Shown here: in pieces, positions 1 through 44,440 of the stretch
Numbering within the stretch: position 1 is the stretch's first letter
How the letters are laid out: each line of letters opens with the position of its first letter
Origin: Candidatus Jorgensenbacteria bacterium GW2011_GWB1_50_10
Lineage (GTDB): Bacteria > Patescibacteriota > Minisyncoccia > UBA6257 > GWB1-50-10
Direction: 5' to 3'
Assembly (NCBI GenBank): GCA_001004105.1
Contig: LCQK01000005.1
Coordinates: forward strand, 1 to 44,440
Length of the DNA: 44,440 nucleotides
Translations under genes and position numbers: made by a program
Notes under the pieces: generated by a model
What the model was told of the DNA's origin: nothing
Database searches by the model: none
What the model saw: only the letters and a program-made list of their open reading frames with translations

Positions 1-294
1 CGCACAGTCGCGTACACCATGACCCCGAGCGGCAGTTCATGGAGCGTACAAATCAGCAACCTTCAACCCGGCACATACTACCTGAACGTCGGCGTAGAAA
101 CAACGCTCGGCACACAATGGGCACTATCCGTAATGAAAATGAGCTTCATCAACGCAGCGGTCGTAAACATTCAAGGAGGCAGCAGCGGAAACGGAAACTG
201 GTATGACTGGTTCACGCCAATCCGTGACTTCGGAATAATCCTCGCAATCGTCGGACTCGTAGCAACGTTCTACTCGATGCCTCGAAAACCGTAA
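1..294 (+). CDS. C-terminal part of a surface protein (5' truncated by window edge), C-terminal TM
   Basis: Frame is open to the window edge; beta-rich end, TM 'DFGIILAIVGLVATFYSM' and short basic tail; resembles the C-terminus of ORF 31932-34157 ('WFLNIGVTTSTGTIWGLHIFSLTF'). Confidence 0.7.
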   Translation, partial: RTVAYTMTPSGSSWSVQISNLQPGTYYLNVGVETTLGTQWALSVMKMSFINAAVVNIQGGSSGNGNWYDWFTPIRDFGIILAIVGLVATFYSMPRKP

Positions 295-306
295 CCCCGA
301 ATATAG

Positions 307-1236
307 GTGATTGCGGAAATGTCTAGCACCGGAACTTTGAGGGCAGCGCAGGTTCTACTGCTGTTTTTAGGTTTCGGTGTTATGCTATTGGGAGCGTTTT
401 TTCCAGTAATTAACACTTTCGTGACTCAGGCAGTTATCAACGTTGGTGGGGGTGCTGCCCCGCAAATCACGGTGAACTCGCAGGCAAGTGCGCTAACAAT
501 TCAGTGTATCTCATCAGGGGCAACATGCGTAACGGTTACTGTCAAAGGGTCAGGCTTCACATCAGGCGGTCAAGTTTCCGTAATCCAGTACGATGCTGGC
601 CGGGTCACGAAAACACACTCAACGGGATACCATTCAGCCGACTTTTCTACAGGAGTCACCTTTGAAATATGGTCCGGGTCCGATAAAGCCATAATCAATG
701 CCGTTGACCAGTCCACAAACAAGCAAAGCAACGATGTTCTATTAACCATCACGCAGTACGGCACACCACAATTCGGAACAACCGTCACAATGGAAGACGG
801 AACAGGGCAAACCTTCACGCTGTTCACAACCAGCAACGTTCAAGCCAAGAGTCCCCTATACTTCAGAGTCGCAGTCACACAGGGCGCGAGCAGCGTACAA
901 TCAATGATGTTAACGAACTATCCGCAAGGCAACATCAACGGACTAGCAACAACCCCACTAACAAGAGGGGCCGCCCCGCAAGGTTCCCACTTTCCATCAG
1001 ACCAAAACAGTTGGTATGGTTCGCTTACCCTAGCGCCAGGAACTTATATTGTCCAAATCAAAATAAATCCGACTTCGGGCACCCCATTCTATGTTATCAG
1101 TATTCTCGGATATGTCGGTGTACCCGCCCCGTACGATACCGGCTACGTAGCTGGAACCGGAATAATGCTCGTCGGAGCCATCATCACGCTGTCTGCCGCT
1201 TTCGCTATCCCGTCTAGGAGAAGTGGTATGCCATGA
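307..1236 (+). CDS. Secreted/membrane-anchored beta-rich protein, N- and C-terminal TM segments
   Basis: GTG start, hydrophobic N-terminus, C-terminal TM followed by RRSGMP. Confidence 0.75.
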   Translation: MIAEMSSTGTLRAAQVLLLFLGFGVMLLGAFFPVINTFVTQAVINVGGGAAPQITVNSQASALTIQCISSGATCVTVTVKGSGFTSGGQVSVIQYDAGRVTKTHSTGYHSADFSTGVTFEIWSGSDKAIINAVDQSTNKQSNDVLLTITQYGTPQFGTTVTMEDGTGQTFTLFTTSNVQAKSPLYFRVAVTQGASSVQSMMLTNYPQGNINGLATTPLTRGAAPQGSHFPSDQNSWYGSLTLAPGTYIVQIKINPTSGTPFYVISILGYVGVPAPYDTGYVAGTGIMLVGAIITLSAAFAIPSRRSGMP

Positions 1237-1577
1237 TGCACCCTCGTAGAATTAATCTGCCAGTCCTACTGGTCAGTTTGCTCCTGCTCGCGGCAGCAGT
1301 ATTCTTCTTCATCAACCCGCCCGTACAGTCGCAGGCAATAATTGAAATTGCTGGAACAGCAACCACCGCAACCTCGACAGCAAGCCAGACAAGTTCCACT
1401 CAGACAACCACGTACACGAGCGGCTCATCCACGTACACCAACACGTACACATCAACCTCAACCACGACAACCAACCCACCGCCCACAACAGCCCCGGCAT
1501 GGTGGTTTTACGTGGTCGTCAGCATATTCGCGGTGACTGGCGCGATTTTATTGGTTAAAGGGACCGGATTAATGTAA
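1233..1577 (+). CDS. Small membrane protein with Thr/Ser-rich stalk between two TMs
   Basis: Overlaps previous stop (ATGA); 'TTATSTASQTSSTQTTTYTSGSSTYTNTYTSTSTTTT' linker. Confidence 0.7.
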   Translation: MMHPRRINLPVLLVSLLLLAAAVFFFINPPVQSQAIIEIAGTATTATSTASQTSSTQTTTYTSGSSTYTNTYTSTSTTTTNPPPTTAPAWWFYVVVSIFAVTGAILLVKGTGLM

Positions 1578-1642
1578 TCTGAAATGGTTAGTAAACGATA
1601 AGAACGTAAGCGGGGTTATCTACGGTTGTCGGGTAGGATGAT

Positions 1643-4021
1643 TTGCGGCTGGCATACCGAAAACTCATCTTGTACAGCCTACTGGTCTTAACCATCATCC
1701 TAATCCCAGCCACTCCGCAACCTCAAACCCAAACCACGAACACACCAACAAGCGGTTCCAGTAACCTGCCGAAGATTCCAGAGCACCAGAACTTCTGGGA
1801 CTTACTGCCAACAATCAAAACATGGCTGGAGAATCTGGGTAAGGATACTGCCCGTTGGTATCCACAATTAGGGTACATGCAACCCGTTTACGCGGCGACA
1901 AATTTCACGAATGGGTTTGAAGCCAACAACTTTGATTTGTGGACTGATGGTGGAACAACAACATGGCAAATAGGTACTAGCTCAGTACCGGGAGCACCAT
2001 GGGCACCACATGCTGGAACATATATGGCTTATTGTGATGGAACTCATGATGGGGATTTAATATCAGACAACATTAATTTGTCAAGTGTTACAACATCATT
2101 TGTTGTTGATTTTTGGTATATGGATGATGATATTGACCCAGCAGATACTTCGGATTTATACTATTACGATGGTGCTTCGTATGATTTAATAGCTGACCTC
2201 AACTCTGCGACAGAGGATACATGGCTCCATTATCAACAGACAGTTACAGATTCTCAATATTTCAAATCCAATTTCCGAATTGACTTTAAAGAATCTGCTG
2301 GTAGTGGAGAAGTTTTATTTGTAGACGATGTTCTAGTAACATCAAGCGCAGGTAATCCTGTCAGTTTAAGCGACTCAGCGAAATTGACCGATACGTTGCC
2401 GTACAAGTTTGTTGGCAAACGATTATCTGAAGCCAATAATCTCATAGACCAATTATTCAAAGGACAACCGAGAACGAACGCTGACATGTTAACTGTAACT
2501 GATTCAATTCTCAAGAATGCGGGAAAACCATTCACCGATGTCATGAACTTGCTTGATTCAATTCAAGTAGGCAACATGAAACCGCTCAGCGAATTCATAA
2601 ACCTGATTGATGCTTTAACCGCTCAGAAAGGTGGTGGTGGACAGAGCAACCCAGTAAGTCTCGCAGACGCGTTGAACCTAGTCGATTCCTTACTGAAGGG
2701 AAGCGAAACAACAATAACAGAGTTCCTAACTCTAACAGATAATGTTCAACTTAGCAACCTGAAACCGTTAACGGCCACCGTAACATTCATCGACGTTCTA
2801 GGACACGCCGTTCTTAAACCATTACCAGAAACACTAACCCTCTCAGACGTTCTATCGGTCAAATTCGTCGGACAACGAGGATTATCCGACACGCTAACAC
2901 TGATTGACTTGTTAGGTCGTGACATCGGCAAACTCCTATCGGGCACGGTTAATGTTGCTGATGCGTTGAACTTCAAATTTGTGGGCACACGCACTCTATC
3001 TGAAATTCTATCCCTGTCAGACTCGTTGGTGCTTGCGACGGGGAAGTTTCCAAGCGATGTACTGAATCTTGTTGACTCACTCAGTTCACGTTTCAGTGGA
3101 ACCCGCAGTCTCTCAGACATCATTACACTCGTCGATACTTTGACTACGCAATTCACTGGCACACGCCAGCTCTCAGACATACTCAACCTAACCCACGCAG
3201 TAAGTATGGGGAAGTTGCTCACCGCGAATATTGCAGACACATTAGCCCTAACGGAATTTTTATCGTTCAGGTTCGTGGGAGCCAGACCCCTAACCGACAT
3301 AGTTAGTCTGCAAGATTTACTTTCACGAGGACATCAAAACCCGCGTTCAATCACCGACGCCCTTAATTTGCTTGATTCAATTCTGAAGAACTCGGGAACC
3401 GCTTTCACTTTTACTGAAACGTTAAATTTGAATGATGCGGTATTCTACCAGTTCGCTGGCTCACGCCCACTCAACGACGCTCTAAACATAATCGGTCTAC
3501 TGACCGCGCAAAGCAGCGCCTCGCAAGCGTACACGCGCTCACTCACAGACATTCAAACTTTGGTTAATTTGCTCTCTGCGATATTCACCACTACCTCTAC
3601 TGATGACCCCAGTGGCATGATACTTACTAGCACTGGCTCAACAAGCTCAACAACAACCGTAACAAAAACCACTACCACGCCCTTCTTCGGTAACCTCACA
3701 ACCCTCATAAACCCGCCCTCATACGGCGTGTGGCCTATTGCACTAATCCTCAGCCTCGGAATATTCGCCATAACCATGCAATACGGCATTCCAGAACTAT
3801 ACAACAAGAAAAGATGGCTCATCACCCTCACACCACTAATCCTACTGTTCGGCTTGATGACCTACGTCAGATTATTCAGCGGATTAAGCGACGACGCGAA
3901 GTGGGAGTCAACGATTGCGTGGGGCATACTCTTAGCACCCTTAGTCGTTTCCAGCCTAATCACAATTTACTTGAACGTGTCAAAAGTCAGCCTTGAAGAG
4001 TTGCGTCAGGAAAATGTTTAA
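1643..4021 (+). CDS. Giant repeat surface protein, paralog A (signal peptide, IPEHQ.FWD motif, LSDxLNLxDSL repeats, C-terminal multi-TM)
   Basis: 792 aa; TTG start; many ~22-aa repeats such as 'GTRSLSDIITLVDTLTTQFTGTRQLSDILNL'; C-terminal TMs. Confidence 0.85.
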   Translation: MRLAYRKLILYSLLVLTIILIPATPQPQTQTTNTPTSGSSNLPKIPEHQNFWDLLPTIKTWLENLGKDTARWYPQLGYMQPVYAATNFTNGFEANNFDLWTDGGTTTWQIGTSSVPGAPWAPHAGTYMAYCDGTHDGDLISDNINLSSVTTSFVVDFWYMDDDIDPADTSDLYYYDGASYDLIADLNSATEDTWLHYQQTVTDSQYFKSNFRIDFKESAGSGEVLFVDDVLVTSSAGNPVSLSDSAKLTDTLPYKFVGKRLSEANNLIDQLFKGQPRTNADMLTVTDSILKNAGKPFTDVMNLLDSIQVGNMKPLSEFINLIDALTAQKGGGGQSNPVSLADALNLVDSLLKGSETTITEFLTLTDNVQLSNLKPLTATVTFIDVLGHAVLKPLPETLTLSDVLSVKFVGQRGLSDTLTLIDLLGRDIGKLLSGTVNVADALNFKFVGTRTLSEILSLSDSLVLATGKFPSDVLNLVDSLSSRFSGTRSLSDIITLVDTLTTQFTGTRQLSDILNLTHAVSMGKLLTANIADTLALTEFLSFRFVGARPLTDIVSLQDLLSRGHQNPRSITDALNLLDSILKNSGTAFTFTETLNLNDAVFYQFAGSRPLNDALNIIGLLTAQSSASQAYTRSLTDIQTLVNLLSAIFTTTSTDDPSGMILTSTGSTSSTTTVTKTTTTPFFGNLTTLINPPSYGVWPIALILSLGIFAITMQYGIPELYNKKRWLITLTPLILLFGLMTYVRLFSGLSDDAKWESTIAWGILLAPLVVSSLITIYLNVSKVSLEELRQENV

Positions 4022-5120
4022 GCACAATTTTCTCATCATCATATTACTTTCAGTAATCACAATAGGCTCCGCTCAATCCGCGTACGCTGACTCATATTTG
4101 CTAAACGTGAACTCGGTTTGCATGATTCAAACGCGAGCAGTAGCTTGTAGTCCAAGTATCCCGGGGGCTGATGTAGGCAACCACATAGTTTACGCGTACA
4201 ACGCTCAGGAACCCGTTGGCACTCCGATTAATCTTTGGGTTACCACTCCGAGTTATGCTGGAATGCCGCAAGGCACACGATGGAACCTTGATGGGTACTA
4301 TTTGAATGGTGTTTGGAACGCGAACGTTTCCAGCTTCGTCCTAGTCATGGATAAGAACTACAATGCCACTTGGCAATGGCGTCAAGAGGTCAACTTGACC
4401 TTAACATCAAACTACGGTTCACCAACGCTCACCGGGGGCGGATGGATTCCAGTTGGAGGCCAAAAAGAAATCTCAGCAGAACAGATTTTCTTCATCGCAA
4501 ACGTGCAGTACATTTTCATGAAGTGGCTCGTGCAAACAGGAAATGCTTCTATGACTAATCCTAATTCGCCAACAACAACGGTGACGATAAACAATGTGCC
4601 GACGATTCAAGCGGTATATCAAATTGTTAACGCGTCCATGACGAACACGTACACGACAACAATTACCACGATAATTAGCGGCTCAACGGTTACCACGACG
4701 AGCACAGGCATATTCTCTCACAATCAAGTGACGGTGCAACTGCAAATCCAAGATTCCTCTATGAACCCGAGTCTACTCGCGAACGCGAACGTCACAGTCC
4801 TCGATGATGCTGGGCAGCGGGTTTGGAGGGGATTAACAGACCAGTCAGGTTTCACGGCGCAGTTCCAAGTCAACCCAACATTGATTTACACCGTGCAAGT
4901 CCAATATCTCGGAAGAAACTACGCTACACGCCAACAGTTCACTACGACCGGCACGTATCCCGTAGACATTGCTGGTTCTAACCCGTTAATTTCGTTACAA
5001 GCCGTCGCACCGTGGATTATCCCGATACTCGTCATCAGTATCGTTGTAATCGCGCTAATCTACTATCTTTCAAGCCGACGAGGACCAAGCAAACCGCACG
5101 TCGAGTGGGTAAGTCGATGA
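3993..5120 (+). CDS. Secreted protein with C-terminal TM, Thr-rich segment and Ig-like/carboxypeptidase-regulatory-like domain
   Basis: Signal 'MFKHNFLIIILLSVITIGSAQSAYA' (ATG at 4014 likely start); C-terminal TM. Confidence 0.75.
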   Translation: MKSCVRKMFKHNFLIIILLSVITIGSAQSAYADSYLLNVNSVCMIQTRAVACSPSIPGADVGNHIVYAYNAQEPVGTPINLWVTTPSYAGMPQGTRWNLDGYYLNGVWNANVSSFVLVMDKNYNATWQWRQEVNLTLTSNYGSPTLTGGGWIPVGGQKEISAEQIFFIANVQYIFMKWLVQTGNASMTNPNSPTTTVTINNVPTIQAVYQIVNASMTNTYTTTITTIISGSTVTTTSTGIFSHNQVTVQLQIQDSSMNPSLLANANVTVLDDAGQRVWRGLTDQSGFTAQFQVNPTLIYTVQVQYLGRNYATRQQFTTTGTYPVDIAGSNPLISLQAVAPWIIPILVISIVVIALIYYLSSRRGPSKPHVEWVSR

Positions 5121-5386
5121 GAATTCTATCAGACATGGGTACGGCAACACTCCTAACATTTGCGACTGGAGTAGTTATCTTTGCTACTGAGCGGCTTGGA
5201 CTTACGATGACATATCTCCTATCTCCGTTCCCGTTCTTGACGATGCCTGAAACTTTGCTCTTGCTGGTTTTTGCAGCGTGGACTGTTTGGTTCCTGATTC
5301 TGATTATTGCCCCGTTCTTCCGTAAGCCATTTATATCATCTCGTCATGATGGTGATTCAGTGGCTCAGCGTGGCGCGGACATTTAG
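5117..5386 (+). CDS. Small two-TM membrane protein, paralog of the C-terminal half of 38815-39279
   Basis: MRILSDMGTATLLTFATGVVIFATERLGL...; ATGA overlap with previous stop; listed ORF starts at 5012 but ATG 5117 fits better. Confidence 0.7.
   Translation: MRILSDMGTATLLTFATGVVIFATERLGLTMTYLLSPFPFLTMPETLLLLVFAAWTVWFLILIIAPFFRKPFISSRHDGDSVAQRGADI
5341..5352. promoter_or_regulatory. TCRTCATGAYGA palindrome copy
   Basis: tcgtcatgatgg, 1 mismatch; TATA-like catttatatc just upstream; overlaps start region of 5346 gene. Confidence 0.65.
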
Positions 5387-5909
5387 GCTTTACATTCAAC
5401 CCATTGTTCTCGGTGCTGTTTTCTTCGTTGCCGCAATCGCAATCTACGCGACCGTCTGGAATCTCATCATAATGTACAACGTTTTCCCGTCCACGCCCGT
5501 TTCCGCATCGGGCATGGTCACCGTCACCACTTTCCTGTTAACCACTTCAACGTTCATAACGAACCAGACAACTACGACTGAAGCAACTACTACGAAAATC
5601 TCGAATCAGACCACAACCACAGTTCTAAATGAAACCGTAACTGCAACCCGATGTCCAGCAGGCGTAACCTCATGCGCGGGCACAGGCGAGTCCGTAGTTG
5701 TCGTCGTAAATCGGCCAATCATTAACACGCCAAACTTCAAACTCGGACAAATGCCAATCTATGTTAGCTCAATGAATCCACCTTCATTAAATTTCTATCA
5801 CGAAACCTTCTACAGTGCGGTCGCTATTATCTGCACAGTTTACACGGTCACAAGCATTCTTAGTAATCAGAAGAAGATGAAACTACAACAAAGGAGGTTC
5901 GCTCGTTGA
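5346..5909 (+). CDS. Membrane protein with Thr-rich extracellular loop
   Basis: ATG/ATG/GTG cluster at 5346-5354 in frame with ORF 5307; two TMs and 'TTTEATTTKISNQTTTT'. Confidence 0.7.
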   Translation: MMVIQWLSVARTFRLYIQPIVLGAVFFVAAIAIYATVWNLIIMYNVFPSTPVSASGMVTVTTFLLTTSTFITNQTTTTEATTTKISNQTTTTVLNETVTATRCPAGVTSCAGTGESVVVVVNRPIINTPNFKLGQMPIYVSSMNPPSLNFYHETFYSAVAIICTVYTVTSILSNQKKMKLQQRRFAR

Positions 5910-6385
5910 GTGAAGGCGCGGATGAATTGAAGGTTACCTGTCCGAAATGCCAAAGTCATCTAGCGGTTCCATTGCCGAAATCTCAAAACCAAAGCATACC
6001 GTTAACAGGTCGGAACCGCATATTATGGTTCATGATTGGCTTCGCATGTTTCGCGATAATGGCGGTGTACCTAGCCGCGACTGGTGGATTGGACAGCACA
6101 ATTCTGTTGTTAACGTTGCCCGGAATTTTTGTCCCCCTTCTGATTGGTCAGTGGAAAACGCGAACTTTCGACGCGGCAACCCATAAACTTTGGGAGTGGG
6201 TGGGAAAACTGTCATGGCTCGGATTAATCTCAATGCTGGCCTTAAGCTTCAGTGTCCCATTAATATTTCTGGTTCTAGGACTGAGCATCATCGGAGTACC
6301 ATTCATCGCACTCAACATCGGAACATGGATGCTCGCACGACTAAGACGGAAACCCACAAAAATCCTACAAGTACAACCACAGTGA
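5906..6385 (+). CDS. Zinc-ribbon (CPKC) membrane protein
   Basis: TTG start overlapping previous stop; 'VTCPKCQSHLAVPLPK', then several TMs. Confidence 0.65.
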   Translation: MSEGADELKVTCPKCQSHLAVPLPKSQNQSIPLTGRNRILWFMIGFACFAIMAVYLAATGGLDSTILLLTLPGIFVPLLIGQWKTRTFDAATHKLWEWVGKLSWLGLISMLALSFSVPLIFLVLGLSIIGVPFIALNIGTWMLARLRRKPTKILQVQPQ

Positions 6386-7362
6386 GGCCGATTGCCTTGA
6401 AGATTTTGGTTTGTGGTGGTTGTGGTTTTATCGGGTCACATTTCGCGAACTTTCTCAAGAAGAAGGGGCACTACGTTCGGGTCGCAGACAATAGACCGCG
6501 CGGCGAATGTTACCTACCGCTCTTAGCGGATGAGGTGTGGAATTATGACTTACGTGGACCAACAATTGCTTCAATCGCCGTTACAGAAATGGATTGGGTT
6601 TTCCAATTCGCGAGTAACATGGGAGGCATGGGTTACCTTTCCTATACTAACGCTCCAATTATGCGTGACAACGCCTTAATCAATCTCAATGTTCTCGAAG
6701 CCGCGAAACAGGAAGGAATAAAACGAATTCTTTTTAGCAGCAGCGCGTGCATCTACAGTCATCTATTAGAAACGAAACCCAATGTGGTCCCGCTTAAGGA
6801 GTCCGACGCGCTACCAGCTTGGCCGGAATTATCTTACGGTTGGGAAAAACTATTCTCTGAATTTCTCTATCGAAGTTACGCTAAAGATTACGGCATGTCA
6901 GTTCGCATTGCTCGTCTACATAACGTGTACGGCACACACTCAGAATTCAAAAACGGACGAGAAAAAGCGCCAGCGGCTTTGTGCCGGAAAGTTGCTGAAG
7001 CTGAGAGTGGTGACGCAATAACTGTTTGGGGTGACGGGAAACAGACACGCAGTTTCTTATATGTTGACGATTGTGTTGAGGGGTTATGGCGTTTGATGAA
7101 CTCAAAATACGATAAGCCTTTGAATATTGGCAGCAACGAACTCACCACGATTAATAACCTCGCCAAATTAGCCATAGCCGCTTCAGGGAAGAAACTCCGA
7201 ATCAAGCATGACTTGACAAAACCACAGGGCGTACGTGGCCGGAACGCCGACTTGACATTGATGAAGAAAATGCTGCGTTGGCAACCAGAAACAACCTTAG
7301 CAGAAGGTGTGCCGAAGCTCTACGAGTGGGTTGAGCAGCAAGTGGTGAAGGCGGTAGCATAG
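6382..7362 (+). CDS. NAD-dependent sugar-nucleotide epimerase/dehydratase (extended SDR)
   Basis: 'KILVCGGCGFIGSHFANFLKKKGHYV' Rossmann GxxGxxG; 'SSSACIYS' and 'YGWEK' (YxxxK); GTG 6382 start overlaps previous TGA. Confidence 0.92.
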   Translation: MRPIALKILVCGGCGFIGSHFANFLKKKGHYVRVADNRPRGECYLPLLADEVWNYDLRGPTIASIAVTEMDWVFQFASNMGGMGYLSYTNAPIMRDNALINLNVLEAAKQEGIKRILFSSSACIYSHLLETKPNVVPLKESDALPAWPELSYGWEKLFSEFLYRSYAKDYGMSVRIARLHNVYGTHSEFKNGREKAPAALCRKVAEAESGDAITVWGDGKQTRSFLYVDDCVEGLWRLMNSKYDKPLNIGSNELTTINNLAKLAIAASGKKLRIKHDLTKPQGVRGRNADLTLMKKMLRWQPETTLAEGVPKLYEWVEQQVVKAVA

Positions 7363-7381
7363 GCGACGGACGCTGCCCCTA

Positions 7382-8113
7382 GTGTCTGTTATAATTCCGA
7401 CGTTGAACGAGGCCGAGTTCGTATCACCACTCATTAAAGCCCTTAACCGTCAGACTTTCCAAGACTTCGAGGTTCTAATAGTTGATGGAGGAAAACATGG
7501 ACCGAGCGTTGATGATACTGTTTCCATCGCTCGAAAAATGGGGGTGCACGTTATTGCCGCAACTTTTCAAAGTGTTTCCGAAGCACGTTCAATCGGCATG
7601 ACTAATGCTTACGGCAATTTGCTGGTCTTTACTGAAGCTGATACATTACCACCGTCAAATTGGTTGCAATTAATTATCAACGAATTCGACGATGCAACCA
7701 TAGCGGTTGCTGGTGCGGGTGTACCATTTGATGCATCGAGCCTTGTTTGTTTGGAATATGCGATTTACAATGCACTACGAATAATCATGGGAAAGTTACC
7801 GAATCCTTTTCGTCATGTTTCAGCAAGCGCATACAATATCGTCGTCCGAAAATGGGCATATCAGAAAGTCGGCGGCTTTGAACCCGACATGCTTCCGAAC
7901 GATGATGGAATACTTGGACGCAAACTAATGTTCATTGGCAACACAAAGTTCAGCCCAAACACTGCCACATACATATCCACCCGTAGATGGCGAAAAGAAG
8001 GTTTTCTAAAAACAAACCTACATTACTTGTACGTGGCGGAAAACTTCTTGAACTTCCTAGCGCCTTTACTGGCTCCGTTGAAGAAACGGTGGGGTAGGTT
8101 CGAGAAAGCGTGA
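7382..8113 (+). CDS. Family 2 glycosyltransferase
   Basis: 'MSVIIPTLNEAEFVSPLIKALNRQTFQDFEVLIVDGG' GT-A fold N-terminus; 'TEADTLPP' acidic motif. Confidence 0.92.
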   Translation: MSVIIPTLNEAEFVSPLIKALNRQTFQDFEVLIVDGGKHGPSVDDTVSIARKMGVHVIAATFQSVSEARSIGMTNAYGNLLVFTEADTLPPSNWLQLIINEFDDATIAVAGAGVPFDASSLVCLEYAIYNALRIIMGKLPNPFRHVSASAYNIVVRKWAYQKVGGFEPDMLPNDDGILGRKLMFIGNTKFSPNTATYISTRRWRKEGFLKTNLHYLYVAENFLNFLAPLLAPLKKRWGRFEKA

Positions 8114-9132
8114 GGCTAGTGCTTATCACAACAACGATTCATGTGCCGAATGTGCTTCGTTCATATCGCAGATTCGAACCCGACATGGAAATTCTCATTG
8201 CTGGTGACAGGAAAACTCCGCATGATGAAGTAAGAGTCCTAGCGAATGAAATTGGCAACGCAACGTACTTCAGCGATAAGGACCAAGAGCGAGCGGGCTA
8301 CCGTTGTTCGGAGGTTATGGGTTGGAACAAGATTATGCGCCGCAACTTCGCGTTACTCGAAGCCATACGGTCACACGCCGAAATAATAATCAGTATCGAT
8401 GATGACAATCTCCCACTGAGCAACAAACACATAACTGACTTCAACAGCTCTTTATCAACCCCGTTTGATGGGTTCAAGGCCACATCGGAAACGGGATGGG
8501 TCAATGCTGCTGAATACTTAGCTCCTAAAGTCTACTATCGTGGTTTCCCGTTCACCCAAAGAAATATTGACCATGTGCCTTCAATGGTAACTGCTGAAAA
8601 TGCTAAGGTAGGGGTAGCAAACGGTTTAACGTTAGGTGACCCTGACATCAACGCTATCGACCGTATTCTCACCCGTTCCATGACCTATCATGCTTCACCA
8701 ATTCTTGAATCTGGTTTCGTAGTTGACCAGAAATGCTTCAGCCCTTTCGACTCACAGAACACCGCGTTCAATCGTGAGTTATCACCGCTGATGATGATGC
8801 TTATCGGAGTAGGCAGGTACGATGACATTTTCGCTTCCTATATCGCTGAGCGAATAATGTGGGAAACCGACTGGCACGTACACTTTGGCAAGCCTTTTGT
8901 TTGGCAGACACGCAACCAACACAACCAGTGGATTAATTTACGGGACGAATTATTCGGCATGGAGTACACTGAGAAATTCGTTGAAGACCTGCAAACGGCA
9001 GAACTGGAAAAGAACGATATTATCGGCAATCTGCAACGTGTCTACGACCATCTCGCTAAATCCGACTACTTGCCGCAGATAGTTTTCGATATGGCACGAG
9101 CATGGCTTGAGGACTTGGAAACAGTATGCTAA
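8110..9132 (+). CDS. Putative glycosyltransferase, GT-A-like (DUF288/RGP-like?)
   Basis: 'IIISIDDDNLPL' DxD-type motif; translationally coupled to upstream GT2. Confidence 0.65.
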   Translation: MRLVLITTTIHVPNVLRSYRRFEPDMEILIAGDRKTPHDEVRVLANEIGNATYFSDKDQERAGYRCSEVMGWNKIMRRNFALLEAIRSHAEIIISIDDDNLPLSNKHITDFNSSLSTPFDGFKATSETGWVNAAEYLAPKVYYRGFPFTQRNIDHVPSMVTAENAKVGVANGLTLGDPDINAIDRILTRSMTYHASPILESGFVVDQKCFSPFDSQNTAFNRELSPLMMMLIGVGRYDDIFASYIAERIMWETDWHVHFGKPFVWQTRNQHNQWINLRDELFGMEYTEKFVEDLQTAELEKNDIIGNLQRVYDHLAKSDYLPQIVFDMARAWLEDLETVC

Positions 9133-9259
9133 TCGCAGTGAGGGAGAGGGTTAGGCGTTTTCTACGTGAACTCGCGCAAGTCCTATCGTTAGGCAGCGCG
9201 CGTCGGATGAGTTAACTAAATATATTACTTACGGCATAAAACAGGTCGCATGACAGCAA

Positions 9260-10816
9260 ATGAGCACGTACACACCCGCCTACTCTAAACATTCAGGATG
9301 GATGCAAGCTGTTCAGGAAGAAATCACGCAAACATACGATGTCGTCCTATTTCAACCGAAAACTGGCATCTACGATTTTCTCGATTGGGGTCGAATGCCC
9401 ATCGGATTACTTTCCGTTGCTACTCCACCATATCGAAAAGGGTACTCTGTGAAAATTATTGACCAGCGAGTAGACGACAACTGGCGAGAACATTTACTGA
9501 AAGCAATTGGTGCGAACACAATTTGTTTCGGTACTACGGCTATGACTGGTTCCACAATCAAACATGCAGTTGAAGCATCAAGATTAGTCAAACAACATTT
9601 CCCTGATTTAACAGTAGTTTGGGGTGGGATACATGCGTCCCTTACCCCAGAACAAACGCTAGAACACCCAGCTATCGATATAATTGCCATATCTGAAGGT
9701 GACTTTACATTTCTCGAATTAATTGAAGCGCTCAAAAATCATACTCCGCTAACACAAATTAAAGGCATAACCTACAAAGAAAAAGAAAACGGAAGCTACA
9801 GGCAAATCACAACTCCCGAACGACCTTTCGAAAGAAATCTCGACAACTTGCCTGAACTCGCATACGAACTTGTCGAACCATATATGGAAAGGTATGTTGA
9901 ACGTGGAACTGAAACTGGTCGAGCTGGGGACTTTGTATTTTCTAGAGGCTGCCCATTTCGATGCGAATTCTGTTACATACCCGCCTTTGCCCGGCGTCAA
10001 TGGAGGCAACATTCACCGAAGGAATTGGTACGACGCGTTAAGCATATTGTGCAGAAATATAATTTGAATTTCATTTGTTTCTTAGATGACAATTTCTTCA
10101 CGCGTATTGATAGCGTTAGAGAAATCTGTAAACTTTTCATTCAAGAATTGCCGGGACTAAGATGGAGGGCGGTTGGATTAAGAATTGATACAGCAAGTAA
10201 AATGGTGGATGAGGATTTCAAATTGCTTTGGGACTCTGGTTGTCGTGACATCTACATCGGAGCTGAAACTGGTGACCCCGAAATGATGAAACATATTGAC
10301 AAAGACATTACAGTTGACGCCATGCTCGCGGTAAACAAGCGGCTTGCTAAAACTCCGTTAATCGTCAAGTACACGTTTATTTGTGGATACCCGTTTGAAC
10401 GAGAAGACCAATTACAGAACACGATTAAGGTTGCTCAGCAACTTGTTCGTGAGAATCCCAATGCATACGTTCCTTTGAATCTATTGACCCCTTACCCCGG
10501 GGCGAAAACTTATGACGAAGCCGTTGAAGCAGGGTTTGTTCCACCTAAAACACTTGAGGAATGGGCTGCTTTCAGCCTTGATGATTGGATGCTCACCTAT
10601 CCGAATTGGCATACGAAACAACAAATTAGACGGTTAGCAAGCATGGCTTTCAGCGCCGTGTTCGCTAATCCGAAGGTTGCCAGCCGCATCGACAATCGCT
10701 TAATCCGTTGGCTGTTCAAACTGTACGGCCCAATCGCACGTTTACGTTTCAGGCATAACTGGCACGCGTTCCCAGTGGAAAGTATGATGGCTCGAATGAT
10801 TCTGCGCCATGTTTAA
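9260..10816 (+). CDS. B12-binding-domain radical SAM protein
   Basis: N-terminal cobalamin-binding-like region; 'RGCPFRCEFCYIP' CxxxCxxC cluster motif; 'YIGAETGDPEMMKHIDK'. Confidence 0.93.
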   Translation: MSTYTPAYSKHSGWMQAVQEEITQTYDVVLFQPKTGIYDFLDWGRMPIGLLSVATPPYRKGYSVKIIDQRVDDNWREHLLKAIGANTICFGTTAMTGSTIKHAVEASRLVKQHFPDLTVVWGGIHASLTPEQTLEHPAIDIIAISEGDFTFLELIEALKNHTPLTQIKGITYKEKENGSYRQITTPERPFERNLDNLPELAYELVEPYMERYVERGTETGRAGDFVFSRGCPFRCEFCYIPAFARRQWRQHSPKELVRRVKHIVQKYNLNFICFLDDNFFTRIDSVREICKLFIQELPGLRWRAVGLRIDTASKMVDEDFKLLWDSGCRDIYIGAETGDPEMMKHIDKDITVDAMLAVNKRLAKTPLIVKYTFICGYPFEREDQLQNTIKVAQQLVRENPNAYVPLNLLTPYPGAKTYDEAVEAGFVPPKTLEEWAAFSLDDWMLTYPNWHTKQQIRRLASMAFSAVFANPKVASRIDNRLIRWLFKLYGPIARLRFRHNWHAFPVESMMARMILRHV

Positions 10817-10958
10817 GACATGCGTTAAGTGCGGTTCGCAATTCGGGTGTACGGAAAAAACCGATTGCTGGTGCATGAACCAACCGCAAATTAAGCTGGA
10901 TATAAAGTATCGTCATGGCGATTGTCGTTGTCCAAGTTGTCTGACTAAGTTGAAATAG
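10809..10958 (+). CDS. 49-aa cysteine-rich CWC-type protein
   Basis: Own translation: MFKTCVKCGSQFGCTEKTDCWCMNQPQIKLDIKYRHGDCRCPSCLTKLK*; CxxCG..F.C....CWC....C.CP.C pattern. Not in the supplied ORF list. Confidence 0.75.
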   Translation: MFKTCVKCGSQFGCTEKTDCWCMNQPQIKLDIKYRHGDCRCPSCLTKLK

Positions 10959-11056
10959 GTTCGATTTTCCTCTTTAAAAGAGGAGGCTGCATGTAAGGCT
11001 TTATATTCGCTACGCAATGTCATACTTTGTGCTATTAACCGCGGAGTGGAGGTGAT

Positions 11057-11764
11057 ATGTTGCAAAAAAAGATAATTGCTGCAATAATCCTCATGGTTGC
11101 TGTGTCAGCTTTCGTTATAGGAAGTGCAGTCACATATCAGACCCACCAAATTCAGGCTCGGGAAAACTTAGCTTTCAAGAACCCCGTCGTTTTGGACTTG
11201 TACAAGGTTTCACCAGACAGTTCGCTAGTCATGAACGGTTGGACATACCTTGGGCAAACGCCACAAGGTTATCACTATCAATGGCTTGGGCGTAACAGTA
11301 TCATGAATCAAGGACAGAATTGGCAGAACTCACTAATCCTACAAAAAGGTGGAGCAGGAGGAATCACCTACATCGCGCTCTCAACAGGAACATACGGCGC
11401 TCAGACAGATACTTCACTTCAAGGCGGAGAAATCGGCAGCGGACTTGCACGAACATCAGCTCAAGCAAACCTAATCGCCGCAGCGGGCTCAGGTTCAATC
11501 ACTTTCACACTCATCAACACTTTCACCTACACAGGAGCAGCGGTTCAGAGCAATGTGCAACTTGCAGGGCTATTCACAAGCTCACCAATCGGCACTGGAA
11601 CCCTCTGGGCTGAGACAACCTTCGCAGATTTCGTAAGTCACATGAAAATGATTTACGGAAGCGGAACGGTGAATCTCAGCTCGGGTGATACCTTGACCAT
11701 AAAGCCACTTGGAATATTCTCAGTGGTTTGGGAGACATGGACAATCACCTCGGGTGGAGCTTAA
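11057..11764 (+). CDS. Secreted beta-rich protein resembling phage 'ALGTGT...EAGLF...ARTTF...' virion-associated domain
   Basis: Signal/TM N-terminus; 'YIALSTGTYGAQTDTSLQGGEIGSGLAR...GSITFTLINTFTYTGAAVQSNVQLAGLFTSSPIGTGTLWAETTF...SGDTLTI...WTI'. Confidence 0.6.
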   Translation: MLQKKIIAAIILMVAVSAFVIGSAVTYQTHQIQARENLAFKNPVVLDLYKVSPDSSLVMNGWTYLGQTPQGYHYQWLGRNSIMNQGQNWQNSLILQKGGAGGITYIALSTGTYGAQTDTSLQGGEIGSGLARTSAQANLIAAAGSGSITFTLINTFTYTGAAVQSNVQLAGLFTSSPIGTGTLWAETTFADFVSHMKMIYGSGTVNLSSGDTLTIKPLGIFSVVWETWTITSGGA

Positions 11765-11900
11765 GTGAGTAAACAATCCTGCAAGTCCTTTTTTTATCAT
11801 TATAGCGTAAGCTCTATTTCTTTCATTTCATGTTTTAATTTGTGGTGAAGTTGTTATTCGACTGAGCTTGATAGGATGAAGTGGAATTATCGAGGCTTAG

Positions 11901-13247
11901 ATGTCGTACCTGCCGCTCCGGGGGGAAGTTGAAATGAGCTTTAGCCAAGTTCTTAGTTCTCATAAGTGGGCCGTATTTCTTCTATGTGTTTTCGTTAGTC
12001 TCGACCTTGCGTTATTGGCCGTCCCTCCGTACTCGATTTACGATGAAGTGGTCTACGTGCCTGTGGCGTATAACATGGTGCGGCTAACACCGCAGCCTTT
12101 GATTCCGCGTTTTCTTGGTAACCCAGTAACCGTGGCTGGGTCGTTGAATCTCACAATATACTATCCAAACAGAACATTGGGCCAAGATTTCAATTTAGAA
12201 CAGCCACCTTTAGGTAAAGTTATCATTGGGTTTTTCGTCTACGCGTTTTCTCCGAATGTTGTGAGTTTCTTCTGGGCGCGTGTTCCTAGCGTTATCATGG
12301 GCGCGGTCGCTTTAGTGAGTATTTATGGTATCGGGTTAACGATTTTCAATGAAAAGAAATGGGCATTACTAAGTATGGTCTTCCTAAACTTCGATACGCT
12401 GTTTTGGATTCACAGCCGAGCCGCACTACTCGACATTTACATGCTCGCCTTCATGATGGTCGGAATATTTCTATACTTGAGAAATCGCCCGTATCTCTCG
12501 ATGTTTTTCTTAGCGTTATCTACTCTATCGAAATGGACTGGAATTTTCGGGTTATTTATCGTGTTAATTTATTCGCTAGTGCAACGTGAGGATAACTTGA
12601 AGCAATGGGTCAAACAATCAGTGATAAACATCAGTCTATGTGCATCTATAGTGTTCATAATGTTCACGGTTCTCCTGCAATTCTTCGGGGTTTCACACAA
12701 TCCCTTTACAGAAATTATGTTATACCTAAAATGGAACTCTAGTATAAATTGGACGCTGAGCCTCGTTCAAGGAGTGCCGTCAAGTCAGCCTTGGGCTTGG
12801 CTATTCAATCAAACCCCTGTGCGATACGCGTGGCTTTTTGACCCTGCAACAAACTTGGCGCTGATAAGTTTCTGGGCGCAAATGAATCCCGCCATAATTT
12901 TCATGGCTGTACCAGTCATGGCATACGCTAGCTACGACATTTACAAAACTAAAAGTAGCTCTAGCACACTTATCTTGATATGGTTCATGGCAACATGGCT
13001 ACCGTACTTCGTAATATCAATAGGCGGAGCGGAACAATTTATTCATCACAGCTTAGCAATGTTAGTGTCCGTTGTACTAGGGGTAATTAATTGGTTGCGA
13101 ACCCAACGTAAACCCTTCATCATTGGCTATTCTGCTTTCGTATTCGCCGCATGGCTATGGGCATATCCATATCCGTTTCTGATATTGTACATTACAGGAG
13201 CGAGCCGATATGCACTGCCTCCATTGAACTTCTTGTTTGGGGCATAA
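11901..13247 (+). CDS. Integral-membrane glycosyltransferase, PMT/GT39 (ArnT-like, GT-C)
   Basis: 'YSIYDEVVYVPVAYNM', 'NLEQPPLGKVIIGFFVYAFSPNVVSFFWARVPSVIMGAVALVSIYGIG', 'WIHSRAALLDIYMLAFM'; many TMs. Confidence 0.88.
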   Translation: MSYLPLRGEVEMSFSQVLSSHKWAVFLLCVFVSLDLALLAVPPYSIYDEVVYVPVAYNMVRLTPQPLIPRFLGNPVTVAGSLNLTIYYPNRTLGQDFNLEQPPLGKVIIGFFVYAFSPNVVSFFWARVPSVIMGAVALVSIYGIGLTIFNEKKWALLSMVFLNFDTLFWIHSRAALLDIYMLAFMMVGIFLYLRNRPYLSMFFLALSTLSKWTGIFGLFIVLIYSLVQREDNLKQWVKQSVINISLCASIVFIMFTVLLQFFGVSHNPFTEIMLYLKWNSSINWTLSLVQGVPSSQPWAWLFNQTPVRYAWLFDPATNLALISFWAQMNPAIIFMAVPVMAYASYDIYKTKSSSSTLILIWFMATWLPYFVISIGGAEQFIHHSLAMLVSVVLGVINWLRTQRKPFIIGYSAFVFAAWLWAYPYPFLILYITGASRYALPPLNFLFGA

Positions 13248-13295
13248 TCACTCCACTATTTCGTGTTGTTGAATAAGCCTTAAATCCCTACGTTA

Positions 13296-13307
13296 TCATC
13301 ATGATGA
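13296..13307. promoter_or_regulatory. TCRTCATGAYGA palindrome copy (perfect)
   Basis: tcatcatgatga within 14-bp perfect palindrome; downstream of cttaaatcc; before LamG gene. Confidence 0.85.
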
Positions 13308-13330
13308 TGTTTGTTGGAAAGGGTTAAACT

Positions 13331-14686
13331 TTGATGGCGAATAAGCGAAGCATTACTGTTTTAGTCGTTTTCATGCTACTCAGTCTATCAGCGTTGTTAC
13401 CCGTTCAGGCGATTGTGCCACCGTCGAGCGGCCAGCAATTATGGTGGAGGTTCACTGAAGGGTCTGGTTCAACAGTCGCGGATACGTCTGGTAACGGTTA
13501 CGCGGGCACATTCACTAATGGTCCAACATGGGCAACTGGTAAAGTGTCAGGTGACTACGCGGCTCAATTTACGGGTGGTACGCATGAATTCGTAACCACT
13601 GTTCTGGCTCCGGTGGGCTTATCAATCGTTGGAAATCAAGTTTCTGTTTGTGCGTTTCTACAAACTACTCATCATCCGTCCGACCATGAAGTAATCGTTG
13701 AAATGGGTGAGAATGAAGCGGGAAGCTATGGCTTGTTCTTCGAAAGCGACGGCGCAATTTTGTGGCAAACTTCAGCCGGTGGGGTGCATGGCGCAACGGT
13801 TGGCCTTTGGGATGGTGCTTGGCATATTATTTGTGGAGTCTACGACGGCACACTTGGAAGTAACCAAATGACGCTTTGGGAAGATGCTGTCCTCGACGTT
13901 AACACTGGTACAGCTACAGGGAGCTTGGGAGGCAATGCTCACTACTTTACAGCGGGAGGATTTCACACTTCAGTCGCATATCAACTTGGAGGTAGCGGAG
14001 GAGTAGCGAACGTAGCTGAGGTTATGGTTTATAATCGTGCGCTAAGCGCAGGCGAGGTTCACGCGATTTACGATTACGGTGTGCAGGTGGTTACGACCAT
14101 GACGGCAGTTACTACGACGACTGCTACGAGTCTGTCCACGACTACGGTGTTTTCGACTTCCACGAGTCCGACAACCACTACGGTTACGAGTGGTTCCACA
14201 TCAGTTTCCACGAGCGTGTCTACGAGTACGCGCACAAGCACTGTGACGAGTGTTAGCACGACGACGAGCGTTCGTTCCACAACCACCACATCCACAGCTA
14301 CGAGTCCACAGCCCTTCACAATCCAAACGAATTCATCGCTAATCAGTTACTCTGTCAGCGGGAACGGGTTGAATATCACCGTGAGCGGTCCAGCGGGGAC
14401 TGTGGGGCATACTAAAGTGGCTTTGTTGAAATCTTTCTTCAACACTAGTCCAATAGTGTATCTCGATAACGGCCACGCGAACCTGATTCCGCCAACCACA
14501 ATAACCAACAACTCCACCCACTGGACACTGGACTTGTACTACCACCAGTCGCAGCACCAGATTAGCATAGTCGGAAACGTTTTTTCCATTCCAGAATACC
14601 CTTCAGAATTCATAACATTGCTGCTCGGATTAACACTAATAATTTCGCTCGCCGTTCTGAAACACAAAACCGTTAAAAGCCTTTAA
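13331..14686 (+). CDS. Secreted LamG/concanavalin-like protein with Thr/Ser stalk and PEF-CTERM-like tail
   Basis: Signal peptide; 'WWRFTEGSGSTVADTSGNGYAGTFTNGPTW' LamG; long STTT stalk; 'IPEYPSEFITLLLGLTLIISLAVLKHKTVKSL'. TTG 13331 or ATG 13334 start. Confidence 0.87.
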   Translation: MMANKRSITVLVVFMLLSLSALLPVQAIVPPSSGQQLWWRFTEGSGSTVADTSGNGYAGTFTNGPTWATGKVSGDYAAQFTGGTHEFVTTVLAPVGLSIVGNQVSVCAFLQTTHHPSDHEVIVEMGENEAGSYGLFFESDGAILWQTSAGGVHGATVGLWDGAWHIICGVYDGTLGSNQMTLWEDAVLDVNTGTATGSLGGNAHYFTAGGFHTSVAYQLGGSGGVANVAEVMVYNRALSAGEVHAIYDYGVQVVTTMTAVTTTTATSLSTTTVFSTSTSPTTTTVTSGSTSVSTSVSTSTRTSTVTSVSTTTSVRSTTTTSTATSPQPFTIQTNSSLISYSVSGNGLNITVSGPAGTVGHTKVALLKSFFNTSPIVYLDNGHANLIPPTTITNNSTHWTLDLYYHQSQHQISIVGNVFSIPEYPSEFITLLLGLTLIISLAVLKHKTVKSL

Positions 14687-14693
14687 TCGCTCA

Positions 14694-14709
14694 GTAGCCT
14701 ACAGGCTAC
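14694..14709. promoter_or_regulatory. Inverted repeat gtagcc-taca-ggctac in promoter of paralog B
   Basis: 6-bp arms, 4-nt spacer, between cctttaatc and TTG 14716. Confidence 0.5.
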
Positions 14710-14715
14710 GTTCCC

Positions 14716-17700
14716 TTGCGACGCCACCTAAAATATTCGCTCTACTCGCTCTTAATCGTAGCCTTCATGCTCATACCATTAACACCGAACCTTAATCAGC
14801 AGCAGAACACGCAGCCAATATCGCCAAACCAATTCACTATTCCAGCGATTCCTGAGCACCAACCCTTCTGGGATTTCTGGTTAACAATCCGTGACTGGTT
14901 AATCCGCAATCTACAGTCGGGGCATCAACTTCAAGGCTTCTTCGGCTCCTTCACAAGTAACATTCCCAAATGGATACACCCCTACGAACTGTTGCCAACC
15001 GTTCAAGCTGCGAACCTCGGCGGCTCAACTCTTGGGAGCCTAACGTACGTTGACCCATCATTTTCCTTAGTGGGGGGCAAGTACGATTACGCGACAACCT
15101 TCGGCCACTACACGTTATCGTTGGCGAAGTCAGAGAACGCTTACATCGTATCATGGCAGTCGCCCGACGCGGTTGGTAAGAAGGATGTTGCCAGCACCGC
15201 TTTCGTATTACTAGAGAACGGTAATTTCCTTCCAGATTCATGGAGTACACAGGTTACATTCACCGCGCAAACCCCCTACGCTCTAAGCGACCATTTTGAT
15301 GGTTCGTGGGAAATCAGGCAGAAGTCAACTGGACTTCTGATTGCAACCTCGCATCTAATTGTTCAATTTCAGCGCACTGCCCTACCGAAGATTAGCGCCA
15401 ACATAGTAAAAGAGTGGTACTACACTAACCCGCTGTGTACTTCGTCGCTTGATGATTGTCCGACTGAAACCTACTGGAACCAAGTAGGCTTAGGTTCGCT
15501 GCAATGGGTGTGGCAGATTGCTCCTAACACTGGTTGCGATAGCGTTAACGGACTAAACATAGTAAACCTCACCGCATCAAGCGACGGCATGAAGTTGTCC
15601 GAGTCTAGCAAACTTGACTTTAGTTCGTGCGAGTGGTCAGCTTCATGGCAGGAGTACGGCTCACTACCTGTTGAGATACAAGTTAACGGTGACAAGAAAG
15701 GCAAGGGGGTGTTTTCGAAAGGAGCAATCGAAGTCAAGTTCCCGGTCAACATGACCACGATTGACCCCACGTTCGGAATCACAAGCACAGGCTCAACGAG
15801 CTACCCACGCGCGAAAGCTATGACGGCAAATGGTGATGCTCAACTTGATACGGCACAGTCAAAGTTCGGTGGTTCAAGCAGCCTCTATGATGGTAATGGT
15901 GATTATTGGAGTACGGCTGATAGCGCTGATTGGGCTTTTGGAACTGGGGCTTTCACAATCTCCCTATGGGCGCGTTTCAATGTGTTGCCCGCCGCAAATG
16001 AGTACACTTGGTTTCTATCGCAGTCAGTTGACACTACGCATTTCTGGTATTTCGCAGTAAAGAATAACGCTGGAACCTACGAGTTCAGGGTGCGCAGTAA
16101 CGATGGGGCTGGTGCTGGCTTTGATACGGCGATTGCCACGTCCTTCTCCACGGCAACTTGGTATCACATCGAACTTGACCGTAGCGGAAATACTCTCTAC
16201 ATCTTCAAAGATGGGACTAGTGCGGGTACTTCCACGGAAACAGATGCTAACCCTGATGTCGCAGGGTCTCTCGTGATTGGTGGCGACGCAGTTTGGGCTG
16301 TGTACCTGAATGGTTGGGAGGATGATGTTCAAATCATGAAAGGAACTGCTCTGCACACGTCTAATTTCACAGCCCCCACCGTTCCTTACTCTCGTACTTC
16401 CGGTATGGGAATTGACTTGCACTTTGACGGAGCTGACGCAGCAACTACCACCGTCGATGATGTGCTTACAGGGCAGACGCTTTACACGAAGGCTACTCTC
16501 AGCGGTTCCGCGACGGTTACGAGCGTTAGCTTCTGCTCCCTCACCACCTCTGGAAGCGTGGTTCTTGGAATATGGACCGATAGTAGCGGACCGTCAGTTC
16601 TAAAATGGAATAGTTCAACCTCGGGTACATCCGTGAACGCGTCAGCATGTTCAGGCTCCTCAAATTGGACTACGATTAATATTAGTAGCGGTAGCCCTAC
16701 CGCGTTGAATCTTGGCACAGCAACATATTGGCTTGGATTTCAATGGACATTTGTTTCAAACACTTACTATGCTGGTCCCGCATACGCGTCAGGTGGCGCG
16801 AACACGGGCGCGTACACTTGGGATAATTTCGGCACTTTGCAAAGCACCGTATCGAGTCCTACTCTGTCCACGGAGAATTACAGTGAATACGTCACATACA
16901 CGGCGGGCGCATCAGGCACCCCATCGGAAACCGGAAACGTTTCAGATGCACTGGCGCGTTTACGCAACGTTCCTAAATCGTTCTCTGATGCATTAAACCT
17001 AATCGATTCAATAATTAAGAGCACTAGTAAACCGCTGACTGAAACCCTGAACTTGACCGATGTTCTCAGCTTCAAGTTTGTGGGTGCAAGAAGTTTCACT
17101 GACGTTCTCAACATTACGGAGTTACTCGCGCGTGGAATCGGTAAGCCGCTCTCGGAAATTCTCAATCTCACTGATGTGTTATCGTTCAGCTTTGTGGGCT
17201 CGCGTGGACTTTCAGACACACTCAATCTAGTAGACTTGTTAGCTCACAGAACCGGCAAATCCCCAGCAGAAACGTTGAATCTCGCCGACATTCTATCGTT
17301 CAAGTTCATTGGCACACGCACCCTTGCTGACATGCTGAACCTTACGGATGTGCTATCCCACACCGTCGGTAAGACGCTATTCGATTTCCTAAATCTTACA
17401 GAATCATTATCGAGCACTTTCATTGGTTCACGGGCGAACACGGAAACCTTAACCCTCACAGACTTAATCGCGAGAGGTGCCGGAAAAACCCTTACAGACC
17501 AACTTATTCTAGCCGATACTTTTCTCCGACAATTCTTTGGCACACGCACACTCGCAGAAATCCTTAACCTCACTGAGTCCGTAAACACCGGCAAAGTGCT
17601 CACTACAAATCTCACAGACATGGTAACAATAACAGAATCCTTATCGAACCTCTACATGTTCAACCGGCCACTCGCAGATAACTTAATCTTAACTGAGCTG

Positions 17701-18573
17701 CTTAACTTCTCAGGACGCTTCAGCAAATCCTTCACCGACGCGTTAGGCATAACGGATGCACTATCGAAAGGCGGAATCAAATATCCCACAGATATTTTGA
17801 ATCTCACAGATTCATTAACGCGTTCATACTTCGGACTTCGCAGCAACACGGAAACGTTAACACTAACGGAAACACTTAACCGTCAACAATCAATTTCATT
17901 CACGCTCAGCGACCTGCTCACAATCACCGATAATTTAACAGTAATCTTTCACGCGGGCGGAGGTGGAGCCGTAATCAACGTATCAATCGCGGACGTGTTG
18001 AACCTTTCAGAGTTGCTCAGCAAACTCCTAGTTCCAGCGGGCGGCACTGGCAGTGGTTACGTTGCTAGTCCAACTCCGTTGATTCAACTCCAACTCGCCG
18101 CTATCCCACGCATCGCGACGCTCGACTACTTAACCGCGTACCCAACTAGCTTCCAACTGTTCCTCTTCAAACCAACAAGCGTCGTCCAAATGCGTTTCAC
18201 AGCCCTAAACGGAAACCGAACCCAAGACACGCTGAATGTCTGGTACACCATCAACCGCAACAATCAGCCCTACCTCACCACGCCAAAGGAGCAGCATATC
18301 ATAGACCCGAACACGCCAACAACCTTCAGCAGTTGGCTTCTACTTGAACAAGCCGGAACATACCAGATTATAGGCTACGCGGAAGGTACAAACCAAGTAA
18401 CTCTACCGCCGCAAACCGTCACGATAACTACGCTCGATTTATTTTTAGCCACTATCCTACTTTGGAGTCCAATCGTAGCATTAATCGCAATCGTCAGCTA
18501 CATGAGCATCAACACTGTCCGAAACAGACGCGACGAAGCAAGAAGGAAAGAAAACGAACCACCAGAAGAGTGA
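14716..18573 (+). CDS. Giant repeat surface protein, paralog B (1285 aa; LamG domain, LTDxLNLTDxL repeats, C-terminal TM)
   Basis: Signal; 'IPAIPEHQPFWDFWLTIRDWL'; LamG region ~aa 375-560; >15 repeats; C-terminal TM plus charged tail. Confidence 0.88.
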   Translation: MRRHLKYSLYSLLIVAFMLIPLTPNLNQQQNTQPISPNQFTIPAIPEHQPFWDFWLTIRDWLIRNLQSGHQLQGFFGSFTSNIPKWIHPYELLPTVQAANLGGSTLGSLTYVDPSFSLVGGKYDYATTFGHYTLSLAKSENAYIVSWQSPDAVGKKDVASTAFVLLENGNFLPDSWSTQVTFTAQTPYALSDHFDGSWEIRQKSTGLLIATSHLIVQFQRTALPKISANIVKEWYYTNPLCTSSLDDCPTETYWNQVGLGSLQWVWQIAPNTGCDSVNGLNIVNLTASSDGMKLSESSKLDFSSCEWSASWQEYGSLPVEIQVNGDKKGKGVFSKGAIEVKFPVNMTTIDPTFGITSTGSTSYPRAKAMTANGDAQLDTAQSKFGGSSSLYDGNGDYWSTADSADWAFGTGAFTISLWARFNVLPAANEYTWFLSQSVDTTHFWYFAVKNNAGTYEFRVRSNDGAGAGFDTAIATSFSTATWYHIELDRSGNTLYIFKDGTSAGTSTETDANPDVAGSLVIGGDAVWAVYLNGWEDDVQIMKGTALHTSNFTAPTVPYSRTSGMGIDLHFDGADAATTTVDDVLTGQTLYTKATLSGSATVTSVSFCSLTTSGSVVLGIWTDSSGPSVLKWNSSTSGTSVNASACSGSSNWTTINISSGSPTALNLGTATYWLGFQWTFVSNTYYAGPAYASGGANTGAYTWDNFGTLQSTVSSPTLSTENYSEYVTYTAGASGTPSETGNVSDALARLRNVPKSFSDALNLIDSIIKSTSKPLTETLNLTDVLSFKFVGARSFTDVLNITELLARGIGKPLSEILNLTDVLSFSFVGSRGLSDTLNLVDLLAHRTGKSPAETLNLADILSFKFIGTRTLADMLNLTDVLSHTVGKTLFDFLNLTESLSSTFIGSRANTETLTLTDLIARGAGKTLTDQLILADTFLRQFFGTRTLAEILNLTESVNTGKVLTTNLTDMVTITESLSNLYMFNRPLADNLILTELLNFSGRFSKSFTDALGITDALSKGGIKYPTDILNLTDSLTRSYFGLRSNTETLTLTETLNRQQSISFTLSDLLTITDNLTVIFHAGGGGAVINVSIADVLNLSELLSKLLVPAGGTGSGYVASPTPLIQLQLAAIPRIATLDYLTAYPTSFQLFLFKPTSVVQMRFTALNGNRTQDTLNVWYTINRNNQPYLTTPKEQHIIDPNTPTTFSSWLLLEQAGTYQIIGYAEGTNQVTLPPQTVTITTLDLFLATILLWSPIVALIAIVSYMSINTVRNRRDEARRKENEPPEE

Positions 18574-18582
18574 GAACGAAAC

Positions 18583-18846
18583 TTGAAGCAAATTCATTTT
18601 TTCCTAATCACGTATGGAAGCCCGTTTCTCGTGTTTTGGTTAACAATGGTATACGTCGCAGTTTACCGGATTCCGTTTTTATGGTTACTCGTTTACGCGG
18701 CGGCGATTATTAGCGTTCATCAGGGAGTAATTTTCATTTACCAGAAAAATCAAGCGCAAATACAAAAGTGGAGGTGGGAACGAGCCGTCCGAAAACAGGA
18801 ACTTCTAAATAGTCGTACATCTCAAACACATATGTCATCATCATGA
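18583..18846 (+). CDS. Small membrane protein, two TMs, basic C-terminus
   Basis: TTG start; hydrophobic N-terminal half. Confidence 0.6.
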   Translation: MKQIHFFLITYGSPFLVFWLTMVYVAVYRIPFLWLLVYAAAIISVHQGVIFIYQKNQAQIQKWRWERAVRKQELLNSRTSQTHMSSS

Positions 18847-18849
18847 CGG
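18838..18849. promoter_or_regulatory. TCRTCATGAYGA palindrome copy
   Basis: tcatcatgacgg, 1 mismatch; upstream of 18902 gene. Confidence 0.6.
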
Positions 18850-18901
18850 TTACCCAGTCATCTACACATTTCGCGTCCACTTCAATAGAGTTGAAACTGG
18901 A

Positions 18902-20038
18902 ATGAGTAAACAACAAAGCACCTACATTGACCCCGCGTACGCTAGAGTTCAAAGTTCGCAGAGTGTCCAACAAGTTAAAGCACAATTTGCTCTGATAGGT
19001 ATTATAGTAGGAGGAATGATGTTTGTTTTCATAGCGTTTTTCTACGCTAGTACTACGTGGGGGATGCTTGTTGGGCTTATCATCGCAGGATTAGGTAGCG
19101 CGGGAATTATCGGTTCTTTATTGGGATATTATTGGTTAGCCATAGTACTTCCTGTAGGTTCAGGAATCAACTTGTCAGCCCAAATTTTTGAACTTCCAAG
19201 CCTCGCTGGAGGTGTGTACTTGGTGATGAATCAACCCATCGTAGAAATTCCAATGGATGATGAGGAACGGTTAATGCCCGTTCGGGTTCCTATGGGAATC
19301 TACAGGAAAGAAGCTACTAACGCTGGGGGTTCACAAACTCAGCAAAGTGAAGGATTAAAAGTGATTGAGGAAGTTCGCGGTATCTGCCCTTCATGTAAAA
19401 ACGAGATTGAATTAGAGACAGGTGAAATTTACTATGAATCACCATTTATGCAGTTTTCCACACACGGATACGTTTTAACTCCAAGTCCGGGTACAGCACC
19501 TTTCGATAAAGCGGTAATTATCAGTCCATGTTCCCTCGGCGAATTAATAGACGTTCAGGATTTACTTATCTACAAAGGGATGCTCGTTATGGGGCGAGTA
19601 ACTTATCTTAGTTTGGGGCGTATTTTTGAAATGGATTCAGGTACAGACTTTAGTGCGCCTTGCTACGCTGTCCTGTTTTCCACTTGGCATGTTCAACTCG
19701 CGCAAAGGCTTGCGGGATTTACTCCGGCCTACATGGTTCCTAACAGGGAAAAGATAATTTCATTTTATAACATGTGGGGGATTACCGAAGCAATGAAGTT
19801 GAAGCAGCAACTCGCCACCGCCAAGTCCCGTATTGACAGTTTAGAGGCGAATCAGCCCGAGTTCCGCATGGCCCTCGAAGCAGGCATAGCGCATGAGCGT
19901 AAGCAGGAGGAGCTGATTGACCTGTTTCCGCGAACCGCAAGGACACGATGGTTCCAACCCAAATGGATAGCCCTAGTCGCCGCAGTGATTATAAGTGCCG
20001 TCATCATCACATATCTACTTACGATAGGGTTCAAGTAG
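18902..20038 (+). CDS. Membrane protein with zinc-ribbon-like insert and coiled-coil before C-terminal TM
   Basis: Two N-terminal TMs; 'GICPSCKNEIELETGEIYYESPFMQF'; 'MKLKQQLATAKSRIDSLEANQ'; C-terminal TM 'WIALVAAVIISAVIITYLLTIGFK'. Confidence 0.75.
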   Translation: MSKQQSTYIDPAYARVQSSQSVQQVKAQFALIGIIVGGMMFVFIAFFYASTTWGMLVGLIIAGLGSAGIIGSLLGYYWLAIVLPVGSGINLSAQIFELPSLAGGVYLVMNQPIVEIPMDDEERLMPVRVPMGIYRKEATNAGGSQTQQSEGLKVIEEVRGICPSCKNEIELETGEIYYESPFMQFSTHGYVLTPSPGTAPFDKAVIISPCSLGELIDVQDLLIYKGMLVMGRVTYLSLGRIFEMDSGTDFSAPCYAVLFSTWHVQLAQRLAGFTPAYMVPNREKIISFYNMWGITEAMKLKQQLATAKSRIDSLEANQPEFRMALEAGIAHERKQEELIDLFPRTARTRWFQPKWIALVAAVIISAVIITYLLTIGFK

Positions 20039-20049
20039 AGTAGAATGTA

Positions 20050-20640
20050 ATGAGCCAAATTTCCGTTTCTCGACTTAGACGTAAACCTTCCCTTGTGCGA
20101 GGTAAGGAGGAGTCGGCTACTCAACGTGCGGAACGGAAAAAGTTCATACGAAGTATGATGGAGGAGCGCACAAGCAAATTCGAAGACACCACGTTAACCG
20201 AACAAGTAATGGGCAAAGATAATCAGCCATTAACTCACAAAGAGGGCGGACGTGATGTTCCAGTTATGCGTCCAATCTCGCAAGCATTTGAATTATCCCG
20301 CGCCATCGAGGTTGCAACCCACGGTTGGGGACTCGGCAAAAAATTCCCAATAACCAAAGAAAATATTCTCGCATTCAAGAAACTAACCAACATAGCCACG
20401 CTCTACGAGCAAGACCTCGGCCCAGACCACCCCGCAACGAAATGGATACTCGGAAAACTACAAAACCACGCGCTCACCCTCTGGCCCCGAGGCAACACCT
20501 ACGACGCTAAAGAAATAGACATGGTGGAAGCCAAATCAGACGCGCAGGAAATCTTAACGAAAATGCTAGCCGAACGATACGGAGCAAACTTACCAATCTC
20601 TCCCGACATCAAGAAACAGGAGCAGCAAGAAGGAGAATAA
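20050..20640 (+). CDS. Hypothetical soluble charged protein next to ATPase
   Basis: Intact 196-aa ORF between two co-directional genes. Confidence 0.65.
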   Translation: MSQISVSRLRRKPSLVRGKEESATQRAERKKFIRSMMEERTSKFEDTTLTEQVMGKDNQPLTHKEGGRDVPVMRPISQAFELSRAIEVATHGWGLGKKFPITKENILAFKKLTNIATLYEQDLGPDHPATKWILGKLQNHALTLWPRGNTYDAKEIDMVEAKSDAQEILTKMLAERYGANLPISPDIKKQEQQEGE

Positions 20641-20738
20641 ACACGTCACTACAAGTTTCCACTACTTCAATTTACGCTATCCCAGAAAAAACAAATTCTC
20701 GTTTCAACGCGAATAGCGATTGGTTCATCCGAGCCGTC

Positions 20739-21566
20739 ATGAATGACATCAAGGAAGGCGACCCTCCAACAATCATAATTGGAGGAAGAAAACGAATCGG
20801 AAAAAGTATGCTTTCAATAAAAATTTGTGAAGCCATCGTTGACTCTTGCCACGAGATGAAGTACGCGTATCGCGATAAGGGTATGCCGACTCAAAGCCGA
20901 TATGATTTACGCGACGCTAAATTTGACCCCACAAATCAAGTGCTATACAATCTAAAATCTATTCCACGTTTACTTCATCCTCCTCCACCATTAGGTGACG
21001 GTTTACCATACGGTAGCCCAATCATTAGCGATGAAAGCAGCATTAACCTAGGTGTACTAAACTTCAACAACCCCGTTGTTAAAACAATCGCTGCCGCACA
21101 TGATGCGGCGGGCTTTCGCATAATACCGTGGATTCTCAATGTTCCCGGCTCAGTTCTCCGTGTTGCTTACCAGTTCCGTGAAACGGCATCCTATTTTATG
21201 CAAATGAAAGCTCGTGGTGTTGCTAAAGTGTATGCTTCAAACCCAGTCGTCACAGGGCGCGTTTTTGTGAAAACTATTGGTTGGCTCGGATACCAAGACC
21301 CATTCACCAAGAAGGTTCTTGCAAGAATTAGTGTGCCAACGGAAAAAAACATGCGGTTGTATAATGTAGTCAAAGACCTCTACTTCAGGAAACAGTTAGC
21401 GGTTAGTGAGCGTAGATTATCGGAGCTTTCTGAGGAAGGCTTGGCCGGACCTTACGACTTAAGCGATGAAGATGAAAAGAACTTAGCTAGCGCAATCGGC
21501 AACATGGAACTAGTTAAACCGCGAAATTCAGCAAATGTGAAACGTCATGATGATGATGTAGATTAG
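20739..21566 (+). CDS. P-loop ATPase (Zot/HerA/A32-like packaging or transfer class, uncertain)
   Basis: Walker A 'IIIGGRKRIGKSMLSIK'; candidate Walker B 'SPIISDES'; frame stays open upstream so the true start may be earlier. Confidence 0.75.
   Translation: MNDIKEGDPPTIIIGGRKRIGKSMLSIKICEAIVDSCHEMKYAYRDKGMPTQSRYDLRDAKFDPTNQVLYNLKSIPRLLHPPPPLGDGLPYGSPIISDESSINLGVLNFNNPVVKTIAAAHDAAGFRIIPWILNVPGSVLRVAYQFRETASYFMQMKARGVAKVYASNPVVTGRVFVKTIGWLGYQDPFTKKVLARISVPTEKNMRLYNVVKDLYFRKQLAVSERRLSELSEEGLAGPYDLSDEDEKNLASAIGNMELVKPRNSANVKRHDDDVD
21542..21553. promoter_or_regulatory. TCRTCATGAYGA palindrome copy
   Basis: acgtcatgatga, 1 mismatch; overlaps last codons of ATPase gene (RHDDDVD). Confidence 0.45.
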
Positions 21567-21627
21567 CCGAAACTATCAAATAGGAAGCCAACACATATTC
21601 AACCTCAGCAAAAGAGGTTCACACACT

Positions 21628-21951
21628 TTGAGCATGAGTGTCGGTCGGAGTCGAGGACGCAGACGATATGTTGGTCGTCCGCGTAGACGTAGCACAACCA
21701 TCAAGCTGCAAGACAAGGCAACACGATTGGGACGAACTTACGATGTTTACACAAACCGATTAACACCTGAACATGAGCGGGTGATATTCGCGAAAGACCC
21801 CGAGTTTCTACGCGCTCCCGTTGGAACTGCTTTCTCAGCGCAATATCTTGGAAGAAGCTATAGGGGCAGAAAGTCGATTAGACTAGTCCGCAGAGGAAAC
21901 CAAAGCGTTAGCGTTCCCGTTCTTGAATGGCAAGTAAGCGGCGGAAAATAG
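21628..21951 (+). CDS. Small highly basic protein (possible nucleic-acid-binding)
   Basis: 'MSVGRSRGRRRYVGRPRRRSTTIKLQDK' N-terminus. Confidence 0.65.
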   Translation: MSMSVGRSRGRRRYVGRPRRRSTTIKLQDKATRLGRTYDVYTNRLTPEHERVIFAKDPEFLRAPVGTAFSAQYLGRSYRGRKSIRLVRRGNQSVSVPVLEWQVSGGK

Positions 21952-22016
21952 TCTCTAAAATTCCAGTAACGCCGTTTTCAGCTTCAAGTTGAAGCATAAG
22001 TCTTATTAACTCGCCA

Positions 22017-22028
22017 TCGTCATGATGA
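22017..22028. promoter_or_regulatory. TCRTCATGAYGA palindrome copy (perfect), RHH promoter
   Basis: tcgtcatgatga; TATA-like gtcttattaac upstream; a degenerate second copy tcatcgtgatgg at 22042-22053 overlaps the start codon. Confidence 0.85.
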
Positions 22029-22046
22029 CATAACTTAATCGTCATC

Positions 22047-22286
22047 GTGATGGTGAAATTGGCAGACCTAGAAACGAAACCGAAGCGGAAAAGTCGCGGT
22101 CGAGGACGTTCTGCGCGGCAAATCAGTTTACCGTCAGGTGAATGGATACTTGCGGATTTAGTTGTTGAAAGAGGCAGATACAAAGATGTGTCTGCGCTTT
22201 TCCAGAAAGCCTTCGAAGACTTGATGGATAAGGAAGGCATGGTATTGAACGTTAAAGTTGAGGAGATTGGTGCCAGAAAGCGATAA
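22047..22286 (+). CDS. Ribbon-helix-helix (CopG-like) transcriptional regulator
   Basis: Basic N-tail then 'ARQISLPSGEWILADLVVERGRYKDVSALFQKAFEDLMDKEG', matching the beta-strand plus two-helix RHH pattern; start ATG 22050 possible. Confidence 0.75.
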   Translation: MMVKLADLETKPKRKSRGRGRSARQISLPSGEWILADLVVERGRYKDVSALFQKAFEDLMDKEGMVLNVKVEEIGARKR

Positions 22287-22956
22287 GCCGCAACAGCACA
22301 CTCTTCGCCCAGCCGACAGCACCGTCACGCCGTTAACCCCTGAAGAACGGAAGTATTGGGGTCGCATTGCCGGACGCACCACTCAAATCCTCAAACAGAA
22401 GATTCGCGAAGGAAAACTGAAGCGGTCAAGCGGCAAACGACGCGGACATGTGAACAAAGTCGCAATCGTCATGGTCTTGCTCGCAATTGTGTTCTCGGTA
22501 ACAATAGCTGTAGCACAATACAGAGGGCAATTTCAAGCTCAAACGCAAATAGTGTCTCCCATTATGATTCCGCAAACATCATTCACGATTCCCAACATCA
22601 TTTTGAATAAAACTGCTTCGCTGATTATTGATAATGCGTTCTACGTGAACACGTCAGGCAACACCATTACGTATACGTTTCTAGTTTACGGCTCCACCAC
22701 GGTGAACGGCACAGAAACACAGGACATGACGAAACTTTTCTATAACTTTCAAATTATCTTTTCAGATTACTCACGCAACGTAACCTTAACCAATCTCCTA
22801 TTACCCAATCAACCTGTATCGTTCACATATCAGAATAATTCAAATCAAGCTTTCCGCATCATAATCGTCTACTCGTCCAAACCAATCCAAATGAGCACAA
22901 CTGATACCAGTACCCCATTAACGATAAACTTCACGTATGGTTACTCGGGACAGTGA
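22258..22956 (+). CDS. Type II membrane protein, beta-rich ectodomain
   Basis: Basic cytoplasmic N-tail, single TM 'VAIVMVLLAIVFSVTIAVAQ', NT-rich ectodomain; overlaps end of RHH gene. Confidence 0.7.
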   Translation: MRRLVPESDKPQQHTLRPADSTVTPLTPEERKYWGRIAGRTTQILKQKIREGKLKRSSGKRRGHVNKVAIVMVLLAIVFSVTIAVAQYRGQFQAQTQIVSPIMIPQTSFTIPNIILNKTASLIIDNAFYVNTSGNTITYTFLVYGSTTVNGTETQDMTKLFYNFQIIFSDYSRNVTLTNLLLPNQPVSFTYQNNSNQAFRIIIVYSSKPIQMSTTDTSTPLTINFTYGYSGQ

Positions 22957-24115
22957 TTTGAAGTTGAAGAAATTGTTTTCAATCGTTCTCGGCGTGATGC
23001 TCGGTCTTTTAGCTATTTCATTTGTTGCTGCCCCCACTGCGCTGACGGGTTCGTTTAAGGACGATTTCAACGACGGAGTGGCCTTCGTGAATAATTGGAA
23101 TGTGGTCGGTAATCCACCTTCGGTTCCCGTGAATGGCAGCTACGTGTCAATGACCGCGCCAAGCAGCATCGCGACGAAGCAAACATTCCACCACGGTGTC
23201 TTAACCATGAACGTTAGCCTAGTGAACCAGACCATGACTAGTGCACTATGGGGATGGAGTCTTATGCTTGGCAGTATGAGTACGGGGGCGTTTTTCTACT
23301 ACAACGGCACAACCGATAAAGTGTACGCTGTGGTGGGGAATCTGGCTTCTGCACCAACCTGTAATACGGGCTTCGACTGCATCAACGCCACTGCCCCACA
23401 GTACAGTAAGAATCGTTACACGGAATATTCCATTGTTTGGAGCTACTCATTATCATCAACACCGTACTTCATCTTCAGCATCAACGGCACGCCCCTACCA
23501 ACCTTAACGCCCACGGGGCAGCTTCAAGCGATTGACTACTTCGCGTTCCCAGCTAACATGACCGTGAAGGGCACAACGTCGCAGGCCAAATTGAACTCGG
23601 ACTACGTAGTCGTTTCGGGAACCACGCAGACAGTTCAAACCAGCACTACTACGACTGGTGTAACCGTGACTACAACCGCGTCTACGACGTTGATTTCTTC
23701 AACTACTACTTCTGCCACGTCAACTTCGATTTTAGCTACGACCACGATTAGCGGCGTGTCCACATCATTTACGAGTACAACCACGTCGGTTTCAACTTTG
23801 ACCTCTGCCAGTACAACTCTCACTACGGCCACGACTACGAGCACAACGTACAGTTCCAGTTTCACTACGACGAGCGTAAGCACTTCAATCAGTGAAACAA
23901 CCAGTTTCAGCTCGATAACCCTCCTCACCACCGCCTTCTCAACGACGGTTCAATCCGTCTCGGAAGCACCTTGGAGTGAGTATCTCTTTGCCACAGTCCT
24001 CGTCGCAATTGCCGCAATAATCATTGTAGTTCTCCTAACCCGCATGATGCGAGGCGGAAAACCACCAACACCGACCATTGAAACAGGACAAGTCCGCGTC
24101 GAAGAAGAAACCTGA
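22937..24115 (+). CDS. Secreted LamG-like protein with Thr-rich stalk and C-terminal TM
   Basis: Signal; 'FKDDFNDGVAFVNNWNVVGNPPSVPVNGSYVSM'; ~100-aa STTT stalk; C-terminal TM. Confidence 0.8.
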   Translation: MVTRDSDLKLKKLFSIVLGVMLGLLAISFVAAPTALTGSFKDDFNDGVAFVNNWNVVGNPPSVPVNGSYVSMTAPSSIATKQTFHHGVLTMNVSLVNQTMTSALWGWSLMLGSMSTGAFFYYNGTTDKVYAVVGNLASAPTCNTGFDCINATAPQYSKNRYTEYSIVWSYSLSSTPYFIFSINGTPLPTLTPTGQLQAIDYFAFPANMTVKGTTSQAKLNSDYVVVSGTTQTVQTSTTTTGVTVTTTASTTLISSTTTSATSTSILATTTISGVSTSFTSTTTSVSTLTSASTTLTTATTTSTTYSSSFTTTSVSTSISETTSFSSITLLTTAFSTTVQSVSEAPWSEYLFATVLVAIAAIIIVVLLTRMMRGGKPPTPTIETGQVRVEEET

Positions 24116-24125
24116 CCTTAAACTC

Positions 24126-24137
24126 TCGTCATGACGA
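24126..24137. promoter_or_regulatory. TCRTCATGAYGA palindrome copy (perfect)
   Basis: tcgtcatgacga, 12-bp perfect palindrome; upstream of agtcttaaatc TATA-like box of 24202 gene. Confidence 0.8.
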
Positions 24138-24201
24138 TATTTTTCTGAAAATTACGCAAGTCTTAAATCCGAATCGAACTCATTCATAGTACCGACTGAA
24201 A

Positions 24202-24534
24202 ATGTCTGCAATGCCAAAAATTCAAACATGGCTTGGGGTTCTATACGCGTTTTTCGGAGCCATAGTCGGGTTCTTCGTGGGGTATGTAACAGCGCTAATC
24301 TTCAAAATCTTCATGGGCTACATGAGCTTAGCACAGGGATGGATACTCGGCTCTTGGGTCATCCTACTTCTAATCGTGCTAGGTTGGACCGCCAGTTTAC
24401 TTTCCACAATGCGCGTCAAAGCCGTCGCGGCGAGCAATTGGGTTGTATTCAGCAGCTTCTTCGCCGCAGCACTGCTCATCATGATAATCATTAGTCTCCT
24501 GTCCCCACAGGGCTTCGCAATCTGGGGACTCTAA
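24202..24534 (+). CDS. Small polytopic membrane protein
   Basis: Three hydrophobic segments. Confidence 0.7.
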   Translation: MSAMPKIQTWLGVLYAFFGAIVGFFVGYVTALIFKIFMGYMSLAQGWILGSWVILLLIVLGWTASLLSTMRVKAVAASNWVVFSSFFAAALLIMIIISLLSPQGFAIWGL

Positions 24535-24607
24535 CCCGCAACAAAAAACTCTCCCATAACCCCAACTTTCTTATGCGCCCTTAGCGTAGCATGTGACTTG
24601 ATGAATC

Positions 24608-25156
24608 ATGAGCTTTCAGCGTGGTCACGGCATCGCTTTAGCTGAACTAATTATCATCGGAGCGTTGGGTTTAACGGGATTACTTGTCAGCCGTCCGTGG
24701 TTTGTTGTAGGTTGGGATTCTCTGAATCCAGTCGCCGCGCTTTTTGTTTGGTATGTGTTGCTGACTGTTTGGCTGTACGCACTGCTCACTATAATCCAGT
24801 ACGTGAGTCGCGGTCCGATTAATATTTCAGCCGGAAAAGCGTGGCGAATACGTGGAGTCGGATTAACTGAAACGGTAGCGCTGGTCATGTTTTTCTTCGC
24901 GTTCTTCATCGTGTGGAATTTCTTTGAGTCAGGTTACGCCACGGATATACTTGGAGCGGCACCAGTTCCAAATACCTTTTTGGGCACTGAGGACTCAGTT
25001 TTTTACATTCTCTACCATCAATGGTTAGGGTTTAACGTTCAAACCGCCGGATTTCTAACTTACGCTGTTACTCCTATGATTCTCGCGTTCGTAGCGGCTT
25101 TACTGGTTGGAACGAAAAGGTACTTGCAATTCCTCCAAATGGCCGGACGAGGATGA
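24608..25156 (+). CDS. Polytopic membrane protein
   Basis: Four hydrophobic segments. Confidence 0.7.
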   Translation: MSFQRGHGIALAELIIIGALGLTGLLVSRPWFVVGWDSLNPVAALFVWYVLLTVWLYALLTIIQYVSRGPINISAGKAWRIRGVGLTETVALVMFFFAFFIVWNFFESGYATDILGAAPVPNTFLGTEDSVFYILYHQWLGFNVQTAGFLTYAVTPMILAFVAALLVGTKRYLQFLQMAGRG

Positions 25157-25176
25157 ACTGCTGTGAAAACAAAAAC

Positions 25177-25188
25177 CCGTCATGATGA
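25177..25188. promoter_or_regulatory. TCRTCATGAYGA palindrome copy
   Basis: ccgtcatgatga, 1 mismatch; upstream of 25251 gene. Confidence 0.6.
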
Positions 25189-25250
25189 TGGTAACAAGCC
25201 GAAACTGCTATATTCTCAGATGGAACTATGGTTTCAGATGTAGTTGAGAT

Positions 25251-26372
25251 GTGGATGCTTTGAGTCACGCTAAAGGGCGCGCTATGATTCTGACCACAGG
25301 ATACGCGCTGATGGCTATAAGCCTCATATTCATGTTCGTCGTAGTCGCGTTTCCCCACGCAGTTGGACTTGAAACAATCGTTAGCAGTGTGCAGTTCTAC
25401 ACACAACGCAGCATCGTAGACAACCCACTCATAGGAATATCAAACACTGGTCTCCCAAGCGGCTATGTTTCAACACCGTGGTATGCACCAACTGACGCGG
25501 GACGCATAGACCAAAAATATGCGTCGGCTAAGTCGCAGGCGATAGGCGACGGATACTACAACTACAATGACCTCAAATCACAAGCTACGACCTCATACCT
25601 AACCGCGACATTATTCAACTTCAGCATTCCAACAAACGCCGAAATCAAGGGTGCACTGGTTCAAGTGGTGGGTCACTACTCAATCACCTACACTGGCTAT
25701 AACTTCCCTCACGCGGGTTCCGTGAGCGATAATTCAATCAGAATGATTATCTCTGGGCAAAGTTCTGGCACTGACCACAAGGGTGGTGGGGTTTGGCCGG
25801 TTGATGTTGACTCAACTGTCACCTACGGTGGAAGCAGTGACCAATGGGGAAACCAACTAACACAGGACGTAATGATGCGCCCAGACTTCGGAGTTGGAAT
25901 AAGCCTAGCTCTGACTGAAGGCTACACCCGGACAGTCAATTATGGTTATCCAGTTACCTTGACTAATACTGTGTACGTTGACATGATTAGCATGACAGCT
26001 ACGTACACTCTGCCATCAGAAACGACCAGCTCCACAACATATGTGAACACGTACACCACAACCGCTGTATCATCAACTGTTACTGTCACATCTACTCAGA
26101 CTAGTACAACCGCGTTCACCACTACCCCTGCAACTTGGACTCAGACGTACAGCCCGACGACGTATACGTGGACTCAGCCCGGAGGCACAACTACAACCAC
26201 TACGCAGGGCAGCAGCCAGTCAACTGTGACGTTATCAACCACATCTGTTAGTAGGTCGCCGCTACAGTCATTTACCGGGGTCTCAACAAATCAAACATAC
26301 GCGCTTGCAGGCAGTTTAATGACTTTTCTCACCGGGTTCGGCATGAGCCTGTTTGGAATCAGAAAACGATAA
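25251..26372 (+). CDS. Secreted beta-rich protein with Thr-rich stalk and C-terminal TM
   Basis: GTG start; N-terminal TM; 'TTSSTTYVNTYTTTAVSSTVTVTSTQTSTT'; C-terminal TM ending GIRKR. Confidence 0.8.
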   Translation: MDALSHAKGRAMILTTGYALMAISLIFMFVVVAFPHAVGLETIVSSVQFYTQRSIVDNPLIGISNTGLPSGYVSTPWYAPTDAGRIDQKYASAKSQAIGDGYYNYNDLKSQATTSYLTATLFNFSIPTNAEIKGALVQVVGHYSITYTGYNFPHAGSVSDNSIRMIISGQSSGTDHKGGGVWPVDVDSTVTYGGSSDQWGNQLTQDVMMRPDFGVGISLALTEGYTRTVNYGYPVTLTNTVYVDMISMTATYTLPSETTSSTTYVNTYTTTAVSSTVTVTSTQTSTTAFTTTPATWTQTYSPTTYTWTQPGGTTTTTTQGSSQSTVTLSTTSVSRSPLQSFTGVSTNQTYALAGSLMTFLTGFGMSLFGIRKR

Positions 26373-26480
26373 TAGAGCAGGGCGAGCGCAAACCCCCGAA
26401 CTGATTACACCATACTTATTTCCGTCTAAAATCGCAAAAACGAAATGTGCTTTGTGGCATAAATCTTATTAAGGAAAACA

Positions 26481-26492
26481 TCATCATGATGA
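26481..26492. promoter_or_regulatory. TCRTCATGAYGA palindrome copy (perfect)
   Basis: Within 16-bp perfect palindrome catcatcatgatgatg (26479-26494); after aatcttattaagg. Confidence 0.85.
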
Positions 26493-26515
26493 TGACATTC
26501 ATGTGGGTGTTTTGA

Positions 26516-27202
26516 ATGAAGGTATCCTATCTCATAGGTATCGCTGTTTTGGTTTCGCTTTCAGTTGGTGTAAGTGTTGTACGTGTTCCCGCGATTGGGC
26601 TAGTGATGACTACTGACCGACCTTCATACTATTGGGGTGACCCGGTATCGTTTACAATCTCAGGGTACTGCTCCGCAGGCTTAACGTGCGGTTCAACCAG
26701 TATGACGCATCATAATCAACCAGTGCTCTACTATGCAGACCACTTTATCTACGGTGGAGTGGACTTGTACGGCCACGCAGCATACGCATGGAGTGTGATA
26801 GATGATTTTCCCATGCCGGGCCGTGACTCAGCCTCGTATACCGTGACACTACCCGGTTTCAGCGGTGACTTGAAACCCACAACCCCAGACGGACACTACT
26901 CACTAGGACTATGGAACATCGGCGACCCAGTGAGAGGCATACCCCCACACATACAGGTTCAAGCATCAATCGTAATCGGAACAGTGCAAGAAGAAACGGT
27001 TACCGCTACTACCGCGATTTCAATAGTCACCATCACTTCGACGGTTACAAGTACGTCTGAAGCCTCAGTCGTCACAACATCTTCTTCCACTTCAAGCATC
27101 ACCGCCATGACCCCAATCCCCGAACTCCCCACAGGCACAATCACGAGCATTGTTGCCCTAGCAACCTCAGCCGCAGCACTCGTAATCAGAAGAAAACGCT
27201 GA
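26516..27202 (+). CDS. Secreted protein with Thr/Ser stalk and PEF-CTERM-like tail
   Basis: Signal peptide; 'PIPELPTGTITSIVALATSAAALVIRRKR' C-terminus. Confidence 0.82.
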   Translation: MKVSYLIGIAVLVSLSVGVSVVRVPAIGLVMTTDRPSYYWGDPVSFTISGYCSAGLTCGSTSMTHHNQPVLYYADHFIYGGVDLYGHAAYAWSVIDDFPMPGRDSASYTVTLPGFSGDLKPTTPDGHYSLGLWNIGDPVRGIPPHIQVQASIVIGTVQEETVTATTAISIVTITSTVTSTSEASVVTTSSSTSSITAMTPIPELPTGTITSIVALATSAAALVIRRKR

Positions 27203-27327
27203 AAACACTTGTTTTCTGGTTGCCTAGAAAAACTGTTAAGTAGCAAGTCCACTCTAGTGAGGTGTGTGTGCGGGGCGTTCGAAGCCCCTGAGAACTCCTA
27301 GCGAATAGCATGGAGTAAGAGGAATAT

Positions 27328-28809
27328 ATGAGTTTCGCCCGCAGCCGGTTAGCCCTATATGGGCTGCTCGTAGCCGTTCTCATACTGGTTCCAGCTTCTC
27401 CAATGGATGTTGCCGACCAATCGCCACAAGTTCTATCGAGTGATGTTTTCACTCTACCGAGGTTGCCTGAGCGGTTAGAGTGGCACAGCGTATGGTACTA
27501 TGTTTCAAAATGGTTAACGCGGCTACGCGTTGAATCTACGATTGGGTCATTAACTAGCAGTGGTTTTCTACCACAATCACCAATCCAAGAAGCCCACGCA
27601 ACAATTACACGAGTTCAGGGAAATACTCGCGGAGTTTATGCGTCTGGTTCTAGCTTCACGGTCACGCAAAGCTCAACTCCAACGAGTGGAAACTTGAACG
27701 TTCTAACCATTACCGCCCGTGTCGGCTCAGGAGTGCCTGCAACAGTTAAAAGTATTTCGCAGACTGGCGTTGTTTGGAGCAAAGTTACTAACGCTGGCAG
27801 TGGTGCAATCGATGTTGAGATTTGGGCGGGGGTTGTTGGTTCCGGTGCTAGCGCCAGCATCACTGTGACTCTGACGGGGATAGTGGGAACTGCGGTAGCC
27901 AATGTTTGTGAGTATTCAGGATTAACTACGTCAAGTTACCTTGATGTGACTGCTTCAACCTTCGGGTCTTCCACGGCATCTGACACAGGTACAACGGCTA
28001 CAACGACGCAAGCCAATGAACTTTGGGTCGGTTCTACTGGAGATGTAACTGCAACCCAGTCTACTCCAACCAATAGTTTTACATTGCTTGATGGTACAGC
28101 AACAGGTAGTACGTCGAATGCTTTCTTGGAGAAGATTGTTTCATCCACTGGAACCGCTAACTCAGGCACCACGTTGAGCAGTTCGAACGCTTGGGTTGGG
28201 AGCGCTAGGTTGGTTCGGGTTCAGGGTACTGTTGGTGGAGTTTTCGCGAGTGGAAGTTCATTCGCGGTGACTCAGGCCGCGATTCCCACGAACGGAAACC
28301 TGAATATCATGACAGTTACCACTCGTAAGGGGTCGGGTACGGCTGAGACGGTTAGTAGCATTTCACAGACAAGTGTGACTTGGAGTAAAGTCACAAATCT
28401 TGTTAACAACGTACAAGACGTTGAGATTTGGGCGGGGGTTGTTGGTTCCGGTGCTAGCGCCAGCATCACTGTGACTCTGACGGCTGACCCGGGAACCGCG
28501 ATGGGCCAAGTAGCTGAATACTCCGGGTTACTAACGAGCAGTTTTACGGATGTCACCGCGTCCAATTCTGGGACATCTACGACGCCGGGTACAGGTACAA
28601 CGGCTACGACGGCGCAAGCGAATGAGTTGTGGGTTGGCTCAATTACAACACTAGTGGCGCACTCCACTCCGACTAATGGCTTCGTGTTATTGTATTATGG
28701 GGATACAGGTAGTACGTCGAATGCTTTCTTGGAGAAGATTGTTTCATCCACTGGAACCGCTAACTCAGGCACCACGTTGAGCAGTTCGAACGCTTGGGTT
28801 GGGCGTTAA
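27328..28809 (+). CDS. Giant repeat surface protein, paralog C, N-terminal part (two ~200-aa duplicated beta domains)
   Basis: Signal plus 'LPRLPERLEWHSVWYYVSKWL' as in paralogs A/B; duplicated 'VEIWAGVVGSGASASITVTLT' and 'GSTSNAFLEKIVSSTGTANSGTTLSSSNAWVG'. Confidence 0.82.
   Translation: MSFARSRLALYGLLVAVLILVPASPMDVADQSPQVLSSDVFTLPRLPERLEWHSVWYYVSKWLTRLRVESTIGSLTSSGFLPQSPIQEAHATITRVQGNTRGVYASGSSFTVTQSSTPTSGNLNVLTITARVGSGVPATVKSISQTGVVWSKVTNAGSGAIDVEIWAGVVGSGASASITVTLTGIVGTAVANVCEYSGLTTSSYLDVTASTFGSSTASDTGTTATTTQANELWVGSTGDVTATQSTPTNSFTLLDGTATGSTSNAFLEKIVSSTGTANSGTTLSSSNAWVGSARLVRVQGTVGGVFASGSSFAVTQAAIPTNGNLNIMTVTTRKGSGTAETVSSISQTSVTWSKVTNLVNNVQDVEIWAGVVGSGASASITVTLTADPGTAMGQVAEYSGLLTSSFTDVTASNSGTSTTPGTGTTATTAQANELWVGSITTLVAHSTPTNGFVLLYYGDTGSTSNAFLEKIVSSTGTANSGTTLSSSNAWVGR
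27814..27877 (+). repeat. 64-bp direct repeat, copy 1
   Basis: gttgagatttgggcgggggttgttggttccggtgctagcgccagcatcactgtgactctgacgg, identical to 28420-28483. Confidence 0.9.
28102..28200 (+). repeat. 99-bp direct repeat, copy 1
   Basis: Identical by eye to 28705-28803 (acaggtagtacgtcgaatgctttc...aacgcttgggttggg). Confidence 0.9.
28420..28483 (+). repeat. 64-bp direct repeat, copy 2
   Basis: See copy 1. Confidence 0.9.
28705..28803 (+). repeat. 99-bp direct repeat, copy 2
   Basis: See copy 1; spans the frame junction. Confidence 0.9.
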
Positions 28810-29870
28810 CAGACCAGTTGGGTTTCACGGATTTGTTTTCGGGGAAAATTACGGGTAGGCTGATTGGGGATGTGTTGAATTTAGGTGACACCGTTACTGG
28901 TCTCACTCACATTACCAATCGCGTTTTATCTGACACGCAATCAATCGCTGACGCGTTAAGCTACGCGTACACTTCCATTAATACACACAATTATCCTTCA
29001 CCGTTCATTGAGTCCCTCAAGTTAACCGACCAATTTACCCGACAATATTTCGGGGGTGTCACGCTATCTGATGCGAATAATTTTGTGGATTCATTAACCC
29101 GCTTACGGAACGTTCCAATCGTACTCAACGAGGTGCTGAGCCTAGTGGATTCTCTGTCGCGTTTCGGTCCCCCAGCAGTTCCGGGCAGCTTCACGGCGGT
29201 TAAGGATACGAGTAACCCAGTCGGAACCATAGACCTATCGTGGACTAGTGACCCGAACGCTAACCCAGCCGTTACCAGTTACACGCTTCAACGTAGCCCT
29301 GACCAATCCACATGGACCACCATCTGCACTTGCACCACTACCAGTTTCGCGGACACGGGGTTAAGTCCAGCAACAGGATACTACTACCGCATCCGAGCCT
29401 TCAACGGGCAGTATTCAGCGTACTCAGGCATCGCCAGCGCGGTCACGGATTCATATAATGTTGGAGGAGGCACCCCCACAACAACCTATACGCTCGTAGT
29501 TCTAATCAAGGATTTGCTTGGCACACCGCTTCAAGGCGCAAGTGTAAGTCAAGGCAGTACCAGTCTACTTACCGACGCGTCTGGTTTAGCGAACTTCGGT
29601 TCCTTAACTTCTGGTTCATACACGTTGAACGTTTCAGCATCAGGCTGCACAACCACAAGTCAACCCATCAGCTTAACCTCTGACCATCCCGCGTCAAACC
29701 CGTTCATAGTCAACGTGCAGTGCGGTACACAAACAACAACAGGAACTACGCCGAACCTGCCCGCAATCGAACTCTTCATCCTACCAATCTTAGGCGTAGC
29801 ATTAGCAGGTATGGCAATCGCCGTTTATGTGAACGAGCGCGGCAAGAAACGGAAACGGGAGGCACGGTAA
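28794..29870 (+). CDS. Paralog C, C-terminal part: LTD repeats, FN3 domain, carboxypeptidase-regulatory-like domain, TM
   Basis: 'ALTDQLGFTDLFSGK' repeat begins directly at the overlap; FN3 'VPGSFTAVKDTSNPVGTIDLSWTSDPNANPAVTSYTLQRS'; in -1 frame relative to 27328-28809. Confidence 0.75.
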   Translation: MGWALTDQLGFTDLFSGKITGRLIGDVLNLGDTVTGLTHITNRVLSDTQSIADALSYAYTSINTHNYPSPFIESLKLTDQFTRQYFGGVTLSDANNFVDSLTRLRNVPIVLNEVLSLVDSLSRFGPPAVPGSFTAVKDTSNPVGTIDLSWTSDPNANPAVTSYTLQRSPDQSTWTTICTCTTTSFADTGLSPATGYYYRIRAFNGQYSAYSGIASAVTDSYNVGGGTPTTTYTLVVLIKDLLGTPLQGASVSQGSTSLLTDASGLANFGSLTSGSYTLNVSASGCTTTSQPISLTSDHPASNPFIVNVQCGTQTTTGTTPNLPAIELFILPILGVALAGMAIAVYVNERGKKRKREAR

Positions 29871-29873
29871 AAA

Positions 29874-30085
29874 TGGCAAATTTTACGTGGACTCTCATAG
29901 TTCTCAGCACTCTTGGAAGCATAACAGCCTTCGGACTATTCCTCGCGAACATAATCACTACTGGCAATAACCCAATTATACTCTGGGTTCAATCCATTCC
30001 ACCACTAGAGTTTCTACTGGTCTTCGTTGCGCTTCTAATTCTCGTTGGGGTATTGCTCAGACCTAAACCACACCGACGACGATGA
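29874..30085 (+). CDS. Small two-TM membrane protein
   Basis: 'MANFTWTLIVLSTLGSITAFGLFLANIITTGNN...'; ATG at 29874 in frame with listed ORF 29720. Confidence 0.65.
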
Positions 30086-30123
30086 AAACATAAGTCAACT
30101 TTAAGCATAAGACTTATCAGTTG

Positions 30124-30135
30124 TTATCATGACGA
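30124..30135. promoter_or_regulatory. TCRTCATGAYGA palindrome copy
   Basis: ttatcatgacga, 1 mismatch; upstream of 30149 gene. Confidence 0.6.
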
Positions 30136-30148
30136 CGTTTAGTAGTGA

Positions 30149-31471
30149 TTGTGTGTGAAAACGAAATTCGTTCTCATAGTTGTGCTTATGGTGGCCGCTA
30201 TATTGCCTGTTGTTCGTGGACAAACTCAGGACTTCACTGTTTCGTGCCCACCACTAGTTGCAATCGTACCCAACCAGAACTACGTGTTCAAACCAACCAT
30301 AATCCTATACCAGAATTTCGTTGAGCAAGGCGCTGAACTCTTCATAGGTGGCACAGGTTTCTCAATCAACAGTACCGTTAGCGTGTATGTGAAACAGCAG
30401 TGGGATATATCCGCCATTGTTGTCGCGTTTGAGACGGAGCGGAACGGAACATTCCTACAATCAATACATGTCGGTGACAATATGCACGTAGGTGCAATCT
30501 ATGACGTGTGGGGCATAGACAAGGCAACAGGAACGCAAGCCCGAGTCGTAAGCGTTCAAGTCATCGCGCCAAGAACCACTAGTAGTTCCCTTTCAGGTTC
30601 CCGCGTAATGTGGATTTACCATTACTTAGAGTGGTACGCTCAAAACAAGCAGCAAGTCGATTCTTTGATACAGTTCGCTGACGCAACATACGACCAGTAC
30701 GCGCGAGATTTCGGCTTCAGCCTAAACCCACTTACAGTTCAGGTCACAAATGAGGGAGACAACATGAGTCGTCTATACGTTGGTTGGGCGTCGGGAACAA
30801 CAATCGGGTTCAGCGCGAACCTCATCTCAAACGACTATCTAGCTCGCAGCTTCATCTCGCATGAAATGGCTAACGTCTTCCAAGGCAACATCACAGGTGG
30901 TTGGCCGTGGGCTGACGCGAAAGGAATATGGAACCAGATTTCGCAGAAAGCCCAAAAAGACAACTACCCAAGCCCGTTCCCGTACGCGGCTAGTGCTAGG
31001 GTTCTACAGGAGCTTGGGTACGGTAACTATTCACAGGTGAAACTTGATAAGGTGACAGGGGATTGCGGGGTATCATTGCTCTGGGCGATATACGAGAAGT
31101 TCGGTTGGTCACCATACACGACACTCTTCAATTATCTGCGCCAACAGCACGTTAACCTATCGAACTATGACGACGAAACCGCAACCGCGATAATCATGGT
31201 GTTCATGAGTGCTGGTACAGGATACGACTACATCTCACTATTCAATGAAGTGTTCAACATGCGTGGCGTCAATATTCAACAAAGCAAAATCAGCGAAGTC
31301 TACAACATGTTCACAGGACTACCCAGCATAAGTAACCTGCAACCGACAGAAATACAAGTAACCAACACCTCAATCCCAATCCCCGAATACTCTGACTATT
31401 TACTACCATTGCTCGTTTTACTAGTCGTGCCTGTGCTGCTCAAAGGGAAGCATTACCGGTTTCAGGCATAA
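30149..31471 (+). CDS. Secreted basic-secretory-protease-like protein with degenerate HExxH (HEMAN) and PEF-CTERM-like tail
   Basis: Signal; 'RSFISHEMANVFQGNITGGWPWADAKGIW'; 'IPIPEYSDYLLPLLVLLVVPVLLKGKH' C-terminus. Confidence 0.72.
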   Translation: MCVKTKFVLIVVLMVAAILPVVRGQTQDFTVSCPPLVAIVPNQNYVFKPTIILYQNFVEQGAELFIGGTGFSINSTVSVYVKQQWDISAIVVAFETERNGTFLQSIHVGDNMHVGAIYDVWGIDKATGTQARVVSVQVIAPRTTSSSLSGSRVMWIYHYLEWYAQNKQQVDSLIQFADATYDQYARDFGFSLNPLTVQVTNEGDNMSRLYVGWASGTTIGFSANLISNDYLARSFISHEMANVFQGNITGGWPWADAKGIWNQISQKAQKDNYPSPFPYAASARVLQELGYGNYSQVKLDKVTGDCGVSLLWAIYEKFGWSPYTTLFNYLRQQHVNLSNYDDETATAIIMVFMSAGTGYDYISLFNEVFNMRGVNIQQSKISEVYNMFTGLPSISNLQPTEIQVTNTSIPIPEYSDYLLPLLVLLVVPVLLKGKHYRFQA

Positions 31472-31483
31472 AGCTCTTAAGTA

Positions 31484-31495
31484 TCATCATAATGA
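31484..31495. promoter_or_regulatory. TCRTCATGAYGA palindrome copy
   Basis: tcatcataatga, 1 mismatch; between ctcttaagt and GTG 31499. Confidence 0.65.
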
Positions 31496-31498
31496 TGT

Positions 31499-31843
31499 GT
31501 GCGCAAAGACTTAAGAACTCACACGCATGAACTATCAAGCGGCGAAACGCGCATGAGTTTCGGAACACCCGGTAAGGTGCAATCGCTGTCTATGGTTTTC
31601 GTGGTCCTCGGAGCTGTTCTGTTCTTACTGATTGGTTTCATTGAACTCGGAAAATCTGGGGGTCTTGATGTGTTGGGTTCCATGTGGTTCTACCTTCTCA
31701 TCGCCATAATAGCGGTTCCACTTATCTTCAGAGGGAGCCGCATGTTTGCTCTGCCACTCGCAGTTGGCGCTTTCAGCTTCGCGCTGGCCGCCTTATTCCT
31801 ATACGCTGGGAACGGATACCATCTATCAATCTTGTTCGGTTGA
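31499..31843 (+). CDS. Small polytopic membrane protein
   Basis: GTG 31499 or ATG 31553 start; three hydrophobic segments. Confidence 0.65.
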   Translation: MRKDLRTHTHELSSGETRMSFGTPGKVQSLSMVFVVLGAVLFLLIGFIELGKSGGLDVLGSMWFYLLIAIIAVPLIFRGSRMFALPLAVGAFSFALAALFLYAGNGYHLSILFG

Positions 31844-31860
31844 GAAAAATATCCTGAATA

Positions 31861-31872
31861 TCGTCATCACGA
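31861..31872. promoter_or_regulatory. TCRTCATGAYGA palindrome copy
   Basis: tcgtcatcacga, 1 mismatch; upstream of agtcttaaatc TATA-like box of 31932 gene. Confidence 0.6.
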
Positions 31873-31931
31873 TGATAAACGGATAGTCTTAAATCGTTAC
31901 CCCTTGTCACTAGGGTTAGGCGCGCGGTTCA

Positions 31932-34157
31932 ATGAGTGCTCGTTTCCGTTTGCAGCGCATGATAATTGCTACTGGACTCGTTTTTCTGCTGTTCGGCTTC
32001 GGGCTCTTTACGGTAGGCGACCAGCTTGTACTCGCAGTAAACCAGCAACTCACATCAGTCTCAGCAGGCTCCCTAGTGCTACCTAGCACAGCCACCATAG
32101 GAAACACTGTGACCGCCACTGGCTCTGGCTGGCCCGCATATGAACGTGGCAATATCTTTATTCTCATCAGCACGACTGGATACGGATTATGGAATTTCGC
32201 CGCTGACGCGTTTGGAGCGTGGTCAAGCACATTCACGATTCCAAGCTCCACGTTTGATGGCACTCCAATCGTTCCGGGGAACTATAATTTCTACGCGTAC
32301 GGCTGGGACCACGACATCAAAAGCGCATACCGCGTCGTAACATTGTACGGTGTCAGCGGATTCGACTTCGCTGTTTCAACGGGCACATCGTACATGAATC
32401 TGAATCAGGGCCAGTCCTCAAGCACATCAGTCACCGCGACACTTACGTCAGGCACCACAAAACAGGTTATCCTAACAACTAGTGATTGCCCAACGAACGT
32501 AAACTGTGCAGTTACCACCAGCCTCGGCTACCCCACCTTCACGAGCACGCTGAACATTAACGTATACCAGTCCGCAACCCCCGGCACATACGGTGTCATC
32601 GTGCAAGGTCAAGAAGTTAAATCTGGCGGAGGAGGACTAATCCGCACAGCCCAAGTCCTACTCGTCATCAACGCGCCACCACCACCCACCCCATTCGACT
32701 ACTCTATTTACTCGTATGATGCTGGAACAATCACTGCCGGTCAAACCGCTTACGCAACGGCCAACGTTCAACTCGTAAGCGGGACATCACAGCGCGTGAA
32801 TCTTGCACTCTCTGGCTGCCCATCATCATCCACATGTTCAATCGTCCCCAACTACGGTAACCCCGACTACTCTGCACAGGTAACCATTGCCACAACGGGT
32901 AGCACCCCAGCGAACACGTACATGCTAAGCGTAACAGGCACATCAAGCTCCGCTCCAACACACACAGCCACATTCTACCTAACAGTCCAAGCCCAACCCC
33001 CACCCACACCGTTCGACTTTGACCTATCCAACTCAGGACCAATCACAGTAAACTATCCAAGTCAACCGTTAGGAAGCACAACTGTTACAGTGACGTTAAC
33101 TCAGGGGCAAACACAGTCCGTGTCACTTAGCGTGAACGGCGCACCACCCGGAGTGACCTGCACGAAGAACCCGGCAAGCGGTTCACCCACTTTCATTTCA
33201 ACCATCACCTGCACAGCCAGCGCTAGCGCAGTTGCCGGAGCCTACACCATCACCGTGACTGGCAGCGGAGGGGGAAGAAGCCACAGCACACAGCTTCAAC
33301 TAACTGTGAGCACTGAAATTTTCGATTTCTCGATTAGTATGAACCCCACTACACTCACGGTCACACGCGGCCAAACCGCCACTGGCACCGTCAACGTGAA
33401 TCTGCTGTCCGGAGCCACGCAAACCGTAACCCTAACAGTCGGGTCAGCGGGCTGTCCGCCAAGCGCAACCTGCACACTCTCACCAACCAACGGTTCACCC
33501 GGGTTCACATCGACACTGACAATTACGACCAGTCAATCCACGTCAGCAGGAACATATAGCCTAGTCATAACAGGAACCGGGGGAAGCAAACTACATCAAA
33601 CACAGCTCACTGTCACCGTGACCACAACTGTCCCGGGGTGCGATTTGAGTACGCAAATAATCTCAGTGAGCGAGGTTGACAGCCATAATCCGAACGGACA
33701 GACCGTTGACAACCCAATAGGCACGTACGTGTTCGACCCAGACTTCACATTAAACGCTCAATTAATCCAGTCCAACTGCCAAGTCACAGGCATCCCAGTT
33801 GTTTTCATCTCGTGGCAGGACTCATACCAGCAAACCCCACCACAAACCCCCATCACATACCCATTCCAGAGCACTGGCACAAACACATGGACCACGGGCA
33901 GTATCCACAAGGAACCCGGTAGCAAGTGGTTCTTGAACATCGGCGTCACCACCAGCACAGGCACCATTTGGGGACTCCACATATTCAGCCTAACATTCAC
34001 ACAAGGACAGGGCACAGTACAAAGCTTCGGAGTTATGGTACAAGAACTTTTCCCAACATGGATGAGAACTCTCACGCAAATCATGGGCGCAGGACTCATG
34101 ATGATAGGAATAATCTTCACAGCCATCGGAGCAGTAATCTTTCCAAGACGCATGTAG
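31932..34157 (+). CDS. Secreted protein with tandem Ig-like (~90-aa) domains and C-terminal TM
   Basis: Four 'FDFxxS...G.T....V...SG..Q.V.L....CP....C......G.P.FTSTL.I....S...GTY...V.G..' repeats. Confidence 0.85.
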   Translation: MSARFRLQRMIIATGLVFLLFGFGLFTVGDQLVLAVNQQLTSVSAGSLVLPSTATIGNTVTATGSGWPAYERGNIFILISTTGYGLWNFAADAFGAWSSTFTIPSSTFDGTPIVPGNYNFYAYGWDHDIKSAYRVVTLYGVSGFDFAVSTGTSYMNLNQGQSSSTSVTATLTSGTTKQVILTTSDCPTNVNCAVTTSLGYPTFTSTLNINVYQSATPGTYGVIVQGQEVKSGGGGLIRTAQVLLVINAPPPPTPFDYSIYSYDAGTITAGQTAYATANVQLVSGTSQRVNLALSGCPSSSTCSIVPNYGNPDYSAQVTIATTGSTPANTYMLSVTGTSSSAPTHTATFYLTVQAQPPPTPFDFDLSNSGPITVNYPSQPLGSTTVTVTLTQGQTQSVSLSVNGAPPGVTCTKNPASGSPTFISTITCTASASAVAGAYTITVTGSGGGRSHSTQLQLTVSTEIFDFSISMNPTTLTVTRGQTATGTVNVNLLSGATQTVTLTVGSAGCPPSATCTLSPTNGSPGFTSTLTITTSQSTSAGTYSLVITGTGGSKLHQTQLTVTVTTTVPGCDLSTQIISVSEVDSHNPNGQTVDNPIGTYVFDPDFTLNAQLIQSNCQVTGIPVVFISWQDSYQQTPPQTPITYPFQSTGTNTWTTGSIHKEPGSKWFLNIGVTTSTGTIWGLHIFSLTFTQGQGTVQSFGVMVQELFPTWMRTLTQIMGAGLMMIGIIFTAIGAVIFPRRM

Positions 34158-34177
34158 ACATGGATGGAGTTTGATGA

Positions 34178-35416
34178 ATGTCCGCTCGACAACGATACAT
34201 GACCATCATACTAGCTTTCTCCCTCATAATCATCGTTCTTGCAGCGACCTACGCTTCGTACTCGGCTGTACTATACGTTAGGCGCTTTCAGGATGTGCGC
34301 ACAGGTTACCGTGCTAGTACACTGTCAGAAATAAGCATCCGTTTCACCTCACAGACTTATACTTCGCAAACTTCCTCAACGAGCACAGCGACCACCTCTA
34401 GCGCGATAACTAGCTCCACTAGTACCACCACCGGAACTGGAACAATGTTAACTGCAACCTTACACCTTCCCTTGCGAGCATCGTCACCAACAGTCTGCGG
34501 AACAGTAGACTTCGAGGTGTCATCAATCCAGTCAGGAGTAAACGAGATTAAAGCCAGCCTAGTGGTCGGCGACCGTGAGGCAGCTTCATCAACGTACGGA
34601 GTATCACCAATGCAAACCTCATCAGGCCCCGTCGGACCGTTCTGCCTCATACAATCTGGAACCATCACCATGCTGCTGTCTGTTACAGATACAGTGACGC
34701 AGACCGTTCTCGCTACAGTCTCATTTGACCCATATCGCACCTTCAATGAATACTTCGCGGACTACCCTGTTGATAGCAGAAGCTACGGGTACCTCTTACT
34801 GTGGGATGCATGGTCCCCGCAAACTAAAATCCTACGTGTCCTCCTGTCCTCATTCCATCCAGTAGAGGAACGTCAAGCAGTAGTGAACTGGTTTACGGCA
34901 AGCGCGGCTTACGCTCAAGCATACGGCGGAACTTCGCTATTCAACGTCTTCATACCAAGCTTCACCGTGAACGGGCTTAACGCCACTGGAAATGAAAACG
35001 TCATATTCGGCTATGATAATGTTGGAGCCTGCGGTGAAGGTGGAGCGGCAGCATACGAAGACTACACGGGATTCATAATGAAAGCCGCCGTTTCAATAAA
35101 CGTCGGGTTCAGAACCGGCACAGGGGTTCTAGGATGTCCACCGCTTACCTCACTGCTTCAACACGAGATAGGACACATGTTCGGGCTCGGACACAACTTT
35201 CTATACAATTACCCCTCTATCCCAAACGCGAACCAGTACCGCGTTGATGTGATGGGCTACGGCGACTTGTACGCTGGCAAAGCCTGCATAACCACAATGG
35301 ACCTATACGAGCTGTCGCTGAAATTTGGGGCACTGCAAAGCGGCGAAGCGAACATTTGGGGAAGCCCACAAATGCCAACACAAATCCCCTACCAGTGCAT
35401 AGCCCAAACCCCATGA
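34178..35416 (+). CDS. Secreted metzincin-type zinc metallopeptidase with Thr/Ser stalk
   Basis: 'LLQHEIGHMFGLGHNF' (HExGHxxGxxH) and downstream 'VDVMGYGD' Met-turn. Confidence 0.88.
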   Translation: MSARQRYMTIILAFSLIIIVLAATYASYSAVLYVRRFQDVRTGYRASTLSEISIRFTSQTYTSQTSSTSTATTSSAITSSTSTTTGTGTMLTATLHLPLRASSPTVCGTVDFEVSSIQSGVNEIKASLVVGDREAASSTYGVSPMQTSSGPVGPFCLIQSGTITMLLSVTDTVTQTVLATVSFDPYRTFNEYFADYPVDSRSYGYLLLWDAWSPQTKILRVLLSSFHPVEERQAVVNWFTASAAYAQAYGGTSLFNVFIPSFTVNGLNATGNENVIFGYDNVGACGEGGAAAYEDYTGFIMKAAVSINVGFRTGTGVLGCPPLTSLLQHEIGHMFGLGHNFLYNYPSIPNANQYRVDVMGYGDLYAGKACITTMDLYELSLKFGALQSGEANIWGSPQMPTQIPYQCIAQTP

Positions 35417-35429
35417 CTCTGAATTTAAC

Positions 35430-36725
35430 TTATGCGAGCGGGAATTCCCACATGCTTCTAGCGGTGGGATGAAAGCGAGCCTTTTTATGGTGCCTAATAG
35501 CGTAGATGCGTTTGAGCGCCGATGATTCGAACCTACAAGTACAGGTTCTACCCAAACAAGAAACAAGTCGAACCCCTAGAACATACGCTTGACCTTTGCC
35601 GAAACCTCTACAATGCCGCTCTCCAACAACGAATATACGCGCATAGACTTCGAAGAAAAAATCATTATTCTAAACAGCAAAACGAGTTACCCGCCCTCAA
35701 GAAGCAATTCGCTGAATACCGCTCCGTTCATTCATTAGTTTTACAGGACACCTTGCACAGGGTTGATAAGGCATTCAAAGCGTTCTTCAAACGCGTTAAA
35801 AGAAAACGGGAAGGCGAAAACATCAAGGCAGGTTTTCCGCGTTTCAAGTCTAGGCAGCGATTCAACTCGTTCACGTACACTCAATCCGGTTTCAAGTTAC
35901 TGAAAAATGGTCATGTGTGGCTGTCGAAAATTGGTGAGCTAAGAGTTTTCAGACACCGAGAGCCAATCGGGGAAATCAAAACGGTTGCTGTGAAACGGGA
36001 CAAGGTCGGAGATTGGTTCATCACAATCGCAACTGAAACACTTGACGTTCAACCACGAAAAATAAGCACTGCACTTGGCGTTGACCTTGGGCTGAAAAAC
36101 TTCGTAACATTGACTTCGGGTGAGTCGATAGATGCACCGAAACTTTTCAGGAAAACTGAGCGCAAAGTTAGGCGAGCGCAACGAATCTTATCTCGCAGAG
36201 TGAAAGGTTCACGGAACCGTGAGAAAGCAAGAATCCGACTCGCCAAACTATATCGAAAAGTTGACAGACACCGAGACGACTTCATTCATAAACTCTCACT
36301 ATGGTTAGTAAGAAAAGCCGACTTGTTGGTGTTTGAGGATTTGAAAGTCGCGAACATGATAAGGAATCATACGGTTGCGAAGTCGATTGGTGATGCTTCT
36401 TGGAGTAAACTGGTTCAATATTCCTCTTACAAGGCTGAGAGTGCCGGTAAGAGAGTTGAGTTGGTTGACCCAAGAGGGACGACGCAGATTTGTTCCGGGT
36501 GCGGTACGGTGGTTAGGAAGTCTTTGTCTGAGAGGGTTCATCGGTGCTCAACTTGTGGGCTTCTCTTGGGCAGAGACCTAAACGCCGCCGTAAACATCTT
36601 GAACAGGTCGGTACTGAGGGGCACTCAGGAACGTACGCCTGTGGAGACTACGCCAACACCCGTAAGGGCGAGCGTGGTCAAAGAAACAGGAAGCCCACGA
36701 GCTTAAAGCTGTGGGAGGATGTCAC
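35430..36725 (+). mobile_element. IS1341-type (IS200/IS605, tnpB-only) insertion element, approximate bounds
   Basis: Left-end hairpin 35447-35468 (cccac...gtggg), tnpB, right-end hairpin 36694-36715 (cccacgagct..agctgtggg) followed by aggatgTCAC. Confidence 0.8.
35522..36706 (+). CDS. tnpB: TnpB RNA-guided endonuclease / IS605 OrfB
   Basis: RuvC motifs 'GVDLGLKNFVTL', 'LVFEDLK', 'GRDLNAAVNIL' intact; zinc ribbon 'CSGCGTVVRKSLSERVHRCSTCG'. Confidence 0.96.
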   Translation: MIRTYKYRFYPNKKQVEPLEHTLDLCRNLYNAALQQRIYAHRLRRKNHYSKQQNELPALKKQFAEYRSVHSLVLQDTLHRVDKAFKAFFKRVKRKREGENIKAGFPRFKSRQRFNSFTYTQSGFKLLKNGHVWLSKIGELRVFRHREPIGEIKTVAVKRDKVGDWFITIATETLDVQPRKISTALGVDLGLKNFVTLTSGESIDAPKLFRKTERKVRRAQRILSRRVKGSRNREKARIRLAKLYRKVDRHRDDFIHKLSLWLVRKADLLVFEDLKVANMIRNHTVAKSIGDASWSKLVQYSSYKAESAGKRVELVDPRGTTQICSGCGTVVRKSLSERVHRCSTCGLLLGRDLNAAVNILNRSVLRGTQERTPVETTPTPVRASVVKETGSPRA

Positions 36726-36771
36726 GCGAATAGTGCGAAGTAGGAGATAATCCTTATAATGCTGTTGCACA

Positions 36772-36783
36772 TCATCATGATGA
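36772..36783. promoter_or_regulatory. TCRTCATGAYGA palindrome copy (perfect)
   Basis: atcatcatgatgat; after ccttataat; before 36798 gene. Confidence 0.85.
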
Positions 36784-36797
36784 TGGTATATGAGTGA

Positions 36798-37349
36798 GTG
36801 ATGTTGAACAAACGTCAAATTATCTTCTCAACTCTACTTGTCTTATCCGTGTTAGCTCTTGTCGGAGGCAACGTGTCCGCTCAGAGCGTTCAGCAACTAG
36901 TCACATCCACAACTTCAACTACAGTAACCACCTTCACAACGTCGGTAACAAGCCTCAGCTCAACCGTCATCACCGCAATCTCCTACACGACGCAAACATT
37001 CACGGGAACATTCACGCAATCCACCACAACCCAAACCCTATCGCTGACTACTAGCGCATTCGCCACATTAACACAAGCAATCGCCGTAACCAGCACCAGC
37101 ACTTTCCAAGTTGTCAGCCAACTTGTATCAGTCAGCTCAGGCTCAACTGTCACAGTCACAAACGACCCCACATTACTATTCTTAGGCTTAGGAGTAGCTC
37201 TCGTCGCAGTGTTTGCAGCAGCCCTAATCGTCTGGGCACTAAACCAAAACTCATCTCCACCAGCAGTTTCAACAGGATACTTACAATACGGTGGATACTG
37301 GTATCGGTATGACCCACTTACGGGGCAATACCACCTAATTCAAAGTTGA
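36798..37349 (+). CDS. Secreted Thr/Ser-rich protein with C-terminal TM and small cytoplasmic domain
   Basis: Signal 'IIFSTLLVLSVLALVGGNVSAQS'; STTT region; TM; 'YLQYGGYWYRYDPLTGQYHLIQS'. Confidence 0.78.
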   Translation: MMLNKRQIIFSTLLVLSVLALVGGNVSAQSVQQLVTSTTSTTVTTFTTSVTSLSSTVITAISYTTQTFTGTFTQSTTTQTLSLTTSAFATLTQAIAVTSTSTFQVVSQLVSVSSGSTVTVTNDPTLLFLGLGVALVAVFAAALIVWALNQNSSPPAVSTGYLQYGGYWYRYDPLTGQYHLIQS

Positions 37350-37449
37350 ACTGAGTGGTAATGGTGAAACGTGAACGTTTAATCAACGGAGTCATTATTG
37401 CTATGGACCGAAACATGTGGAAAAACAAGTAGCTTGAGTTCACCCTCTT

Positions 37450-38532
37450 TTGTCCTATTGTAAGAAGTGCCCTTACTGCGGCATAGATTTTGTAACAAAC
37501 GATAGAAGGGCGGTTTTTTGTAGTAGGCATTGCGCTAGAATTGTTACTAATACAAAGCGCTATTCGTTAGCCAGAGAAAAACTGGAACAAAGATTATGCC
37601 GAACATGCGGTAAGAGTCTTGCTTTAACAAAAGCACTTCCGTCTAGTCAGCAGAAATATTGTGGTAATTCTTGTGCCACAACGGCCAAATGGACTCGGCC
37701 AAGCTATAGGTTTCACCAGTCTCAAGTCCATTCCACTGGGAGGCATTTTTATTGGCATGTTTGCCTTCAATGTGGGCAATCGTTCGGAAACTATATAAAA
37801 ACTTCGATTTCGAAGTTTTGTTCGGTAAAATGTAAGAACCGTCATCAAATCTCACGTCGTCTAGCGACATGTGCGTACTGTGGAAAGAATTTTGTGACAT
37901 TGAATCGTCCAAAAAGGGGTAAGTTTTGTAGTTGTAGATGTTACACTCTCAAAAGGCAAGCAATGTCAAAGGAAACATATTTGCCTAGCCCTCAACCTAA
38001 ACGTGTTTGCTTGCGGTGTGGTAAAAACTTCTTCGACTACAAGCATCCATACACATTATTGCGTAAGTTTTGTAGCGTCAAATGCGCTAGGCAATATGCC
38101 TTTGCTGATAGTGCTGCTAGACAACGTATGAGAAAGATTCGGCTACTCCACGTCTTTCCGGTAAAAGATACGAAAATTGAAGTTGCATTACAGGATGAAC
38201 TTCGTAAACGCGGTATCAAATTCGTGACACATATTTCATTAATCATTTGTCAACCAGACATATTTCTCCCAGAGGCGCGCCTTGTGGTATTCGCGGACGG
38301 AGATTATTGGCATGGATGCCCAATACATTACCCAATTCCCACTAAACGGCAACAAGAATACATCGATAGAGATAGTTATCAGGTGGCTTATTTAACTCGA
38401 CTTGGATATAGGGTGCTCCGCTTTTGGGAACACGAAATCAAAAAGGATGTTGTAGCGTGTGTGGACCGAATAGTTAATGTTGCAGCGGGTGTAACCTCTA
38501 AATTTGGCCAAAATCGTTTGATACAGATATAG
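37450..38532 (+). CDS. Endonuclease: five tandem Cys4 zinc fingers fused to Vsr/DUF559-like PD-(D/E)xK domain
   Basis: Repeated CxxCG...FCSxxC modules; C-terminal 'QPDIFLPEARLVVFADGDYWHGCPIHY...RDSYQVAYLTRLGYRVLRFWEHEI'. Confidence 0.82.
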   Translation: MSYCKKCPYCGIDFVTNDRRAVFCSRHCARIVTNTKRYSLAREKLEQRLCRTCGKSLALTKALPSSQQKYCGNSCATTAKWTRPSYRFHQSQVHSTGRHFYWHVCLQCGQSFGNYIKTSISKFCSVKCKNRHQISRRLATCAYCGKNFVTLNRPKRGKFCSCRCYTLKRQAMSKETYLPSPQPKRVCLRCGKNFFDYKHPYTLLRKFCSVKCARQYAFADSAARQRMRKIRLLHVFPVKDTKIEVALQDELRKRGIKFVTHISLIICQPDIFLPEARLVVFADGDYWHGCPIHYPIPTKRQQEYIDRDSYQVAYLTRLGYRVLRFWEHEIKKDVVACVDRIVNVAAGVTSKFGQNRLIQI

Positions 38533-38554
38533 GATGCAATGGATTTGAGCAACA

Positions 38555-38728
38555 ATGGAACATGAAGATTTACTCGACAAGGGTTCATACCGAAAAGCGA
38601 GGGGTTTACTAGCCATATGGCTTCAGCGTTTGCATGAGGAGTACGAACGGGAACTGCTAGTGGGATTATCCGCATTCTCCGTCGGAGTATTACTCGGCGT
38701 TATTCTCGGACGCACCAGCAAAGAGTAG
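38555..38728 (+). CDS. 57-aa single-TM protein
   Basis: Own translation MEHEDLLDKGSYRKARGLLAIWLQRLHEEYERELLVGLSAFSVGVLLGVILGRTSKE*; not in ORF list. Confidence 0.5.
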   Translation: MEHEDLLDKGSYRKARGLLAIWLQRLHEEYERELLVGLSAFSVGVLLGVILGRTSKE

Positions 38729-38747
38729 CAATGTGCACCCAACAATA

Positions 38748-38759
38748 TCGTCATGATGT
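38748..38759. promoter_or_regulatory. TCRTCATGAYGA palindrome copy
   Basis: tcgtcatgatgt, 1 mismatch; upstream of 38815 gene. Confidence 0.6.
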
Positions 38760-38814
38760 CACCTAGCATAAAGCATAAAAACCCTTAACCGCCCTCTTTC
38801 CGCTTAGAACATGT

Positions 38815-39279
38815 TTGACTTCACCAATCAACCCCAAAGCGCGCGTCATGGTTCAGTATGCTACTATCATAGTTTTCTTCGCAGTCAGCAACTTCGCATT
38901 GTACCTGATGCAGAAGTACGCGCCCGACCTGATTCCGGTAATCCTGCGCTCTTGGGAAGGATACGTGGTTACCAGTTCGGTTGCGACAGTTCTCGGGTTT
39001 ATTGTTAGCCGCCTCACGGTTCCCAGCCGCGCGATTCAACCTGTAGGACCAAACATGATTCGTATAGCGGGATGGTCAATAATCACAACGTTCTTCACTG
39101 GCATCATGCTTTTCACGTTTGAAAGGTTAGGGTTCATAACAATCTTCACCTTGCAACCGCTCGCCTTCCTAACTTTGGGCGAAACATTATTCCTTTTGTT
39201 CTTCGGGATATGGTTTGCTTATTTCCTGCTCTTTAGCTGGTTCGCTCTTATGCGATTCTCGCGTAAAACAGGAATGTGA
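38815..39279 (+). CDS. Four-TM membrane protein
   Basis: Hydrophobic segments; C-terminal half resembles 5117-5386 product ('FERLGF...LAFLTLGETLFLLFFGIW'). Confidence 0.7.
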   Translation: MTSPINPKARVMVQYATIIVFFAVSNFALYLMQKYAPDLIPVILRSWEGYVVTSSVATVLGFIVSRLTVPSRAIQPVGPNMIRIAGWSIITTFFTGIMLFTFERLGFITIFTLQPLAFLTLGETLFLLFFGIWFAYFLLFSWFALMRFSRKTGM

Positions 39280-39599
39280 CCTCAGCCATGTCTCTGGCTC
39301 CTCGTAGGTTTCTGCTCGGATTATTCACGGTTGTGTTAGTCGCGGTTGGAGCACTACTGATTGCGGGTGGAGTTTGGTTAATGATGGATTTCTGGTCTTG
39401 GTCGTGGTATAACCCATACCAACTGAGCCCCGAGACTTGGCGGTTCTGTTCACCCGGGTATTGGATATGTGTAACTCCAGCTAATGCTTCTTACGTTATG
39501 GATGTTGGGATAGGTTTTGTTATCTTGGGTGTGCTATTATCGTGGTTCGGAGTCTTCACGCTTGGGTTCTATATTCGCTCAAGGTCGTGGCCGATGTGA
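39276..39599 (+). CDS. Two-TM membrane protein
   Basis: Overlaps previous stop; hydrophobic segments flank a Trp/Cys-containing loop. Confidence 0.65.
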   Translation: MTSAMSLAPRRFLLGLFTVVLVAVGALLIAGGVWLMMDFWSWSWYNPYQLSPETWRFCSPGYWICVTPANASYVMDVGIGFVILGVLLSWFGVFTLGFYIRSRSWPM

Positions 39600-39615
39600 C
39601 CGCACTAAGGATTTG

Positions 39616-39843
39616 ATGACCGTGCTCTGGCCTAAAGATAAGTTTCGTAAGGAGAACGGTTTTCTAATTTGTAATGATTGCGGACTCACCGCGTTAGAAT
39701 CTGATGTTAACTATCACAACTGCGAGCTTGGTCGGAAAATGGCTCAAGCAACACCGAAGTCTCATGCTCCAACACCACAACCACAGCAACCGGCGAAACC
39801 AGTCGAACCAGAAAAAAAGCCGATGCTCCACGACTTCATATGA
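39616..39843 (+). CDS. Small Cys/His protein
   Basis: 'MTVLWPKDKFRKENGFLICNDCGLTALESDVNYHNCELGRKMAQ', CxxC...HxC. Confidence 0.55.
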   Translation: MTVLWPKDKFRKENGFLICNDCGLTALESDVNYHNCELGRKMAQATPKSHAPTPQPQQPAKPVEPEKKPMLHDFI

Positions 39844-40031
39844 TGGTGCGAGTAGTGTTCAGAAGGCAAATTGTACTTAAGAAGCCAGTGAAGCGTTGTA
39901 GTCACTGTCGCAGGTTTCCAATACGTACCTCGCGTTGTGAGCACTGCAATTTGTGTCTCTGTAGAAGTTGCTGGTCCTTGCTGCATCTGGGGCCGCCTCC
40001 TAAACCGCAAATTCCAAGACTTTTCGCTTAG
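39840..40031 (+). CDS. Small Cys-rich zinc-binding protein
   Basis: 'RCSHCRRFPIRTSRCEHCNLCLCRSCWSLLH'. Confidence 0.6.
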   Translation: MMVRVVFRRQIVLKKPVKRCSHCRRFPIRTSRCEHCNLCLCRSCWSLLHLGPPPKPQIPRLFA

Positions 40032-40043
40032 GTGTGCAGTTTG

Positions 40044-40184
40044 TTGAGCGGTAGTGATTGGTTGCGGAAACCGTATACCCCGCCAACATACTTCTGTTTA
40101 ACGTGCGGAGCAAGGAACATGCCATATGATGAGGCAACGAATCATCCGTGTTCAGGCGAGCGGCAAATACTCCAATCAATATAA
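40044..40184 (+). CDS. 46-aa Cys/His protein
   Basis: Own translation LSGSDWLRKPYTPPTYFCLTCGARNMPYDEATNHPCSGERQILQSI* (TTG start). Confidence 0.4.
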   Translation: MSGSDWLRKPYTPPTYFCLTCGARNMPYDEATNHPCSGERQILQSI

Positions 40185-40343
40185 CCGGAGGGTTAACAAA
40201 AATCTCAGACTGTCCGTTTGTGGTTACTCGCGGCGCAGAACGATACTGTTCACTCTGCAATAAGGCCAAGCATTGTCTGCACCTATCTCAGCACCCATTA
40301 TGCTAACGGTGTTTCCTGAGCGAAATCTTTTAAGCGCGTATCA

Positions 40344-40355
40344 CCATCATGATGA
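40344..40355. promoter_or_regulatory. TCRTCATGAYGA palindrome copy
   Basis: ccatcatgatga, 1 mismatch; after tcttttaagc; before 40368 gene. Confidence 0.7.
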
Positions 40356-40367
40356 TGATATACAGAT

Positions 40368-41078
40368 GTGAGTTTCTCGATGAACACTAAATTGTTTTTC
40401 AGTTTGGTTCTGCTTGCAGCGTTTCCCGCTGTCATAGCCACGCCTAGCGTAAGTCCGACGAATTTAACGATAACTACGTCGTACCCAACGACTACTGTTC
40501 AACTTACGACAACCATAACTGGTACGGCGAATACAACGCTAGTCCTCTCTACAATTCTTGGCCGGACAATAACCCTCACACTTAACAATTTTACAACGGG
40601 GCAAACTCAAACTACGACGACTTCCACTACTACTACGAACACGAATACACTGCAAACTACGACAGCCATAACCACGTCCACAAGTTCAACAACAATCTGC
40701 TGCCTTGCGAGCTACTCGTATTCCACAACATCCGTGACTTCGACTAAGACCTCGACACAAACAAGCATGGAAAGTACAAGCTCCACCTCAACACGTTTCT
40801 CAAGCGTCAGCGCCTCCACAACGGTAACTTTAACTTCCACGAGCATGAGTACAATTCCATCTTCCACTACGGTCACTTCGACTTCAACAAGCGTTTCCAC
40901 AACAACCACCAGCACACTCACAGGCGATAATAGTTGGATTTTCGGCGTAGCCGCACTAGTTCTCGGCGGTGTTATTGGGTTAATGGCTGTTCACAAAATG
41001 CGGAAACCGAGCATTAAACAGGTATCCACTACTGAGGAACCGAAGGAACTCAAAGCAACCCTCGTTAAAGAGGAATGA
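40368..41078 (+). CDS. Secreted mucin-like Thr/Ser-rich protein with C-terminal TM
   Basis: Signal; >100-aa STTT tract; TM 'WIFGVAALVLGGVIGLMAVHKM'. Confidence 0.8.
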   Translation: MSFSMNTKLFFSLVLLAAFPAVIATPSVSPTNLTITTSYPTTTVQLTTTITGTANTTLVLSTILGRTITLTLNNFTTGQTQTTTTSTTTTNTNTLQTTTAITTSTSSTTICCLASYSYSTTSVTSTKTSTQTSMESTSSTSTRFSSVSASTTVTLTSTSMSTIPSSTTVTSTSTSVSTTTTSTLTGDNSWIFGVAALVLGGVIGLMAVHKMRKPSIKQVSTTEEPKELKATLVKEE

Positions 41079-41106
41079 GAGAACGAGTCGCAAAGCCTTT
41101 TATATA

Positions 41107-41118
41107 TCGTCATGATGA
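41107..41118. promoter_or_regulatory. TCRTCATGAYGA palindrome copy (perfect)
   Basis: cttttatatatcgtcatgatgacg: abuts the TATA-like box; GTG start 41130. Confidence 0.88.
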
Positions 41119-41129
41119 CGTTCTAGCTG

Positions 41130-41819
41130 GTGGAAAGCGTGGGCCTTAACGATAAGCCGTTGTTTCCGAGTGGACATGTGCGAGGAACAGCAACCGGCGC
41201 GGCTCCAATTAATCACCCCGTAATTATTCAGCAACCCGAACCGGAACGCAGACATCTAAGTAAGAGGACCATAGCCATCGCAGCTATACTAATTGCACTT
41301 CTAAGCGTCGGAATAGTGGGTGCCGTAATTCTCAGCAACGTGTTAACACTCGGACCGTACACGACCGGAGGCCAATTAGCAATTCAAGTCAGCCAAGTCA
41401 CCTCACCAAGTTTAGGTGATGGTGCTGGTCAATGCCATACAAGTAATTCAAGTTACACTGGCGCGACTGAGCTTCCAAGCGGCAGCGGAGGACTAATCCA
41501 ATCCATCTGGTACAAGACAGGAATACGCGTCCAAGCGCCGTCTGGCACATCGTTCAACGTGATTGAGAACTACAACGTAACCTATATTGGGGGTCTCACC
41601 CCGGCTAGCGGGGACTTGCACATAGCCTACTGCGATTTGAGTTTGAACCAGTGGGTGGACCTAGAGCCGAGCTATGATGCTGCAACTAAAACGTGGAGTG
41701 GAACAGTCACAGGAACCGGATTCGTGCTACCTAACGGGTACGACGCAACCACACCTATCCTAGTATCAGTTCTGAACCCGGGCACGTACACTTCACACAT
41801 GTGGTTCACCAGTGTCTAA
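41130..41819 (+). CDS. Type II membrane/secreted beta-rich protein
   Basis: GTG start; single TM 'TIAIAAILIALLSVGIVGAVIL'; beta-rich ectodomain. Confidence 0.75.
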   Translation: MESVGLNDKPLFPSGHVRGTATGAAPINHPVIIQQPEPERRHLSKRTIAIAAILIALLSVGIVGAVILSNVLTLGPYTTGGQLAIQVSQVTSPSLGDGAGQCHTSNSSYTGATELPSGSGGLIQSIWYKTGIRVQAPSGTSFNVIENYNVTYIGGLTPASGDLHIAYCDLSLNQWVDLEPSYDAATKTWSGTVTGTGFVLPNGYDATTPILVSVLNPGTYTSHMWFTSV

Positions 41820-41863
41820 GCCCTTGCCATCTTTTTCTGTTCTAATCCTTGGATTTATCAAAG

Positions 41864-42023
41864 GCGAGCGGGAATTTACGCCTGTGGAGAGGCCACCTCT
41901 ACCTTCGAGCGTTCGAAGGCAAGTAGCCTCAACGAAGCAGGAACTATACGCGAGGGGAATGTTCATGCCCAATGAAAAACCCTCTGCTGGAAGCCCACGA
42001 ATTCATTCGTGGGAGGAAGTCAC
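41864..42023 (+). mobile_element. Solo tnpB 3' remnant / IS605-family right end
   Basis: Perfect hairpin cccacga-attcat-tcgtggg (41994-42013) then aggaagTCAC, as at 36694-36725; upstream decayed reading 'GEREFTPVERPPLPSSVR' parallels TnpB C-terminus 'TQERTPVETTPTPVRASV'. Confidence 0.7.
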
Positions 42024-42053
42024 CTTTGCCGTTCAACTGTATGATGTTGGTGC

Positions 42054-42452
42054 GTGATTTCAGACTTGAAGGAACAAATTTCAAGCTGTCGTGAGTTTCT
42101 ACTCTATTGGTTGGGGTTTTTCGTTGTTGCGTTCAGCCTCGTCAGCATCCTACTAACCATTTCGGGGCTGCTAGTGAACGTTCTCAGCACTCAATGCTAC
42201 TACCCGTACATTTCGCCAATGCTTGGAATAGCGCAACCTCAAAGTGTTCCAGCGCAAACTACCACCATGACTACTGTGAACGGAACTCAACCCATGTTGC
42301 CTGACCAAAACTATTCATATCCATCACCTTACCCGTATTATTGCAGCGGAAATCTCACAGCCTACGTAATCCAATTCGTCTTCAGTCTGCTCGCCAGCCT
42401 AATCTTCGTTGGCGTCGGCGTGTACATGATGATAAACGGCAAGAAACAGTAA
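42054..42452 (+). CDS. Two-TM membrane protein
   Basis: Hydrophobic segments at both ends; extracellular Tyr/Pro-rich loop. Confidence 0.65.
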   Translation: MISDLKEQISSCREFLLYWLGFFVVAFSLVSILLTISGLLVNVLSTQCYYPYISPMLGIAQPQSVPAQTTTMTTVNGTQPMLPDQNYSYPSPYPYYCSGNLTAYVIQFVFSLLASLIFVGVGVYMMINGKKQ

Positions 42453-42477
42453 CAGCAAAAAAGGAGAAAAGTCTGAG

Positions 42478-42654
42478 ATGCCTGCGGTTGGTCGTAGGCG
42501 TGACCGTAAACGGGAACAGGGAAGACCCGAACATAAACACAGTAAGGGCCGGAAACATGCAGCTAAATCCCGTAAGGGTTATGTTCCGCGCAAGTGGGAT
42601 AAGCGCCTGCAAGCGGGGCAGCGAACCCTACAAGAGTGTGCTGAGAAAAACTAG
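42478..42654 (+). CDS. 58-aa highly basic protein
   Basis: RBS-like aaggaga; MPAVGRRRDRKREQGRPEHKHSKGRKHAAKSRKGYVPRKWDKRLQAGQRTLQECAEKN*. Confidence 0.5.
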   Translation: MPAVGRRRDRKREQGRPEHKHSKGRKHAAKSRKGYVPRKWDKRLQAGQRTLQECAEKN

Positions 42655-42675
42655 CAAACTAGTGAGGATTGAAAA

Positions 42676-42762
42676 ATGTCCGAAACATGCAAACACAAAA
42701 ACAAACGTTACCTTAAAAGTGGCATAGCATACTGTCCCGACTGTGAAGCTTGGAATGTGTAA
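42676..42762 (+). CDS. 28-aa Cys/His microprotein
   Basis: MSETCKHKNKRYLKSGIAYCPDCEAWNV*; CxH...CxxC. Confidence 0.4.
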   Translation: MSETCKHKNKRYLKSGIAYCPDCEAWNV

Positions 42763-42780
42763 TGTTCCTTGCGTGGGGAC

Positions 42781-42815
42781 GGTAACTGATAAATAGCGAG
42801 AGCAGAGAATTTTCA
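42781..42815 (+). repeat. Promoter-proximal dispersed repeat, copy 1
   Basis: ggtaactgataaatagcgagagcagagaattttca, near-identical to 43956-43992. Confidence 0.75.
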
Positions 42816-42861
42816 AGCAAACACTTTTATAGTTTGTACGTGTTAAACTAATTGAACTGTT

Positions 42862-43683
42862 ATGTCATTATCGTACGCCGACTTTGACGAGCTTCAAGAT
42901 AAGCGTGAGCAAATCATCGAGGCATTAAAGAACGGGGCTATGCGAGTTAGCGCAGTTGGAGAACAGGTAGGCTTAAAGAAAGCCACACTCGACTACCATA
43001 TTCTGAAATTAATTGGTTGCGGGTTAATTGAAGAAAAGTATGAGGGCAAAGCCGCGTACATTGGGCTAACCGCCAAATGCCGCGAGATGCTCCGCAAAGA
43101 ACCGGAGAACGTGAAACGGATTCTGCAAGAGAACGGACGCAAACGCAAAGTTAGACCAGAATTGAAAATTGCTGCGCTCAGCGTAATGTTCGTTCTTATT
43201 CTTGGCGTAGGTTTGTTCTTCGGTGGGCGTTCAGCTCAACCCATAACTCAGATAGGACCAGTAAGATTTCCCGTATTGTTGCAATTCATGATGACAAATG
43301 ACTTTGTGGTGCCACTGACCAACGACTCTCTCAGCATAGGATTCAGAACGTACTATCCCTCGCTTGGTTCAGAGATTGCAAGGCGTCAGCTCGTCATCTT
43401 GAACGCTACTGTAAACGATACTTTACAATACACCTCAGTCAAAGTCTACGCATGGACAGCAAACAGCACATACGTCATCGGTCAGCTAGACTGGAACCCC
43501 TTCATCATGGTGCGGCAATGCCCCACATGTAGCCCCATTCCCAGTGACCCCTTCAAACTAACGCCCTACAGTAATGGAGTCTTCGTCGTCCTAGACAGGC
43601 CACTGCAAAATGGTGAATGGATAAGCGTAATCATGTTCAACGGCAACACGGCAATTGGAGAATGGAACGGTGTAGTGTATTGA
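42862..43683 (+). CDS. Membrane-anchored winged-helix regulator (ArsR-like wHTH, TM, extracytoplasmic domain)
   Basis: 'MRVSAVGEQVGLKKATLDYHILKLIGCGLIEEKYEGKAAYIGLT' wHTH; TM 'IAALSVMFVLILGVGLFFGG'; then ectodomain. Confidence 0.82.
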   Translation: MSLSYADFDELQDKREQIIEALKNGAMRVSAVGEQVGLKKATLDYHILKLIGCGLIEEKYEGKAAYIGLTAKCREMLRKEPENVKRILQENGRKRKVRPELKIAALSVMFVLILGVGLFFGGRSAQPITQIGPVRFPVLLQFMMTNDFVVPLTNDSLSIGFRTYYPSLGSEIARRQLVILNATVNDTLQYTSVKVYAWTANSTYVIGQLDWNPFIMVRQCPTCSPIPSDPFKLTPYSNGVFVVLDRPLQNGEWISVIMFNGNTAIGEWNGVVY

Positions 43684-43928
43684 GTTGCCAATCTAACCAA
43701 TTAGAGGACATGGCTCGACATATCGCTACACAAAGAGGAATTAACATCGATAAACTTACACACGAACAGAAGGGCTACGTTATGCTTGAACTACTAAGCA
43801 CTTTAGAATACTTAGAAAGCATTAATTTCACGAAAGGAGGGTCATGCAAAATCACCGCTAAAGGACGGAAAGCATTACCGAAGCTACGAAAGCAATACCC
43901 TGAATTGGCACGAAAGTTCGGTCAATAA
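43680..43928 (+). CDS. Small charged soluble protein
   Basis: In-frame part of listed ORF 43617; 'SCQSNQLEDMARHIATQRGINIDKLTHEQKGYVMLELLSTLEYLESINF' looks helical; start (TTG 43680) overlaps previous stop. Confidence 0.5.
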   Translation: MSCQSNQLEDMARHIATQRGINIDKLTHEQKGYVMLELLSTLEYLESINFTKGGSCKITAKGRKALPKLRKQYPELARKFGQ

Positions 43929-43955
43929 AGTTCCGTCGTGGTGGTGTGGGTGGAT

Positions 43956-43992
43956 GGTAACTGGTAAATAGCGAGAACACAGAGAACTTTCA
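43956..43992 (+). repeat. Promoter-proximal dispersed repeat, copy 2
   Basis: ggtaactggtaaatagcgagaacacagagaactttca. Confidence 0.75.
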
Positions 43993-44030
43993 CGAGGGAA
44001 GCAAATACTTTAATAGACAGCAAGAGGGTA

Positions 44031-44042
44031 TCGTCATGATGA
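44031..44042. promoter_or_regulatory. TCRTCATGAYGA palindrome copy (perfect)
   Basis: tcgtcatgatga; after aatactttaatag; before ATG 44053. Confidence 0.85.
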
Positions 44043-44052
44043 TGTGACACAA

Positions 44053-44208
44053 ATGGGAATATATGATGCGATTTGGTGCAGTAAATGTCAAGTCATGCTT
44101 GATGAACGAACAGACGATTCGGAATATCATCGGAGTCCAAGCCATGAACCAAGAGATGGTCAGACCCCCTCACCGCTATTGCACACATTTGACGACGATG
44201 GGCGGTGA
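44053..44208 (+). CDS. 51-aa Cys-containing protein
   Basis: Own translation MGIYDAIWCSKCQVMLDERTDDSEYHRSPSHEPRDGQTPSPLLHTFDDDGR*; follows palindrome at 44031. Confidence 0.5.
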   Translation: MGIYDAIWCSKCQVMLDERTDDSEYHRSPSHEPRDGQTPSPLLHTFDDDGR

Positions 44209-44214
44209 GATTGA

Positions 44215-44394
44215 ATGAGATTAAAGCTTAAACAAAAAGGACTTACAAGACACGACGAACGTTGCCCTAATTGCGATGGATACGTTAAGTTTTGGACGGA
44301 TGAAAAAGGAGTATTTGTAAAGTCATCTAGTTTAGATATTGGACGCGCCGGCGAACTAGTACACAGGGAGTGCGGCGCGGTATTATCCTATTAA
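44215..44394 (+). CDS. 59-aa Cys-containing protein
   Basis: Own translation MRLKLKQKGLTRHDERCPNCDGYVKFWTDEKGVFVKSSSLDIGRAGELVHRECGAVLSY*. Confidence 0.5.
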   Translation: MRLKLKQKGLTRHDERCPNCDGYVKFWTDEKGVFVKSSSLDIGRAGELVHRECGAVLSY

Positions 44395-44440
44395 GTTCCG
44401 TCGTTTGTAAGAAAAGTTCCGTGTTTTTTTCTTCTATCAT

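Follow-up and report, generated by a model that had tools for sequence, protein, structure and literature searches.

The gene at positions 37450..38532 (plus strand) of the window, by which we mean the whole 44,440-nucleotide stretch of DNA analysed here, probably encodes a free-standing homing-type EDxHD endonuclease with a DNA-reading array of five fingers, a reading to which we give a chance of roughly three in four. The enzyme is of a known kind; what is unusual is the DNA-binding part of the endonuclease. In the mechanism that we propose, the basic N-terminal array of five FCS/treble-clef-like fingers would recognise a long DNA target, which the metal-dependent nuclease at the C-terminus (E244, D270, H288 and D308) would cut, and the cut allele would be repaired from the gene-bearing allele, so that the gene would be copied into a new site. 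The analysis establishes the anatomy of the protein, its nuclease family, the exchange of DNA-binding modules among its relatives and the mobile positions in which some of these relatives lie, and we infer that the window copy binds zinc, recognises a specific sequence, cleaves it and homes.

The gene encodes 360 aa (its coordinates include the stop codon) and begins with TTG, which was the only NTG start before finger 1 when the upstream sequence was checked. All five fingers are encoded on the plus strand: finger 1 (CPYCG..FCSRHC, 37468..37533, residues 7-28), finger 2 (CRTCG..YCGNSC, 37597..37674, residues 50-75), finger 3 (CLQCG..FCSVKC, 37762..37833, residues 105-128), finger 4 (CAYCG..FCSCRC, 37870..37941, residues 141-164) and finger 5 (CLRCG..FCSVKC, 38008..38085, residues 187-212). 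They span 22-26 residues each with the spacing C-x2-C-x13-17-C-x3-C, all 20 finger cysteines are present, and the five modules share the pattern C-x2-C-G-x2-(hydrophobic)-x7-16-[FY]-C-x3-C (5/5). The region that holds them (residues 1-220) is strongly basic, with 44 K/R vs 7 D/E. In 20,000 shuffles of these 220 residues a strict finger motif appeared at most once per shuffle (in 21 of the shuffles) and a looser one at most three times, against five in the real sequence; a chance Cys-rich sequence was rejected, and the five tandem CxxCG...(F/Y)C...C fingers that the earlier note had read in this frame are real by this measure. The gene has a GC content of 41.6% and a GC3 of 0.363, the lowest among the 11 window genes measured, which is consistent with a recent arrival but no proof of it.

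Taken alone, the finger region matched no named Pfam family significantly, the weak candidates being FCS-type fingers, the YacG zinc finger and Rtr1, and a finger query against the PDB returned weak matches only (eL24, E 0.34). In the AlphaFold model, for which the input alignment had 34 rows, the fingers are predicted to form a beta-hairpin and then a helix, the helix starting near the second Cys pair. A structure prediction was among the checks that the earlier note had proposed, and it came out in favour of folded units, with less confidence for fingers 2-5 than for finger 1: the pLDDT is high in finger 1 (91-93, hairpin then helix), moderate in finger 2 (~65-84), finger 3 (~72-85) and finger 4 (~62-85), and weak in finger 5 (~69-73, about 70). 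Low-confidence linkers separate some of the modules, and the overall pTM of 0.41 is as expected because the domains are loosely tethered. The fingers are short modules with four Cys each and differ from the classical C2H2 kind; since the modelled hairpin and helix are consistent with a small treble clef, we call them FCS/treble-clef-like.

After the fingers follows a Vsr-like (EDxHD) nuclease domain (38158..38484, plus strand, residues ~237-345), modelled with pLDDT 94-98 and matched by Pfam Vsr/DUF559 and, in profile and fold, by 3r3p and 1cw0. The Vsr/DUF559-type nuclease proposed in the earlier note is thereby upheld, as both Pfam models score above their cut-offs over residues ~237-343 (Vsr 1.5e-10, 41.2 vs 27 bits; DUF559 1.5e-6, above the curated cut-off). 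The strict Vsr model of NCBIfam (TIGR00632) gave 61 bits, below its cut-off of 97.85. Of the solved nucleases, the one closest to a profile of the window nuclease and 13 relatives was the homing endonuclease I-Bth0305I (3r3p, catalytic domain; PDB name 'Mobile intron protein'; 4.8e-13), with Vsr (1cw0, 1.5e-12) just behind it. Foldseek placed Vsr at rank 1 (5.3e-6) and I-Bth0305I at rank 3 (1.5e-4, TM 0.82 over the 3r3p chain). The residues of interest, all on the plus strand, are E244 (38179..38181), the putative catalytic E of EDxHD; D270 (38257..38259, in QPD), a putative metal-binding D that aligns with the RPD Asp of Vsr; the segment D283-G-D-Y-W-H288 (38296..38313), which would hold the H; and D308 (38371..38373), the putative second D. 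E244, D270, D283, W287, H288 and D308 were invariant in alignments of 15, 41 and 34 sequences, and by their order and spacing E244, D270, H288 and D308 are likely to be the namesake residues of EDxHD. In the active site of Vsr, Asp 51 pairs with His 69 (PMC11879112). The protein shows two hallmarks of EDxHD homing endonucleases: a Vsr-like/PD-(D/E)xK fold with E, D, H and D in place, and separate DNA-binding modules tethered to the nuclease.

Homologs with other finger numbers, for which the earlier note had advised a search, were found with one to seven fingers (numbers from a pattern count plus reading): 1-3 in most viral contigs, 3 in mycobacteriophages, 3-5, according to which pattern was used, in a Dadabacteria MAG and in Streptomyces alboflavus, and 6-7 in further actinobacteria and on plasmids of theirs. 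In other relatives the same nuclease is joined to NUMOD3 repeats in place of the fingers, and the nuclease domains most like that of the window (54% and 51%) come without fingers. The fingers match phage families of HNH endonucleases, both those of the window protein (phrog_1271, 5.2e-18) and those of a 7-finger relative (7.2e-30). On a tree of 60 nuclease domains (119 columns, with many forks unresolved) the finger label switches at least three times across well-supported branches. The DNA-binding modules are shared with other nuclease classes and have been exchanged, fingers against NUMOD3, among the relatives. Searches of predicted viral structures returned finger-bearing and Vsr-like phage proteins among their matches, so the architecture is already present in databases; in a limited literature search no description of this finger type on this nuclease was found. 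It is conceivable, though on balance we doubt it, that the four-Cys arrays of EDxHD nucleases are a modular system in nature, with finger number (1-7) setting the length or identity of the target; in that case one could regard the family as natural zinc-finger nucleases whose recognition code can be deciphered.

Some relatives lie in the positions of mobile elements. In a Methanolobus MAG (locus L081, 3474-6074) a single frame encodes an S8 protease (subtilase) interrupted by an intein, and this intein contains two fingers, a NUMOD3 motif and a DUF559/Vsr-like nuclease. In mycobacteriophage Techage (locus L025, 3823-4778) a 956-bp insert parts a DNA methylase into two pieces and carries a 3-finger Vsr-like member that is encoded on the other strand from the methylase; phage Mangethe has the same methylase uninterrupted, with ~24 bp of its own sequence there. 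Other phages, Seagreen among them, carry the insert at 98% identity; the genome of Seagreen is ~10 kb longer. A further 65 phage records cover <80% of it (among the matches listed, a 120-bp part only). The deposited gene 59 is an antisense frame over the insert (L025; also L121). No group I or II intron was found in 15 loci of relatives, and none in the mycobacteriophage insert. On two viral contigs NUMOD3-Vsr-like members are separate genes directly before a tail gene. A phage tail gene beside a NUMOD3-Vsr-like nuclease gene in locus L004 (5381-6904) exceeds its L002 relative by ~350 aa, and the extra part appears intein-like on reading, without a match to the Pfam intein model.

Because relatives occupy an intein and a split phage gene, homing behaviour is indicated for this family, and the preference of the earlier note for a homing endonuclease over mismatch repair is supported by the I-Bth0305I match, the variable fingers and these two relatives. 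For the anti-rival role that the earlier note also offered, the findings speak neither way. The window gene itself lies between other genes; no close relative of the contig was found by which an empty site or a target could be shown for it, and Rfam and tRNA searches of the window were empty, with no intron found. As the gene interrupts nothing recognizable and these searches gave no intron, the claim of mobility is drawn from relatives that are ~21-51% identical to it. Against the homing reading we also count that the nuclease scores nearly equally for Vsr and I-Bth0305I, with Vsr first by fold E-value, and that the model gives fingers 2-5 no more than moderate confidence.

The contig that carries the window (contig C5) has a tetranucleotide profile that correlates at 0.44-0.52 with the five large contigs of the bin that were sampled, vs 0.78-0.85 among those five, and 13 of 36 gene starts have an archaeal-type TATA box upstream (1.9 expected from random positions; maximum of 7 in 500 draws). 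The profile and the TATA boxes together suggest an archaeal contig, which was probably mis-binned into a small bacterial genome. All main genes of the window (1-44440) lie on the plus strand, and no terminal repeats of the kind that mark circular elements were seen on the contig. Three other proteins of the window had no relatives in scans of viral contigs, a tblastn search of phages with the P-loop ATPase of the window gave no match, and for the radical-SAM gene the genomes of the bin's family gave weak matches only. The 16-bp palindrome CATCATCATGATGATG, exact or nearly so, occurs at 13294-13309, 26479-26494, 36770-36785 and 40342-40357 of the window, with related sites near 30127, 31486 and 41109; it stands 13-35 bp ahead of gene starts, in several cases directly behind a TATA-like box, its core has 23 matches vs 0.22 expected, and it looks like a shared operator. 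A gene for a TnpB-family RNA-guided nuclease (35522-36706) lies ~740 bp upstream of the endonuclease gene, and no TnpA was noticed nearby. The window also encodes large secreted proteins in which LTETLNLTDVLSF-like segments recur (1643-4021, 14716-18573 and 28794-29870), a secreted protein with two internal repeats, spaced ~600 bp apart and with 99-100% identity across 67 and 99 nt (27328-28809), and a probable secreted metalloprotease (34178-35416) with the motif HEIGHMFGLGH and weak Reprolysin matches.

Several other roles were weighed, and the search for methyltransferases bears on more than one of them. Pfam scans of the larger window ORFs found no methyltransferase, and in searches of the whole bin PF01555, PF00145, PF02384 and PF02086 had no match on the window's contig, the matches being confined to contigs C1 and C2; the C5 (Dcm-type) methylase family, PF00145, matched nowhere in the bin. 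The earlier note had seen no methyltransferase nearby, and this holds for the contig. It is therefore evidence against a linked restriction-modification system, and the restriction enzyme of such a system was dropped as a candidate. A linked methylase and fingers predicted not to fold were the two outcomes that the earlier note had named as counting against its reading, and neither came about. The protein might instead be a solitary nuclease of restriction or defence, with fingers that would recognise foreign (viral or plasmid) DNA for the Vsr-like domain to cut and so protect the archaeon or its element. This agrees with the restriction-like fold, with a match to the PADLOC Vsr model (6.3e-8) and with the 6-7-finger relatives on Streptomyces and Kitasatospora plasmids, which have no obvious target gene. 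We nevertheless regard it as unlikely, since a protecting methyltransferase was not found on the contig, the relatives in an intein and in a split phage gene behave as homing elements do, and PADLOC also gives a weak 'homing endonuclease' match (0.0022).

Free-standing homing endonucleases can take on interference or domesticated roles, and the window gene may be a former homing endonuclease that now serves in interference between co-infecting elements (marker exclusion) or has been domesticated, e.g., for regulation. The intact catalytic residues and full-length ORF would fit such a role, as would the all-plus-strand contig of secreted and membrane proteins, which may be an extrachromosomal element; nothing specific counts against it, but no rival element or target is known, and we consider it less likely still. 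That the protein is a true Vsr mismatch endonuclease with additional zinc fingers seems very improbable: the Pfam Vsr score above cut-off and the first rank of Vsr in Foldseek speak for it, but the score falls under the NCBIfam Vsr cut-off, the window nuclease lies outside the well-supported Vsr clade (99/95) on the nuclease tree, and the canonical Vsr homologs in related genomes are ~137-147 aa long and without fingers. The bin also has no C5 (Dcm-type) methylase, a point that weighs only weakly against a Vsr role because the bin is probably not the genome of the contig. A degenerate or inactive remnant is hardly credible, as the unusual composition (GC3 0.363) is the one point in its favour and the frame is open over its full length with all 20 finger cysteines and all catalytic residues in place.

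If the protein is a homing-type EDxHD endonuclease, as we favour, it belongs to one of the less studied groups of homing endonucleases, and finger arrays that are shared with HNH enzymes and swapped with NUMOD3 would provide a natural comparison set for how fingers read DNA and how targets change. The finger-NUMOD3 member in the intein and the member that splits the methylase offer candidate target sites at known insertion points, so the question of fingers and targets is testable.

EDxHD is one of six homing families, with a nuclease tethered to extended DNA-binding modules (PMC3943268). Its type member, I-Bth0305I of Bacillus phage 0305phi8-36 (PDB 3r3p), has the same nuclease fold as the window protein and likewise carries the nuclease C-terminal to the DNA-binding region (PMC3943268), whereas the DNA-binding part of the window protein consists of five short four-Cys fingers, its gene is not in an intron and its host looks archaeal. 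E. coli Vsr (1cw0, 1vsr) shares the fold and the active-site arrangement of the window nuclease but has no finger array and acts in mismatch repair beside Dcm. Among the closest nuclease domains found (41-51% identical) are the Vsr-like nucleases of the viral contigs L002, L003 and L004, in which NUMOD3 repeats form the DNA-binding part and fingers are absent. The CapR/DUF4379/DUF723-like + EDxHD/Vsr enzymes of phage group II introns (PMC12350094) also join an array of 3-5 modules to an EDxHD/Vsr-like C-terminus, a likeness taken from their description; their repeats are ~60 aa long and intron-borne, whereas the window has free-standing fingers of 22-26 residues. VSR-domain proteins (P559) are encoded in group I introns of the terminase genes of Bastillevirinae (PMC11878797) and VSR-like nucleases in introns of mirusviruses (PMC12768974); both place a Vsr-like nuclease in a homing context, as proposed for the window protein, but theirs are intron-encoded. 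A 7-finger relative of the window protein matches phrog_559, and the window protein did not match it at E 0.01. For a phage methylase family, three other insertions have been described: an intein, a LAGLIDADG domain and the zinc-finger-bearing HNH element of ShiLan (PMC9957025, PMC11855218). The ShiLan-type elements (PMC11855218, PMC9957025) likewise bring zinc fingers and a nuclease into a phage methylase gene, but their nuclease is HNH, not Vsr-like, and the Vsr-like methylase insert of Techage falls outside the three insertion types of PMC9957025.
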